Translations under genes and position numbers: made by a program
Part shown: piece after piece, positions 1 to 64,000 of the stretch
Position numbering within the stretch: position 1 is the stretch's first letter
Layout of the letters: each line of letters begins with the position of its first letter
Assembly: GCA_020161145.1 (NCBI GenBank)
Contig: JAIUPQ010000001.1
Location: 1-64,000, forward strand
DNA: 64,000 nucleotides
Origin: Pseudomonadota bacterium
GTDB lineage: Bacteria; Pseudomonadota; Gammaproteobacteria; Burkholderiales; Burkholderiaceae_C
Reading direction: 5' to 3'
The notes under the pieces: generated by a model
Told to the model about the DNA's origin: nothing
Databases searched by the model: none
Seen by the model: only the letters and a program-made list of their open reading frames with translations

Positions 1-228
1 GATGTGCTCAAGACGCACCGCTTCAACAGCGCCGAGGACTTGCAACAGACCTTGCATCGCTATGTGCAGCTCTACAACCATCAGCTGCCTCAGTCAGCCC
101 TGCAAAGCCTTACGCCCATCCAGACCAGGAAGAACTGGTACAAATCCCATCCTCACCTGTTCCATAAGCGTCCTTATGATCATCCGGGATGGGACAGTAA
201 ACAAAGGCGTGAAGCCCAGCCTGCTTAG
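1..228 (+). mobile_element. 3' remnant of an IS481-type transposase
   Basis: The frame is open from the window edge and encodes the last part of a DDE integrase-type transposase. Visible features are the KTHRFNS start, the HRYVQLYNHQLPQSAL stretch and a PIQT...W segment leading to a PYDHPGWDS tail, which matches the usual C-terminus of IS481-family transposases. Such proteins normally stop right after a tail of this kind. Here the frame runs on for nine more codons (KQRREAQPA), which are antisense to the end of the HAD gene, so the native stop and probably the terminal inverted repeat are missing. The catalytic core lies upstream of the window, so I cannot say whether the element is intact there. 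Confidence 0.7.
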
Positions 229-751
229 CACCCTTCACATTTTCAGGTCGATCGTCGATGAATAATGTTGACGCCCCGTCGGCACCAATTGCCGTCAATG
301 CTAACTGAAAATAGCGCTTACTAGGCTTCGCTGCGCCCAAGGCACACGAATAGAGTTCGCCGTCGAATAACGATGCGTAGCCAAGCTCGGTGGACATGTA
401 TTTCGCCCGCTGCGCCTGCTGGTTGCTTGCGACATAGCATTTGACTCCACCCGCCCTCACAGCCCTGATCACGTCCTGCACATCGTTGTGTGGACAAATA
501 GCCAGCATCGCCTGGAGGACGGCAGATTTGTGTTCCAGTTTGCCCCAATTCCTCAAAACATCCCGCAGTTCTTCGTCGAAGCCTTCGGCACGAGACAGGC
601 ACGCAGTTTCGGCATCGTAGATGTCCGCGGTAAAATTGCGCGCTTGTGCCGCGTCATCACTATTCAAACAGCGAGCGAACGCAACTTCCCAATCCTCAGA
701 AGCGTACTGAATCACGCCGTCAGCGTCGATCAAAATCGTCTTTATTAGCAT
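110..751 (-). CDS. HAD-superfamily phosphatase, C-terminus rewritten by IS junction
   Basis: A haloacid dehalogenase-like hydrolase of subfamily IA type. Motif I is DADG (nucleophile Asp9, acid/base Asp11), motif II is Ser109 in YVASNQ, motif III is Lys142 in AAKPSK, and motif IV is FIDDR (Asp166, Asp167). The catalytic set is complete, so the enzyme could be active; the substrate is unknown. The ATG at 751 has an AGGGA ribosome binding site. The last 25 or so residues, after about residue 188, are encoded antisense to the transposase remnant and look unlike a HAD tail. The native 3' end was therefore probably lost when the insertion sequence arrived. Confidence 0.7.
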   Translation of the reverse strand: MLIKTILIDADGVIQYASEDWEVAFARCLNSDDAAQARNFTADIYDAETACLSRAEGFDEELRDVLRNWGKLEHKSAVLQAMLAICPHNDVQDVIRAVRAGGVKCYVASNQQAQRAKYMSTELGYASLFDGELYSCALGAAKPSKRYFQLALTAIGADGASTLFIDDRPENVKGAKQAGLHAFVYCPIPDDHKDAYGTGEDGICTSSSWSGWA

Positions 752-883
752 GTCATTCCCTTGGCGCTACTGCGCCTCTCCCTTCGAACACAAAGTGGTT
801 GCCTATCCATAGTGACTAGACAGCAAGCAATGAAAGCTGTCATACATGGGAACTCACATTCCATCGACGGTCGCGAACTCAGC

Positions 884-1090
884 CTAGTCCGTCGCACGAA
901 AAATGCCGCTCGCCCGAATGTCAGCTGCGGCGACATACTTGGAAGGTGGAACCACATCCTTTCCAATGTCGGTACGAAAGTAAAATTGCGAATGACGCGA
1001 CGTCAGGGTATATACCGCCGATCCAGCCTCCTGGAAGTCGGCCCCGCGCGCCACAGCGCAGGCAACGACACCATTGTTCAGCCTAAACAC
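884..1090 (-). pseudogene. fragment resembling the C-terminal domain of a PurD-type ATP-grasp ligase
   Basis: This short frame encodes NGVVACAVARGADFQEAG...Y...RTDIGK, which follows the pattern of the C-terminal domain of phosphoribosylamine-glycine ligase (G-V-x-x-V-x-A-x-G-x-x-x-x-EA...Y...R-DIG). The frame stays open a little further upstream, to about 1150 (GLAIAGIHIDGAESDS), but no ATP-binding or N-terminal domain follows. Only the last quarter of a ligase is present and it has no credible start. I read it as a relic rather than a gene. The rest of 752-1304 holds nothing else I can recognise. Alternatively it is a chance resemblance. Confidence 0.35.
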
Positions 1091-1304
1091 ACTATCACTT
1101 TCCGCACCATCTATGTGAATGCCGGCGATGGCTAAGCCAGGTTGGGCGGTTCCACGAGGGGGCGTTGCGTGTGGCGCGTTTTATTTTTTCAACTAGGCGG
1201 CCCCCGATGGCTTTGGGCGTTCCACGGTTTAAATTCGATATACTTCGGAGCGTCCAAGATTGCTGGATGTCCGCTTGGATCAATTGTTGGGTTTTGTTCG
1301 TGGT

Positions 1305-1703
1305 TCAGAGTTCTTTGATTAGATCCTGCAATATATGTGGTTCCTCGAATGCCTTGTTTACCGCGTTGCCTGCAATGAAGCCCTCCGAAAGGATATTGTT
1401 CAACTTCTCTGCTGCATCTTTGCGGAAGATGCTGGGATAAATTCTTCTATAGGTATTGAACGTATCACGCATTTTCTTGACGGCACTCTCCGCGTCAGTG
1501 ATTGATATGGACTGACCTGAGTTAAATGTTGGGATAAATATTTCGAGAAGATCATTCTTTAGCTTCTGCTTAAGTTTTCTATGATCATCGAGTTTCGATA
1601 GTCGCATTCCAAGGAAGAACGTAGCAATGCCTGGAATCCAAGCGTTTACAACGCTCTCAAGAGATATCTTCCACCAGACTATGTCATTAACGATGAGGTC
1701 CAT
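1305..1703 (-). CDS. hypothetical small membrane-anchored protein
   Basis: A 132-residue protein. An N-terminal hydrophobic segment (about residues 16-33, VVNAWIPGIATFFLGMRL) is followed by a charged, Lys-rich, probably helical region (KLDDHRKLKQKLKNDLLEIF) and a soluble C-terminal part. The gene is visibly AT-richer than its surroundings and uses AT-ending codons rarely seen elsewhere in the window, which suggests recent acquisition. I do not recognise a family. Neighbours are another orphan gene and an ATP-grasp relic, so context gives no function. Confidence 0.55.
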   Translation of the reverse strand: MDLIVNDIVWWKISLESVVNAWIPGIATFFLGMRLSKLDDHRKLKQKLKNDLLEIFIPTFNSGQSISITDAESAVKKMRDTFNTYRRIYPSIFRKDAAEKLNNILSEGFIAGNAVNKAFEEPHILQDLIKEL

Positions 1704-1816
1704 GATATTGACATACAGCGTTCGGATGCAGTTTTGATCGTCATGCGGCTTAACGAAATAATTCCGCCCGGCAGGTTTACGTTGCCAGTAGTGGCGGGTC
1801 AGGACTCAGCGAGGTG

Positions 1817-2431
1817 TTAGGTCTCGGGCGCATATGCTAACAGCGTAGAACGGGTGAGAACGCACGAACCGGGAGCGCCTGCATGCTCAAGGATTTTATG
1901 TGCTCCCGCGAGATCGGACTCGATAGGGAAAGCGCTGCAACCGTTGCTCAGTAGCCAGATGGTCCGAGTTATGCCGTTCGTAAATCGGACGTGCGCGGCA
2001 AAAATTCTACGGATCTGCTTCCCAAACCATAAAAACCGGTACGAAATTTCGAATTGCTCATCTATTCCAAAGCTAACATACGCCAGAGGAACAGGGTTGG
2101 CTCTTCCCTCTGAAAAGCCGCGTTCTGCCCATCCAAATTTCCTGTCCGCTTTCCATGTGACAGGGTTTCCAAACGCCAAGTCTTGATGAATTGGGTATGG
2201 CTCCGCCTGCCACAGACCCAGAAACTTCGCGGCGTCGACTACGACCGCGGCACGCCCTGGCTCAGGGTCGGCACCAATCATCCACGACATGTAGACCGGT
2301 GGTTGGCTGGGCAACGGCACCTCAAACACGGCCCTCTGTTTGCCGAGTTGTGTTTCAACGGAAAGTGCGAGCGGACACATGTGGATTCCGAGGCCTAACT
2401 GTCCCATCACGTTTATCCACCGAGCCTGCAT
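1817..2431 (-). CDS. hypothetical protein, possibly fertility-inhibition-factor-like
   Basis: A 204-residue protein with no signal peptide or membrane segment. A central PVPLAYVSFGI stretch and a later FTNGITRTIWLLSNGCSAFP block read like a conserved core. From memory this resembles proteins annotated as plasmid fertility inhibition factors in Burkholderiales, but I cannot confirm the match. The start at 2431 lacks an obvious ribosome binding site, and 2407 is an alternative. It sits in the AT-richer accessory patch, which is consistent with a plasmid or island origin. Bases 2432-2593 hold nothing I can identify. Confidence 0.45.
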   Translation of the reverse strand: MQARWINVMGQLGLGIHMCPLALSVETQLGKQRAVFEVPLPSQPPVYMSWMIGADPEPGRAAVVVDAAKFLGLWQAEPYPIHQDLAFGNPVTWKADRKFGWAERGFSEGRANPVPLAYVSFGIDEQFEISYRFLWFGKQIRRIFAAHVRFTNGITRTIWLLSNGCSAFPIESDLAGAHKILEHAGAPGSCVLTRSTLLAYAPET

Positions 2432-2593
2432 CTATGGCAAGCGTTTTGGCGAGGGCCGAGGCCGGCAAAACTGCGCCGAACTGAACCAGGCGTCGACCGC
2501 GCATGCGAGCGGTGGAATGCGTGCCAAGGGGAGATTGGCCCGCGCACCCCGGTCATGGCACGGGCTGCCAGGGTCGGTTGACCGCCCCCCGAC

Positions 2594-3163
2594 TCAGGCC
2601 GCAACGGCCTTGACCACCCCCCGCACCTTGAACGCCAGAAACACCATCAGCGCGCCGAACAGCACCGCATAGGTGGCAATCAGCCACAACAGCGCCAGCG
2701 CGCCCGCGCCCGGCTGGGCCAGCAGCAGCACGCCGAACGCCACCGACAGCACGCCGCCCAGCACCAGCCACCATTCGCCGGTGATCTCTTTGCGCAGCCG
2801 GATGGCGGCGACGATTTGCATGGCGCCGGTGACCATGGCCCAGGCGGCGATGTAGAACAGCAGCACCAGCGTGGTGATGCCCGGCACCATCAGCGTCAGC
2901 ACGCCCACGACGATGCTGGCCAGGCCCCAGATCAGCAGCACCCACCAATGGTCGTCCTGCTGGCGCCCCTTGAAGGCGGCCCAGACGCCCAGCACGCCGT
3001 CGGCCAGCGAATAGGCGCCAAACACCAGCACCAGCGCCACCAGCGACAGGCCGGGCTGGATCCAGGTCAACACCCCGAAGGCAATGGCCAGCACGCCGCG
3101 CAGCAGCAGCAGCCACCAGGTGTCGGCAAACAGGGCGGCAAGACGGGTTTCGGCAGCGGCCAT
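2594..3163 (-). CDS. hdeD: HdeD-family membrane protein
   Basis: A 189-residue inner-membrane protein with six regularly spaced hydrophobic helices arranged as three helical pairs, as in the HdeD acid-resistance/DUF308 family. Recognisable repeats are WWLLLLRGVLAIAFGVLTW, WVLLIWGLASIVVGVLTLM and WWLVLGGVLSVAFGVLLL, each beginning with a Trp-rich turn and containing a G-x-L motif. The start at 3163 (MAAAETR) is chosen because GAGGAG lies seven bases upstream; the frame also has a longer but unsupported start. HdeD is linked to acid resistance at high cell density in E. coli, and its molecular role is not settled. Confidence 0.85.
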   Translation of the reverse strand: MAAAETRLAALFADTWWLLLLRGVLAIAFGVLTWIQPGLSLVALVLVFGAYSLADGVLGVWAAFKGRQQDDHWWVLLIWGLASIVVGVLTLMVPGITTLVLLFYIAAWAMVTGAMQIVAAIRLRKEITGEWWLVLGGVLSVAFGVLLLAQPGAGALALLWLIATYAVLFGALMVFLAFKVRGVVKAVAA

Positions 3164-3235
3164 GGCGATCTCCTCGGGTTGGTTGGGTTGTGATTGCGTT
3201 GTACCACCGCCCACCGCGTCGTCGGCGCGCGGGCC

Positions 3236-8935
<5,700 letters not shown>

Positions 8936-8967
8936 GTAAAGTTACGTTGTCCTGGAGAACCCCCTGC

Positions 8968-9747
8968 GTGAGTCACGTCCATTGCCTGCCCCCGGATGCC
9001 AACGGCATCGCCCGCCTGGTCTTTGACCATCCGGGCAAGCGCAACGCATTGAACGTGGCCATGTGGCGCGCGCTGCGGGCCCATGTGGCCGCCCTGCAGG
9101 CCGGGCCGGCGCGGGTGGTGGTGCTGGCCGGTGCCGGCGGCACGTTCGTGGCGGGGGGCGATATCGAGGAGTTCACCGCGTTTCGCTTCCACACCCAGAC
9201 GTTGGCCGCGTTTCATGAGGACGAAGTGGCGCCGGCGCTGGATGCGCTGTGGCAATGCGAGCTGCCGTTGATCGCCCAGATCGAGGGCGACTGCATCGGT
9301 GGTGGGCTGGAGATCGCGGCGTTGTGCGATCTGCGCATCGCCGGCGCCAGCGCGCGGCTGGGCGTGCCCATCGGCCGGCTGGGCTTTGCCATGGCCCCGC
9401 GCGAGGTCGATCGGGTCGCCCGCGCCATTGGTATCAAGATGTTGCGTGAACTATTACTGGAAGGCCGGCTCTGGTCTGCGCACGAGGCCGCCAGCCGTGG
9501 CATCGTCAGCCGCGTGGTGGCAGACGCCGATGTGGCCGCCGAGGTGTTGACCGCTGCGCATCGCATGGCGGCGCTGGCGCCTCAGGCCGCTCGGTTGAAC
9601 AAACGCACCCTGCGCGCGCAGGTCGAGGACCAACTCGGCACGCGGGCGCAGCGCGAACCGTTCTATGCCTATGCCGACAGCGCCGAACACCGCGAAGGGA
9701 TCGCGGCCTTCCTCGCCAAACGCCCACCCCGATTCGATCCGCCATGA
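8968..9747 (+). CDS. enoyl-CoA hydratase/isomerase family protein
   Basis: A crotonase-fold protein of 259 residues. The N-terminal part reads LVFDHPGKRNAL, the family's usual opening. GAGGTFVAGGDIEEF supplies one half of the oxyanion hole and QIEGDCIGGGLEIAALCDLRIA the other, with the helix dipole and CoA-binding turn. The GTG start at 8968 is preferred because GGAG lies 11 bases upstream. Its stop overlaps the start of the malonyl-CoA synthetase gene by four bases, so the two are coupled. The substrate is unknown, and the partner suggests short-chain dicarboxylyl-CoA metabolism. Confidence 0.85.
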   Translation: MSHVHCLPPDANGIARLVFDHPGKRNALNVAMWRALRAHVAALQAGPARVVVLAGAGGTFVAGGDIEEFTAFRFHTQTLAAFHEDEVAPALDALWQCELPLIAQIEGDCIGGGLEIAALCDLRIAGASARLGVPIGRLGFAMAPREVDRVARAIGIKMLRELLLEGRLWSAHEAASRGIVSRVVADADVAAEVLTAAHRMAALAPQAARLNKRTLRAQVEDQLGTRAQREPFYAYADSAEHREGIAAFLAKRPPRFDPP

Positions 9748-11255
9748 ACCTGTACGCCCACCTGCAGCCGCACTTTCAGAAAGACGGCATCGCCATCGAG
9801 ACGGCCACCGGCCTGGCCTACAGCTGGGCGGACGTGGACCGCGCCAGCGCCCGCATGGCCAACCTGCTGCACAGCCTGGCGCTGCCACCCGCCAGCCGTG
9901 TGGCGGCGCAGGTGGACAAAAGCGTGGAGGCGCTGCTGCTGTACCTGGCCGTGCTGCGCGCCGGCCATGTGTTTTTGCCGCTGAACACGGCCTACACGGC
10001 CGATGAGCTGGCCTATTTCATTGCCGATGCCGAGCCGGCGGTGGTGGTCTGCACGGGCGCGGCCTTCCCGTGGCTGTCCAAGCTGGCGTTCAAGCAGGGC
10101 GTGGGCCATGTGTACACGCTGGAGAGCGACCGCACCGGCACGCTGCTGGACCGCGCGGCCTTTCATGCCGATGCCCAGCAGCCTGTGCCACGCAGCCCCG
10201 ACGACCTGGCCGCCATCCTCTACACCAGCGGCACCACCGGCCGCAGCAAGGGCGCGCTGCTGACGCATGGCAACCTGGCATCCAACGCCGACGTGCTGCA
10301 TGCCTATTGGGACTGGCGCGCCGACGACGTGCTGCTGCATGCGCTGCCCATCTTCCACGTGCACGGCCTGTTCGTGGCCTGCCATGGCGCGCTCAGGGCT
10401 GGGGCGCGGATGCTGTGGTTCGATCGCTTTGAGCCGCGCGCCGTGCTGGCGCGGCTGCCCGAGGCCACGGTCATCATGGGTGTGCCCACCATGTACACGC
10501 GGCTGCTGGCCGAGCCGGCGCTGACGGCTGCGGCCTGCGCCCGGCTGCGCGTGGCCATCAGCGGCTCGGCGCCCATGCTGGTGGCCACGCACGAGGCCTG
10601 GCGCGCCCGCACGGGCCAGACCATGCTGGAGCGCTACGGCATGAGCGAGACGCTGATGCTGACCTCCAACCCCTGCCGGCCGGCCGATGGCCCGCGCCGC
10701 ATCGGCACCGTGGGCCCGGCGTTGCCCGGCACCGGGCTGCGCATCGTTGGCGCGGATGAGGCGGTGCTGGCGCAGGGCCAGACCGGCGACGTGCAGGTGC
10801 GCGGGCCCAGCGTGTGCAGCGGCTACTGGCGGCTGACCGACAAGACCGCCGAGGCCTTCACGCCGGACGACTGGTTCCGCACCGGCGACGTGGGGCATCT
10901 GGACGCCCAGGGCTATCTGACGCTGGTGGGCCGCAGCAAAGACCTGATCATCAGTGGCGGCTACAACGTCTATCCGGCCGAGGTCGAGGACGTGCTGAAC
11001 AACCTGCCTGGCGTGGTCGAGAGTGCCGTCATCGGCGTGCCCCATGCCGACTGGGGCGAGGCGGTGGTGGCGGTGGTCGTTCCCGCGCCCGGTGCGCGGC
11101 TGGAGGCGGCCGCGCTGCTGGCCGCGCTCAAGCCCCGGCTGGCCGCCTACAAGCTGCCCAAGCACCTGGCGCTGGCCACCGAGCTGCCCCGCAACGTGAT
11201 GGGCAAGGTGCAGAAAAACCGGCTGCGCGAGCAGCACGCGGCCCTTTTTGCCTGA
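9744..11255 (+). CDS. matB: malonyl-CoA synthetase (AMP-forming acyl-CoA ligase)
   Basis: An ANL-superfamily adenylating enzyme of 503 residues, the usual length of MatB. The P-loop is YTSGTTGRSKG, the A5-type motif ERYGMSET, the A7 region DDWFRTGDVG, and the hinge VGRSKDLIISGGYNVYPAEVE. The C-terminal catalytic lysine lies in PRNVMGKVQKN, a sequence characteristic of malonyl-CoA synthetases. It would activate malonate to malonyl-CoA with ATP. The ATGA overlap with the upstream hydratase supports the start. No malonyl-CoA decarboxylase (matA) is adjacent, so malonyl-CoA may feed lipid synthesis instead of a malonate catabolic operon. Confidence 0.85.
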   Translation: MNLYAHLQPHFQKDGIAIETATGLAYSWADVDRASARMANLLHSLALPPASRVAAQVDKSVEALLLYLAVLRAGHVFLPLNTAYTADELAYFIADAEPAVVVCTGAAFPWLSKLAFKQGVGHVYTLESDRTGTLLDRAAFHADAQQPVPRSPDDLAAILYTSGTTGRSKGALLTHGNLASNADVLHAYWDWRADDVLLHALPIFHVHGLFVACHGALRAGARMLWFDRFEPRAVLARLPEATVIMGVPTMYTRLLAEPALTAAACARLRVAISGSAPMLVATHEAWRARTGQTMLERYGMSETLMLTSNPCRPADGPRRIGTVGPALPGTGLRIVGADEAVLAQGQTGDVQVRGPSVCSGYWRLTDKTAEAFTPDDWFRTGDVGHLDAQGYLTLVGRSKDLIISGGYNVYPAEVEDVLNNLPGVVESAVIGVPHADWGEAVVAVVVPAPGARLEAAALLAALKPRLAAYKLPKHLALATELPRNVMGKVQKNRLREQHAALFA

Positions 11256-11262
11256 CGCCGCC

Positions 11263-12258
11263 ATGCCACGCCACCACGCCCTGGACGCGCTGAAACTGCT
11301 GTTGGCCGTGCTGGTCACGCTGTTTCACGCCCAGGCACTGGCCGCCATCAGCCCTGAGCTGGCGCTGCTGGCGGACAAAGGTTTTGGCCGCATCGTGGTG
11401 CCGGTGTTTCTGCTCATCAACGGCTATTTCTTCCAGCCCCAGCTGGCGCGGGGGGCGCACCGCGCCTGGCTGACCTGGGTGGCGGCGCTCTACGGCCTGT
11501 GCATGGTGCTGTACCTGCCGTTCTGGCTGGGCGGGCTGCCGGCGGGGCCCATGGGGGCGGCGGTGTTCGTGGGGCGCTGGCTGCTGGGCTTTGCCCACCT
11601 GTGGTACCTGGCCGGGCTGCTGCTGGCGGCGCTGCTGCTGGTGGCGCTGCGCCGCTGGCCCGCTCGCCGGCTGGTGGCGCTGGCGTCGGGGCTGTGGCTG
11701 GCCGGCGTGGTGTTGCAGTACGCGGCGGCCTATCAGTGGGCCGGCGAGGCGTCGCTGGCAGCGCGCATGCTGACCAGCGTGCACAGCTACCGCAACGGGC
11801 TGCTGCTGTCGTTTCCGTACTTTTGCATGGGCTATCTGTTGCGGGCCCATCGCGTGCCCGAGCGGCTGCCGGGCGGCGTGGTGGCCGCGCTGTTCGGGCT
11901 GGCCCTGGTGGGCTTGCTGGGCGAGGCCATGATCAACGTGCGCCTGACGCCGGCCGCCACGCAGATCGACAACCCGCTGTTTGCGCTGGTGGCCGCACCG
12001 GTGGTGTTCCTGGCGGCGCTGCGGCTGCCGATGCAGGCACCTGCGCTGCCGCTGTCGGCGCTGGCCATCGGCATCTACCTGTTGCACCCGCTGGCGCTGT
12101 GGCTGCTGCATTTGTGGCCGCCGCTGGACGCGCTGACCGAAGGGCTGGGCGCCATTGTCATCAGCGCCATGCTGACGCAGGCGTTGATGGCCGCGCGCGA
12201 CGGCTGGCTGGCGCAGCGCGCCGGCGCCTACCGCAGCGATTCGATCAAGTCGATGTAG
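11263..12258 (+). CDS. acyltransferase 3 family membrane protein
   Basis: A polytopic inner-membrane protein of 331 residues with about ten hydrophobic helices. The opening (RHHALDALKLLLAVLVTLFHAQAL) carries the conserved His of acyltransferase 3 enzymes, followed by a VVPVFLLINGYFF segment typical of the family. Members transfer acetyl or other acyl groups to cell-surface sugars or lipids. The ATG at 11263 is eight bases after the matB stop, which suggests one transcript; a TTG at 11248 is an alternative. Its 3' end overlaps the convergent acyl-CoA-binding protein gene by 31 bases. The acceptor molecule cannot be told from sequence. Confidence 0.8.
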   Translation: MPRHHALDALKLLLAVLVTLFHAQALAAISPELALLADKGFGRIVVPVFLLINGYFFQPQLARGAHRAWLTWVAALYGLCMVLYLPFWLGGLPAGPMGAAVFVGRWLLGFAHLWYLAGLLLAALLLVALRRWPARRLVALASGLWLAGVVLQYAAAYQWAGEASLAARMLTSVHSYRNGLLLSFPYFCMGYLLRAHRVPERLPGGVVAALFGLALVGLLGEAMINVRLTPAATQIDNPLFALVAAPVVFLAALRLPMQAPALPLSALAIGIYLLHPLALWLLHLWPPLDALTEGLGAIVISAMLTQALMAARDGWLAQRAGAYRSDSIKSM

Positions 12259-12485
12259 TTCTGCTTGGCCTCGTCGCTGGCCAGGCCCGCCAGCGCGGCC
12301 CAGGCGTCGTATTTGGCGCGGCCCACAAAGTCGGTCATGCCGGGACGCTCGCCGCTGGCGTCGCCCTGGGTGGCCTGCTTGTACAGCGCGTAAAGGCGCA
12401 GCAGCGTCAGGTTGGCGGGCTTTTCGGGCAGCGAGGTGCTCTGGGCCACGGCGGCCTGGAAGGTGGTGTCGAGATCGGTGGACAT
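12228..12485 (-). CDS. acyl-CoA-binding protein
   Basis: A complete acyl-CoA-binding protein of 85 residues. It shows the four-helix ACBP pattern: an N-terminal FQAAV helix, the LRLYALYKQATQGD motif that contacts the CoA adenine and phosphate, and KYDAWAAL with the conserved Lys and Trp. It would bind and buffer long-chain acyl-CoA esters in the cytoplasm. It sits next to an acyltransferase and acyl-CoA enzymes but on the opposite strand. It is 12 bases downstream of the GNAT gene, so the two may be co-transcribed. Confidence 0.9.
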   Translation of the reverse strand: MSTDLDTTFQAAVAQSTSLPEKPANLTLLRLYALYKQATQGDASGERPGMTDFVGRAKYDAWAALAGLASDEAKQNYIDLIESLR

Positions 12486-12497
12486 GGGTTTCCTTGG

Positions 12498-12992
12498 CTA
12501 GCGCAGATCCACTTTCAGGTAGTGGGCACCGGGCAGTGGGTTGAAGTAATAGGGTGGCACTTCGATGAAGCCCAACTCCGCGTACAGCGTGCGGGCGGCC
12601 TCCATCTCGTCCAGGGTGTCGAGCAGCATCTCGCTGTAGCCGGCCAGGCGGGCGCCGTCCAGCAGGGCTTGCGTCAGCAGCCGGCCCAGGCCCAGGCTGC
12701 GAAACGCGGGCCGCACGTACAGGCGCTTCATTTCGCAGGCGTTGGCGTAGTCGGTGTCTTCGAGCGGTCGAAACCCGCCGCAACCCGCCAGTTGGCCGTC
12801 GATGCGCGCCAGCAGCAGCAGCCCACCGGGCGCGGCGTAGGCGCCGGGCAGCGCACCCAGTTCGCGGTCAAAGTCCTGGAAGCACAAATCCACCCCCAGC
12901 AGCCTGGCGTACTCCAGCATCAACTCGCGCGCGCCATCGAGATCGGCCGGGCCGTCGACGGGGGTCAGCTGGATATCGGGCGGCGCATCCAT
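12498..12992 (-). CDS. GNAT-family N-acetyltransferase
   Basis: A GNAT-fold protein of about 164 residues. Motif A is visible as CEMKRLYVRPAFRSLGLGRLL, where the R-x-x-G-x-G-like acetyl-CoA loop reads RSLGLG, followed by the C-terminal LYAELGF segment. The substrate is unknown. The start is uncertain: ATG at 12992 begins just before the conserved region, and longer starts in the same frame (for example 13067) cannot be excluded because none has a good ribosome binding site. Confidence 0.8.
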   Translation of the reverse strand: MDAPPDIQLTPVDGPADLDGARELMLEYARLLGVDLCFQDFDRELGALPGAYAAPGGLLLLARIDGQLAGCGGFRPLEDTDYANACEMKRLYVRPAFRSLGLGRLLTQALLDGARLAGYSEMLLDTLDEMEAARTLYAELGFIEVPPYYFNPLPGAHYLKVDLR

Positions 12993-13203
12993 CAGGGCGT
13001 CGGCCGGCAGTGGGCGCGGGGAGAAGCGGGCAGGTCGGGCATGGAGGGGGATGTTGGCGGCACCCATCGTGGGGTGCCGGACATTTGAAGAATAGCGCAT
13101 CAACCGCGCCCCCCAAGAACTAGGGGGGCACATCCCCCAGGCCACAGCTGGTGTGCAGACTGGCACAGTGCAGCGCTTCAACATCCCGCAAGGAATCACT
13201 CTC

Positions 13204-14553
13204 ATGCATCGCCACCTGCTTGCCCTTGCTGCCGGCCTCGTGCTGGGCGCTTCTGCCCTGGCCCAGACGGCTTCCGACGAATTCGTGCTGCGCGACTATG
13301 CGTTCGACTCGGCCACCGCTCGCAGCGAGGCGGCCGCCGGCCACGTCGTGCGGCTGGAGGGTGCACCCTGGGTGCGCCTGTTGTTCAAACAGGTGGAGCT
13401 GGCACCTGGCGCCAAGCTGCGCATCACCTCGCTGCAGGACGGCGCGGTGCAGCACCTGGACGCCGCCAGCCTGCGCCAGTGGCAATGGTCGTCGGCCTAC
13501 TTCAACGGCTCGGCCGTCAAGGTCGAGGTGCTGGGCAATGCCAAGGGCAGCCGCTTTGCCATCGGCAAGGTGATGGTGGGCAAGACGGGCGCCGAGCTGG
13601 CCGCCGCGCGCGCCGAGGCGGCTCGGCAAAACGACACCGAGAGCCAATGCGGCACCACCGACGACCGCGTGCCCTCCATCGTGCGCTACAGCGCTCGCCT
13701 GATGAGCGTGGGTTGTACGGCCAACCTGATGAACACGGGCTGCTTCACCACCGCAGGCCACTGCATGACGTCGGCCTCCAGCGCCAAGGTGGTGGAGTTC
13801 AATGTGCCGCCGTCACAGGCCAACGGCAACGTGGTGCACCCGGCGCCCAAGGATCAGTACACGCTGACCAACAACCGCAAGTTCGTGCAGACCGTGATCG
13901 GCAACGATTGGGGCGCGTTCACCACCAACCCCAACAGCGAAACCGGCCTGACCGCACTGCAAGCCCAGGGCGCCAGCCTGACCTTCGGTCCCAGCCCGGC
14001 CGTGGGCGACACCGCGCAGATCGACGGCTATGGTGTGGACAGCGGCACGGCCAACCAGACGCTGCAAGTCAACAGCGGCCCCATCACCGAGGTCAATGCG
14101 GCGGCCACCCGCCTGAGGTACCGTGCCGACACCGAAGGCGGCAACAGCGGCTCGGCCGTGCTGGTCAATGGCCAGATGGTGGCCATCCACACCAACGCCG
14201 GCTGCACCCGCACGGGTGGTGCCAACCAGGGCACGCTGATCTCCAACGCCGCCTTCCAGACCGCCTACGAGGAAGTCTGCGGCTCTGAGCCGCCAGCCGG
14301 CCCGACCTGCGCCGACATCACCAAGTTTGGCCGCTCGTGCAAGGCCGGCACCCTCAAGGTGCGCGTGGTGATGAACGACGCCAGCCACGACGGCCAGAGC
14401 GTGATGATCAACGTGGATGGCCTGCTGCACGACACGCCCATCGTCAACGGCAGGGCCGTGCTGACCCTGGCCGACCAGACTGCTGGCGCGCACACCGTCA
14501 CGCTGGCCGAGCCGGCCGAGTGCTATCCGGCGCGCACGGTGACCTGCGACTGA
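13204..14553 (+). CDS. exported trypsin-like (S1) serine peptidase
   Basis: A 449-residue secreted protein. A signal peptide (MHRHLLALAAGLVLGASALAQ) is followed by an N-terminal domain of about 120 residues and a chymotrypsin-fold peptidase. The triad is complete: His186 in TAGHC, Asp235 in NDWGAF and Ser315 in GGNSGSA. Cysteine pairs around the catalytic core (Cys171, Cys180, Cys187) suggest disulfides, as in lysyl-endopeptidase-type enzymes. A small C-terminal domain (after about residue 365) has further Cys. The ATG at 13204 has AAGGA upstream. A terminator follows, then a paralogue with a broken triad. Confidence 0.8.
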   Translation: MHRHLLALAAGLVLGASALAQTASDEFVLRDYAFDSATARSEAAAGHVVRLEGAPWVRLLFKQVELAPGAKLRITSLQDGAVQHLDAASLRQWQWSSAYFNGSAVKVEVLGNAKGSRFAIGKVMVGKTGAELAAARAEAARQNDTESQCGTTDDRVPSIVRYSARLMSVGCTANLMNTGCFTTAGHCMTSASSAKVVEFNVPPSQANGNVVHPAPKDQYTLTNNRKFVQTVIGNDWGAFTTNPNSETGLTALQAQGASLTFGPSPAVGDTAQIDGYGVDSGTANQTLQVNSGPITEVNAAATRLRYRADTEGGNSGSAVLVNGQMVAIHTNAGCTRTGGANQGTLISNAAFQTAYEEVCGSEPPAGPTCADITKFGRSCKAGTLKVRVVMNDASHDGQSVMINVDGLLHDTPIVNGRAVLTLADQTAGAHTVTLAEPAECYPARTVTCD

Positions 14554-14577
14554 GCGGGCCCCGAACGCGCCGACCCC

Positions 14578-14602
14578 ACCCCGCTGCGGCGGGGTTTTTT
14601 TT
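14578..14602 (+). terminator. rho-independent terminator after the S1 peptidase
   Basis: A perfect CCCCGC/GCGGGG stem with a TGCG loop is followed by a run of eight T. It lies 25 bases after the stop codon and separates the peptidase from its downstream paralogue, implying independent transcription. Confidence 0.85.
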
Positions 14603-14689
14603 GTCTGCGGGGGTGCACTTGTAAGGCTTTGTGCGGGTGATTCCGTGTAAGGTGTCGGCTCCCATTTCAGCGTGGAAAGAAACCGCTCC

Positions 14690-16057
14690 ATGGCCCCATT
14701 TGGCAAAACCCTGACGGTTGTATTGGCACTTGCGGGCACGGTACCCGCGCTGGCTGCGGCCGACCACTTGCGGCGCGCCGACCGCTTCGACTCCGCCACG
14801 GCACCGGCTGGCCCCGACGTGCGCCATGACGTGCGCGTGGCCGGCGCGCCGTGGCTGCGGCTGATCTTCAAACAGGTGCATCTGGCACCGGGCGATCGCC
14901 TGCGCATCACCTCGCTGCAGGACGGCGCGGTGCAGCATCTGGATGCCACGTCGCTGATGCAGTGGCAGTCCACGTCGGCCTACTTCAACGGCCCGGCGGT
15001 GCGGGTCGAGTTGCTGGGCGAGCGCAGCCGCAGCCGCTTCGTCATCGACCAGGTGATGGCCGGCCGCACCGCGGCGCAAGCCCGGCCCGAGAGCGCCTGC
15101 CGTGGCAACGATGCATGGCAGCCCAGCGAGCTGGGCAGCTGGACCTTCAATGCCCGGCTGCTCGCTTCCGATCAGGCACCCGGCTGCACGGCCGCCTTGA
15201 TGGCCAACGGCGCATTTGCCACCGCTGGCCAGTGCCTGGAGCAACCCGGCCAGGTGCGCGTGGTGGAGTTCGACGTGCCGGCTTCCGCGCCCGATGGCAC
15301 GGTCAACCACCCGCCACCGTCACAGCAGTACGTGGTGACCGATCAGATGCGATGGGCCCGCAACGGGCGTGGCGACAACTGGGGCGTGTTCACCACCCAC
15401 CCCAACAGCGAAACCGGCCTGAACCCGCTGCAGGCACGCCAGCACATGGCGCTGTCGCTGGGTACGCCGCCCGAGGTCAGCCAGTGGGTGGCGCTCAAGG
15501 GATTCGGCGTGGATCAGGGGCGCGAAAACCAGGTCCAGCACCGCAGCATCGGGCCGGTGCACGCCGTCCTGCCCGAGCGCCACGTGCTGCGCTACGCACT
15601 GGACACCAGCGAGCAGGGCGGCGACTGGGGTGCACCGGTGGTTCGCGATGGCCGACTGGTGGCCATCCACACCCAGAGCGGCTGCGATGCCGATGGTGAT
15701 GGGGCCAACGTGGGCACGCTGGTCACCCAGCCCGACTTCCAGGCGGCGTTGGTGCAGGTGGGCGGCGCCATGCCGGCGCCGGGGCCGGCCTGCCATGACA
15801 TCCTGCGCTACCAGGCCTGGTGCGGCAACGACAAGCTGCATCTGCGGGCGTTTCTGGCCGATGCCAGCCACGACGGGCAGGCGCTGCAGGTGCAGGTCGC
15901 GGGCGAGTTGCATCAGGTGCCCATCAGCGGCAGCACCGCGTCGCTGACGCTGTCCACCCGGGGCAACGACGGCCCCAAGCCGGTGTGGCTGCTGACGCCC
16001 GCGGCCTGCGGGCCCAAGGCCACCGACAAGAGCCACATGCTGGATTGGTGCGATTGA
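14690..16057 (+). CDS. exported trypsin-like pseudoprotease, paralogue of the upstream peptidase
   Basis: A 455-residue paralogue of the gene before it. The N-terminal domains are nearly the same (shared RITSLQDGAVQHLDA and the flanking FKQV and SAYFNG blocks), and the order of domains is identical. The catalytic His is Gln181 (TAGQC) and the catalytic Ser position is Trp313 (GGDWGAP for GGNSGSA), while Asp229 is kept. It cannot work as a serine protease by the usual mechanism, yet the frame is intact. The signal peptide is MAPFGKTLTVVLALAGTVPA plus a short tail. The ATG at 14690 has GGAAAG upstream. A role as inhibitor, decoy or binding protein is inference. Confidence 0.8.
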   Translation: MAPFGKTLTVVLALAGTVPALAAADHLRRADRFDSATAPAGPDVRHDVRVAGAPWLRLIFKQVHLAPGDRLRITSLQDGAVQHLDATSLMQWQSTSAYFNGPAVRVELLGERSRSRFVIDQVMAGRTAAQARPESACRGNDAWQPSELGSWTFNARLLASDQAPGCTAALMANGAFATAGQCLEQPGQVRVVEFDVPASAPDGTVNHPPPSQQYVVTDQMRWARNGRGDNWGVFTTHPNSETGLNPLQARQHMALSLGTPPEVSQWVALKGFGVDQGRENQVQHRSIGPVHAVLPERHVLRYALDTSEQGGDWGAPVVRDGRLVAIHTQSGCDADGDGANVGTLVTQPDFQAALVQVGGAMPAPGPACHDILRYQAWCGNDKLHLRAFLADASHDGQALQVQVAGELHQVPISGSTASLTLSTRGNDGPKPVWLLTPAACGPKATDKSHMLDWCD

Positions 16058-16081
16058 TGGGCCGGCGGGGTGCCGGTTGAA

Positions 16082-18490
16082 TCAACGCGCCGGATTCAGG
16101 GCGGTGGCCGGCCGGTGCGCATCCGGGGGGGCGGCCTTGGCCCGCGCGGCTGCGGGTGGTTGGCCGCGCGGTGGCCGTGAGGCCCGGGGCTTGACGGTGG
16201 CTTTGGGCGGCGCGGGCTTGTCGGCGCCCACCTGAGCGGTCAGGCGGCGGGCCAGTTCGATCACGCCATCCGGTGCCAGATCCAGCATGGGGATCAGCAG
16301 CTCGATGATCTCGGAGCGCGGGTTGTGCAGCGTGGGCTCGATCATCAGCACGGCGGCGGCCACGGCCAGTGCGTGCTCCCGGTCGGCGTGGCTGGGCAGC
16401 ATCTGGGCCAGCGCCGACAGCGCTTCCACGGGCGCCACGGCGGCGATGCGGGCTTCGGCCTTGAGCCGCGCCTGCCACTCGTCCACCGACAGATCGCCGC
16501 GCGCCTGGCCGCGCGGCAACTCGCCCAGTGGCAGCTCGGCCAGCAAGCGGGCTAATCGCAGGCTGCGGCGCTCAAAGGCGCCGATGGACACCATGCCGGC
16601 CACCACGATGCGGCAGACGGCCTGCTCGAAGCCGCCCTCGGCCAGCGTGGCCAGCACCGCCTTGCGCGCGTCGGTCAGCTGCGTCTGCGCGCGGGCCTGA
16701 GCACGGGTTTCGTCGCTGGGCTGCGGGGGGAACCAGGCGCCCCAACCCAGCGGCCCGAAGGCCAGGCGACTCCATTGCACCACCTGGCGGTCGCGCAGGT
16801 CGCGGGCCAGGTTCAAGTGGGACTCCACCCAGGTGTTCAGCGCCGCTTCCCAGCTGCGCTGCGGGTGGTCGGCGGGCAGCGCGTGGCGGTGGGCGCGGAT
16901 GTGCTCGGCGGCCTGCGCCACCCAGGGGGCGGCCGGATGGTCGTCCGAGAACACGCTGCGCTGCAACCGCAGCGGGTGCCAGGCCAGCGCGGCATCGCCC
17001 CAGGCGCGCAGCATGGGCTGCATGGCCTTGAGCCAGGGCTGCACGCCGCTGCGGTAGGCCTGCAAGCCCTGCTCGGACACCTGGGCCACGGTGGCAAACA
17101 GCTGCTCTTCCTCACGGCCTTCGGGGTTGATGGCACGCAGATCGTCCATGGTGCGGTGCAGGAACTGCACCGTGTAGCTGCCGGGCTCCAGGTCGTCCCA
17201 GCGGGCGGGCGTGCTGCCGTCCTTGAGCTGCACGTTCATCTCGTAGAGGCCGGGTGGCAGGTGGTTGATGACGTCCATTGAGGTGACGATCTGGTCGTGC
17301 TCCTTGCGCGCGATGTCGGCGCCCACGAAGATGCCCAGGTGGCCCACGTGTTCGTGCAGCACGTAGACGACGGTGCGGCCGGCGGCCGCAATGGCGCGCT
17401 CGTCGCCCCAGGTGTCGATGATCCAGTTCAGCGCCTGCGGCGGCGGGGTGATGTTGTCGCCCCAGGAGGCAAACACCACCACGGGCGCGGTGATGGCGCG
17501 CAGATCGAGCCGCTGGCCCTCGTCGGTGGCCACCTCGCCGCGCGCCAGCTGGTTGCCCACGAACAGCTTGTCCACGATGGTGCCGATCTCGTCGCCCGTC
17601 ATGCGGAAGTAGCCACCCCACCAGCGCTCGAACTCAAGAAAGCGTTCGGCCTCGGTGTCCACGTTGGCCCACAGGCGCTGGTAGCGGCTCCACCAGGTGT
17701 TGGCGGGGTTCAGCCGCTCGAAGTTCTCCACCAGATGCGCGCCGTCGAAGCGCCCGCCCGCCATGTCGGCGGTGAACTCGGCCAGCCAGGCGCCGCCCAG
17801 CGTGGCGCCGCTGTAGCGCATGGGGTTCATGGTGGACGAGCCCGCCCAGTACGACAGCGGCGAGCCCACCACCATCAGCGTGCCCACCAGATCAGGCCGG
17901 GCGGCGGCCAGCAGCGCGCTGGCCCAGCCGGCCTGGCAGTTGCCAATCACCATGGGCTTGCCGCTGGCCTGGGGGTGGCGGGCCACCACCTCCTCCAGAA
18001 AGCGGATTTCGGCCCGCATCACGTCGAACAGCGTCTGGCCCTCTTCGGGCTCGGGGCGGAAGGTGACGAAGTACACCGGGTGGCCGGCGCGCAGCGCCAC
18101 GCCCACCTCGGAGTCGCGCTTGAAGCCACCGATGCCCGGGCCATGGCCGGCGCGCGGATCCACCACCACCAGCGGCCGGGCCCACGCCTTGGGCGCAGCG
18201 CAGTCGGCTGGCGGCAGGATGCGCAGCAGCGCGTAGTTGCAAGGCTGGGGCAGGTCGCGCCCGTCCAGCACCAGCTCGTGGGCGAACTTCAGCAGCGCCG
18301 GATTGCCGGCGTCGCGGTGGTCGCGGTAGAGGTTGCCGCGCTGGCGCAGCGCGTCGGCAAACAGCACGTGGCGCTCGAAGGCGTCGCGCCAGCCGGCCGC
18401 CATGGCGGTGGTCAGGGCCGTGGGCATGAAGGCTGCCCAGTCGGTGGCCAGGGCGTTGGATGCAGCGGAGGCGGGGGCAGTGTGGGTCAT
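16082..18490 (-). CDS. DUF3141 protein, PhaC-like alpha/beta hydrolase
   Basis: A large cytoplasmic protein of about 802 residues. The N-terminal two thirds resemble class I PHA synthases. A lipase-like box reads VIGNCQAGWA, with Cys in the nucleophile position; ASWGDNITPP supplies the Asp and HEHVGHLGIFVG the His. This matches the DUF3141 family, sometimes described as polyhydroxyalkanoate synthase-like. The C-terminal part is mostly helical and ends in a basic, Ala/Pro-rich tail. The start is set at 18490 (MTHTAP), just before the conserved region; 18547 is possible. The reaction is unknown. Confidence 0.75.
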   Translation of the reverse strand: MTHTAPASAASNALATDWAAFMPTALTTAMAAGWRDAFERHVLFADALRQRGNLYRDHRDAGNPALLKFAHELVLDGRDLPQPCNYALLRILPPADCAAPKAWARPLVVVDPRAGHGPGIGGFKRDSEVGVALRAGHPVYFVTFRPEPEEGQTLFDVMRAEIRFLEEVVARHPQASGKPMVIGNCQAGWASALLAAARPDLVGTLMVVGSPLSYWAGSSTMNPMRYSGATLGGAWLAEFTADMAGGRFDGAHLVENFERLNPANTWWSRYQRLWANVDTEAERFLEFERWWGGYFRMTGDEIGTIVDKLFVGNQLARGEVATDEGQRLDLRAITAPVVVFASWGDNITPPPQALNWIIDTWGDERAIAAAGRTVVYVLHEHVGHLGIFVGADIARKEHDQIVTSMDVINHLPPGLYEMNVQLKDGSTPARWDDLEPGSYTVQFLHRTMDDLRAINPEGREEEQLFATVAQVSEQGLQAYRSGVQPWLKAMQPMLRAWGDAALAWHPLRLQRSVFSDDHPAAPWVAQAAEHIRAHRHALPADHPQRSWEAALNTWVESHLNLARDLRDRQVVQWSRLAFGPLGWGAWFPPQPSDETRAQARAQTQLTDARKAVLATLAEGGFEQAVCRIVVAGMVSIGAFERRSLRLARLLAELPLGELPRGQARGDLSVDEWQARLKAEARIAAVAPVEALSALAQMLPSHADREHALAVAAAVLMIEPTLHNPRSEIIELLIPMLDLAPDGVIELARRLTAQVGADKPAPPKATVKPRASRPPRGQPPAAARAKAAPPDAHRPATALNPAR

Positions 18491-18672
18491 GGTGGGGGGG
18501 CCGTTGAGGCGGCAGGGAGTGCACGCCTTCGGGGCATCGGCCGCCATCGGCGGCGATTGAGGGGGTTTGCCCGCAAGGCCGCAAAAAAATCAGAGGCCAT
18601 GCGGCTGGGCTACAGCGGCGGCCTTTCAGGGCCGATAGCCCGAAAGACGCCCCGCCACAACCTGAGCCTGCC

Positions 18673-19524
18673 GTGAGCGCATCTGCCATCCAAGCCTTGT
18701 TTGCCCAACCCGCTGCGCTGCCCACCATGCCCAAGGTGGTGCAGCAGGTGCTGGCCAGTTTCGGCCGCGACGACGTGGCCGTGGCCGACATTGCCCCTCA
18801 ACTGGCGGCCGAGCCGGTGCTGGCCGCCAAGACGCTGCGGCTGGCCAATTCGGCTTACTTCCGCGTCTCGCGCCGCATTGCCAGCGTGGACGATGCGCTG
18901 CAGATGCTGGGCTTTGCCATGGTGCGCAACCTGGTGGCCGGCTGCAGCATGACCGCGGCATTCAAAGGCCTGCAAGGGGTGGATCTGCCGGCGTTCTGGC
19001 AGCACAGCCTGCACACCGCCGTGGCGGCCCGCTGGCTGGCGCCGCAGGCAGGCCAGTCGGGTGATGTGGCGTTTGTCATCGGGCTGATGCATGGCCTGGG
19101 GCATCTGGTCATGCACGCGGCGGCGCCAGACGGCCTGGCGGCGCTGGATGCCCGCGTGCCCTTGCTGTCGCCGCAGCGCGCCGCCGCCGAGCGCGCCGCC
19201 CTGGGCTACGACCATGCCGAAGTGGGCGCCGAGCTGGCGCGCCAATGGCAGTTCCCCGCCGAGCTGTCGGCTCCGCTGGCCTGCGTGCCGGCGCCGGGGG
19301 GCGAAGCCATGGCGGCCTTGATCCACCTGGCGGCCTGGCGCGCCCGCGTCGAAGAGGCCGCCGAGGTGGAAGCCGATCCGCCGCAGGCCGTGGCCGCCAG
19401 CCTGGGCCTGACGCTGACCTGGGACGGCCAGGCCCGGACGCTGACGGTCGCCAGCGGCGGCCGGTCGCAGACCATGCCGCCGCTGGCCGAACTCAGCGAG
19501 GGGCTGGAGGCCATGCTGGGCTGA
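18673..19524 (+). CDS. HDOD-domain signalling protein
   Basis: A 283-residue protein made mostly of an HDOD domain, a relative of HD phosphohydrolases that usually lacks activity. Visible blocks are LPTMPKVVQQVL, LAAKTLRLANSAYF, the DALQMLGF helix and FVIGLMHGLGHLVMH. The last segment keeps His but not the catalytic HD pair. HDOD proteins act in signal transduction, often with cyclic-di-GMP or motility circuits. Translation starts at a GTG. A GCCGATAG sequence at 18631-18638 resembles a flagellar sigma-28 -10 element. A terminator for the facing rplY gene abuts the stop codon. Confidence 0.8.
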   Translation: MSASAIQALFAQPAALPTMPKVVQQVLASFGRDDVAVADIAPQLAAEPVLAAKTLRLANSAYFRVSRRIASVDDALQMLGFAMVRNLVAGCSMTAAFKGLQGVDLPAFWQHSLHTAVAARWLAPQAGQSGDVAFVIGLMHGLGHLVMHAAAPDGLAALDARVPLLSPQRAAAERAALGYDHAEVGAELARQWQFPAELSAPLACVPAPGGEAMAALIHLAAWRARVEEAAEVEADPPQAVAASLGLTLTWDGQARTLTVASGGRSQTMPPLAELSEGLEAMLG

Positions 19525-19556
19525 AAAAAAGCCAGTCGGCATGCAGCGGACTGGCT
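19524..19556 (-). terminator. rho-independent terminator of the prs-rplY transcript
   Basis: Read on the minus strand, an AGCCAGTC/GACTGGCT stem is followed by seven T. It lies 38 bases beyond the rplY stop and touches the stop codon of the facing HDOD gene. Confidence 0.8.
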
Positions 19557-19593
19557 GGTGTGGGCCGCCACGGCGGCCGCGCGAAGCAGGGGC

Positions 19594-20220
19594 TTACTTC
19601 TTGCCCTTGCCCTTTTTCTTGTCGTCGGCCGGGGCGGCCACGGGCGCGGCGATTTCTTCTTCGGCCTTGGGCTCGGCCACCGAGACCACCACCGGGTTGA
19701 TGGTGCCGTGCTTGACGCGCTTGACGCCATCAGGCAGCTTGATGTCCGAGGCGTGCAGCGACTGGCCGCGCTCCAGACCCGACAGATCCACCTCGATGAA
19801 CTCGGGCAGGCGGCGGGCCAGGCATTCGATTTCCAGCTCGTTGGCCACGTGCGAGACGATGCACTTGTCGGTCTTGACGGCAACGGACTCTTCCTCGCCC
19901 TTGAAGTGCAGCGGCACTTTCTTGCGCAGGCGGGTGGTGTCGTCGATGCGCTGGAAGTCCACGTGCAGCACGATCTGCTTCCAGGGGTGCATCTGGTAGT
20001 CACGCAGCAGCACCTGCTGCGTGGCGCCGCCCAGCTCCATGTCCAGGATGGACGAGTGGAAGGCTTCTTTCTTCAGTGCGAAGAACAGGGCGTTGTGATC
20101 GAGCTCGATCATGGCGGGCTCGCCCGCGCCAAACACGATACCGGGCACTTTGCCGGCATTGCGCAGGCGGCGGCTCGCTCCGGTCCCCTGCAGGGTGCGC
20201 TCAAAGGCGACGAATTTCAT
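19594..20220 (-). CDS. rplY: 50S ribosomal protein L25/general stress protein Ctc
   Basis: A 208-residue protein of the long CTC form of bL25. The N-terminal L25 domain binds 5S rRNA ([26 protein letters not shown], with the KVPG turn). It is followed by the TL5-type beta domain ([31 protein letters not shown]) and a lysine-rich tail. GGAGAG upstream of the ATG at 20220 fixes the start. It lies 93 bases downstream of prs, the standard order in Betaproteobacteria, and is followed by a clear terminator. Confidence 0.95.
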
Positions 20221-20313
20221 GGCACTCTCCAAACAAGTGGGGGTTGCCCGCGACCAGGCGACCCCAAGAAAACGGGCGCGCGGCCCCATGCCGTGCGCCC
20301 TGCAGCACGCGGA

Positions 20314-21276
20314 TCAGAAGTTGCTGTTCTGCTCCGCGAACAAGGATGTGACCGACTCGCCGTCCGAGATGCGGCGGATGGTCTCGGCAAACAAAAAGGC
20401 CACCGACAACTGGCGGATCTTGCCGCAGGCCTGGCCGGCGGCCGACAGCGGGATGGTGTTGGTGACCACCACCTCGTCGAGCTGCGAGGCGGCGATGCGG
20501 TCCACCGCCGCGCCCGAGAACACCGGGTGGGTGCAATAGGCATAGACGCGCTGGGCGCCGCGGTCCTTGAGCACCTCGGCGGCTTTGACCAGCGTGCCGG
20601 CGGTGTCGATCATGTCGTCCATGATGACGCAGTTGCGGCCCTCGATGTCGCCGATGACATGCATCACCTCCGACACGTTGGCCTTGGGCCGGCGCTTGTC
20701 GATGATGGCCAGATCGCAGTCCAGTTGCTTGGCCAGCGCCCGGGCCCGCACCACACCGCCCACGTCCGGGCTGACCACCATCAGGTTCTGGTAGCGCTTG
20801 GCCTTGACGTCGGTCAGCAGCACCGGCGAGGCAAAGATGTTGTCAACCGGGATGTCGAAAAAGCCCTGGATCTGGTCGGCGTGCAAGTCCATGGTCAGCA
20901 CGCGCTCGACGCCCACGGTCTCCAGCAGGTTGGCCGCCACCTTGGCCGAGATGGGCACGCGCGTGGAGCGCGAGCGGCGGTCTTGCCGGGCGTAGCCGAA
21001 GTAGGGAATGACGGCGCTGATGCGGCGGGCGCTGGCGCGCTTCAAGGCATCGACCATGATGAGCAACTCCATCAGGTGCTCGTTGGTCGGCGCGCAGGTG
21101 GGCTGGACGATGAAGACGTCGCGGGCCCGCACGTTCTGGTAGATCTCGATGTCGCACTCGCCATCCGAGAAACGGCTGACCTTGGCCTTGCCCAACTCGG
21201 CATTCAAGTGGGTGGCGATTTCCTGAGCCAGCACCGGATTCGCATTGCCGGTGAAGAGAACGGTGTTGAACAGCAC
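20314..21276 (-). CDS. prs: ribose-phosphate pyrophosphokinase
   Basis: PRPP synthetase of 320 residues, the normal length. It makes phosphoribosyl pyrophosphate from ribose 5-phosphate and ATP for nucleotide, histidine and tryptophan synthesis. Visible motifs are [10 protein letters not shown], the ATP-binding [18 protein letters not shown] loop, [14 protein letters not shown] (metal-binding His and Asp) and the PRPP-binding [12 protein letters not shown]. It lies between tRNA-Gln and rplY, as in other Betaproteobacteria, and is probably co-transcribed from further upstream. Confidence 0.97.
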
Positions 21277-21318
21277 GGTAGCTTCCCGACGGGCTAGGGA
21301 CAGACTGCAGATGGGTGG

Positions 21319-21395
21319 TGGCAGGGGAGGAAGGACTCGAACCCTCGCATGTCGGAATCAAAATCCGATGCCTTGACCAACTTGGCGACTCCCCT
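21319..21395 (-). tRNA. tRNA-Gln (anticodon TTG)
   Basis: On the minus strand the acceptor stem AGGGGAG pairs with CTCCCCT, followed by G and an encoded CCA. The anticodon arm reads GGATTTTGATTCC with TTG as anticodon, and the T arm contains GGTTCGAGTCC. It lies between ispE and prs, the conserved position in this group, and is probably processed from the ispE-prs transcript. Confidence 0.95.
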
Positions 21396-21435
21396 ACACC
21401 GGACTGCCGCTTGCGCCGCAGCCCTGAAAACACAT

Positions 21436-22335
21436 TCAGCCTGCCCAGCCATGCAAAGGATGACCGGACCAGCTTCGACACAGGCGACCAACCCAACCCG
21501 TCGGCAGCGCGCTGGCAAGAGCCAGTTGCGCCGCCGGCAGCTCGGGCGCCAAAGGGCCCTCTGTGCCGAGGCTTGCAAACACCGCGCTGCCCGAGCCCGT
21601 CATCCGGCTGTTGCCGTAGCGGTCCTGGAGCCACCGGGCCACCTGCGCCACATCGGGGCAGAGGGCTTGGGCGGCGCCCTGAAGGTCGTTGCGCGGCGCA
21701 ATGCCGGCTTCAGTCATCAGGTGCTCTAGCGCGTGGTGCGTCGCAAGCGAGCCTGTGACTATAACAGGTTTTGTATCACGCACCAGCAGCGGGCTTTGGA
21801 AAATCTGCGCCGTGGGCAGCGGCGCCGGGGGTTTGACCACGGCGAACCACTGCGGCGGCACGTCCAGCGCCGTGAGTTGCTCGCCCACGCCCTGCACCAG
21901 CGCGTTGCGGCCAAAGAGGAAGAACGGCACGTCGGCGCCCAGCGTCAGGCCCAGCTCCAGCAGCCGTGCGCGGGGCCAGTCCAGGCCCCACAGGCGGTTC
22001 AGGCCCAGCAGCACCGTGGCGGCGTCGGAGCTGCCGCCGCCCAGGCCGGCGCCCCAGGGCACCTGCTTGTCGATGGCGATGTCCACGCCCCACGCGGTGC
22101 CGCTGGCCGCCTGCAGGGCGCGGGCGGCGCGCAGGCACAAGTCGTCGGCGGGCAGGGCGGCCGTGAGGTCATGGCGCGCGATGTGGCCGTCGGCGCGGCG
22201 CGTCAGATGCAAGGTGTCGGCCCAGTCGACCAGCACGAATACCGACTGCAGCAGGTGGTAGCCGTCGGGACGGCGGCCCACCACGTGCAAAAACAGATTC
22301 AGCTTGGCCGGTGCCGGCAGGTCGTTGAGCGTCAT
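21436..22335 (-). CDS. ispE: 4-diphosphocytidyl-2-C-methyl-D-erythritol kinase
   Basis: A GHMP kinase of 299 residues in the non-mevalonate isoprenoid pathway; it phosphorylates CDP-methylerythritol at the 2-hydroxyl. The opening APAKLNLFLHVVGRRPDGYH is diagnostic, PWGAGLGGGSSDAA is the GHMP ATP loop, and MTGSGSAVFA is the third motif. The ATG overlaps the lolB stop as ATGA, so the start is secure. The C-terminal 20 residues are basic and Trp-rich and extend slightly past the usual end, up to the tRNA-Gln region. Confidence 0.95.
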   Translation of the reverse strand: MTLNDLPAPAKLNLFLHVVGRRPDGYHLLQSVFVLVDWADTLHLTRRADGHIARHDLTAALPADDLCLRAARALQAASGTAWGVDIAIDKQVPWGAGLGGGSSDAATVLLGLNRLWGLDWPRARLLELGLTLGADVPFFLFGRNALVQGVGEQLTALDVPPQWFAVVKPPAPLPTAQIFQSPLLVRDTKPVIVTGSLATHHALEHLMTEAGIAPRNDLQGAAQALCPDVAQVARWLQDRYGNSRMTGSGSAVFASLGTEGPLAPELPAAQLALASALPTGWVGRLCRSWSGHPLHGWAG

Positions 22336-22844
22336 GGCCGATCCAGCCGCACCGACAGGCTGAGCGCGGGCGGCGCGGCGCGGGTGGCACGCAGCTCACC
22401 CTCGGCGTGGCGGGTCAGGTCCACTGCCCAGCCCAGTTGGTCAAACCCCTGCCCGGTGGCCAGGGCCGGGGCGGCAGGCCAAGGCCTGCCAGCCAGCCAT
22501 GAGGGCAGGGCAGCCAGTGGCAGGTCTTGCTTGAAGACATCGCGCGCCAGCGCGTCCAGCGTGGCGTAGCGCCGTGCGCCCTGGCCGTCGTCCAGTTCGG
22601 CGCCGGCCGGGCTCCAGCGCGCCACGCCGGCACGCGTGCCCAGCGGGGTGGTCAGCACCAGTTCGCCCGCATCGCCATCGCCGCGCAGCTCAAAGCTGGC
22701 ACTGAAGGATTCCGCCGGTTGGGCCTCGGTGGCGGCCACGCGCACCGCCAGCCGGCCTTGCCAGCCCTCACCCGGTGCCATGGGCGGCAGCGTGGCGCAG
22801 GCCGACAGCAACGCGGCGGCCAGCGCGGCCGCCAGTTGCTTCAC
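22332..22844 (-). CDS. lolB: outer-membrane lipoprotein LolB
   Basis: A lipoprotein of 170 residues. Its short signal ends in a lipobox-like LLSAC with Cys15. LolB receives lipoproteins from LolA and inserts them into the outer membrane. The middle shows the family's beta-sheet pattern (WQGRLAVRVA, FSASFELRG, GELVLTTPLGT, LPSWLAGRPWP). GTG at 22844 is chosen because it overlaps the stop of the upstream TPR gene as GTGA; it gives a proper signal peptide, while longer frames do not. It is coupled to ispE by a second four-base overlap. Confidence 0.9.
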   Translation of the reverse strand: MKQLAAALAAALLSACATLPPMAPGEGWQGRLAVRVAATEAQPAESFSASFELRGDGDAGELVLTTPLGTRAGVARWSPAGAELDDGQGARRYATLDALARDVFKQDLPLAALPSWLAGRPWPAAPALATGQGFDQLGWAVDLTRHAEGELRATRAAPPALSLSVRLDRP

Positions 22845-24562
22845 AGACCGATCCCCAGGCGCCTGAGCGTTTCCGTCAGCACGGTGTTGCCCGCATCGCG
22901 CGCCAGGCCATCGCGCAAGATGGCGCGTGCCTCGTCCTGGCGCCCCAGCACCCACAACACCTCGCCCAGGTGGGCGGCCACCTCGGCGTGAGGATGGGCG
23001 TCGAACGAGGCCTGCAGCAGCGGCAGCGCCTCGGCGGGGCGGCCCTGGCGGTAGGCCAGCCAGCCCACGCTGTCGGTGATGTAGGGATTGCTCGGGCGGC
23101 TGGTGTGGGCGCTGCGCAGCAAGTCCTGCGCCTCGGTCAGGTGCACGCCGCGATCGGCCAGCGCATAGCCCAGCGCGTTGCGCAGGTGGGCATCGTTGGG
23201 CGACTTGGCCAGCAGGGCGCGCAGTTCACGCTCCGCGTCGTCGTAGCGGCCGAGTTGCTCAGCCACCCGGGCCCATTCCAGCACCAGATCCTGGCTGTCG
23301 GGGAAGCGCGCGCGGGCGGCGTCCAGCACCTGCAGCGCCGCACGCCATTGGCGTTCGTCACTCAGCAGCTGCACCTCGGCGCGGGCGCGGGTCAGCGGCG
23401 TGGGGTTGTCGGCGGCGGCGCCCGACTGCAGCAGGCTGCGGGCCTCGGCAAGGCGGCCTTCGCGCGCCAGCAGCCGCGCGCGCAGCAGCAGCACGCTGAG
23501 GCTGGCCTCCTCAGGCGGAATGGCCTGCAGCGATTGGGCCGTGGCGGCCAGGTCACCTTGATGGAAGGCCGCCTGGGCCGCCAGCAGATCGGCAAAGCGC
23601 CGGGCCTGGGCCAGCGCAGCCGCATCCCCTTCGGGCGGCAACGCCCGCCAGCGCGCCAGGGCGGCCAGCGTGGCGGCGGGCTCGCGCAACTCCACCCGGT
23701 AGGCGGCCAGCGTCAGCCAGGCGGTGCCCAGGGCAGGGTCGGTTTCTGCCGCGCGCTGGGCTTGTGCGGCCGCGGGCGCCAGCAGGTTCTGGTCGGCCAG
23801 CACGCGGGCGTAGGCCAGGCGCACCTGGGCCGCCGCGTTGGGGCGTGCCAGGTAGGCGTCCAGCAGCGGTTGCACGGCCGGTGTCGTCTCCAGCAGCTCC
23901 AGCGCCAGCAGCGCCGGGCCGGGGGCGTCGGGGTCGGCCGCCGCCGCGCGCTGCGCTCGGCGTGCGGCGGCGATGGTGTCGCCGGCGGCCAGGGCCAGCC
24001 GGCCCAGGCTGACTTCCACCGGCACCATCAGGCCGGTGGTGGCGGCCTGGGGCTCCAACGCCGTGCGGGCGGCTGCGTAGGCGGCGGATTTGTCGGTCAG
24101 ACCGGCCAGAAAGCGCGGCACGCTGGCAATCACGCCGGCCCGCTCGGGCAGGGGCAGCCCCTCGATCAATCGCGCCAGCGGTGCCGCCACGGCCTGGGGT
24201 TCGCGCAGCGCCACGGCCAATTGCAGCAGCGTGCGGTCGGCGTCCACGTCATGAGGCAAGGTGCGCTGCCAGGCCTGCGCCACGGCACGCGCCAGATCGC
24301 CCCGGTGGGCTTGCGCGGCCACCTCGACGGCCCGCTGGTACAGCGCGGGGTCGCGCGAGCGCTCGGCCGCCGCCAGCAGCGCCTGCACGGCCTCCAGCGC
24401 AGCGCCTTCGCGGGCCAGCACTTCGCCGGCCAGAATTTCGTAGAACAGCGGCGCATCCAGGGCCGACTGCGCAGGCGCAGTCGGCTCGGCGTGGGCCAGG
24501 GTGGCGGCAAGGGCGAGGCCGAGGCCGAGGGTGGCCAGACGGAGAGCAGGGCGAACAGGCAT
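22841..24562 (-). CDS. exported tetratricopeptide-repeat protein
   Basis: A 573-residue protein with a signal peptide (MPVRPALRLATLGLGLALAATLAHA) and TPR-like helical repeats along its whole length. The clearest lie near the C-terminus (LRNALGYALADRG, NPYITDSVGWLAYRQGRPAEALPLLQ). Such genes stand directly upstream of lolB-ispE in many Betaproteobacteria. It is translationally coupled to lolB, which suggests a periplasmic or envelope scaffold role in the same process. It diverges from mutM with only 32 bases between the starts. Confidence 0.85.
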   Translation of the reverse strand: MPVRPALRLATLGLGLALAATLAHAEPTAPAQSALDAPLFYEILAGEVLAREGAALEAVQALLAAAERSRDPALYQRAVEVAAQAHRGDLARAVAQAWQRTLPHDVDADRTLLQLAVALREPQAVAAPLARLIEGLPLPERAGVIASVPRFLAGLTDKSAAYAAARTALEPQAATTGLMVPVEVSLGRLALAAGDTIAAARRAQRAAAADPDAPGPALLALELLETTPAVQPLLDAYLARPNAAAQVRLAYARVLADQNLLAPAAAQAQRAAETDPALGTAWLTLAAYRVELREPAATLAALARWRALPPEGDAAALAQARRFADLLAAQAAFHQGDLAATAQSLQAIPPEEASLSVLLLRARLLAREGRLAEARSLLQSGAAADNPTPLTRARAEVQLLSDERQWRAALQVLDAARARFPDSQDLVLEWARVAEQLGRYDDAERELRALLAKSPNDAHLRNALGYALADRGVHLTEAQDLLRSAHTSRPSNPYITDSVGWLAYRQGRPAEALPLLQASFDAHPHAEVAAHLGEVLWVLGRQDEARAILRDGLARDAGNTVLTETLRRLGIGL

Positions 24563-24594
24563 GGTGATGTCGATTCTGGCAGCACAATGGTTTG

Positions 24595-25422
24595 ATGCCT
24601 GAACTGCCCGAAATCGAGGTCACCTGCCGCAGCCTGGCGCCGCTGCAAGGGGCACGGGTGCAGGGGCTGCATCTGGGCAAGCCCTTACGCTGGCCGCTGG
24701 GCGTGGCGCCCGAGCGACTGGCCGGTGCCGAGGTGGCCGCACCCCTGCGGCGTGGCAAATACCTGTGGCTGCCGCTGAGCGGTGCGGCTGGCGGCCTGCT
24801 GTGGCATCTGGGCATGTCGGGGGCGCTGGTCTTTCATCCTGCGGCCGGCGCCCTGGCGCCGGCCGGCCCGCACGACCATGCCGATCTGGTCACCGACCTG
24901 GGCACGCTGCGACTGACCGATCCGCGCCGATTCGGGGCGGTGATCTGGTCGCCGGCCATGGACGCCGGGGTGGCCGGTACGCTGCTGGCGCGCCTGGGGC
25001 CCGAGCCCTTCGACCCCTTGTTGACGCCCGCACGCTTTCACACCGCCCTGAAGGGCAGGCGCACCGCCGTCAAGGTGGCGCTGATGGGCGGCGAGTTGGT
25101 GGTGGGGGCCGGCAACATCTACGCCAGCGAGGCGCTGTTTCGGGCCGGCATTGCGCCCACCACGCCTTGCATGCGCATTGGCCCGGTGCGCGCAGCACGC
25201 CTGCTGGCGGCCGTGCGCGAGGTGCTGGGCGACGCCATCGCCGCAGGGGGCTCCACCTTGCGCAACTACCGCAGTGGTGCCGGTGAGGCGGGCCGTTTCC
25301 AGTGGCTGGCGCAGGTCTATGGCCGCGAGGGCCAGCCCTGCCTGCGCTGCGGGACGGCCATTCGTCGCACCGTGCAGGCGCAGCGGGCCACCTTCCATTG
25401 CCCCGTTTGCCAACGCGGCTAG
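24595..25422 (+). CDS. mutM: formamidopyrimidine-DNA glycosylase
   Basis: Bifunctional 8-oxoguanine glycosylase/AP lyase (Fpg) of 275 residues. The second of two adjacent start codons is chosen because the mature enzyme needs Pro directly after Met as nucleophile (MPELPEIE); a TTG start three bases earlier would spoil it. Other visible parts are the catalytic Lys in RRGKYLWLPL, the H2TH segment GNIYASEALFRAGI, and the C-terminal zinc finger CLRCGTAIRR...CPVC. It works with mutY, encoded about 2 kb downstream, to prevent G-to-T changes from oxidised guanine. Confidence 0.97.
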   Translation: MPELPEIEVTCRSLAPLQGARVQGLHLGKPLRWPLGVAPERLAGAEVAAPLRRGKYLWLPLSGAAGGLLWHLGMSGALVFHPAAGALAPAGPHDHADLVTDLGTLRLTDPRRFGAVIWSPAMDAGVAGTLLARLGPEPFDPLLTPARFHTALKGRRTAVKVALMGGELVVGAGNIYASEALFRAGIAPTTPCMRIGPVRAARLLAAVREVLGDAIAAGGSTLRNYRSGAGEAGRFQWLAQVYGREGQPCLRCGTAIRRTVQAQRATFHCPVCQRG

Positions 25423-25522
25423 CGCCCGCCGGTGTTGTTACAGATCGTCGCAGCAGCGGGCGCGGCTCGTGTTCTGATAGCGTTCCGCCAACACGTCCAA
25501 CCAACTACAGACTGGCCACTCT

Positions 25523-27520
25523 TTGGTGGATGCCGTTTCGCTGTCATCGCTTGCCTCCGCGTCCGTCCCCAGGCTCATGCCCAGGCTGGATGCGCTGGCG
25601 CAATGGCGTGCCCAGTTGGCGGGGGAATTGACTCAGTTGCAGCAGCACCTGGGCGAGGCGGGGCTGCTGATGCGCGACCAGCAACTGGCCTGCGAAGCGC
25701 TGCAGGGCCGATTGGCCAATGACCCGCTGGTGCTGGTCTGCGTGGCCGAGTTCTCGGCCGGCAAGTCCGAACTGCTCAATGCCTTGCTGTTTCCCGACGC
25801 CGGCTGCCGCCTGCTGCCCGCCGCGCCGGGTGCCACCACCATGTGTCCGGTGGAACTGGGCTGGGATGCGCGGCTGCCGGCCCAGCTGGCCTTGTTGCCC
25901 ATTGAAACCCATGGCGAGCCGCTGACCCTGGCGCAGTGGCGCGAGCGCCCCGAAGCCTGGCACGGCCTGCCGCTGGAGGTCGACCAGCCACGCGCCATGG
26001 CCGATGCCTTGCAGGCCGTGACCCAGACCCGCCAGGTCACGCGCGAGCAGGCGCGCGCCTGGGGCCTGACGCCAGCGGCGGGTGCCGGCCGCGACCGTGT
26101 GGCCGTGCCCGCCTGGCGCCATGCACTGCTCAACATGCCCCACCCGCTGCTGGCCAGTGGGTTGGTGGTGGTGGACACGCCGGGCCTGGGCGCCATCGGC
26201 GTCGAGCCCGGCCTGACGCTGGGCCTGTTGCCGGCGGCGGCGGCGGTGTTCTTCGTCATTGATGCGTCGCGTGGCGTTTCGCGCGGCGATCTGGATCTGT
26301 GGCAAACCCATCTGGCCGACCCGGCGCTGTCGCGCTTCGTCGTGCTGTCCAAGCTCGATCTGCTGGCCGATCCGCTGAGCACGCCGGCCGAGCAGGCCAT
26401 GCTGATCCAGGACCAATGCACCCAGGTGGCGCGCACGTTGGGCGTGCCCCAGTCGCAGGTGTTTGCCGTCTCCGCCCGGGAGGCCTTGACGGCGGGGCTG
26501 GGCGACAGCGGCGCGGTGCGCCAGGAGCGGCTGACGGCCAGCGGTGTGCTGCCGTTGAAGAGCGCCATCATTGAGCAGTTGCTGCCGCAGCGCCAACAAC
26601 TGCTGACGCTGGCGGTGGCCAGCTTCACCCAGTCGCTGCAAGGCCAGCTCACCCGCCACGTGCGCGAGCTGCGCCGCAGCCACGCCCAGCAGATGCTGGA
26701 GTTGCGCGCGCTGGAAGCCAAGACCGGCAGCCGGGCCGACCAGATCGGCCAGCGCCTGGCGCGCGAGGAGGCCGAGTTTGCCGTGCACAGCGAGCGCGTG
26801 CAGGCCTTGCAGGCCGACCACACCCAGCAACTGACCCAGGTGCTGGCCCCACTGAGCGACGCGCTGTGGCGCGAGGTGGATGGGCAGTTGGCGGCCATTC
26901 TGGCCGGCCCCTGGTACCTGCCCCGCTCCGCCACCGCGTTTGCCCAGCTGTTCGACGGCCTGCAGCAGCGCGTCGATGACCTGGAAGCCGCGCTGCAGGC
27001 CATGGCCGAAGACCTTGCCCGCCAGTTGGCCGACATCGAGACCGGCGACCCCATGCCGTACGTGCCGACCCAGCCGCCCGATCTGGCCCGGTTGCGCAGC
27101 GACCTCGCGCAGATCCAGGGCGGCTACGCGCGCTACTTTGGCGTGCGGCAGATGGCGCGCATGACGGTGCCGCAGTTCGTCGAGCAGTTCCGCCGCATGC
27201 TGACCTCGCGGATGCGCAGCGTGTTCGAGCACGCCATCCACCAGATCAAGCTGTGGAGCCGCGCCACGCTGGAGCCGCTGGAAGAGCCGCTGGCGCAGCG
27301 CGAAACCTATCTGGCGCGCCGCCGCGAAACCCTGGCCCGTGCGCAGAGCGCCCGCGCCGAGTTGCTGCACAGCCTGACCGAACTGGTGCGTCAGGACGAG
27401 TTGCTGCTGGCCCAGGCCGAACAAGGCCAGCGGCTGGCCACCGCCTTGCGCGCCGCCGCCCAACAAAGCCCCGATCGCGCCGAGCCCGCCGCCAGCGAAC
27501 TGCAGGACGCCGCCGCGTGA
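25523..27520 (+). CDS. dynamin-like GTPase with an atypical P-loop
   Basis: A 665-residue protein. The N-terminal GTPase domain is followed by long helical segments (about residues 350-660), as in bacterial dynamin-like proteins. The P-loop reads AEFSAGKSE (residues 75-83), with Ala in place of the first Gly and Glu after the Ser; the usual form is GEFSAGKST. A DTPGLG switch and SKLDL as the base-recognition motif are present. Bacterial dynamins remodel membranes. The start is uncertain (TTG at 25523, GTG at 25526) with no clear ribosome binding site. The stop overlaps the mutY start as GTGA. Confidence 0.8.
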   Translation: MVDAVSLSSLASASVPRLMPRLDALAQWRAQLAGELTQLQQHLGEAGLLMRDQQLACEALQGRLANDPLVLVCVAEFSAGKSELLNALLFPDAGCRLLPAAPGATTMCPVELGWDARLPAQLALLPIETHGEPLTLAQWRERPEAWHGLPLEVDQPRAMADALQAVTQTRQVTREQARAWGLTPAAGAGRDRVAVPAWRHALLNMPHPLLASGLVVVDTPGLGAIGVEPGLTLGLLPAAAAVFFVIDASRGVSRGDLDLWQTHLADPALSRFVVLSKLDLLADPLSTPAEQAMLIQDQCTQVARTLGVPQSQVFAVSAREALTAGLGDSGAVRQERLTASGVLPLKSAIIEQLLPQRQQLLTLAVASFTQSLQGQLTRHVRELRRSHAQQMLELRALEAKTGSRADQIGQRLAREEAEFAVHSERVQALQADHTQQLTQVLAPLSDALWREVDGQLAAILAGPWYLPRSATAFAQLFDGLQQRVDDLEAALQAMAEDLARQLADIETGDPMPYVPTQPPDLARLRSDLAQIQGGYARYFGVRQMARMTVPQFVEQFRRMLTSRMRSVFEHAIHQIKLWSRATLEPLEEPLAQRETYLARRRETLARAQSARAELLHSLTELVRQDELLLAQAEQGQRLATALRAAAQQSPDRAEPAASELQDAAA

Positions 27521-28584
27521 CGGCTGCGACCCAGGCCCTGGCCGCGCGCGTCGTGGCCTGGCAGCGCACGCAGGGCCGCCACGACCTGCCCTGGCAGCAC
27601 AGCCGCGAGCCCTACCGGGTGTGGTTGTCCGAAATCATGCTGCAGCAAACCCAGGTGGCCACCGTGCTGGGCTATTACCCGCGCTTTCTGGCCCGCTGCC
27701 CCGACGTGGCCGCCTTGGCCGCCGCGCCGCTGGACGACGTGCTGGCCCTCTGGGACGGCCTGGGCTACTACAGCCGTGCGCGCAACCTGCACCGCTGCGC
27801 CCAGCAGGTGATGGCCCAGCATGGCGGTGCCTTCCCGCGCAGCGCCGCCGGCCTGGCCGAGCTTCCCGGCATTGGCCCGTCCACCGCCGCCGCCATCGCC
27901 GCCTTCTGCTTTGGTGAGCGCGCCGCCATCCTGGACGGCAACGTGCAGCGCGTGCTGGCCCGCGCGCTGGGCTTCGAGGGCGATCTGAGCCAGGCCGCAC
28001 CCAAGCGGGCGCTGTGGGCCCAGGCCCAGGCGCTGCTGCCCGCCAGCCCCGACATGCCGGCCTACACCCAGGGTTTGATGGATCTGGGTGCCACCGTCTG
28101 CACCACCCGCGCGCCGCGCTGCGCGGCCTGCCCGCTGCGCGGCGACTGCACGGCGCATGCCCAGGGCCGCGAGCTGGCCTTGCCCGTCAAGACCCGCCGC
28201 ATCGCCCGCCGCGCCCAGGCCGTATGGTGGCTGCACGCCCAGCGTGCGGACGGCGCGCTGTGGCTGGTGCGCCGCCCCGCACCGGGCGTCTGGGGCGGGC
28301 TGTGGAGCCTGCCGCAATGGCCCAGCGAGGCCGCGCTGCGTGCCGATTGCCCACCCGACCTGCCCTTGCTGTTGGCGCCCACGTTCAGCCATGCGCTGAC
28401 CCACCTGGAGCTGCACCTGCACCCCATGCGGGCTCCGTGGCCAGGCATGGCCGATCCGCCGCTGGGCGGCGGCACGCAGGGGCAATGGGTCAGCGTGCAG
28501 GCGCTGGGCGGGCTGGGGTTGCCGGCAGCGCTGCGTAAGACGTTGGCGGACTGCCCTCCGACGCCAACTCCCGGTGCCGCTTGA
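27517..28584 (+). CDS. mutY: adenine DNA glycosylase
   Basis: MutY of 355 residues. It removes adenine mispaired with 8-oxoguanine. Visible features are the catalytic Glu in [10 protein letters not shown], the helix-hairpin-helix [18 protein letters not shown] with the downstream Asp (ILDGNVQRV), and the iron-sulfur ligands C-x6-C-x2-C-x5-C in [19 protein letters not shown]-terminal NUDT1-like domain recognises 8-oxoG. GTG at 27517 is set by the GTGA overlap with the dynamin-like gene. The last 95 bases overlap the convergent rapZ gene. Confidence 0.95.
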
Positions 28585-29443
28585 GCGTGGTGACCTGGGC
28601 GGCAAAGCGGGCCGCCAGTTGCTCCACCAGATAGACCGAGCGGTGCTGACCGCCGGTGCAGCCGATGCAGACGGTGACGTAGCTGCGCTGATCGTTCTCC
28701 ATGGACGGCAGCCAGTGGCGCAGAAACGCGTCGATCTGGTCCAGCATGTCGCCCACCTCGCTCTGGGCCTGCAGGTAGGCGGCCACCGGCGCGTCGCGGC
28801 CGGTGAGGGGACGCAAGGCCGGCTCGTAGTGCGGGTTGGGCAGCATGCGCACGTCGAAGACGAAATCGGCGTCCAGCGGCACCCCATGCTTGAAGGCGAA
28901 GGACTGGAACACCAGCGTCAGTGCACTGTCGGTGGCGCCCACCAGGTCGCGCAGCCACTGGCGCAACTGCACGGCACGCAACTGGCTGGTGTCCAGCTCG
29001 GTCGAGCCTTCGCGCAGATCGGCCACCAGCGCCCGCTCGAGTTCGATGGCGTCGAAGAGCTGGCGATGCCCATCGCTGCTGGCGCCGGGCTTGGACAGCG
29101 GATGCGGGCGGCGCGTCTCTGAAAACCGCTTGATCAGCACCGGGGTGGTGGCGTTGAGGAAGATGCTGCGCACCCGGTGGCCCTGGGTGCGCAGCGCGGC
29201 CAGCATGGTCAGCAGCGTCAGCGAGGTGGCGCCGCTGCGCACATCGACGGCGGCGCTCAGTCGGCGCACGCCGCGGGCCTGCTCGATGCGGATCAGCTCG
29301 GGCAACAGCTCGGGCGGCAGGTTGTCCACACAGTAGTAGCCGGCGTCTTCCAGCGCGTCCATGGCCACGCTTTTGCCGGAGCCCGAGATGCCGGTGACCA
29401 GCACGATGTCCATGGTCGGTTGCGGTGCGGGGGTGGTGGTCAT
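28490..29443 (-). CDS. rapZ: RNase adapter protein RapZ
   Basis: RapZ/YvcJ-type P-loop nucleotide-binding protein of 317 residues, against about 285 in E. coli. The Walker A motif is TGISGSGKS and the C-terminal [19 protein letters not shown] is the family's signature. In enterobacteria RapZ directs RNase E to the small RNA GlmZ and so controls amino-sugar synthesis; whether that holds here is unknown. ATG at 29443 overlaps the recN stop as ATGA. The extra length is mainly a Pro/Ala-rich tail of about 25 residues, encoded where the gene runs into mutY on the other strand. Confidence 0.92.
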
Positions 29444-31089
29444 GCGGCGTGTCTCGCGATCAACTCTCTGGCATGGGCGCGGCCGGTGGCGCTGTGGGCA
29501 TGGCCCGCCAGCATGCGGGCGATTTCGGTGACACGTGCCTCGGCGGTGGCCGGTGCCACCTGGCTCGTGGTCTGGCCATCGGCGGCCTGCTTGCTGACCA
29601 CCAGATGCTGGTGGGCGCTGGCGGCCACCTGCGGCAGGTGGGTGACGGCCAGCACCTGCTGCGGCCCGCCCAGGCGGCGCAGCAGCCGGCCCACGGCGTC
29701 GGCCACGTCGCCGCCGATGCCGCTGTCGATCTCGTCGAAGATCAGCGTGGCCGGGGCGCCATCGCCGGCCGCCTCGGCCGTGGTGACGGCAATGGCCAGC
29801 GCCAGCCGCGACAACTCGCCGCCCGAGGCCACCTTGGCCAGCGGTCGCGGCGCGCTGCCGGCATGGCCGGCGACCAGAAACTCCACGCTCTCCAGCCCGA
29901 AGGCCTGCGGCGCGTCCTGCGCCACCCAGCCGATGTCGAACCGCCCGCCGGCCATGCCCAGTTGCTGCATGGCCTCGGTGATGCGCGCGGCCAGCCTGGG
30001 CGCGGTGCGGCGGCGGGCCTTGGACAGCGCCGTGGCCGCCGCACGCCACGTGGCCAGCGCCGCGTCGGCCTGCGCTTGCAGCGCGTCCAGATCGGTCTGG
30101 GCATCCAGTTGGCGCAGCGCCGCCTGCCAATCGGCCAGCAGCGCCGGCAGGTGCTCGGGCGGCTGGCGAAAACGCCGTGCCAGACCCACCCAGGCCGACA
30201 GGCGCTGATCCACCTCGGCCAGCCGCGCCGGGTCGGGCTCGCTGCGGGCCAGGTAGCCGTGCAGCTCGCGCGCGGCGTCGTCCACCTGGGTTTGGGCAGC
30301 GTGCACGGCCTCCAGCGTGGCGGCCAGCCGGGCGTCGTAATCCACCACCGCCTGCAGCGCCTGTGCGGCGCGGGCCAGTGCGCGCGTGGCCTCGTCGTCC
30401 AGGCTGCGGCTGGCCTCGGCGGTACCGTCCAGCAGCGCCTGGCCGTGGGCCAGCACCTGGTGCTCGGCGTTCAGCGCCGGCCACTCGTCGGCGCCGGGCG
30501 CCAGCCGCTCCACCTCGCCAATCTGCCACAGCAGCCGCTCACGCTCGACGGCCACCTGGCCTTGCTGCGCGCGGGCCTCATCCAGCGCGTCGCGGGCGGC
30601 CCGCCACTGGGCAAAGGCCTGGGCCACGGCCGCCGCGTCGCCGCCGGCCTGCGCATCCAGCAGCGCCCGCGCCTGGGCCGGCCGGGTCAGGCCTTGCCAG
30701 GCATGCTGGCCGTGGATGTCCACCAGGTGCTCGGCCGCCTCGCGCAGCTGCGCGGCCGTGGCCGGGCTGCCGTTGATGTAGGCGCGGCTCTTGCCGCCCG
30801 CATCGACCACGCGGCGCAGCAGCAGCTCGTCGTCAACGGCAAACCCGGCCGCGTCCAGCCAGCCGCGCAGTGCGGGCGGGGTGTCGAAGGTGGCGGCGAT
30901 CTCGGCGCGCGCCGCGCCTTCACGCACCACCAGCGCCTCGGCACGCGCGCCCAGCGCCAGTTGCAGCGCGTCGATGAGGATGGACTTGCCGGCCCCCGTC
31001 TCGCCGGTCAGCGCCGTGAAGCCGGCGCCCAGCGCCAGCTCCAGGTCGGTGACGATGACGAAGTCGCGCAGCGCCAGATGCCGGATCAC
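29440..31089 (-). CDS. recN: DNA repair protein RecN
   Basis: An SMC-like ATPase of 549 residues for double-strand break repair. The N-terminal Walker A is TGETGAGKS, a long coiled-coil middle follows, and the C-terminal half has the ABC signature [13 protein letters not shown] and Walker [13 protein letters not shown]. The start is GTG at 31089, set by the GTGA overlap with nadK; it gives the expected beginning [10 protein letters not shown]. The nadK-recN order, divergent from hrcA, is conserved in Proteobacteria. Confidence 0.95.
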
Positions 31090-31964
31090 GACGTGGTGCC
31101 CTCGTACCAGCGCAGCTTGCGCCGCAGCGTGGCGTAATAGCTCCAGCCGTGGGGGTGGACGAAGCGCGCGCTGAGGTCCGAGCGCCAGACGCGCACCTGA
31201 TCGCCCGGCCCCAATGCGGTGATGCCGTGCATGTCGAAGTTGGCGCTGACGTCGGCATCGCTGACGATGGTCAGCACCACGGGCTTGCCGTCCGGCAGCA
31301 CGATGGGGCGGTTGGACAGCGTGTGCGAGGCGATGGGCACCAGCACCCAGCCGCCGATGGCCGGGTGCAGGATGGGCCCGCCCGCCGACAGCGCATAGGC
31401 CGTGGAGCCGGTGGGCGTGGCGATGATGATGCCGTCGGCGCGCATGTTGGCGACGAACTCCTCGCCCACGTCCACGCGCACCTCGATCATGCTGGCCGTG
31501 GCGCCGCGGCCGACCACCACGTCGTTCAGCGCCAGCCCTTCCTCGGCGCGCTGGCCACCCCGCCAGATGCCGCCCTCGATCAGGCTGCGACGCTCTTCCT
31601 CGAAGTCGCCCATGATGATGGTGCCCAGCGCCTCGTGCCACTCGGCGGCTCGCACGTCGGTGATGAAGCCCAGCCGGCCCTGGTTGATGCCCACCAGCGC
31701 CACGTCGAACGGCGCCAGCGCGCGGGCAATGCCCAGCATGGTGCCGTCGCCGCCCACCACCACGGCGATGTCGCATTGCGCGCCAATCTCGGCCAGGCTC
31801 AGCGCTGCCGCCGGGTCGGCTCCGGTCTGTGCGGCGGCGGCGTGGTCCAGCGACACCCGCAGACCCTGCTCGCGCAAAAAGGCGGCAATCTCCGTCAGCA
31901 GCGGCTGCGGGCCGGGCAATTGGTGCTTGCCGATCAGCGCGGCGTGGCGAAAGCGGGCGGGCAT
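31086..31964 (-). CDS. nadK: NAD kinase
   Basis: ATP-dependent NAD kinase of 292 residues, making NADP. The GGDGT motif lies in [20 protein letters not shown] carries the second conserved block, and [19 protein letters not shown] is the third. The gene diverges from hrcA with 42 bases between starts and is coupled to recN. Confidence 0.97.
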
Positions 31965-32006
31965 GGTGCAAAGAATTACACCATGGCGGCTCCCTACAAT
32001 GGCCTC

Positions 32007-33020
32007 ATGCTGGACGAGCGCTCGCGCACCCTACTCACCGCCCTGGTCGAGCGGTACATCGCCGATGGCCAGCCGGTGGGCTCGCGCACGCTGTCCAAGG
32101 CCTCGGGGCTGGATCTGTCGGCGGCCACCATCCGCAACGTCATGGCCGACCTGGAGGAGCAGCGTCTCATCGTCAGCCCCCACACCTCGGCCGGCCGCAT
32201 CCCCACGCCGCAGGGTTACCGGGTGTTCGTCGATGCCATGCTGACCGCGCGCAGCGACGCGGCCACGCCGCCCGAGCTGGCGCAGCCGCTGCACCCCGAT
32301 CAGCCGCGCCGCGTCATTGCCCAGGCCGCGCACCTGCTGTCCAACCTCTCGCACTTCGTGGGCGTGGTCACCGCGCCCCGGCAGACCAATGTGTTTCGCC
32401 AGATCGAGTTTCTGCGCCTGGGCGAGCGGCGGGTGCTGGTCATCCTGGTGGCGCCGGGCGGCGACGTGCAAAACCGCGTGCTCCTCACCGCGCAGGACCA
32501 CAGCCAGGCCGAGCTGGTGGAGGCCGCCAACTACCTCAACGCCCACTACGGCGGCCTGTCCATCGACACCGTGCGCGAGCGCCTCAAGGGCGAGATCGAC
32601 GTGTTGCGCGGCGACATTGCGGTGCTGATGCAGGCGGCCGTGCAAGTGGGCAGCGAGGCCATGCAGGACAGTGCCGAGCAGGTCGTGGTCAGTGGCGAGC
32701 GCAACCTGCTGGGCGTGCAGGACTTCGGCCAGGACATGAGCACGCTGCGCCAGCTGTTCGATCTGTTCGAGCAAAAGACGCAGCTGATGCGGCTGCTGGA
32801 CACCTCCAGCCGCGCCGAGGGCGTGCGCATCTACATCGGCGGCGAGAGCGGCGTGGTGCCGCACGAGACGCTGTCGGTGGTTTCGGCCCCGTACGAGATC
32901 GACGGCCAGGTGGTGGGCACGCTGGGCGTCATCGGCCCCACCCGCATGCCGTACGAGCGCGTCGTCCAGATCGTGGACATCACTGCCCGGCTGGTGGGCA
33001 ACGCGCTCTCCCAACGCTGA
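32007..33020 (+). CDS. hrcA: heat-inducible transcription repressor HrcA
   Basis: HrcA of 337 residues, the repressor that binds CIRCE operators of groE/dnaK genes. The N-terminal winged helix begins [28 protein letters not shown], followed by [13 protein letters not shown] and the wing ([17 protein letters not shown]). The C-terminal dimerisation part ends with [27 protein letters not shown] at 32007 is chosen by homology; 31983 is an alternative. A TACAAT hexamer ends seven bases before the ATG, which would make the transcript almost leaderless. No CIRCE repeat is seen upstream. Confidence 0.95.
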
Positions 33021-33100
33021 CGATGAACCACCCCCTACGCGATCACGGATCGGCCTTGCAGGCCGCGCCGCAGCGGGGACGCTGCGGCTCTTCGTCAGGC

Positions 33101-33200
33101 ATGTCCTGTCCGCAGGGACAGGGCAAGTCCGGGCTCAGCCCCCTCAAAGGGGGCACCGCCAGCGGCCCGGCAAAGCCGGTTCCGCGGCGGTCGCTGGGCT
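33101..33200. repeat. cluster of three GC-rich hairpins (REP-like)
   Basis: The spacer after hrcA holds three palindromes in about 100 bases: CCTGTCC/GGACAGG (33105-33122), GCCCCCT/AGGGGGC (33138-33154) and a nested structure with CCAGCG/CGCTGG outside (33159-33197) and CCGGC-AAA-GCCGG inside. None is followed by a T run, so they are not typical terminators. The layout resembles the repeated intergenic palindromes common in Comamonadaceae genomes. Confidence 0.5.
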
Positions 33201-33230
33201 TTGCTTGGCTCCTGCCAAGTTGGCCGCGAG

Positions 33231-33737
33231 ATGTTCGGTGGGGTGGCTGACGTGAGGCACTTTGGCTGGTTTGAATCCGACGCCATCCCGCTGACCATTC
33301 TGGCCACGGTGGCGCTGGCCATGCTGCTGCTGGTCGTGCGCATCCTCATCCTGCAGCGGCTGTTCACCCGCCGCCAGACCGAGCTGCGCCAGACCAGCGA
33401 GCGCACCCGCGCGCTGCTGGCCATCTACCGGGCACTGGCCGGCTCGTTCACCCCGGCGCAGATGCGCCACGCTGCGCAGATCGAAGAAGCCCTGGCCGAC
33501 CTCATCGTCTTTGGCAACCTGCAGCAGGTGCAACTGGCCGCCCAGGCCGTGCGCACGTTGCAGGAAGGGCAGGTGCCCGACCTGCAACCGCTGATAGCCA
33601 ACCTGCGCGCCGAGCTGCGCCTGCTGCTCAAGCTCGACGCCCTGCCGGCCGACCTCGCGCTGCCACCGGCCGGCCCGGGCCGCAGCGGCATTGGCCGCGC
33701 GCGCAGTGGCACCAGCCCGGACACCGCCAACCCATGA
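33231..33737 (+). CDS. hypothetical protein with one membrane helix
   Basis: About 168 residues with one strong transmembrane helix near the N-terminus (IPLTILATVALAMLLLVVRILIL). A soluble helical part follows, including LLAIYRALAGSFTP and LRAELRLLLKLDALP, and a Pro/Gly-rich tail ends the protein. The start is uncertain: ATG at 33231 or GTG at 33252. The stop overlaps the lipid kinase gene as ATGA, so the two are coupled. I do not recognise a family; a membrane-tethered partner of the kinase is possible but unproven. Confidence 0.65.
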   Translation: MFGGVADVRHFGWFESDAIPLTILATVALAMLLLVVRILILQRLFTRRQTELRQTSERTRALLAIYRALAGSFTPAQMRHAAQIEEALADLIVFGNLQQVQLAAQAVRTLQEGQVPDLQPLIANLRAELRLLLKLDALPADLALPPAGPGRSGIGRARSGTSPDTANP

Positions 33738-34633
33738 CCACCACCGTCTGCCTGTTCAACCCCCGCGCCGCCGGGGGGCGCAGTGCCGCGCTGCGCGAGC
33801 CGCTGGGCATGGTGCTGGCGCAGCGGCAGATCGGCCTTGTGGTGCCCGAGACGGTGGCCGCCGCGCAGGCGCAACTGGCTGCCTTGCCGCCCGGCAGCCG
33901 CGTCATCGTGGCCGGCGGCGACGGCACCGTGCAACAGGTGCTGCCCGCGCTGCTGGCCCATGGCCATCGGCTGGCCTTGCTGCCCACCGGCACCGGCAAC
34001 GACCTGGCGCGCGCCCTGGGTTTGCGCGGGCTGGACTGGCGTGATGCACTGACCCGGGCGCTGACGGCGCCCACGCGCCCACTCGACGTCGGCCTGGTCG
34101 ATGCCGGCCATGGTCCGCAGCCGTTTCTCTCCAGCCTCACCGTGGGCTTCGATGCCGCCGTGGGCGCGCGCGCCCACGAGGCCCCGCGCTGGCTGCGCGG
34201 CATGCCCCGCTACACCCTGGCCGCGCTGCGCGAGCTGGTGTCCCTGCCCAGCCACCGTGTGCGCTGGCAGGCCGACGACGGCCCCGTGCACGAGACCCAG
34301 GCCTTGCTGGCCTCCACGCTCAACACCCCCACCTACGCCAGCGGCATGCGCGCCGCGCCGGCGGCCCGGCCCGATGACGGCTGGCTGGATCTGGTCATCG
34401 CCGGCCGGTTCGGCCGGCTGGGCGCGCTGGCCATGATGCCGCTGCTGATGGCCGGTTGGCACGGGCTGCACCCCCGCGTCACCCTGGCCCGTTACCGTGA
34501 ACTGCTGCTGGAGGCCGACACCGCGCTGCCGCTGGCGCTGGATGGCGAGCCCATCGCCGCCTCGCGTCGCCTGCAGGTGCGCGTACAGCCGGCGGCATTG
34601 GCCGTGGTCGCGGCCGCCCACCCCACCGAATGA
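33734..34633 (+). CDS. diacylglycerol kinase-like lipid kinase (YegS/BmrU family)
   Basis: A 299-residue protein with the DAGK catalytic fold: FNPRAAGG near the start, the nucleotide loop VAGGDGTVQQ, and PTGTGNDLARALG. The C-terminal beta-sandwich includes DGWLDLVIAG. Family members phosphorylate lipids such as diacylglycerol or phosphatidylglycerol at the inner membrane; the substrate here is unknown. It is coupled to the preceding membrane-protein gene, and creA begins just after its stop. Confidence 0.88.
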   Translation: MTTTVCLFNPRAAGGRSAALREPLGMVLAQRQIGLVVPETVAAAQAQLAALPPGSRVIVAGGDGTVQQVLPALLAHGHRLALLPTGTGNDLARALGLRGLDWRDALTRALTAPTRPLDVGLVDAGHGPQPFLSSLTVGFDAAVGARAHEAPRWLRGMPRYTLAALRELVSLPSHRVRWQADDGPVHETQALLASTLNTPTYASGMRAAPAARPDDGWLDLVIAGRFGRLGALAMMPLLMAGWHGLHPRVTLARYRELLLEADTALPLALDGEPIAASRRLQVRVQPAALAVVAAAHPTE

Positions 34634-34647
34634 TTGGAGTCCTCCCC

Positions 34648-35112
34648 ATGCGCCACCTTGCCCTGCTCGCCGCCGCCCTCATCGCCACCCCCGCCCTGGC
34701 CCAGTCCATCGGCGAGGTCAGCACCGTGTTCAAGTTCTGGGGGCCCAACGACAAAATCATCGTCGACGCCTACGACGACCCCGGCGTGCAGGGCGTGACC
34801 TGTTACGTCTCGCGCGCCAAGACCGGTGGCGTCAGCGGCGCGCTGGGCGTGGCCGAGGACAAGTCCGAGGCCTCCATCGCCTGCCGCCAGACCGGCCCCA
34901 TCGTCATTGCCAAGCCGCTGCGCCAGCAGGAAGAGGTCTACAGCGAGCGCATCTCGCTGGTCTTCAAGCGCCTGCAGGTGGTGCGCATGGTGGATGCCAA
35001 GCGCCACACCCTGGTCTACCTGACCTACTCCGACCGTGTCATCGAAGGCTCGCCCCAGAACAGCGTCACGGCCGTGCCGGTGCCGCTGGATGTGGCCATG
35101 CCGCTGCGCTAG
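34648..35112 (+). CDS. creA: CreA family protein
   Basis: A 154-residue exported protein. The signal peptide is MRHLALLAAALIATPALAQ, and the mature part carries the CreA pattern: IGEVSTVFKFWGPNDKI, VDAYDDPGVQGVTCYVSRAKTGG and SIACRQTGPI. CreA is a conserved periplasmic protein of unknown function. The start at 34648 is preferred over 34630 because GGAG lies ten bases upstream and the signal peptide then begins correctly. The gene overlaps convergent dinB by four bases. Confidence 0.9.
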   Translation: MRHLALLAAALIATPALAQSIGEVSTVFKFWGPNDKIIVDAYDDPGVQGVTCYVSRAKTGGVSGALGVAEDKSEASIACRQTGPIVIAKPLRQQEEVYSERISLVFKRLQVVRMVDAKRHTLVYLTYSDRVIEGSPQNSVTAVPVPLDVAMPLR

Positions 35113-36239
35113 GGCGAGGGCGTCAGCGCGGCCACCCGCACGCCCAGCAGCCGCAGCGGCCGCTCCAGCGGCGCGCGGCGCAGACACTGGATGGCGGCGC
35201 GCCGCAGCGGCGCCAGGGTGTTGACCGCCGCTGGCAGCGTCAACTCGCGCGTGGCGGTGCGAAAGCGGTCGTCGCGCAGCTTGATGCCCACGGTGCGGCC
35301 GGCCAGGTGTTTGCGCGCCAGGTCGTCCACCAGCTGTTCGCACAGCTGGTCGAAGGCGGTGGTCAGCGCCGCGCGGTCGCGTCGGGGGTGCAGGTCACGC
35401 TCGAAGGTGGTTTCGCGGCTGAGGCTGACCGGCTCGCTGTGGGTGACCACGGGCCGGTTGTCGCGGCCATGGCTGGCGGCGTGCAGCCAGGCGCCATGGG
35501 TGGGGCCGAAATGCCCAATGAGCCAGGCCGGCTCGCGCGCGGCCAGCTCGGCAATCGTGGTCACGTCCAGGCCCGCCAGCCTGGCGCCCATCTTGGGGCC
35601 GATGCCGTTGATGCGCCGCACCGGCAGCGGCCAGATGTGGGTGGCGATGTCGGCCTCGGTCAGCAGCGTCAGCCCGTCGGGCTTGTCCAGGTCGGAAGCG
35701 ATTTTCGAGAGCAGCTTGTTGGGCGTGACGCCGATGGAGCAGGTCAGGCCCGTGCGTTCGCGCACGTTGTTCTTGATCTCCAGTGCCAGCGCGCGCACAC
35801 CGCCATGGGCGTCGTGGCCCACGGCGTCCTGGGCGCCGGGCACCTCGGTCAGGTCGATGTAGATCTCGTCGATGCCGCGGTCTTCGATCACCGGCGCCAG
35901 CTCGGCCACGGCGGCCTTGAAGCGGCGCGAGTAGAGGCGGTATTGCGCAAAGTCCACCGGCAGCAGCACCGCGTCCGGTGCCAGTTGGGCGGCTTTCATC
36001 AGGCCCATGCCGGAGTTGACGCCGTAGGCCCGGGCGGCGTAGGTGGCGGTGGTGATGACGCCGCGTCCGCTGTAGTCGCGCAGCCGCGCACAGCGCAGGC
36101 TGCCGTCGGGCATCAACCGGGGGGTGCTGTCGCGCCGTCCGCCGATAACCACGGCCTCGCCGCGCAGTTGCGGGTAGCGCAGCAACTCCACGGACGCATA
36201 GAAGGCGTCCATGTCCAGGTGGGCGATCCAGCGCCTCAT
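35109..36239 (-). CDS. dinB: DNA polymerase IV (Y-family)
   Basis: Translesion polymerase of 376 residues. Catalytic acids lie in HLDMDAFYASVE and in EDRGIDEIYID. The thumb helix-hairpin-helix is RINGIGPKMGARL, and the little finger domain contains HSEPVSLSRETTFERD. The C-terminus lacks a clear beta-clamp motif of the QLxLF type. An element of inverted repeats (36276-36377) lies between the dinB start and the rest of the spacer and would be in its 5' leader if transcription begins upstream. Confidence 0.95.
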   Translation of the reverse strand: MRRWIAHLDMDAFYASVELLRYPQLRGEAVVIGGRRDSTPRLMPDGSLRCARLRDYSGRGVITTATYAARAYGVNSGMGLMKAAQLAPDAVLLPVDFAQYRLYSRRFKAAVAELAPVIEDRGIDEIYIDLTEVPGAQDAVGHDAHGGVRALALEIKNNVRERTGLTCSIGVTPNKLLSKIASDLDKPDGLTLLTEADIATHIWPLPVRRINGIGPKMGARLAGLDVTTIAELAAREPAWLIGHFGPTHGAWLHAASHGRDNRPVVTHSEPVSLSRETTFERDLHPRRDRAALTTAFDQLCEQLVDDLARKHLAGRTVGIKLRDDRFRTATRELTLPAAVNTLAPLRRAAIQCLRRAPLERPLRLLGVRVAALTPSP

Positions 36240-36275
36240 GCCTTTGCGTACCTCATGCGGTCATTGAGCGCGCCA

Positions 36276-36377
36276 AGGGTTGCGCATGGCCTGTTGCTGC
36301 GTGTCCCCCGGACTGACAGGCGCCGCGCGCCAATCAGCCCTCCTCCTTGACCTTCGCAACAGGCCATGCGCAACCCT
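36276..36377 (-). repeat. hairpin element copy A (candidate structured RNA or palindromic repeat)
   Basis: A perfect 22-base inverted repeat (36276-36297 and 36356-36377) encloses 58 bases. On the minus strand the core reads GGTCAAGGAGGA, then a 7-bp stem GGGCTGA/TCAGTCC, an internal loop TT/TG, an inner stem GGCGC-GCG-GCGCC, then GGGGGACAC. Copy B, facing the other way at 36427, has the same core bases but different stem bases that still pair. The element lies about 37 bases upstream of the dinB start in the orientation of dinB. Its function is unknown. Confidence 0.65.
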
Positions 36378-36426
36378 GGGCCCCAACGGCGGTGGCGCGT
36401 CACCTTTTTGCAAAGCCCGGCGTCCA

Positions 36427-36544
36427 GGGCGAGTGCTTGCGGCCGGTGTGGATTGCGCAGGTCAAGGAGGAAGGCTGATTCGCCCAAAGGGCGTGTCAGC
36501 CTGGGGGACACGGAGCAAACCGCGCCGGCCGCAGGCGCTCGCCC
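36427..36544 (+). repeat. hairpin element copy B (candidate structured RNA or palindromic repeat)
   Basis: The arms at 36427-36446 and 36525-36544 pair at 18 of 20 positions. They enclose the same core as copy A: GGTCAAGGAGGA, a 7-bp stem AGGCTGA/TCAGCCT, internal loop TT/TG, inner stem CGCCC-AAA-GGGCG, then GGGGGACAC. The inner part of the arms, GGATTGC/GCAAACC, corresponds to GTTGC/GCAAC in copy A. It points away from copy A and towards the 3' end of argH, so a transcript would be antisense to argH. The bases beyond it up to 36601 hold nothing else recognised. Confidence 0.65.
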
Positions 36545-36601
36545 GGTTTCATGCCACTCAGATCGAAGTGCCACCTGTTACCTGCCACGGCCAGCCAGAC
36601 C

Positions 36602-37999
36602 TCAGCCCAGTCGCTCGCGGTGGCGCGCGATCTGCGCGCGGGCTTGCGCGGGCGCGGTGCCACCCACCAGATCGCGTGCGGCCAGCGAGCCGTCCAGCGT
36701 CAGCACACCCGGCGCGTCGTCGCCGATCAGCGGGTGCAGCGCCTTGAGCTCGGCCAGCGGCAACTCGGACAGATCGACGCCGCGGCCCAGCGCCTGCTTG
36801 ACGGCATGGGCCACCACTTCGTGGGCGTCGCGGAAGGGCAGGCCTTTCTTGACCAGGTAGTCGGCCAGGTCGGTGGCGGTGGCGTAGCCGCGCTGCGCGG
36901 CGGCGCGCATGGCGGGCGCCTTGACGCGGATGCCGCCGGCCATCTCGGCCAGGATGCGCAGCGTGTCCTTGACCGTGTCCACGGTGTCGAACAGCGGCTC
37001 CTTGTCCTCCTGGTTGTCCTTGTTGTAGGCCAGCGGCTGGCCCTTCATCAGCGTGATCAGGCCCATCAGGTGGCCCACCACGCGGCCGCTCTTGCCGCGC
37101 GCCAGCTCGGCCACGTCGGGGTTGCGCTTCTGCGGCATGATGGATGAGCCAGTGCAGTAGCGGTCGGCCAGGTCGATGAAGCCGAAGGGCTGGCTCATCC
37201 ACAGCACGATCTCTTCCGCCAGGCGCGAGACGTGCACCATCACCAGCGCGGCGAAGGCGCTGAACTCGATGGCGAAGTCCCGGTCGCTGACCGCATCCAG
37301 GCTGTTCTGGCACAGGCCCTCGAAGCCCAGCGTGCGCGCCACGCGCGCCCGATCCAGCGGGTAGCTGGTGCCCGCCAGTGCGGCGGCGCCCAGCGGCAGG
37401 CGGTTGACGCGCTTGCGCACGTCGGCCAGGCGCTCGCCGTCGCGGGCAAACATCTCCACATAGGCCAGCAGGTGGTGGGCAAAGCTCACCGGCTGTGCCA
37501 CCTGCAGATGGGTGAAACCGGGCATCACCGTCTCGGTGTGCTGGGCGGCCAGATCCACCAGCGCGCGCTGCATCTGGCGCAGCAGCTCGGCAATGGCGTC
37601 GATCTCGCCGCGCAGCCACAGCCGCACGTCGGTGGCCACCTGGTCGTTGCGCGAGCGGCCGGTGTGCAGCCGCTTGCCGGCATCGCCCACCAGCGCGGTG
37701 AGGCGGGCCTCCAGGTTCAGGTGCACGTCTTCCAGCGCGTCCTGCCAGACGAAGGTGCCGGCCTCGATCTCGGCCTTGATCTGCGCCATGCCGCGCTGGA
37801 TGGCCGCCCAGTCGGGCGCACCGATCAGCCCTTGCGCATGCAGCATCTCGGCATGGGCCAGGCTGCCCTCGATGTCGGCCTGCGCAAGCCGCTGATCGAA
37901 GCGCACGCTGGTGGTGTAGCGCTGCACCAGCGCGCTCATGGGCTCGCTGAACAGCGCCGACCATGCCTGCGCCTTGTTGTCAAACTGGTTCTGGTTCAT
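36602..37999 (-). CDS. argH: argininosuccinate lyase
   Basis: ArgH of 465 residues, the last step of arginine synthesis. The fumarase-superfamily signature [12 protein letters not shown] is present, with the catalytic Ser loop. [10 protein letters not shown] and [13 protein letters not shown] are the other substrate-binding blocks. The ATG at 37999 gives [14 protein letters not shown], the expected start in Betaproteobacteria. It diverges from the sensor kinase gene, whose nearest start overlaps this ATG. Confidence 0.96.
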
Positions 38000-39014
38000 G
38001 ACCATCAGTTTAGGATGCGGCGTGCGCCTCCACACCGTTCCCAACTTATGCAGCGCCAGCGCAGTGCTGCGGGCACTGGCGCTGGTGCATGGCGCGCTGG
38101 CCGTGGCCCTGCTTGCGGGCGCGAGCAGCCTGACGGCCTGGGTGCTGGCGCTGGCCGAGGCGGCGTGGCTGGCGGTGCCGGTGACGCTGACCTGGATGCT
38201 GGGCATGTGCGCGGCACGCGGTCATCTGGCGCGGCTGGGGCCGCCGCTGCAAACCCTGGCCGTGTCGGTGTACGCGCTGGCACTGACGGTGGTGCTGGCG
38301 TCGGCGCAGGCGCGCTGGCTGGGTTTGCGGGTGGATGGCGTGGCCGGCGCTGCGGGGCCGGGGCTGGTGGCGGCGGCGCTGGCAGGGGCGTTCTATGCAT
38401 TCGAGCGCAACCGCGCCCGCGCGGCGTGGCCGGCGGCGGCGGCGGCGCAACTGGCCGACCTGCGCACCCGCATCCGGCCGCACTTTCTGTTCAACACGCT
38501 GAACACCGCCATGGCGCTGGTGCAGGACGAGCCGCGCCAGGCCGAGCGCGTGCTGGAGGATTTGTCCGAGCTGTTCCGCGCGGCGCTGGGGGCGCTGGAT
38601 GGCCCCTCGACGCTGGGCGAGGAGATCGCGCTGGCGCGGCGCTACCTGGCCATCGAGCAGTTGCGCTTTGGCGAGCGGCTGCAGGTGAGCTGGGATGTGG
38701 ACGAGTCGGTTGGCGCCGCGCGCCTGCCGCCGCTGGCCTTGCAGCCGCTGGTGGAAAACGCGGTGCGCCACGGCGTGGAGGCCAGCCGCGAGCCGGTGCG
38801 CATCGAGGTGCGCACGCGCCGCCTTGGCGAGCGCGCGCTGGTCAGCGTGACCAACACCGTGCCGGCCGACGCGATACCCGCGCCGGGTGGCCACGGCCTG
38901 GGCCTGGCCAGCGTGCGTGAGCGTCTGCGCCTGCTGCACGACCTGGAGGCCGACCTGCGCCTGGGCCCCACGGCCGATGGCCGCTGGCGTGTGGCCATCG
39001 GGGTGCCGCTGTGA
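37998..39014 (+). CDS. LytS/AlgZ-type sensor histidine kinase
   Basis: About 338 residues. An N-terminal part of four or so membrane helices is followed by a His_kinase domain of the LytS/YehU type. The phospho-acceptor lies in [12 protein letters not shown] and the N-box in [14 protein letters not shown]; the G-box is [14 protein letters not shown]. It is coupled by GTGA to a LytTR response regulator and lies next to argH and hemC, matching the argH-algZ-algR-hemC order of Pseudomonas. The start is uncertain: ATG at 37998 or GTG at 38022. The signal sensed is unknown. Confidence 0.88.
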
Positions 39015-39760
39015 GCGTGGTCTGGATCGTCGATGACGAGCCGCTGGCGCGCCAGCGGCTGAAGGCGCTGGTGCAGGAGCTGCTGGTGCAACTGCCGGCG
39101 CTGGCTGGCGCCGAGCTGCGGCTGGCGGCCGATGCGGATGCGGCGCGCGCGGCAGGGCCGGGTGACGTGGTGTTGCTGGACATCCAGATGCCCGGCTGCG
39201 ACGGCCTGACGCTGGCGCGGCAATGGCGCGCCGCACCGGCGGCGGCACCGGCGGTGGTCTTCGTCACCGCCCACACGGGGCATGCGCTGGACGCGTTCGA
39301 GGTGGACGCCGCCGACTACCTGACCAAGCCCGTGCGCCGCGAGCGCCTGCTGGAGGCGCTGAGCCGCGCCACGCAGCGCCGCGCCCCGGCCCCGGTGCCA
39401 CCCATGCTCACCGTGCACGACCGGGGCCGGCTGGTGCTGGTGCCGCTGGCCGACATCGTCTACCTGAAGGCCGAGCTGAAGTACGTGACGCTGCGCACCA
39501 CCACACGCGCCCTGGTGCTGGACGAGTCGCTGGCCGAGCTGGAGCCGAGGCTGGGGGCCGGCGTGCTGCGCATCCACCGCAACGCGCTGGTGGCGCGGGC
39601 GGCGGTGCGCGAGCTGGCCCGGCGCGTGCTGCCCGGCGAGGACGGCGCGCCGGCGGCCGAGACCTGGGCGGTGCGGCTTACGGCAGCGGATGAGTGGCTA
39701 CCGGTGTCGCGGCGGCAGGTGGTGGCAGTGCGGGCGGCGTTGGCGGCGCCGGTGGGGTGA
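39011..39760 (+). CDS. LytTR-type response regulator (AlgR-like)
   Basis: A 249-residue regulator. The receiver domain has Asp8/Asp9 (VDDEP), phospho-acceptor Asp57 (LLDIQMPG) and Lys in DYLTKPV. The C-terminal LytTR DNA-binding domain spans about residues 140-245 (DIVYLKAELKYVTLRT, LRIHRNALV). GTG at 39011 overlaps the kinase stop. It should be phosphorylated by the kinase encoded before it. Its last 83 bases overlap the diguanylate cyclase gene on the other strand. Confidence 0.9.
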   Translation: MSVVWIVDDEPLARQRLKALVQELLVQLPALAGAELRLAADADAARAAGPGDVVLLDIQMPGCDGLTLARQWRAAPAAAPAVVFVTAHTGHALDAFEVDAADYLTKPVRRERLLEALSRATQRRAPAPVPPMLTVHDRGRLVLVPLADIVYLKAELKYVTLRTTTRALVLDESLAELEPRLGAGVLRIHRNALVARAAVRELARRVLPGEDGAPAAETWAVRLTAADEWLPVSRRQVVAVRAALAAPVG

Positions 39761-40940
39761 TGGTGGCGCCGCGCTGGTGCGGTGGCGGCGCCCAGACGGC
39801 GCGGTCGCGCCCCTGTAGCTTGGCGGCATAGAGGGCGGCATCCAGCCGCTGCATCAAGGCCTCTTGCGACTCCTGCGCATCATCGGCCATGGCCACGCCG
39901 ATGCTGACCGTGACCCGCACGGCGGTGCCTTGGGTGACGGTGGGCTGGGCCCGGACTTCGGCCAGCAGATGCTGGGCCAGCGCCATGGCGCTGCTGTGGC
40001 CGGTGTGGGGCAGCAGCAGCCAGAACTCCTCGCCGCCCGCCCGGGCGGCCACCTGGGGTGCATGCAGGGCGCCGCGCAAGGTGCTGGCCACGGTGCGCAA
40101 CACCGCGTCGCCGGCAGGGTGGCCGTGGCGGTCGTTGACTTGCTTGAAATGGTCGATGTCCACCGACAGCAGCGCGTAGGGCGTGCCGTGGCGCTGCAGC
40201 AGCCGGTCCTGCTCGGTCAGTTGCTGCTCGATGGTGCGGCGGTTGTAAAGCCCCGTCAGGCCGTCGTGGGCGCTGAGGTGGTGCAGCCGCTGCACCAGGC
40301 GGGCAATGACCAGCGCCAGCACGTTGAGGTTGAGCGCCAGCAAGCCCACGAAAAAGCCGGTGCCGATGGTGACGCTGGCGGCGCTGCTGGCATTGATGGA
40401 CGCGCCCGCTGGGTCCAGCGCCTGGGACAGCAAGGCGGCCCGCCCTATGAAGGCCAAGCCCAGCAGGGTGACGGGCAGGGCGCAGGCCAGCGCCAACCGG
40501 TTGCCCAGCTCCTCGCGCAGGCTGCGCGCCACCACCCAGCCCACATGGAGCATGGCCAGGCCCAGCAGGGTGGAGCCCGTCAACACGATGAGGTCGTAGC
40601 GCCCCATATCCCGCAGCGCGGTCAACACCGCCATTACCACGGTCAGGATGAGCACATCGCGGCGCCAACTGGAGCCCACGTGGGCAAAGCGCTGTACGCC
40701 ATGGCGCAGCAGCAGGATGCCGGCCAGCAGCGCGGCGTTGCCCAGCACATAGGTCAACCAGGAATGGATGTGGCCGCGCTGGGCGATCAGCATCACGCCG
40801 ACCGTCACGACCAGTGCGGTCACGGCCCAGGTCGTGCTCGCGCGGCGGGACAGGCCGAACCAGGCCAGCGCCGACCACATCAGGCAGAACACCGCCTGCT
40901 GCAAGCCGATCAGCAGGAAAACGGCATGGGTCGAACTCAT
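39678..40940 (-). CDS. membrane diguanylate cyclase (GGDEF)
   Basis: A 420-residue protein: six or so membrane helices (residues 1-215), then a GGDEF domain starting at HDGLTGLYNRRTIEQQL. The active site is GGEEF, and DIDHFKQVNDRHGHPAGD is intact, so it should make cyclic-di-GMP. The inhibitory RxxD site normally five residues before GGEEF is absent (the bases encode APQV). After the domain comes a tail of about 35 residues rich in Pro, Ala and Thr, encoded antisense to the end of the response regulator gene. Confidence 0.9.
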   Translation of the reverse strand: MSSTHAVFLLIGLQQAVFCLMWSALAWFGLSRRASTTWAVTALVVTVGVMLIAQRGHIHSWLTYVLGNAALLAGILLLRHGVQRFAHVGSSWRRDVLILTVVMAVLTALRDMGRYDLIVLTGSTLLGLAMLHVGWVVARSLREELGNRLALACALPVTLLGLAFIGRAALLSQALDPAGASINASSAASVTIGTGFFVGLLALNLNVLALVIARLVQRLHHLSAHDGLTGLYNRRTIEQQLTEQDRLLQRHGTPYALLSVDIDHFKQVNDRHGHPAGDAVLRTVASTLRGALHAPQVAARAGGEEFWLLLPHTGHSSAMALAQHLLAEVRAQPTVTQGTAVRVTVSIGVAMADDAQESQEALMQRLDAALYAAKLQGRDRAVWAPPPHQRGATITPPAPPTPPALPPPAAATPVATHPLP

Positions 40941-40998
40941 CCCGCCAGCCTAAGGCGCGCAGGGGTGGGGCGGTGGCGAGAACAGATAATCCAAACCC

Positions 40999-41946
40999 AT
41001 GCAGATCACCGAATTGCCCGCGCCGCTGGTCATTGCCACGCGCGAAAGCCGCCTGGCGCTGTGGCAGGCGCGCCATGTCCAGGCCCTCCTGGCCAGCGAC
41101 CTGGGTTTAACCGCCGACCTGTTGGGCATGACCACGCGGGGCGACCAGATCCTGGATCGCTCGCTGGCCAAGGTGGGGGGCAAAGGCCTGTTCGTCAAAG
41201 AGCTGGAAGCGGCGCTGGCCGATGGCAGCGCCCACCTGGCCGTGCATTCGCTCAAAGACGTGCCGATGACGCTGCCCGAAGGCTTTGCGCTGGCTGCCGT
41301 GCTGGCGCGCGAAGACCCGCGCGACGCCTTTGTCTCGCCGCGCCACGCCAGCCTGGCTGAGCTGCCACCGGGTGCTTGCGTGGGCACCTCCAGCCTGCGC
41401 CGCCAGGTGCAGCTGCTGGCGCTGCGGCCGGATTTGCGCATCGAGCCGCTGCGCGGCAACCTCGACACCCGGCTGCGCAAGCTGGACGACGGCGGCTACG
41501 ACGCCATCGTGCTGGCCGCCGCCGGCCTGACGCGGCTGGGGCTGGCCGATCGCATCCGCAGCCACTTTGCGGTGGCCGACATGCTGCCCTCCGCCGGCCA
41601 GGGCGCGCTGGGCATCGAGGTGCGGGCCGATGCGCCGATGCTGGCCGCACGGCTGGCCGCCTTCACCCACCCGGCCACCTGGCTGGCCACCCACGCCGAG
41701 CGGGCGGTTTCGCGTGCGCTGGGCGGCTCGTGCAGCGTGCCGCTGGCGGCCTATGCCACGCTGGCGGACGGCGTGCTGACCGTGACCGCCGCGCTGGGCC
41801 ACCCGGCCGACGTGCGCGCGCCGCTGCTGCGCGCCCAGGCCAGCGGACCGGCGCCGGACACCGCCGCCGCCGAGGCGCTGGGCCAGACGGCTGCAGACGC
41901 GCTGCGCGCGCAGGGTGGCGCGACCTACCTGGCCGCCTGCATGTGA
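40999..41946 (+). CDS. hemC: hydroxymethylbilane synthase (porphobilinogen deaminase)
   Basis: HemC of 315 residues. It polymerises four porphobilinogens. Visible blocks are [45 protein letters not shown] and [12 protein letters not shown], where the Cys carries the dipyrromethane cofactor. It begins the hemC-hemD-hemX-hemY operon, all coupled by overlaps. A GATAAT hexamer ends eight bases before the ATG and could be a -10 element for a very short leader. Confidence 0.97.
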
Positions 41947-42710
41947 CGCCCACGGCGCTGGTCACCCGCCCGCAGCCTCAGGCCGACGCATGGGCCGCGC
42001 GGTTGCGTGCCGAGGGCCTGGCCGCCGAGGCGCTGCCGCTGCTGGCCATCGCCCCTGCGCCCGAAGCGGCAGCCGTGCGTGCCGCGCTGAGCCGGTTGCC
42101 GGCCCAGGCGCTGGTCGTGTTTGTCAGCCCCAACGCCGTGGCCCAGGCGCTGGCCTGCGCGCCCGGCTGGGCCTGGCCGGCGGGCCTGCGCGCGGCGGCC
42201 GTGGGGCCCGGCACGGTGGCGGCGCTGCAGGCAGCCGGAGTGCCGGCGGCGGCCATCACGGCGCCCGTCGCGCCGCCCTATGAATCCGAGTCGCTGTGGG
42301 CGCTGCTGGCGGGCCAGACCTGGGCCGGGCGCACCGCGCTGATCGTGCGTGGCGACGGCGGTCGCGAGTGGCTGGGCGAGCAGTTGCGGGCGGCCGGCGC
42401 GGCCGTGCAGGCGGTGCAGGCCTATGGCCGGGGCGATCCGGTCTGGTCGGACGCCCAGCGGGCCTGCGCGCAGGCGGCGCTGGCCGCACCGGCCGCGCAC
42501 TGCTGGCTGCTGTCCAGCAGCGAGGCGGTGGGTGCGCTGGCGCGGCTGCTGCCCGGCACCGACTGGGCCGCCAGCCAGGCCATCGCCTCCCATGCGCGCA
42601 TCGCCCAGGCGGCCCGGGCCGCAGGCTTTGGGCGGGTGCGCGTGGTGCCGCCAGAGCTGGCCGCCGTGCGCGACGCGCTACCTACAATGCATGACCATGA
42701 CAGCGCCTGA
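41943..42710 (+). CDS. hemD: uroporphyrinogen-III synthase
   Basis: HemD of 255 residues, a poorly conserved family. Supporting features are the opening [44 protein letters not shown] and [25 protein letters not shown]. It cyclises hydroxymethylbilane with inversion of ring D. The GTG start is fixed by the GTGA overlap with hemC. Its 3' end overlaps the hemX start by about 20 bases. Confidence 0.92.
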
Positions 42711-43767
42711 AGCCGCAGCCCCCACGCCACAGCCCGCACCGACCGCCGCCAAGCCCCCGGGCCTGCCCTGGTTGCCGGTGCTGGCGGCCGTGCTGGCGCT
42801 GGCCTGTGTGGTCAGCCTGGTGCTGGTCTGGCAGACCCAGCAGCGGGTGCGCGTGCTGGAGTCCGAGCTGGTGCGCCGCCAGCAGACCAGCCAGGATGCC
42901 GCCACCGAGGCCCGGCTGCTGGCCAGGCAGGCCAGCGACGTGGCCGCCGACGCGGCCGCCAAACAGGCGCTGCTCGAAGCCCGCGTGGCCGAATCGGCGC
43001 TGCAGCGTGACCAGATCGACGAGTTGCTGCGCTCGTTCTCGCGCAGCCGCGACGAAAACGCGCTGGCCGACATCGAGGCCGCACTGCGTGTGGCGCAGCA
43101 GCAAAGCGAGCTGACGGGCAGCCCCGAGCCGCTGCTGGCCACGCTGCGCCAGGCCGACGAGCGCCTGGCCCACATCAACCAGCCCCGCCTGGAGCGCGTG
43201 CGCCGGGCCATTGCCCGCGACACCGAGCGCCTGCGCGCCGCCCAGGTGCTGGACGTGCCGGCGCTGTCGGTGCGCCTCGATGAAATCAGCCGCGACGTGG
43301 ACGACATGGCGCTGCTGGCCACGCCGGCCCGGGTGGCGGCCAAGGCCAAGGCCGCGCCGGCTGCCCCGCCAGTGCCGGCCGCAGCCGCCAGCCAGCCGGC
43401 CTGGCGGGTGCATTTGGGCCACGCCGCCGCCCAGGTCTGGCAGGAAGCCCGCAGCCTGGTGCGCGTCACGCGCATCGCCTCGCCCGAGGCCATGCTGATT
43501 GCGCCCGAGCAGGGCTACTTCCTGCGTGAGAACGTCAAGCTGCGGTTGCTGAACGCGCGCCTGGCGTTGCTGTCGCGCCAGGGCGACGTGGCCCAGCGCG
43601 AGCTGGCCGCCGCCCATGCCGCCATGCAGCGCTACTTCGATCCCGGCCAGCGCCGCGTCGCCGCCAGCCTGGACGCGCTGGCCCAGGCCACGCGGCAGGT
43701 GGCCCAGCAGCGGCCTACCCCCCGCCCCGATGACACCCTGGCCGCCCTGGCCACCATGACCAAGTGA
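42691..43767 (+). CDS. hemX: HemX family uroporphyrinogen-III C-methyltransferase-like protein
   Basis: About 358 residues. A Pro-rich cytoplasmic start is followed by one membrane helix (LPVLAAVLALACVVSLVLVW), then a long coiled coil (residues 45-150, rich in Glu, Arg, Ala) and a folded C-terminal part. It belongs to the HemX family in the hemCDXY operon. Despite the family name, no methyltransferase motif is visible. Starts at 42691 and 42697 are both possible. A TACAAT hexamer ends three bases before the first ATG. Confidence 0.88.
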   Translation: MTMTAPEAAAPTPQPAPTAAKPPGLPWLPVLAAVLALACVVSLVLVWQTQQRVRVLESELVRRQQTSQDAATEARLLARQASDVAADAAAKQALLEARVAESALQRDQIDELLRSFSRSRDENALADIEAALRVAQQQSELTGSPEPLLATLRQADERLAHINQPRLERVRRAIARDTERLRAAQVLDVPALSVRLDEISRDVDDMALLATPARVAAKAKAAPAAPPVPAAAASQPAWRVHLGHAAAQVWQEARSLVRVTRIASPEAMLIAPEQGYFLRENVKLRLLNARLALLSRQGDVAQRELAAAHAAMQRYFDPGQRRVAASLDALAQATRQVAQQRPTPRPDDTLAALATMTK

Positions 43768-45023
43768 TGCGCGCCCTCATCTGGCTGCTGTTGATCGGCA
43801 TTGCGGCCACGGTGGCGGCCACGCTGCTGGGCGGCAACGATGGGCTGGTGTCGGTGTTCTATGCCGGCCAGCGCGTGGACGTGTCGCTGAATCTGGCGCT
43901 GGTGCTGCTGCTGGCTGCCGTGCTGCTGCTGTATGTGGGCCTGCGCACCGTGAGCGCGCTGCTGGCGCTGCCCGAGCATGCGCTGGCCTGGCGCAATCTC
44001 AAGCGTGAGCGGGCGGCCGGTGCGGCGCTGCGCCAGGCGCTGGCCGAGTTCTTTGCCGCGCGCTATGCCCGCGCCCAGCGGGCCGCGCAGATCGCGCTCG
44101 ACCTGCAGGACGACGTGCCCGAGTTGCGCGGCAATGCCACGTTTGCCGTCCAGGCACACCTGCTGGCCGCCAGCAGTGCCCATCGCCTGCAGGACCGCGC
44201 CGGCCGCGACCAGCGGCTGGTGGCCGCCCAGGCCGCCGCCAAGGACGATGCCTTGCTGCGCGATGGGGTGCAGTTGATGCAGGCCGAATGGCGGCTCGAT
44301 GACCGCGACGCCACGCGCGCGCTGGCTGCGCTGGCCGAACTGCCGCCCGGCGTGGCGCGCCGCACGCAGGCGCTGCGCCTGCGGCTGCAAGCCAGTCGCC
44401 AGCAAGGCCGTCCGCTGGAGGCGTTGCAAACGGCGCGCCTGCTGGCCAAGCACCAGGCGTTTTCTGCGGTGGGTGCGCAGGCACTGCTGCGCTCGCTGGC
44501 GTTCGAGGCGCTGGACGGCGCCTTTGACGGCGAGCAGTTGCGCGCGGTCTGGGCACAGCTGGAGGCCACAGACCGCCGCGATGGCTGGGTGGCCGCCCGC
44601 GCCGCACGGCGCGCGGCCCGCCTGGGTGAAATGGTGCTGGGGTGTGAATGGCTGGCGCCGCACTGGGACCACCTGGCCGACGCCGAGCCCGACATGCGCC
44701 GCGAGTTGGCGCTGGCCCTGATCGACTGCGCGGGCGGCCTGCCCGTGGTCAGCGGCACCGGCTGGCTGGCCCGCGTGGAGACGGCGCTGGCGCGGGCGGG
44801 CGCCGACGACACCGTGGTGGCGGCGGCCGGCATGGCGTTTGCGCAGCGCCAGCTCTGGGGCAAGGCACGGCGGCCGCTGGAGCGGGCCGCCAAGTCCCAG
44901 GCCCTGCCCAGCCCGGTGCGCCAGCGCGCCCTGCGCACCCTGGCGGCCATGGCCCGGGCTGCCGGCGATGAGGCCTCGGCCTTGATGCACGAGCAGGCCA
45001 TCGCCCATATGGGCGAGGACTGA
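43767..45023 (+). CDS. hemY: HemY family inner-membrane TPR protein
   Basis: About 418 residues. Two membrane helices (ALIWLLLIGIAATVAATLL and LALVLLLAAVLLLYVGL) are joined by a short loop containing NDGLVSVFYAGQRVDVSL. They are followed by TPR-like helices to the C-terminus. This is the proteobacterial HemY of the haem operon, not the unrelated Gram-positive oxidase. The ATG at 43767 forms a TGATG junction with the hemX stop. Its role in haem synthesis is not settled. Confidence 0.9.
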   Translation: MRALIWLLLIGIAATVAATLLGGNDGLVSVFYAGQRVDVSLNLALVLLLAAVLLLYVGLRTVSALLALPEHALAWRNLKRERAAGAALRQALAEFFAARYARAQRAAQIALDLQDDVPELRGNATFAVQAHLLAASSAHRLQDRAGRDQRLVAAQAAAKDDALLRDGVQLMQAEWRLDDRDATRALAALAELPPGVARRTQALRLRLQASRQQGRPLEALQTARLLAKHQAFSAVGAQALLRSLAFEALDGAFDGEQLRAVWAQLEATDRRDGWVAARAARRAARLGEMVLGCEWLAPHWDHLADAEPDMRRELALALIDCAGGLPVVSGTGWLARVETALARAGADDTVVAAAGMAFAQRQLWGKARRPLERAAKSQALPSPVRQRALRTLAAMARAAGDEASALMHEQAIAHMGED

Positions 45024-45038
45024 CACCTCTGGTTTCAC

Positions 45039-45068
45039 TTGCGGATGCAGCAAAACATGCTGTATAGT
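45039..45068 (+). promoter_or_regulatory. sigma-70-type promoter for tRNA-Arg
   Basis: TTGCGG (-35) and TATAGT (-10) are separated by 18 bases, and the -10 ends 11 bases before the tRNA. The position and quality fit a stable RNA promoter. Confidence 0.55.
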
Positions 45069-45079
45069 TCGATCCTTCA

Positions 45080-45156
45080 GCGGCTGTAGCTCAGTTGGAT
45101 AGAGTACTTGGCTACGAACCAAGGGGTCGTGGGTTCGAATCCTGCCAGCCGCACCA
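45080..45156 (+). tRNA. tRNA-Arg (anticodon ACG)
   Basis: The acceptor stem GCGGCTG pairs with CAGCCGC, followed by A and an encoded CCA. The anticodon loop CTACGAA carries ACG, expected to be modified to ICG. The D arm contains AGCTCAGTTGGATAGAGT and the T arm GGTTCGAATCC. A promoter precedes it and a strong terminator follows, so it is a single-gene unit. Confidence 0.97.
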
Positions 45157-45164
45157 ACAAAATC

Positions 45165-45199
45165 AAGGACTTGGCGCCAAAAGCGCCAAGTCCTTTTTT
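45165..45199 (+). terminator. rho-independent terminator after tRNA-Arg
   Basis: A long perfect stem, AAGGACTTGGCGC paired with GCGCCAAGTCCTT around a CAAAA loop, runs into a T stretch. It lies nine bases after the tRNA. Confidence 0.92.
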
Positions 45200-45354
45200 C
45201 TTGGGCCGGCGGCTGGGCGGGTGCGGACCTGCGATCTGGCAGGTGCGGGATGCCGCGAAGGCGGGGTGACGGGTGCCGTTTTTTGCGGACTAACACCGAG
45301 AACTGTGGCCAGGGCGCCACTCTAAAATCGCCGCTTTCCATTTCCGCATTCCCC

Positions 45355-47409
45355 ATGAGCAGCCCCGTCAGACCCGACAAAGCCTGGACCGAACTTCGTC
45401 AAAACCTGGGCGCCTCTGGCCGCCAGCCGCTGTTCGTGCTCTTCGTCGACAAGCAGGAAACCCTGGAGCAGGTGCATCGCAATGCGCATGAGTTCTTCCA
45501 GAACCAGAGCGAAGCGTCGGTGCCCATGGGGCTGGTCTATCCGCTGCGCACGGCCCATGTGGTGGGCGACATGCGCGCTGGCCTGGAAGCTCAGAAGGGC
45601 AGCAGCGAGGTGCCGGTGTGGCTGGACCTGGCGGTGGCGGACCTGCCCCACCGGGTGGAGGAGCCCAGTGCCCGTGATGCGCACGACGAGGATGGCGATA
45701 CCCCCGCCGAGGTGCCCCCGCCCACCTGGGAGGAGGCCCGGCAGACGGCGCTGGTGGAACTCGATGGCCTGGTCGACTGGCTGGATACCGATCTGGCCCG
45801 GCCCCTGATCATCTCGCTGCCCGAGGCCTGGAGCACGCGCGTCGAGACGCTGGCGCCCATGCTGTGGGCCGTGCGCACCGACGACATCACGGTGCAGAAA
45901 ACCCAGGGCGGCGAGCCGCTGAGCAAAGGCCAGGTCACGGGTGTGCGCGTGGCCACTCGCCGCGCCATCAAGGCCCACAACGCCTATACGGCCGATCCTG
46001 GCGCCGCCACCTACCGCGAGTTCGGCGCGGCGCTGGGCAACCTGGCCCAGGCCGAGTTCGATGCCAAGCGGTTTCTGTATGGCATCAGCCATGCTGAACA
46101 GTCGGTGGCCATCTTCCGTGCCATCTTTGAAGAGAAGGCCGACAGCCCGCAGATGATGCGTGACTTTTCGGTGGCGCTGAACCGCATGGGCACGGTGCAA
46201 CTGGCTGGCGGCAAGAAGCAGGCGGCGCTGGAGAGCTTTACCGAGTGCCTGAAGCTGCGCCAATGTGTGCGCGAGGTGGTGGGCGATGGTGCCGCCGTGC
46301 TGTCCGATCTGGCCAGTGCCTACGAAAAGCTGGCCAACGTCTATCGCACGCTGGAGCGCCATCTGGATGCGGTGACCAATTACCAACTGGCGCTGGCGTT
46401 GCGCGAAGAGCTTTATGCGACGCAGGGCGAAAGCGCCCAGGTCATCCGCGACCTGGTGATGGCCCGCGGCAAGCTGGGTGACTCGCTGTGTGGCCAGGGT
46501 GACTTCAGCACCGCGCTGACCTACTACGAAGCCTGCATACCGGTGGCCAACCGCGCGCTGGAGTTGCTGGGCGAGGTGCCCCAGGTGCTGCAAGGCTCGG
46601 CCTCGGTGCACGGCCGGGTGGGCTTTGCCCAGCGCTCGCTGGGCCAGTACGAAACAGCCGTGGCCTCGTTCGAGCTGGCGCTGGAGTATTTCATCAAGCT
46701 GCGCGACCAGTTCGGCCCCAGCCCCACCACCTTGCGGGACATGTCGGTGCTGTTGCTGCGCCTGGGCGATGCCCGCCGTGCGGCGGGCCAGAGCGAGGGC
46801 GCCATGGCGGCCTATGAGCAGGCCGTCGAGGTGCGCAAAGAGCTTCGCGACGCCCGGCGCAACAGCCTGGCTGCCGCGCGCGACCTGGTCATGGCCATCA
46901 CCAAGCTGGGCGACATGCGGCGCGAACTCGACCTGCTGGATCTGGCGCAGGAGTCCTACCGCGATGCGCTGGCCGTCATGCGGCGCCTGCGCGAGCGCCA
47001 TGGCGACACGCCGCTGGTGTTGCGCGGCGTGGCCGGCCTGCTGGACAAGCTGGCCGATACGCGGCACGACCTGGGGTTGGTGACGCAAGGGCTGTCCGCC
47101 GCCAACGAGGCCTTGCAGGTGCGGTTGCGGACGCGCGAAATCATGGGCGACGACCGCCAGGTGCTGGAAGACATCGTGCTCACGCTGCAGCGGCTGGCCA
47201 CCCGCGAGCCCGATACCGAGCGCCGGCTGGCGGCGGTGGCCCAGGTGGACGTGCTGTTCGACGACTTGATGCGCCGCACCGACAACGAACAGATGCGGCA
47301 GTTCTACCAGTCGCGCCGCGACTCGGTGATGGCGCAGATCGACGTCGGTGTGCCCATGGTCTTCCATACCGACGATGACGACGAAGAAGACGACGACACC
47401 AAGCCCTGA
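45355..47409 (+). CDS. cytoplasmic tetratricopeptide-repeat protein
   Basis: A 684-residue protein with no signal peptide. Residues 1-230 form an unrecognised domain with a VLFVDKQETLEQ segment. About ten TPR-like repeats of some 40-45 residues follow (for example FSVALNRMGTVQLAGGKKQAALESF and VLSDLASAYEKLANVYRTLERHLDA), and the protein ends in an acidic DDDDEEDDD tail. The ATG at 45355 follows a TAAAAT hexamer. It lies 20 bases before thrC and just after tRNA-Arg. Protein-binding scaffold is the only role the sequence supports. Confidence 0.75.
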   Translation: MSSPVRPDKAWTELRQNLGASGRQPLFVLFVDKQETLEQVHRNAHEFFQNQSEASVPMGLVYPLRTAHVVGDMRAGLEAQKGSSEVPVWLDLAVADLPHRVEEPSARDAHDEDGDTPAEVPPPTWEEARQTALVELDGLVDWLDTDLARPLIISLPEAWSTRVETLAPMLWAVRTDDITVQKTQGGEPLSKGQVTGVRVATRRAIKAHNAYTADPGAATYREFGAALGNLAQAEFDAKRFLYGISHAEQSVAIFRAIFEEKADSPQMMRDFSVALNRMGTVQLAGGKKQAALESFTECLKLRQCVREVVGDGAAVLSDLASAYEKLANVYRTLERHLDAVTNYQLALALREELYATQGESAQVIRDLVMARGKLGDSLCGQGDFSTALTYYEACIPVANRALELLGEVPQVLQGSASVHGRVGFAQRSLGQYETAVASFELALEYFIKLRDQFGPSPTTLRDMSVLLLRLGDARRAAGQSEGAMAAYEQAVEVRKELRDARRNSLAAARDLVMAITKLGDMRRELDLLDLAQESYRDALAVMRRLRERHGDTPLVLRGVAGLLDKLADTRHDLGLVTQGLSAANEALQVRLRTREIMGDDRQVLEDIVLTLQRLATREPDTERRLAAVAQVDVLFDDLMRRTDNEQMRQFYQSRRDSVMAQIDVGVPMVFHTDDDDEEDDDTKP

Positions 47410-47429
47410 GGCTGGGCGCTGGCCCCTGT

Positions 47430-48833
47430 ATGAACTACCTCTCCACCCGCGGCCAGGCCGCGCCGCAGCGCTTCACCGACATCCTGCTTGAGGGCCTGGC
47501 GCCGGATGGCGGGCTGTTTCTGCCCGAGCGCTACCCCCAGGTCGATGCCGGCACGCTGACCCGCTGGGCCAGGCTGTCCTATGCCGAGCTGGCGCACGAA
47601 ATCCTTGCGCTCTACATCGACGACATCCCCCACGCCGACCTGTGCGAACTGGCTGCCCGCACCTACACCGCCGAGGTGTTTGGCAGCGCGGCCATCACCC
47701 CCGTGTTGCCACTGGGCCGCAGCGGCCTGATGCTGCAGCGCCTGTCCGAAGGCCCGACGCTGGCCTTCAAGGACATGGCCATGCAGCTGCTGGGCCGGCT
47801 GTTCGAATACGAACTGGGCCGGCGCGGCCAGCGCCTCAACATCGTCGGCGCCACCTCGGGCGACACCGGCAGTGCGGCCGAAGTGGCCTTGCAGGGCAAA
47901 CGCGGCGTGCAGGTCTTCATGCTCAGCCCGCATGGCCGCATGAGTCCGGTGCAGCAGGCGCAGATGTACGGCCTGCAGGACGCCCACATCCACAACCTGG
48001 CCGTCCAGGGCGTCTTTGACGAGGCGCAGGACATGGTCAAGGCCGTGGCCGGGGATCTGGCGTTCAAGCGCGCCCACGCCATCGGTGCCGTCAACTCCAT
48101 CAACTGGGCGCGGCTGCTGGCGCAGGTGGTGTATTACTTCGCCGGCTACCTGCAGGCCGAACGCAAGCTGGGTGAGCCGGTCAGCTTCACCGTGCCCTCG
48201 GGCAATTTCGGCAACGTCTGCGCCGGCCATGTGGCGCGCATGATGGGCTTGCCCATAGACCAGCTCGTCGTCGCCACCAACGAGAACGACGTGCTCGACG
48301 AGTTCTTCCGCACCGGCACCTACCGCGTGCGGCCGGCCAGCCAGACGCTGGAGACCTCCAGCCCGTCGATGGACATTGCCAAGGCCAGCAACTTCGAGCG
48401 CTTCATTGCCGACCTGCTGGAGCGCGACGGTGCCCAGGTCGCACGGCTGTTTGCGGCGCCCGAGTTCACCCTCACGCCAGACCAGATGGCGCGGGTGCAC
48501 CAGCGCCACGGTTTCGCCTCGGGCCGCTCCACCCACGCCGAGCGGCTGGCCGCCATGCGCTGGGCCTGGGCCGAGTGGCAGGAAGTGATCGACCCCCACA
48601 CCGCAGCCGGCCTGCACGTGGCCGCCCAGCATGCGCGCGATGGCGTACCCATGATCGTGCTGGAGACCGCCAAGGCCGCCAAGTTCGGCGCCACCGTCCA
48701 GGAAGCCCTGGGGTTCGAGCCCCCGCTGCCGCCGGCCCTGCAGGCGCTGCTGGCCGCGCCGCCGCGCGTGCAGGTCATCCCGCCCGACGTGGCCCTGCTG
48801 CGCCAGTACATCGAGGCCCACGACCATGGCTGA
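47430..48833 (+). CDS. thrC: threonine synthase
   Basis: PLP-dependent ThrC of 467 residues, making threonine from O-phosphohomoserine. The PLP lysine is in LAFKDMAMQ, and GATSGDTGSAAEVAL, VNSINWARLL and VPSGNFGNVCAG bind substrate and phosphate. The start is MNYLSTRGQ, typical of the family. Homoserine dehydrogenase, which usually lies directly upstream in this group, is replaced here by the TPR gene. It overlaps moeA by eight bases. Confidence 0.96.
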   Translation: MNYLSTRGQAAPQRFTDILLEGLAPDGGLFLPERYPQVDAGTLTRWARLSYAELAHEILALYIDDIPHADLCELAARTYTAEVFGSAAITPVLPLGRSGLMLQRLSEGPTLAFKDMAMQLLGRLFEYELGRRGQRLNIVGATSGDTGSAAEVALQGKRGVQVFMLSPHGRMSPVQQAQMYGLQDAHIHNLAVQGVFDEAQDMVKAVAGDLAFKRAHAIGAVNSINWARLLAQVVYYFAGYLQAERKLGEPVSFTVPSGNFGNVCAGHVARMMGLPIDQLVVATNENDVLDEFFRTGTYRVRPASQTLETSSPSMDIAKASNFERFIADLLERDGAQVARLFAAPEFTLTPDQMARVHQRHGFASGRSTHAERLAAMRWAWAEWQEVIDPHTAAGLHVAAQHARDGVPMIVLETAKAAKFGATVQEALGFEPPLPPALQALLAAPPRVQVIPPDVALLRQYIEAHDHG

Positions 48834-50031
48834 GTTGCTGGCGCTGGACGCCGCGTTGACCGAGCTCTTCACGCTGGCCGCTGCGCAACCGCCGCTGGCC
48901 GTAGAGACCGTGCCCACGCTGGCCGCCCGCCACCGCGTGCTGGCGGCAGACCTGGTCTCCGCGCTGGCCGTGCCGCCTGCCGACAACTCGGCCATGGACG
49001 GCTATGCCGTGCGCGCGGCCGAGGCGCGGGCCGGCGCCGTGCTGCCCGTGTCCCAGCGCATCGCCGCCGGCCACGTGGGCACCGAACTACTCCCTGGCAC
49101 GGCCGCGCGCATCTTCACCGGAGCCCCCATTCCGGCTGGTGCCGACACCGTGGTCATGCAAGAGCACACCGTGGCCGGCGACGCCACCGTCACCTTCACG
49201 CAAGACGCGCAGGCCGACCGCCACATCCGCCGCGCCGGCGAAGACATTGCGCCCGGCCAGACCGTGCTGGCCGCCGGTGCCCGCCTCACGCCGGCCGGCC
49301 TGGGCGTGGCTGCCTCGGTGGGCGCTGCCACGCTGGCCGTGCGCCGGCGCCTGCGCGTGGCGCTGCTGTGCACCGGCGACGAACTTACCCAGCCCGGCGA
49401 GCCGCTGGCGCCCGGCGCCATCTACAACTCCAACCGCTACACCTTGCGCGCGCTGCTGGAGACCGCTGGCTGCGAGGTCTCCGACCTGGGCAACGTGCCC
49501 GACGACCTGCCCGCCACCCTCGCCGCGCTGCGTGAGGCCTCGGCCTGCGACGTCATCGTCACCTCGGGCGGTGTCAGCGTGGGCGATGCCGACCACCTGC
49601 GTCCGGCCGTGCAGCAGCTGGGCCGCCTGCACCTGTGGAAGCTGGCCATCAAGCCGGGCAAACCGCTGGCCGTGGGGCAGGTGGGCGCGGCGCTGTACTT
49701 TGGCCTGCCCGGCAATCCGGCGGCCAGCTTTGCCACCTTCCTCGTGGTGGTGGCGCCCGTGCTGCGGGCGCTGCAAGGCATGACCCAGCGCACCGTGCGC
49801 TCACTGCCGCTGCGCGCTGCCTTCGACTGGCCGCGCCCCGACGCCCGGCGCGAGTTTTTGCGCGTGCGCGTCGATGCCGACGGCGCGGTGGCGCTGTTCC
49901 CGCACCAGGGCTCGGGCGTGCTCACCTCGGCCGTCTGGGCCGACGGCCTGGTGGACGTACCGCCCGGCCAGGCCATCGCCCGTGGCGATGCGGTGCGCTT
50001 TCTGAGCATGGCGGACCTGCTGGCCACCTGA
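48826..50031 (+). CDS. moeA: molybdopterin molybdenumtransferase
   Basis: MoeA of 401 residues. It inserts molybdate into adenylated molybdopterin. Visible blocks are NSAMDGYAVRA, RIFTGAPIPAGADTVVMQE, LLCTGDEL, NSNRYTLRALL, TSGGVSVGDADH and FGLPGNPAASF. It starts inside the end of thrC and ends in a TGATG junction with the GNAT gene. The operon goes on to moaD and moaE. Confidence 0.96.
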   Translation: MAELLALDAALTELFTLAAAQPPLAVETVPTLAARHRVLAADLVSALAVPPADNSAMDGYAVRAAEARAGAVLPVSQRIAAGHVGTELLPGTAARIFTGAPIPAGADTVVMQEHTVAGDATVTFTQDAQADRHIRRAGEDIAPGQTVLAAGARLTPAGLGVAASVGAATLAVRRRLRVALLCTGDELTQPGEPLAPGAIYNSNRYTLRALLETAGCEVSDLGNVPDDLPATLAALREASACDVIVTSGGVSVGDADHLRPAVQQLGRLHLWKLAIKPGKPLAVGQVGAALYFGLPGNPAASFATFLVVVAPVLRALQGMTQRTVRSLPLRAAFDWPRPDARREFLRVRVDADGAVALFPHQGSGVLTSAVWADGLVDVPPGQAIARGDAVRFLSMADLLAT

Positions 50032-50894
50032 TGGACGTGCTGCACACGCCGCGCCTGCGGCTGCGCTGGTTCACGTTGGCCGACGCGGGCTTCGTGCTGC
50101 AACTGGTCAACGACCCCGCCTGGCGCCGCTACGTCAGCGACCCCGGCGTGCGCGACGAGGCCGCCGCCCGCAGCTGGATGGAGGGCCGCCTGCTGGCGCC
50201 CTACGGCACGCAAGGCCATGGCTTTTGGGCCGTGCAGCACCGCGCCAGCGGCGCGCTGGTGGGCTTGTGCGGCCTCTTCAAGCGCGACAGCCTGCCCGCG
50301 CTGGACGTCGGTTACGCGCTGCTGCCCGCCTGGCGCGGCCAGGGCCTGGCGCAAGAGGCCACGGCGGCCTGCGTGGCCTATGCGCGCGACGTGCTGGGTG
50401 TGGCACGGCTGCTGGCCGTCACCGACGTGGACAACGCCGCCTCGGCCCGGGTGCTGGAGGCCTGCGGCCTGCGCCACGTGGACACCCGGGTGCTGGCCTC
50501 CGTGGGCGAGCCGCGACCGACGCGGGTGTTCGAGATCACCTGGCCCGCCCCGGCCGATGACGACGCCGCCATCGACGCGCTGGTGACACGCTGCGCTCAT
50601 GCCCTGGTTCATCATGTGACGGCGCTGCCGTTTTTCTTCACGCCCGAGGCGGCCATCCACCTGATCGCCGCTGACGGAGCCGTGACCACCACCGACCCGC
50701 GTGGGCTGATGGCGCATCTGGCCTGCGGCGACGGACTGGCCGGTTTTCAGGCCACTGACCTGACCCGCAGCGGCTGGCGCCACGGCGCGCTGGCCCAGCG
50801 CCGCCTGCACGGCCGCAGCACCCTGGCGCTGCAACTGCTTTGCCGCGACGGCCGCTGGTGCCTCACCGCGCTGGCCTGGCAAGGCCCCGATTGA
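50031..50894 (+). CDS. GNAT acetyltransferase with an extra C-terminal domain
   Basis: A 287-residue protein in two parts. Residues 1-170 form a RimJ/RimL-type GNAT domain (LHTPRLRLRWFTLADAGFVLQLVNDP; acetyl-CoA loop WRGQGLAQEA; VTDVDNAASARVLEACGLRH). Residues 175-287 are a second, unrecognised domain (HHVTALPFFFTPEAAIHLIAADGA...GRWCLTALAW) with an alternating strand pattern. It is coupled to moeA by TGATG and lies 50 bases before moaD. The substrate is unknown. Confidence 0.8.
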   Translation: MDVLHTPRLRLRWFTLADAGFVLQLVNDPAWRRYVSDPGVRDEAAARSWMEGRLLAPYGTQGHGFWAVQHRASGALVGLCGLFKRDSLPALDVGYALLPAWRGQGLAQEATAACVAYARDVLGVARLLAVTDVDNAASARVLEACGLRHVDTRVLASVGEPRPTRVFEITWPAPADDDAAIDALVTRCAHALVHHVTALPFFFTPEAAIHLIAADGAVTTTDPRGLMAHLACGDGLAGFQATDLTRSGWRHGALAQRRLHGRSTLALQLLCRDGRWCLTALAWQGPD

Positions 50895-50944
50895 GCCCAT
50901 TTCCGGCGTTCCTCGCGGGGCGCCATCGCGTACAGTGCCACCCC

Positions 50945-51199
50945 ATGTCCACCATCCGCATTCTTTTTTTTGCCGCACTGCGCGAGCAATTGGGCGCCGA
51001 GCTGGCGCATGAGATTGCGCCCGGCACCACTGTGGCCGACGTGCGCACCGCGCTGCGTGCCCGGGGCGAACCCTGGGCCACGCTGCTGGACGCGGCCCGC
51101 GGCACACGCACCGCGCTGAACCAGGCGCTGTGCGGAGAGCAGGCCACCTTGCGGCCGGGCGACGAACTGGCGTTTTTCCCGCCCGTCACCGGTGGCTGA
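50945..51199 (+). CDS. moaD: molybdopterin synthase sulfur carrier subunit
   Basis: MoaD of 84 residues with the ubiquitin-like fold. It opens IRILFFAALREQLG and ends FFPPVTGG, where the terminal Gly-Gly is adenylated and thiocarboxylated. It is the small subunit of MPT synthase with MoaE, whose gene overlaps it by eight bases. A TACAGT hexamer ends eight bases before the ATG. Confidence 0.95.
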   Translation: MSTIRILFFAALREQLGAELAHEIAPGTTVADVRTALRARGEPWATLLDAARGTRTALNQALCGEQATLRPGDELAFFPPVTGG

Positions 51200-51680
51200 G
51201 CCCTTCACCGTACGGGTGCAGACCGCCGACTTCGACGTGGGCGCCGAGTTGGCGCGGCTGCATGGCCCCACGGTGGGCGCGCTGGCCTCCTTCGTGGGCA
51301 CCGTGCGGGCCGAGCAGGACGGTGCACCGCTTGAGGCGTTGCACCTGGAACACTACCCCGGCATGACCGAGCGCGCCATTGGCGCCATGCTGGACGAGGC
51401 CCGCAGCCGCTTTGCGCTGACGGGCGCCACCGTGGTTCACCGCGTGGGCACGTTGGCGGTGGGCGCGCACATCGTGCTGGTGGCCACCGCCAGCGGCCAC
51501 CGCCAGGCGGCGTTCGAGGCCTGCGCGTTTCTGATGGACTACCTCAAGACCCAGGCGCCGTTCTGGAAGCGGGCGCATACCGCCACCGGGGCGCAATGGG
51601 TGACCGCCAGTGCCACCGACGACGCCGCACTGGCGCGCTGGGGCGTGGCCTCGGCCAATGCCGCAGGGGGCCAGCCGTGA
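51192..51680 (+). CDS. moaE: molybdopterin synthase catalytic subunit
   Basis: MoaE of 162 residues. It converts precursor Z to molybdopterin with sulfur from MoaD. Visible parts are SFVGTVRAEQDG, LHLEHYPGMTERAI, VVHRVGTLAVG and the active-site Lys region APFWKRAH. The GTG start overlaps moaD. Its stop overlaps the crcB start as GTGA, which is unusual context for a fluoride exporter. Confidence 0.95.
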   Translation: MAEPFTVRVQTADFDVGAELARLHGPTVGALASFVGTVRAEQDGAPLEALHLEHYPGMTERAIGAMLDEARSRFALTGATVVHRVGTLAVGAHIVLVATASGHRQAAFEACAFLMDYLKTQAPFWKRAHTATGAQWVTASATDDAALARWGVASANAAGGQP

Positions 51681-52051
51681 CCGCCTGGCTGGCCGTGGCC
51701 CTGGGCGGCGCGCTGGGCGCGCTGGCGCGCTGGCGCGTCAGCCTGGCGCTCAACCCGCTTGGCAGCACGGCGCTGCCACTGGGCACGCTGGCCGTCAACT
51801 GCGTGGGCGGCTTGCTGGTGGGGGCGCTGGTCTGGCGGTTGACCCAGCATCCCAGCGAGGGCTTGCGGCTGCTGCTGGTGACCGGCTTTCTGGGCGGGCT
51901 GACCACGTTTTCCACCTTTTCGGCCGAATCGCTCGCACTGCTGCAAGCGGGGCGGCCCGCGGCGGCACTGCTGCACACAGCGGCGCATGTGCTGGGCGCA
52001 CTGGCCTGTGCGGCGCTGGGTGCCTGGCTGGCGGCCAAGGGGTTGGGTTGA
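51677..52051 (+). CDS. crcB: fluoride efflux channel CrcB/Fluc
   Basis: A 124-residue membrane protein with four helices. The family signature GFLGGLTTFSTFS (sodium-site and fluoride-pathway Phe residues) and the N-terminal GGALGALARW with the conserved Arg are present, as is the GTLAVNCVGG Asn region. The GTG start is fixed by the GTGA overlap with moaE. There is no room for a fluoride riboswitch upstream, so expression depends on the Mo-cofactor operon. Confidence 0.93.
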   Translation: MTAWLAVALGGALGALARWRVSLALNPLGSTALPLGTLAVNCVGGLLVGALVWRLTQHPSEGLRLLLVTGFLGGLTTFSTFSAESLALLQAGRPAAALLHTAAHVLGALACAALGAWLAAKGLG

Positions 52052-52518
52052 TGGATACGCTTGCGTTGCGCCACGCGCTGGGGCGGTTTGCCACCGGCGT
52101 CACCATCGTCACCTGCCGCGGGCCCGATGGCCGCTTCGAGGGCTTGACGATGAACTCGTTCAACGCCTTGTCACTGGAGCCGCCGCTGGTGCTGTGGGCG
52201 CTGCGCCGGGTCAGCCACCTGGTGCCGGCGTTCACGCAGGCCACGCACTTTGCGGTCAACGTGCTGGCCGAATCGCAGCAGGCGCTGGCCACGCGATTTG
52301 CCGGCCCGGTGGCCGACCGCTTTGCCGAAGGCGACTGGCACTGCAAGCCCGATGGCGCACCGGTGTTGACCGGCGCCACGGCCGTCTTCGAATGCGTGCC
52401 CGTGCAGCACCAGGCCCTGGGCGATCACCTGCTGTTCGTGGGCGAGGTGCAGCGCTTCACCGACGCAGACCTGCCGCCGCTGGTGTTTCACGGCGGGCGG
52501 TTTCGGGGGTTGCGCTAG
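52051..52518 (+). CDS. flavin reductase-like FMN-binding protein
   Basis: A 155-residue protein of the flavin reductase-like domain family. Typical parts are LGRFATGVTIVTC, GLTMNSFNALSLEPPLVLWAL (FMN phosphate site) and FAVNVLAESQQALA, and the protein ends FHGGRFRGL. It probably reduces FMN or FAD for a partner oxygenase, which is not visible nearby. A TGATG junction with crcB sets the start. Its last 62 bases overlap the convergent exported-protein gene. Confidence 0.88.
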   Translation: MDTLALRHALGRFATGVTIVTCRGPDGRFEGLTMNSFNALSLEPPLVLWALRRVSHLVPAFTQATHFAVNVLAESQQALATRFAGPVADRFAEGDWHCKPDGAPVLTGATAVFECVPVQHQALGDHLLFVGEVQRFTDADLPPLVFHGGRFRGLR

Positions 52519-53722
52519 GCCGGCGGGTGGTGGGGGGCACGGCGCGGCCCATGTCGGTGTACCAGGCGACGCGAGGGGCGATGAGCTGCGTCACACCGCC
52601 TGTCGGGACGTCGATCTGCAACTCGGACTCCATCACCCATTGCTGGGCGCCGTAGCGCGCCAGCGGCACCCACAGTCGATCGCGAAGGAAGCTGACATTG
52701 GTGCGATCGATGTGCAGGGCCTCCGGGGCGTAACGCCAGGTCACCGGCCATTCGGAATGGACGGGCTCGGGCAGGACGTTGTCGTCCACCAGCCAACCCG
52801 TCAGATCGCGGTAGAGGTGGTACTCGCGGCTGTACGTGAAATCGGCCTTGCGCCAGACGCGGGCCGCCGCCCGCAGGTTGGCAAAGTTGGCCCCTGGCTG
52901 CGGCTTGACCATGCGCCAGGCATCTACCCACAGCAGGCGGCCCTGCACGCGGTCGCCGGCCAGCCAGGTCTCGGCCCCGCTGCGGGTGTCCATGGCTACG
53001 CGCTTGTAGGCGCGCTGGGTGCCGCTGGGCAGTGTCGTGGTCAGCCAGCCGTCGCCTCCCAGCGTGGCGGGCAGCACGGAGCCGGTGGTGCCCATGACGA
53101 AGGCGGTGCCGGTCGCATCGACCTTGGCCACGTCCTGGGCAATGTGGTGGGCATGGTCGGGCTCCCCCACCAAATCGCGCGGGGCCTCGATCAAACCGGC
53201 CCAGCCTTCGCCCGCCACCAGCGGGCGCGGCGGCGGTGTGGCGCCCAGGTTGACGTGCGTCCAGGGGGAGATACCCGGCTCATCGGGGTCGCCCACAGAG
53301 GTCACCTGACCGGCCTTGCAGCCGTTGAGCACGGTGTCGGTGCCCAGGCTGACCCAGTTGCTGCTGCCCTTGCGGGGCGTGCCGCTGAGCCGGGTTTCGA
53401 CGGCCTGCGTGATCTGGCGGCGAATTTGCAGAAGATCGGCACAGTCGTCGTCCCAATCGGTGCGCTCGCTCACCTGCGGCGTGTCGTAGGTGAATACCCG
53501 CCGCAGGCCACTCTGGCTGTAGCTGCCGTCGTGGTTGCCACTGGCATCGGTCAGGTTGGCCCGCCAGCGGCTGTCGTCCCAGGCCACCAGCATGCCGTAG
53601 CCGGCAAACGTTTGCTCATCGATGAAATATGCAGTGCGGGTGACCTTGGCGTGGGCGACCAGGCCGCCCGCCAACAAGGCGGCGGCCAGCATGGGCCGTA
53701 CGAGGCGAGGGTGAAAGCGCAT
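52457..53722 (-). CDS. exported protein of unknown function
   Basis: A 421-residue protein with a signal peptide (MRFHPRLVRPMLAAALLAGGLVAHA). I recognise no family. It is rich in Trp and Asp with many short strands, and contains Cys pairs (DDDCADL, NGCKAG) that may form a disulfide. The ATG at 53722 is chosen because GGAG lies upstream at normal spacing; the frame extends to 53899 without support. The last 25 or so residues (PTTRRPSATPETARRETPAA) are low-complexity and lie antisense to the flavin reductase end. Confidence 0.7.
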   Translation of the reverse strand: MRFHPRLVRPMLAAALLAGGLVAHAKVTRTAYFIDEQTFAGYGMLVAWDDSRWRANLTDASGNHDGSYSQSGLRRVFTYDTPQVSERTDWDDDCADLLQIRRQITQAVETRLSGTPRKGSSNWVSLGTDTVLNGCKAGQVTSVGDPDEPGISPWTHVNLGATPPPRPLVAGEGWAGLIEAPRDLVGEPDHAHHIAQDVAKVDATGTAFVMGTTGSVLPATLGGDGWLTTTLPSGTQRAYKRVAMDTRSGAETWLAGDRVQGRLLWVDAWRMVKPQPGANFANLRAAARVWRKADFTYSREYHLYRDLTGWLVDDNVLPEPVHSEWPVTWRYAPEALHIDRTNVSFLRDRLWVPLARYGAQQWVMESELQIDVPTGGVTQLIAPRVAWYTDMGRAVPPTTRRPSATPETARRETPAAAGLRR

Positions 53723-54238
53723 CTGAACACTCCAAAACAGATCGGAAGCGCGCGATGGTAGCCACCGCATGACCCCATCGCCAATCGGGAGACACCCACC
53801 CGTCGTGGCGGGATGTCGGGGTCCATGGAATCGTTTGCAGGTTGGCGCCGTCCATGGCGGTATGCGCCCCTGGTTTGGGCTGCGGTCGGGATGCTCCACG
53901 TTGCCGTGCCGCCGTCAGGCCTGGATGATGACGGCGGCCTCCTTGCGTGATCGAACCACTCAAACGACGGGCATTCGTCAGGGTCGGTCCGTGCTGCGAC
54001 CCTGCCCTCTCGGGCAGGGCCCATCGGCGGGAGTCGGCCCCCTCCCATCGGCAAGGCGCCGGGCTGATAGGGGCGCGCTCCCTCTGCACGAGCCGCATCG
54101 CCGCCGGGCAGCAGGTCCGCCGAGGGCCACGCGGCGCGATGGCCATCCCGCCAAGGTGGGATAGCTGCTCGCCTGCCCCCTTCCTACAGTGGTTTGACGA
54201 CCCGCGTGTCAGCGGGCGTAACCACAAGGAGGAATCAC
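53723..54238. other. 516-base gene-free spacer with a strong hairpin
   Basis: This spacer separates two divergent genes for exported proteins. It contains a perfect 8-bp hairpin, CCCTGCCC-TCTC-GGGCAGGG, at 54000-54019 without a T run, and other GC-rich palindromes up to about 54150. Short frames crossing it have no family resemblance. I see no riboswitch. The only clear signal is the AAGGAGGA ribosome binding site at 54226-54233 for the lipoprotein gene. Confidence 0.5.
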
Positions 54239-56419
54239 ATGTTGACCCCTACCCGATTGCTGGCCGTGATTGCGGCCAGTGGCGTGTTGCTGTTAGGTGG
54301 ATGCTGGTCGGGCGACGACGACAACACGGTGGGCGAGCCACCCGTCGTCGTCACCGATCCCAACGAGGTCTCGGCCGGCATCGCGCACACGGTGACACTG
54401 AGCGATGCCACTTCGTCCATGCACGGCGCCAGCGTGGCGTTCACGGCTGACGCGTTTGCCGGCGGCAAGCTGATCGTCTCCATCAAGGGCGAAGACGCGC
54501 CGCCGGGGCCGCTGCCGGCACAGGCTGTGGCGGCGGGGGGCGTGTTCATCAGCAAGACCCTGGTGCTCACCCACAACCAGACGGGCACGGTGACTTTCGA
54601 TGCCCCCGTCAAGGTCACCATGCCATTCGATGCCAGCAAGCTGCAAGCCGGCGACGTGCCCACGGTGCTGTACTGGAATGAGACGGCAGCGGCCTACCAG
54701 GCCATGCCGGTGGATCGCTTTGACACTGCCGCCAAGACGGTCACCTTCAACACGGTGCACTTTTCGCGCTTCGTGGTGGCGGTGATTCCGGGGCTGGGGG
54801 CGTTGGCCACCACCGCGTCGGCGTCACCGGTGACGGCGCTGGATGTGGACACGGCAATGCGGCCTTCGGCGGACAGCTTCTTTCGCACCAACAGCGGCAG
54901 CTACTCCGCGCCGGGTGGCAATTGCCTGGGCATGGCGTCCTACTCCGACTGGTTCTATGAGCAGGCCAAGAGCCCGCTCAACGCCGGCAAGGGGTTGTTT
55001 CAGACCTACCTGGAAGGCGATGCCACGCAGCCCAACGATGACCTGATCGCCGAGGAACTGATCGTGCGTGCGCACGCCGCCGCCAGCCAGGAGTGGGGGC
55101 GGCGCCAGATGCAGGCCAACACGGGCTTGACCGACGACCAGGTGGCCATCTCCCTGATCCAGGCCATGAAGCTCACCGGTCAGCCGCAGTTGTTCCTGAT
55201 GTGGGGCAACCCGAACTGGTGGCAGCAGTACGTACAAGGCAAGTCCAGCTGGGGTCATGCCGTGGTGGCCTACAAGTACGACGCCACCGCCGGGGCCTTC
55301 GCGTTCTACGACCCCAACATCCGCGGCGATGACTCGGCCGGTGTGCGCTATGCACCGGGCAGCGGCTTTGGCACCCTGCTCAAACAGGGCAGCCTGCCCA
55401 CCGAGCCCGAGGTGTTTGGTTTCGACTCGCTCAACAGCATCTACGGCCCGGCCGACATGAAGGCGCTGTTCGACGGCGCGGCGGCGGGCTGGAGCGAGGG
55501 TCAGTTCGGCCGCATCGACATCACCAGCCTGACCATCGACAGCGCCACCCGGTCGGTGCGCGTGACCGACCGCGCGAACGTCAAGCTCGCCGGCACCGTG
55601 GTGTCCGTGGGTGGGCAGGCCGGCAAAGAGCCCAACGTGATGGACGTGTTCGTCGCGGGCGCCAAGGTGAACACCCAGCCGCTGACGGCCGCTGGTGGGT
55701 TCGACTTCATGCTGCCCGAACTGGCCGATGGCGTGACCTCGGACATCCAGCTGGTGGCGCGCCGCGAGGAAACCTCAGGCATCTTCTTCACGCGCCGCAC
55801 CAAGAGCCTCTACGGCACGTTCTCGCGCTTCAAGATTCGCACCGGGACGGCGCTGCAGAACTGGGGTTTTGAAGAGGGCACGTTCAACCTCTGGGATTCC
55901 ATCCGCTTTCTGTGGGGCGGCTCCGGTCAGGTCACGCCATCCGACAAGAGCGTGATCGTTACGCCGGGGCAGGATCCCATCGCCAGCTCGATTCCGATGG
56001 TGTTGTTTGGCCAGTACGCGGCGCGCGTCAACAACCAGGACAACAACCTGCACATCAGCCGCCTGACGCGCGAAGTGCAAGTGCCCTCCGACGCCACCGC
56101 GTTTGCGCTCTCGTTCAACTGGGCCGCCGTGCTGGAGGATCCGCAGCACGACCCCGACGACCAGCCGTATGTGGACATCAGCGTGACCGTCAAGAGCACG
56201 GGTGAGGTGCTGTACGCCCGCCGCTACTACTCCAACGATCCGGCCTATCCCGGCTGGCAATCGTTCCAGGGCGGCCAATGGAAGGTCATTGACTGGCAGC
56301 CGGTGAACCTGCTCGGGCTGGAGCGGCTGCATGGCGAGACCGTGGTGGTCAAGGTCGAGGCCGCCGATTGCGCGCTCAGCGGCCATGGCGGCTACGCCTA
56401 CATCGACGCCGACGAATGA
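54239..56419 (+). CDS. large lipoprotein with a papain-like Cys/His/Asp domain
   Basis: A 726-residue lipoprotein; the lipobox LLGGC places the lipid on Cys22. Residues 60-185 look like a beta-sandwich (ZU5-like) with VKVTMPFDASKL. Residues 220-370 carry Cys229 in GGNCLGMA, His340 in WGHAVVAYKY and Asp358 in FYDPNIRG, the order and spacing of papain-like cysteine peptidases. Residues 535-726 resemble a carbohydrate-binding jelly roll (NWGFEEGTFNLWDS...). A perfect AAGGAGG fixes the ATG at 54239. No family name is certain; protease activity is inference. Confidence 0.7.
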   Translation: MLTPTRLLAVIAASGVLLLGGCWSGDDDNTVGEPPVVVTDPNEVSAGIAHTVTLSDATSSMHGASVAFTADAFAGGKLIVSIKGEDAPPGPLPAQAVAAGGVFISKTLVLTHNQTGTVTFDAPVKVTMPFDASKLQAGDVPTVLYWNETAAAYQAMPVDRFDTAAKTVTFNTVHFSRFVVAVIPGLGALATTASASPVTALDVDTAMRPSADSFFRTNSGSYSAPGGNCLGMASYSDWFYEQAKSPLNAGKGLFQTYLEGDATQPNDDLIAEELIVRAHAAASQEWGRRQMQANTGLTDDQVAISLIQAMKLTGQPQLFLMWGNPNWWQQYVQGKSSWGHAVVAYKYDATAGAFAFYDPNIRGDDSAGVRYAPGSGFGTLLKQGSLPTEPEVFGFDSLNSIYGPADMKALFDGAAAGWSEGQFGRIDITSLTIDSATRSVRVTDRANVKLAGTVVSVGGQAGKEPNVMDVFVAGAKVNTQPLTAAGGFDFMLPELADGVTSDIQLVARREETSGIFFTRRTKSLYGTFSRFKIRTGTALQNWGFEEGTFNLWDSIRFLWGGSGQVTPSDKSVIVTPGQDPIASSIPMVLFGQYAARVNNQDNNLHISRLTREVQVPSDATAFALSFNWAAVLEDPQHDPDDQPYVDISVTVKSTGEVLYARRYYSNDPAYPGWQSFQGGQWKVIDWQPVNLLGLERLHGETVVVKVEAADCALSGHGGYAYIDADE

Positions 56420-56435
56420 CGGACTGACCCGTCGT

Positions 56436-56468
56436 GCCACCCACCGGCAGCGGTGGGTGGCCTTTTTT
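56436..56468 (+). terminator. rho-independent terminator after the lipoprotein gene
   Basis: A ten-base GCCACCCACC/GGTGGGTGGC stem with a six-base loop is followed by six T. It lies just after the lipoprotein stop and just before the end of convergent pxpA. Confidence 0.9.
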
Positions 56469-56471
56469 GCT

Positions 56472-57245
56472 TCATCCGGTGGCCAGCACCGCGGCCAAAC
56501 CGGCCGGCCGCCACCCGTCGGCCACCAGCGCCTCGCGCAGCGCCCGCGCCGTGGCCGCCGCATGCGGCGTGTCGCCATGCACGCACAGGCTGTGGATGGG
56601 CGTGGGCAGGCACTCGCCCTGCGCCGTCAGCAGCCCGCCGCGCGCCAGCATGGCGCGGGCCTGGGCAATGCAGGCGGCCGTGTCCGTCAGCACGGCGCCG
56701 GGCTGGTCGCGTGGGGCCAGCGTGCCGTCGGCCGCATAGGCGCGGTCGGCAAACGCCTCCAGCGCCACGGGCAGGCCCGCTGCCTGGCCGGCCTCGGCCA
56801 GCGCCGAGCGTGCCGGCGCCAGCAGGATGAGGCCCGCACCCGTGTCGCGCACCGCCTCGGCGATGACCCGCGCCGTGGCCGCGTCGCGCCAGCTCAGGTG
56901 CGACAGCGCCCCATGCGGTTTGACGTGGGCCACGCGCGCGCCCTCGCTGGCGGCGATGGCGGCCAGCGCACCGATCTGATAAAGCACGGCGGCGCGCAGC
57001 TCCGCCGGGGCCAGGTGCATCACGCGCCGGCCAAAGCCCTGCAGATCGGGCAGGGCAGGGTGGGCGCCCACCTCCACCCTGGCGGCGACGGCGGCACGCA
57101 CGGTCTGGGTCATCACCAGCGGATCGCCCGCGTGAAAGCCACAGGCCAGGTTGGCGCTGTTCACCACCTGCAGCAACGCGGCGTCGTCGCCCATGCGCCA
57201 GGCGCCGAAGGATTCGCCGAGGTCGGCGTTGAGGTTGATCTGCAT
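56472..57245 (-). CDS. pxpA: 5-oxoprolinase subunit A (LamB/YcsF family)
   Basis: PxpA of 257 residues. Together with PxpB and PxpC it hydrolyses 5-oxoproline to glutamate using ATP. The start MQINLNADLGESFG is diagnostic. NLACGFHAGDP, VGAHPALPDLQGFGRR, HVKPHGALSH and FADRAYAADGTL are the other conserved blocks. pxpC and pxpB lie on the same strand about 5.5 kb away, so the usual cluster is split by the copper genes and pyrF. The ATG at 57245 is set by the conserved N-terminus. Confidence 0.93.
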   Translation of the reverse strand: MQINLNADLGESFGAWRMGDDAALLQVVNSANLACGFHAGDPLVMTQTVRAAVAARVEVGAHPALPDLQGFGRRVMHLAPAELRAAVLYQIGALAAIAASEGARVAHVKPHGALSHLSWRDAATARVIAEAVRDTGAGLILLAPARSALAEAGQAAGLPVALEAFADRAYAADGTLAPRDQPGAVLTDTAACIAQARAMLARGGLLTAQGECLPTPIHSLCVHGDTPHAAATARALREALVADGWRPAGLAAVLATG

Positions 57246-57324
57246 GGCCAGCGGGATGAGGTCGAAACGCCCGATGCTACCGAGGCGGCCGGATGCCGGC
57301 CCCGCTCTGGTACGCTTGCGCCCC

Positions 57325-57711
57325 GTGAAGACGCTGCGCCTTGCCTTGCTGCTGCTGTTGGCCGTGCTGCTCCCCGTGCGGGGGGCGCTGGCGGTGGCCA
57401 TGGCCTGCGCGCCTGCGGCGGACGGCGGTGGCCACGTGGCCATGGTGGCGCCAGAGGCCACGGCCCAGATGGCGGGCTGTCACACCATGGCCGCCGAGCC
57501 TGCAGCGGATGCGCCGGCAGATACTACGGGCCAGCCGCACCATGGCAGCTGCCACCTCTGCGCCGCCTTGTGCTCGCTCACCCCCATGCCGGCCGACGTG
57601 CCGGGCGTGGTCGCATCGCCCCAGGTGGCCGACGCCGCCTTTGCCCGGCTGCACGCGACGGCGCCGCACTACGAGTCGGGCGGGCTCGAGCGCCCACCCC
57701 GAAGCTGCTGA
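57325..57711 (+). CDS. small exported Cys/His/Met-rich protein, probably copper-related
   Basis: A 128-residue protein with a signal peptide (KTLRLALLLLLAVLLPVRGALA). The mature part is rich in potential metal ligands (MACAP, MAGCHTM, HHGSCHLCAALCSL) and ends GLERPPRSC. This resembles small copper-resistance-associated proteins of the DUF2946/CopL kind. It is the first gene of a plus-strand run with a TolC-type protein, a multicopper oxidase, a DUF411 protein and a CusF-like protein. The GTG start at 57325 begins the signal peptide directly. Confidence 0.65.
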   Translation: MKTLRLALLLLLAVLLPVRGALAVAMACAPAADGGGHVAMVAPEATAQMAGCHTMAAEPAADAPADTTGQPHHGSCHLCAALCSLTPMPADVPGVVASPQVADAAFARLHATAPHYESGGLERPPRSC

Positions 57712-57808
57712 CCCTTGACGGCCTGCTGAGGCAGGCCGCTGGCCCCGTGCGCGCGGCGCGCGGGCATGGCCCTTGGCCTTCGGCCCGGGCGCACACCCAC
57801 AGCAGGCA

Positions 57809-59239
57809 ATGAACCAATCCCACCACCCCTGGCCGGCGCGGCGGCGCCTGGCCACGCTCACCCTGGCCACGCTGGCGCTCAGCGGCTGCGCCAGCTTCTC
57901 GGACGATGGTGGCTTCGGCACCGTCGCCCAGCTCAGCCGCGAGCGCATCGGCCAGGCCCCCACCCACTTGCGCACCGCCGGGCAAACGGACAGCGCCCAG
58001 GCCCGCATCGCCGAGCTGCTGGCCCAGCCGCTGACGGCCGAAAGCGCCGTCGAGATGGCCTTGCTGGGCAACCCTGCGCTGCAAGCCGGCTATGCCGAGC
58101 TGGGTGTGGCCGAGGCCGACCGCGTGCGCGCGGGGCGGCTGGCCAACCCCACCTTCAGCTTCGGCCGCAAGCACAGCGACGGTGCCGTGGACATCGACCG
58201 CAGCCTGACCTTCAACCTGCTGTCGCTGCTGACGCTGCCGCTGGCGCAGCAGGTCGCCACGCAGCAGTTCGAGCAGGCCCAGATCGCCGCCGCCGAGGCC
58301 ACCGTGGCGCTGGCCACCGAGGCACGCATGGCCTACTTCGACGCCGTGGCGGCGGCGCAGCTGCTCACCTACCACGGCCAGGTCAAGGCCGCCGCCGACA
58401 CCGCTGGCGAGCTGGCGCGGCGCATGGCCGCCGCCGGCAACTTCAACCGCCTCGACCAGCTGCGCGAGCAGGCCTTCCAGGCCGATGCCACCGCCCGGCT
58501 GGCGCGCGCCCAGCAGCAGGCGCTGGCGGCGCGCGAGCGGCTGGCGCGGGCGCTGGGCCTGGCGCAAGACCCGGCCGCGCTGCGCCTGCCCGAGCGCCTG
58601 CCCGACCTGCCCGCCGCGCCGCTGGCGGTGCAGGACGCCGAGCAGACCGCCATGGACCGGCGGCTGGACGTGCAGCGCGCCAAACGCACCACCGAGGCCA
58701 CGGCGCGGGCGCTGGGCCTGACCCAGACCACGCGCATGGTCAACGTGCTGCACCTGGGCTACCAGAACAGCAGCGCCACCGGCGAGTCGCGCGCCAACGG
58801 CTACGAGATCGAGCTGGAGCTGCCGCTGTTCGACTTCGGCGGCGCCCGCGTCGCCCGCGCCGAGGCCAGCTACCTGGCCAGCGTGCACCGCACGGCCGCC
58901 GTGGCTGTGCAGGCCCGCTCCGAAGTGCGCGAGGCCCATGCCGCCTACCGCAGCGCCTACGACATCGCCCGCCACTACCGCGACGAGGTGGTGCCGCTGC
59001 GCAAGCGCATCTCGGACGAAAACCTGCTGCGCTACAACGGCATGTTCGTCAGCGTCTTCGACCTGCTGGCCGATGCGCGCGAGCAGGTCTCGGCCGTGGC
59101 CGGCGCCGTCGAGGCGCTGCGCGACCACTGGCAGGCCCAGACCCGGCTGCAAGCCGCGCTGGCGGGCCGGGTGCCCGGCGGTGGCGGCGCATCGGCGCCG
59201 GCCCTGACCCCTACCAGCAGCCCCAGCGGCGGCCACTGA
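57809..59239 (+). CDS. TolC-family outer-membrane efflux lipoprotein
   Basis: A 476-residue outer-membrane factor with a lipobox (LSGC, Cys27). The repeated alpha-hairpin and strand pattern of TolC/CusC proteins is present: VEMALLGNPALQAGYAELGVAEADRVRAGRLANP and, in the second repeat, LPLFDFGGARVARAEASYL. It would form the outer channel of an export system, presumably for copper given its neighbours, though no CusA/CusB-type partners are present in the window. The multicopper oxidase gene starts 14 bases downstream. Confidence 0.85.
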   Translation: MNQSHHPWPARRRLATLTLATLALSGCASFSDDGGFGTVAQLSRERIGQAPTHLRTAGQTDSAQARIAELLAQPLTAESAVEMALLGNPALQAGYAELGVAEADRVRAGRLANPTFSFGRKHSDGAVDIDRSLTFNLLSLLTLPLAQQVATQQFEQAQIAAAEATVALATEARMAYFDAVAAAQLLTYHGQVKAAADTAGELARRMAAAGNFNRLDQLREQAFQADATARLARAQQQALAARERLARALGLAQDPAALRLPERLPDLPAAPLAVQDAEQTAMDRRLDVQRAKRTTEATARALGLTQTTRMVNVLHLGYQNSSATGESRANGYEIELELPLFDFGGARVARAEASYLASVHRTAAVAVQARSEVREAHAAYRSAYDIARHYRDEVVPLRKRISDENLLRYNGMFVSVFDLLADAREQVSAVAGAVEALRDHWQAQTRLQAALAGRVPGGGGASAPALTPTSSPSGGH

Positions 59240-59253
59240 AAGAGACCCTCATC

Positions 59254-60636
59254 ATGGACAACCCCCGCCGCACGTTCTTCAAGGCCGCCGGAGCCACCTT
59301 TCTTGGCGCCGCCGCCGTCAGCCGCGCCGGCGCCGCGCTGCTGCCCGAGGCCGCCCAGCAGACCTCGCCCGCCACCTTGCCCCCGTCGCCGCCGCCCAAT
59401 GGCCGGCCGTTCCAGCCGCTGGTCACCCTCAACGGCTGGTCGCTGCCCTGGCGCATGAAGGCGGGTGTCAAGGAATTCCACCTCGTTGCCGAGCCCGTGG
59501 TGCGCGAAATCGCCCCCGGCATGAAGGCCAACCTCTGGGGCTACAACGGCGCCAGCCCCGGCCCCACCATCGAGGCCGTCGAGGGCGACCGCATCCGCAT
59601 CTTCGTCACCAACAAACTGCCCGAGGTCACCTCGGTGCACTGGCACGGCATCTTGCTGCCCTCGGGCATGGACGGCGTCATGGGGCTGACCCAGCCGCCC
59701 ATCGCCGTGGGCAAGACCTTCGTCTACGAGTTCCAGCTCCAGCGCTCGGGCACCTTCATGTACCACCCGCATGCCGACGAAATGGTGCAGATGGCCATGG
59801 GCATGATGGGCTTGTTCATCGTCCATCCCAAAGACCCCCGCCAGCACCGGGTGGATCGCGACTACGGCTTCATCCTCAACGCCTACGACATCGAGCCCGG
59901 TGCCGCCACGCCCCGCGTCAACACCATGACCGACTTCAACCTGTGGACGTGGAACAGCCGGGCCTTTCCGGGCATCGATCCCTTCGTCGCCCGCACCGGC
60001 GAGCGCGTGCGCATCCGCGTGGGCAACCTCACCATGACCAACCACCCCATCCACATGCACGGCCCGCACTTCGAGGTCACCGGCACCGACGGCGGCTGGG
60101 TGCCCAGGAGCGCGCGCTGGCCCGAGGTCACCACCGACATCGCGGTGGGCCAGATGCGGGCGTTCGAGTTCGACGCCCTGGCCGGCGACTGGGCCATCCA
60201 CTGTCACAAAAGCCACCACACCATGAACGCCATGGGCCACGGCGTGCCCACCATGATTGGCGTCGAGCAGCACGACCTCGTGCGCCGCATCCACGAGCTG
60301 GTGCCCGACTACATGGTCATGGGCGACCGCGGCATGCACGACATGGCCGAAATGGAGATGCCGTTGCCCGACAACACCTTGCCCATGATGACCGGCCAGG
60401 GCCCGTTCGGCCCCATCGCCATGGGCGGCATGTTCAGCGTGGTCAAGGTGCGCGACGACCTCGCGCGCGGCGACTGGCGCGACCCCGGCTGGTACCGCCA
60501 TCCCGCTGGCACCCTGGCCAGCGAACTGTCCAGCGAGTACACCGCCGAGCTGCCCCCCGAGTCGCGCGCGGGTGCGCCCGCCGCCGACGCCGCCACCGTC
60601 CAGGTGCGCAAACCCCACGGCCACACCGGCCATTGA
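59254..60636 (+). CDS. Tat-exported multicopper oxidase, copper resistance type
   Basis: A 460-residue multicopper oxidase. The N-terminus MDNPRRTFFKAAGATFLGAA is a Tat signal (RRTFFK). The copper ligands are complete: HWHG (129-132), HPHAD (171-175), HPIHMHG and HCHKSHHTMNAM, the last with the type-1 Cys and axial Met. A Met/His-rich segment near the C-terminus (MHDMAEMEMPLPDN) probably binds copper. It would oxidise Cu(I) in the periplasm. The ribosome binding site AAAGAGA precedes the ATG at 59254. Confidence 0.9.
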   Translation: MDNPRRTFFKAAGATFLGAAAVSRAGAALLPEAAQQTSPATLPPSPPPNGRPFQPLVTLNGWSLPWRMKAGVKEFHLVAEPVVREIAPGMKANLWGYNGASPGPTIEAVEGDRIRIFVTNKLPEVTSVHWHGILLPSGMDGVMGLTQPPIAVGKTFVYEFQLQRSGTFMYHPHADEMVQMAMGMMGLFIVHPKDPRQHRVDRDYGFILNAYDIEPGAATPRVNTMTDFNLWTWNSRAFPGIDPFVARTGERVRIRVGNLTMTNHPIHMHGPHFEVTGTDGGWVPRSARWPEVTTDIAVGQMRAFEFDALAGDWAIHCHKSHHTMNAMGHGVPTMIGVEQHDLVRRIHELVPDYMVMGDRGMHDMAEMEMPLPDNTLPMMTGQGPFGPIAMGGMFSVVKVRDDLARGDWRDPGWYRHPAGTLASELSSEYTAELPPESRAGAPAADAATVQVRKPHGHTGH

Positions 60637-60647
60637 AGGAGACCCTC

Positions 60648-61130
60648 ATGTCCTGCACCCCCACCACGGCCCAGAGCCGCCGCCACTGGCTGACGCGCCT
60701 GGCCTTGCTGGCCGGCAGCACCGCGCTGCCGGCTTGGGCCGCCGACCCGCTGCCGCCCGTTGACGTGCACGCCAGCCCCACTTGCGGCTGCTGCAGCGCC
60801 TGGGCCGACCACATGCGCGCGGCCGGCTTCCCCGTCAAGATCACCTATGTGCAGGACACCACCGCCTTGCGCAAGCGCATGGGCCTGCCCGACCGCCTGG
60901 GCAGCTGCCACACCGCGCTGGTCGGCGGCTACGCCATCGAAGGCCATGTGCCGGCCGCCGAAGTCAAGCGTCTGCTGGCCAGCCGCCCGGCCGCCATCGG
61001 CCTGGCCGTGCCCAGCATGCCACCCGGCTCACCGGGCATGGAAATGGGCGATCGCCGCGACCCCTACGATGTGTTCCTGGTGGACAAACAAGGCCGTGCC
61101 ACCGTGTTTGCCTCTTACCCCAAGCCTTGA
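60648..61130 (+). CDS. DUF411 periplasmic metal-binding protein
   Basis: A 160-residue exported protein. A twin-Arg-like N-terminus (SRRHWLTRLALLAGSTALPAWA) is followed by the DUF411 core: VHASPTCGCCSAWADHMRAAGF with the Cys-x-Cys-Cys metal site, and LGSCHTALVGGYAIEGHVPAAEVKRLL. Such proteins often accompany copper resistance genes. AGGAGA lies just before the ATG. Eleven bases separate it from the multicopper oxidase gene. Confidence 0.88.
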   Translation: MSCTPTTAQSRRHWLTRLALLAGSTALPAWAADPLPPVDVHASPTCGCCSAWADHMRAAGFPVKITYVQDTTALRKRMGLPDRLGSCHTALVGGYAIEGHVPAAEVKRLLASRPAAIGLAVPSMPPGSPGMEMGDRRDPYDVFLVDKQGRATVFASYPKP

Positions 61131-61144
61131 AAGCAGCCCCCACC

Positions 61145-61474
61145 ATGAAATCGTTCGTCTTGCTTGCCACCGCCCTCGTCCTCGGCACCAGCACCATGGC
61201 CCAGGCCGATCACAGCGCCCACGCGGCACCCGCCGCCTCGGCCGCTGCCGCCACCTGGGTCGATGGGGAGGTGCGCAAAGTCGATACCGAACTAGGCCGC
61301 CTCACGCTGCGCCACGGCCCCATCCCCAACCTGGGCATGGGCAACATGACCATGGTCTTTCGCGTGGCCGACCCCAAGCTGCTGGACGGCCTGAAGGTCG
61401 GCGACGCGCTGCGCTTCCAGGCCAGCCGCGTGGGCGGCGCCATCACGGTGACGGCGATCGAGGCGAAGCGCTGA
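61145..61474 (+). CDS. CusF-like periplasmic copper-binding protein
   Basis: A 109-residue exported protein with signal peptide MKSFVLLATALVLGTSTMAQA, a His/Ala linker (DHSAHAAPAA) and a CusF-type OB-fold. The ligand region LGMGNMTMVFRV contains the paired Met residues, and GEVRKVDTELGRLTLRHGPIP is the family's opening. It probably binds Cu(I)/Ag(I) and passes it to efflux components. It ends the copper run. Confidence 0.88.
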   Translation: MKSFVLLATALVLGTSTMAQADHSAHAAPAASAAAATWVDGEVRKVDTELGRLTLRHGPIPNLGMGNMTMVFRVADPKLLDGLKVGDALRFQASRVGGAITVTAIEAKR

Positions 61475-61543
61475 CGTGGCGGCATCGTCGGTGGCCGTGC
61501 GTGCTAGCGTGCCCCTCCGCACGGCCAACCCGAGGACGCTCCC

Positions 61544-62230
61544 ATGCCATCACCCGTCATCATCGCGCTGGATTTCGCTTCGCAGGACGAGGCCCTGGCG
61601 CTCGTGGACCGGCTGGGTGCCGAGGCTGGCTTCTACAAGGTCGGGCTGCAACTGCTGACCGAGGCCGGCCCCGCCGTGGTGCGCGAGTTGGTGGGGCGCG
61701 GCAAACAGGTGTTCCTCGACCTCAAGACCCACGAAATTCCCCACTCCGTGATGGGCGCCGTGCACGCGGCGGGCAAGCTGGGTGCCTGCATGGTGACCGT
61801 GCACGCCAGCGGGGGCTCGGCGGTGCTGCGGGCGGCCGTCGAGGCCGCCCAGCCCTATCCTCAATTGCGGGTGCTGGCCCTGACCGTCATCACCAGCCTG
61901 GCGGATGACGATTTGCCGGAAATCGGCCTGGCCCCCTCGGTGCGGGCGCAGGTCGAGCGGCTGGCCCTGCTGGCGGCAGCTTGTGGCTGCCACGGGGTCG
62001 TGGCCTCGGCTCAGGAGGCCGCCTTCCTCAAGCCCATGCTGCCTCGCGATGCGCTCATCGTGACGCCGGGCATCCAACTCGGTGACGGCGCACCGCCCGA
62101 TCAGGTGCGTGTGGCCACGCCTGGGCAGGCCAGGCAGAACGGGGCCACGCACATCGTCATGGGGCGCTCAATCACCCAGGCGGCAGACCCGCTGGTGGCC
62201 TACAGGGCGGCGGCTCGCGCCATGGGCTGA
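61544..62230 (+). CDS. pyrF: orotidine 5'-phosphate decarboxylase, short (type 1) form
   Basis: A 228-residue TIM-barrel enzyme making UMP. It opens VIIALDFASQDEAL with the substrate Asp, followed by FYKVGLQLL with the Lys. MVTVHASGG and THIVMGRSIT are intact, the last with the phosphate-binding Arg. The catalytic D-x-K-x-x-D motif reads FLDLKTHEIP, so the second Asp is Glu. It is 70 bases after the copper genes and three bases from the convergent VOC gene. Confidence 0.9.
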   Translation: MPSPVIIALDFASQDEALALVDRLGAEAGFYKVGLQLLTEAGPAVVRELVGRGKQVFLDLKTHEIPHSVMGAVHAAGKLGACMVTVHASGGSAVLRAAVEAAQPYPQLRVLALTVITSLADDDLPEIGLAPSVRAQVERLALLAAACGCHGVVASAQEAAFLKPMLPRDALIVTPGIQLGDGAPPDQVRVATPGQARQNGATHIVMGRSITQAADPLVAYRAAARAMG

Positions 62231-62233
62231 GGG

Positions 62234-62620
62234 TCACTGCCCCGGCGGCGGCTGCCAGAGCTCGACCTTGTTGCCCTCGGGGTCCATCACCCAGCCGAAG
62301 CGGCCCAGCGTGGGGTCGTCGGTCATCTCCAGCACCTCGCAGCCCTCGTCGCGCAAGGTCTGCATCAAGGCCGCCAGGTCGGCGACGCGGTAGTTGATCA
62401 TGAAGGGCGCCGTGCTGGGGGCAAAGAGGCCGTTGTCGGCCGCGCCGATGGACCAGACGGTGGTGCCCGCCGTCGGCTGGCCGGCGGCATCGGCCCAGCT
62501 GAACGCGGCGCCGCCCCAGGCCTGCACATCGATGCCCAGGTGCCGCTGGTACCAGGCCCGCAGCGCCACCGGGTCGCGGGCGTGAAAGAAGATGCCGCCT
62601 ATGCCTGTGACGCGCGCCAT
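62234..62620 (-). CDS. VOC-family (glyoxalase-like) protein
   Basis: A 128-residue single-unit VOC protein (two beta-alpha-beta-beta-beta halves). The opening VTGIGGIFFHARDPVALRAWYQRHLG is typical, and the end GWVMDPEGNKVELW carries the conserved metal-ligand Glu. AGGAGT before the ATG at 62620 fixes the start. Substrate unknown. It lies 77 bases downstream of pxpC on the same strand. Confidence 0.88.
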   Translation of the reverse strand: MARVTGIGGIFFHARDPVALRAWYQRHLGIDVQAWGGAAFSWADAAGQPTAGTTVWSIGAADNGLFAPSTAPFMINYRVADLAALMQTLRDEGCEVLEMTDDPTLGRFGWVMDPEGNKVELWQPPPGQ

Positions 62621-62697
62621 GCCGGACTCCTGTGGGGTGGGGATGCGCAAGGGTAGCGGCTTTGGCTGCGTGCGGCGGCAACCCCCCGCGACGGACC

Positions 62698-63783
62698 TCA
62701 GGGTTGCCGCGCGTTGACCACGCCGCTGACCAGATTGCCGCCATACAGCGCCGCCTCATCCAGCGCGGGCGCATCGGGCGGCATGGGCGGCAGCGGGGTC
62801 AGGGCCGCGAGCCGGGCCAGCCAGGCCTGCGCCGCCTCTCGCGCCAAGGCCTGTGCGGCGGCGGCGGTGACGGGCGCAAAGCGCAGTACGGCGCCTGGCG
62901 CGGCCACGGCCAGACGGGGCAGGTCGGCGGTGCAGACGGTGGCGATCTTGGGGTAACCGCCCGCCGTGTGGCCGTCGGCCAGCAGCACGATGGGCTGGCC
63001 GTGGCCGGGCACCTGGATGGCGCCGGGCACGGTGGCGTCGGTGACGATCTCCGCCCCTTTGTGCGGATCGTCCTGGCGGTGGGCCAGCACCGGGCCGGCC
63101 AGCCGCAAGCCCATGCGGTCGGCGTCGCGGGTCAGCGTCCAGGCGGCGGCCCAGAACGCGGCCTGCTGGTCAGGCGCGAAGTGGTCGGCCTGGGGGCCGG
63201 GCACGGCGCGGATGGGGGCGGCGGTGGCATCCCATTCGGCAGCCTCGGGCGGCGCGGCCAGCGCCTGCAGGCCGGCGCGGGCATCGGCGGCCAGCGCGGG
63301 CAGGGTGTCGCCCGCGCGCAGCAGGCGGCCTTCCTGCGGCACATGGCCGCCAAAGCCGGCGCGCAGGCAGGTGCTGGCGCTGCCCAGCATGGCGGGCAGG
63401 GCGAGCCCGGCCGCGGCCAGGTAGGCCACGCGGCCCACGGCGGGGGCAGCCAGCCGCAGCCGCTGGCCGGGGTAGAGGGTGAGGCTGCGCCAGGGGGCGA
63501 GCCGGCGCGGCGGTTGGCCCTCGGCCAGCAGCTCCATCGTGCAGGGGCCGGCCACGGCCAGCCGCAGCGGGGCGCCGCGCGCCTCGGCCACCAGGCCGCC
63601 GCCGATCAGCTCGATGGCTGGCGCGCCAGGTGGCTGGCCGGCCAGCACGTTGGCCGCCTGCAGGCCTGGCGGATGCAGGGCGCCGCTGGCCGGCACGCCC
63701 TGGCCGCGCCAGCCGGGGCGCCCCAGGTCTTGCACGCTGGCAAAGGCGCCGGGCTGGAGGATGTGCAGCACCGCCTGGCTCAT
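62698..63783 (-). CDS. pxpC: 5-oxoprolinase subunit C (biotin-dependent carboxyltransferase family)
   Basis: PxpC (KipA-like) of 361 residues. The start [34 protein letters not shown] is diagnostic. RMGLRLAGP and the [22 protein letters not shown] segment, the carboxyltransferase-like core, follow. With PxpA and PxpB it forms ATP-dependent 5-oxoprolinase. Its ATG overlaps the pxpB stop by four bases. Confidence 0.93.
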
Positions 63784-64000
63784 GGCGCCTCGGCATAGGT
63801 TTGCGCATCCACCTCGCCACGCGCCACGGCGGCCAGCAGGGCGGCGTGTTCACCGGGACTGATGGGGTCGAAGCGCACGGCATCGCCCGGCGCCAGCAGG
63901 CTGGGCGGGGTGAGCGCGGGGTTGAACAGCGGCAGCGGGCAGTTGCCCAGCAGGTGCCAGCCGCCGGGGCTGGCCCAGGGGTAGACGGCGCTCATGCCGC
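63780..64000 (-). CDS. pxpB: 5-oxoprolinase subunit B, C-terminal part (cut by window edge)
   Basis: The last 73 or so residues of PxpB (KipI-like). The segment YPWASPGGWHLLGNCPLPLFNPALTPPSLLAPGDAVRFDPI is the conserved end of the carboxyltransferase subdomain 1 family. The frame is open to the window edge, so the N-terminal part lies beyond it. It overlaps pxpC by four bases. Confidence 0.9.
   Translation of the reverse strand, partial: GMSAVYPWASPGGWHLLGNCPLPLFNPALTPPSLLAPGDAVRFDPISPGEHAALLAAVARGEVDAQTYAEAP

Follow-up and report, generated by a model that had tools for sequence, protein, structure and literature searches.

The locus between argH and dinB

The window, i.e., the whole analysed stretch of 64,000 nt, contains a pair of long hairpins between argH and dinB, which are both encoded on the minus strand according to ORFs and NCBIfam matches (Table 1). 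On direct reading, hairpins A (minus strand) and B (plus strand) form an inverted pair in which 50 bp separate the two facing 5' ends. The first-pass annotation had described two head-to-head hairpins with a common core, and the copies, their arrangement and the core are all present; the 7-bp stem, its TT/TG loop and the inner stems of A and B likewise are as it described them. The outer arms are self-complementary in both copies, as annotated, while the numbers of pairs are refined by the predicted folds. Since the argH model matches from residue 82, the true argH start is probably later than that of the listed ORF. No sigma-70 promoter-like site was found in the spacer or the window region.

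Table 1. Features of the hairpin pair and its neighbours (positions in the window).
Feature	Position	Strand	Basis and remarks
dinB, DNA polymerase IV	35109..36239	-	ORF and NCBIfam
Copy A, whole hairpin	36277..36376	-	outer stem of 21 pairs in predicted fold; sense is minus
Copy A, 3' core strand GGGGGACAC	36301..36309	-	exact-match search
Copy A, inner hairpin (7-bp stem, TT/TG loop, GGCGC/GCGCC)	36310..36340	-	reading and fold
Copy A, 5' core strand GGTCAAGGAGGA	36341..36352	-	exact-match search
Spacer between hairpins	36377..36426		one weak terminator-like site, 36391-36404, plus strand
Copy B, whole hairpin	36427..36544	+	outer stem of 25+4 pairs in predicted fold; sense is plus
Copy B, 5' core strand GGTCAAGGAGGA	36460..36471	+	exact-match search
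Copy B, inner hairpin (7-bp stem, TT/TG loop, CGCCC/GGGCG)	36472..36502	+	reading and fold
Copy B, 3' core strand GGGGGACAC	36503..36511	+	exact-match search
argH, argininosuccinate lyase	36602..38206	-	ORF as listed and NCBIfam

Both core strands have exactly two exact copies in the window. Taken alone, each short motif is close to chance, i.e., its count is reached by 18/100 shuffles for the first (two mismatches allowed) and by 23/100 for the second. The joint core pattern is found at these two places only within the own genome of 3.5 Mb, where the backwards pattern gives 0 matches. Predicted folding energies are -71.4 kcal/mol for copy A (z -9.2) and -90.0 kcal/mol for copy B (z -10.8), with 0/200 shuffles being as good, and the complement strands fold worse than the core-sense strands (-63.4 and -71.1, respectively). 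Compared to most of the relatives listed, which show one shorter stem, the window copies have a longer inner hairpin. A direct repeat of 7 bp, TCATGCC, flanks the doublet at 36236-36242 and 36549-36555 and overlaps the start codon region of dinB; it is possibly a worn target duplication, or chance.

A dispersed family

The pattern GTCAAGGAGGA N(15-45) GGGGACAC occurs in 30/299 same-family genomes, covering 25/141 genera with up to 22 copies per genome, and a reversed control pattern has 0 matches in the 299 genomes. We also built a covariance model (R1) from 33 copies. Both window copies are among them, such that the R1 matches to A (36281-36371, E 1.3e-14) and B (36441-36531, E 9.8e-14) are matches to training copies. 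At E <= 0.01, R1 reports 2 copies in the own genome and 3 to 42 in 8/9 other chosen genomes. Among same-genus genomes the numbers of matches are 20 (G076), none (G181) and 3 (G259). Since G076 and G259 are without an exact-pattern match yet show 20 and 3 R1 matches, 30/299 is a lower bound.

R1 was also run, with stricter filters, on genomes of the whole class, and copies were found in 3/274 of them, namely the own genome, one of the same family and one from another family of the class (G322). The latter carries 12 copies, 8 of which form close minus-plus pairs; in the five elements read, AAGGAGGA and GGGGGAC are identical and the stems differ. Scanning named genomes gave at least 119 stretches. 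The 80 titles listed are nearly all Comamonadaceae, other Burkholderiales or beta-proteobacteria, and genera among the matches listed are Rhodoferax, Hydrogenophaga, Ramlibacter, Polaromonas, Curvibacter and Roseateles, besides one Silicimonas MAG. Viral contigs hold 0 stretches with the exact core, and a viral origin was rejected on this ground.

Rfam yields no match for the element at gathering score (the window gives two tRNAs only), and permissive Rfam scans of 15 loci, the window's own included, also contain nothing at that score. Their matches overlapping the element are long-hairpin microRNA families with E 0.39 or worse; the lowest E (0.001) belongs to a family that is unrelated by kind, off the element and below gathering score. 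The annotators' failure to recognise a known RNA family is thus borne out. A text search of the literature returned the core 12-mer in two irrelevant mouse papers only and none of five longer element or peptide strings. The window pair is one head-to-head unit of a dispersed palindromic, mobile-type repeat of Comamonadaceae-type bacteria.

Covariation and strand-specific pairing

The first-pass annotation had stated that the stems differ yet pair, and had let its claim depend on further homologues with covarying stems. Many such homologues were found. Within the 33-copy alignment, 97.1% of the cells are paired compared to a shuffled mean of 61.4% (0/500 shuffles reach the observed value), and 19/23 pairs changed on both sides. 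Four pairs never vary because the search pattern fixed them, and this also applies to helix 2. Most loci were fetched by the exact core pattern, which accounts for part of the GTC...GAC conservation in alignment A2; variation quoted for the core comes from relaxed scans and partner copies. Arms of G217 copies mostly differ from each other and are still long and well paired, in intergenic as well as coding DNA.

We also compared the two mismatch types in the outer arms, neither of which was favoured in scoring. G·T mismatches outnumber A·C by 454 to 42 in 239 of the 279 elements (the other 40 differ in arm register and were left out) and by 161 to 21 when one element per arm cluster is used (103 clusters). 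P values throughout ignore relatedness. The inner stem shows 30 G·T and 0 A·C, and the asymmetry is weaker in the arms of in-gene copies (29 vs. 9, 19 copies). A G·T on one strand reads as A·C on its complement, and a palindrome acting as a duplex would favour neither. The constraint therefore acts on the folded core-sense strand, be it RNA or single-stranded DNA.

In the relaxed scans, the conserved part of the loop is AAGGNGGA on one strand and GGNGGAC on the other (GGNGGA/GGNGGAC). Positions N28/N65 are A/G in 260 of 279 elements, followed by G/A (15), A/A (2), C/G (1) and G/G (1), and the exchanged G/A state is present in loci of at least six genomes (G075, G042, G133, G164, G217, G076). 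Position C23, opposite a G that the scan requires, is C in 230, A in 38 and T in 11 elements. For position 20/71 we count 182 G-C, 52 A-T, 4 C-G and 1 G-G among 239. The core had been called SD-like, a view we do not retain: A28 in AAGGAGGA changes to G with a reciprocal G to A across the loop, which points to a structural role. Judged from the loop sequence, a purine-purine pair or a G-rich stack of four GG tracts would fit as its structure.

Doublets, element forms and ends

Element pairs within 330 bp are arranged minus-then-plus in 72/74 distinct cases; one is tandem and one tail-to-tail. The core starts of doublets are spaced by 122-269 bp (median 146.5), and the unit measures about 270 bp in the window (A, spacer and B). 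Singles are common, i.e., other copies stand alone or with a decayed partner, and about half of the anchors examined have no clear partner. The hairpins are about 75-118 nt long.

The outer internal loop has two commonest geometries (138 and 101 of 279 distinct elements), GNAG/CGNA and a longer GNAG-YGAG/CGAR-CGNA. Positions Y and R of the second geometry covary (C/G 70, T/A 26, G/A 4, C/A 1). Some copies in G258, G076 and G259 carry two extra hairpins between GGGGGA and the closing AYG, a form that is similar across different genera and may be the parent of the short element. Long forms were seen at L129, L133, L136, L140, L142 and L145 (G258), L151, L152 and L157 (G076) and L083 (G259), with conserved stretches around TGAGCCCGGACAC and GTGCCTGGCGAA.

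Transposon-type ends were observed in G258. Its 17 aligned units, 16 of them with both cores, are similar beyond the arms, and most end in GGCTCTTTG...CAAAGAGCC. For the 11/17 units with both ends placed (6/17 could not be), the flanking 8-mers match at 5.0/8 positions on average compared to 2.5 for permuted flanks, with 0/2000 permutations as high; this is one of 24 offset/length combinations tried, several others of which are also significant. Exact 8-bp repeats are present at L140 and L361, and by eye several units lie at T-tracts beside terminator-like hairpins. The G258 units have inverted repeats and A/T-rich targets, measure about 300-490 bp with their ends and contain no gene that we could see. 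The G258 doublet bears a MITE signature, with inverted repeats and a target-duplication signal of about 8 bp. Two extra end-matches in G258 without a matched core were rejected as complete elements and are considered internally deleted copies.

When inspecting the G164 alignment by eye, similarity stops about at the arm ends and such inverted repeats were not seen, and two G133 copies are alike over about 50 bp beyond an arm. For the window unit, neither an inverted repeat nor a target duplication was established. Neither an autonomous transposon with the G258 ends nor a transposase was found in the 3 genomes of that genus searched. We also looked for an empty site of the window unit in 13 same-genus argH loci (about 1.5 kb each side, both strands; 2/15 other genomes of the genus gave no argH locus), of which 0/13 have DinB nearby.

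Genomic context and copies inside genes

With each doublet contributing both of its members to the counts, intergenic copies are rare between divergent genes (10/212 vs. 107/807 in the background) and common between convergent genes (67/212 vs. 122/807). Intergenic singles beside tandem genes are co-oriented in 23 and anti-oriented in 23 cases. Avoidance of divergent genes, preference for convergent ones and the even orientation are what one expects of an insertion that is tolerated rather than of a leader RNA.

Inside called ORFs we find 46 elements, 39 in sense and 7 in antisense, and 30/39 sense rows are in frame 0, reading about AQVKEEPAKRAGDTEQ; the ORFs stem from a hexamer-based caller, and several of these rows look spurious, i.e., most with a non-zero frame and some in frame 0 (e.g., L059, L060). 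Single copies are in frame inside hrpA, mutS, mutL, mpl and putA. The NCBIfam matches of MutL, Mpl and PutA are above curated cut-offs. Those of HrpA and MutS are strong and below the whole-protein cut-offs, since the proteins are fragments, while a GNAT acetyltransferase and an adenine methyltransferase host gene have matches below cut-offs only.

The hrpA insertion lies in the same linker in the four genomes read (L122, L105, L262, L274), and that of G217 is absent in G125 of the same genus, i.e., the site is present/absent. Our in-gene stem comparison is without L262 (hrpA) and L126 (mutL) and mixes arm registers in the mpl rows; we quote from it the hrpA rows and the in-gene mismatch counts only. 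Among the hrpA copies, certain stem positions are altered on both sides with pairing retained and others change via G·T; one mismatch was seen within the stem.

The HrpA linker, located between DARGG and THKLSNRQYEQ, has in-frame inserts at L122, L105, L262, L274, L314, L316, L323, L325 and L341. Judged by their peptides, these presumably resemble palindromic repeats of several families that vary from species to species, and the linker may be a tolerated landing site. Two in-gene sites, putA and one other gene, hold copies in opposite orientations in different records (L192/L220 and L014/L211).

Interpretation and alternatives

We consider it likely that the window pair is one copy of a dispersed, mobile-type repeat that is non-autonomous and has as its unit two long imperfect hairpins arranged head-to-head. 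This reading draws on the family itself, its doublet architecture, the covarying stems, the strand-specific structural constraint and the transposon-type ends of G258. Against it stand the failure to find an autonomous relative or a transposase, the 6/17 G258 units without both ends placed, the G164 alignment and the window unit, where comparable ends were not seen, and the weaker asymmetry of in-gene arms. The unit would be moved in trans by a cut-and-paste (DDE-type) transposase, at least in the genus of G258. Each hairpin would be held as a single strand, most likely as RNA, and the GGNGGA/GGNGGAC loop may form a fixed purine-purine fold that is used by a protein or by the RNA itself. Units would decay to single hairpins, and singles would survive where they are harmless, i.e., in 3' intergenic regions, or in protein linkers when the reading frame yields a hydrophilic peptide, AQVKEEPAKRAGDTEQ. 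The window pair is an intergenic doublet of this kind, without a demonstrated effect on either argH or dinB.

The earlier alternative of a structured RNA or a mobile palindrome kept by structure holds for the palindrome, which is kept by structure and mobile, while the either/or is too narrow because the element shows both properties. A related explanation sees a structured RNA, protein-binding or catalytic, with a function in trans or within mRNAs, which was dispersed by transposition and is preserved by that function rather than by mobility. It is possible, if doubtful. The nearly invariant loop between hypervariable paired stems, seen in two families, the compensation at the fixed hrpA site and the long forms of G258, G076 and G259 with their two extra hairpins speak for it, but Rfam has no match at threshold, no orientation bias exists relative to tandem genes (23 to 23), the window region is without a promoter-like site and the spread is patchy, with 20 copies in G076 and none in G181 of the same genus.

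We regard it as unlikely that the family is identical to, or a branch of, the Betaproteobacterial repeat element BRE published by Hot et al. (2011). According to its description (PMC3110155), BRE is about 90 bp long, GC-rich and usually intergenic with some copies entirely within coding sequences; 8-22 copies are given for four Bordetella genomes and up to 29 for Polaromonas sp. JS666, with further ones in Rhodoferax, Acidovorax and Delftia. Size, GC-richness and in-gene copies are thus alike, the host ranges overlap, and Rhodoferax and Polaromonas records also carry the present core. However, BRE is described as tandem, i.e., a variable-number tandem repeat, counted at >70% identity (PMC3110155), whereas 72/74 of our adjacent pairs are head-to-head, one of 74 is a same-strand pair, and in several genomes the arms show little similarity to each other outside the core. 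Compared by published description only, BRE may be related to, or overlap with, the present family.

A purely selfish element is expected to lose its stem once immobile, yet the copies at one hrpA site, in several species, stay paired by changes on both sides, which asks for a function. It is conceivable, though quite unlikely in our view, that the hairpin is a portable RNA fold with GGNGGA/GGNGGAC as compact purine structure, possibly a hairpin-bridged two-layer G-quadruplex or an A·G-paired helix, and would be selected wherever it landed, even in housekeeping mRNAs across genera, as a host protein or the ribosome interacts with it.

Rather improbable is a REPIN moved by a RAYT of the Y1/HUH family, which acts on single-stranded DNA hairpins. 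The single-strand constraint would fit such recognition, and 19/20 carrier genomes tested have a Y1_Tnp match. The own genome with its 2 copies, however, has no Y1_Tnp match at E <= 0.001, and the core is present in 0/25 Y1_Tnp loci (about 1.5 kb each side; 2 mismatches allowed in the 5' strand and 1 in the 3' strand), i.e., no linked RAYT gene flanked by the repeat was found there. As far as tested, the RAYT link is thus rejected. Also the inverted repeats and the 8-bp duplication signal of the G258 units stand against it, as Y1 enzymes are not known to leave them.

REPINs share with our family the inverted doublet as unit (72/74 pairs), decayed singlets, extragenic preference and predicted hairpins in single-stranded DNA or mRNA (PMC3116915). 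REPs are defined as palindromes of 20-40 bp with a GTAG or CGTC tag at one end (PMC3733652), while the present hairpins of about 75-118 nt are several times longer and their arms are not conserved. The arm ends of the copies inspected by eye bear no noticeable GTAG or CGTC tag.

Correction of quasi-palindromes is a well-established process, and replication template switching instead of selection could keep the arms of a neutral palindrome complementary, for which the G217 arms that mostly differ between copies yet pair well, intergenic and coding, would speak. We consider this very unlikely, since it predicts equal G·T and A·C mismatches, where 454 and 42 are seen, and leaves the conserved loop and the swap of A·G to G·A unexplained. 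A cis-acting leader or riboswitch for dinB, which the first-pass annotation allowed and for which the sense position of copy A 37 nt upstream of the dinB ORF would speak, is extremely improbable given the balanced orientation beside tandem genes (23 vs. 23), copies at unrelated genes and within coding sequence, and a DinB motif in 0/13 same-genus argH loci, i.e., placement and orientation upstream of dinB are not conserved.

We thus return to the non-autonomous mobile-type doublet and its relation to further known systems. Rickettsia palindromic elements (RPE) are palindromes of 105-146 bp with predicted long stem-loops; besides lying between genes, they are inserted in frame in conserved protein genes, where they encode a conserved peptide (PMC2229807; PMC10969869). 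In-frame insertion into protein genes is found here, too, and the likeness is one of form and insertion. In contrast to RPE, the present family has other hosts, a head-to-head doublet unit, strand-specific wobble pairing and a fixed internal-loop core with arms differing from copy to copy. Bacterial MITEs resemble the G258 units in their inverted repeats, duplication signal of about 8 bp, A/T-rich targets, size of about 300-490 bp and lack of a visible gene, but the present units carry two structured hairpins under structural constraint, and MITE-type ends were not seen in the G164 alignment or the window. The attC sites of integrons have variable arms and conserved unpaired bases and are recognised as folded single strands. 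Our family differs from them by its core, its head-to-head pairs and its dispersed copies. Most likely, the element spreads like a REPIN or MITE and enters genes like an RPE; not all defining features of any one of them were observed.

Conserved sequence is the usual means by which palindromic repeats of bacteria are identified. In this family, most positions vary and what persists is the loop and the ability to pair, such that ordinary similarity searches would see fragments only. The strand-asymmetric wobble signal offers a simple way of testing if a repeat acts as a single strand. The hrpA site is common to several species, and the pressure on the fold is measurable there. The copies in mutS, mutL, hrpA, mpl and putA are a further case of Rickettsia-like palindrome insertion into proteins.

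Both mutS and mutL, i.e., two mismatch repair genes, carry in-frame copies (L023, L024, L126, L279, L171), with the gene names of L171 and L279 assigned by similarity to L126.
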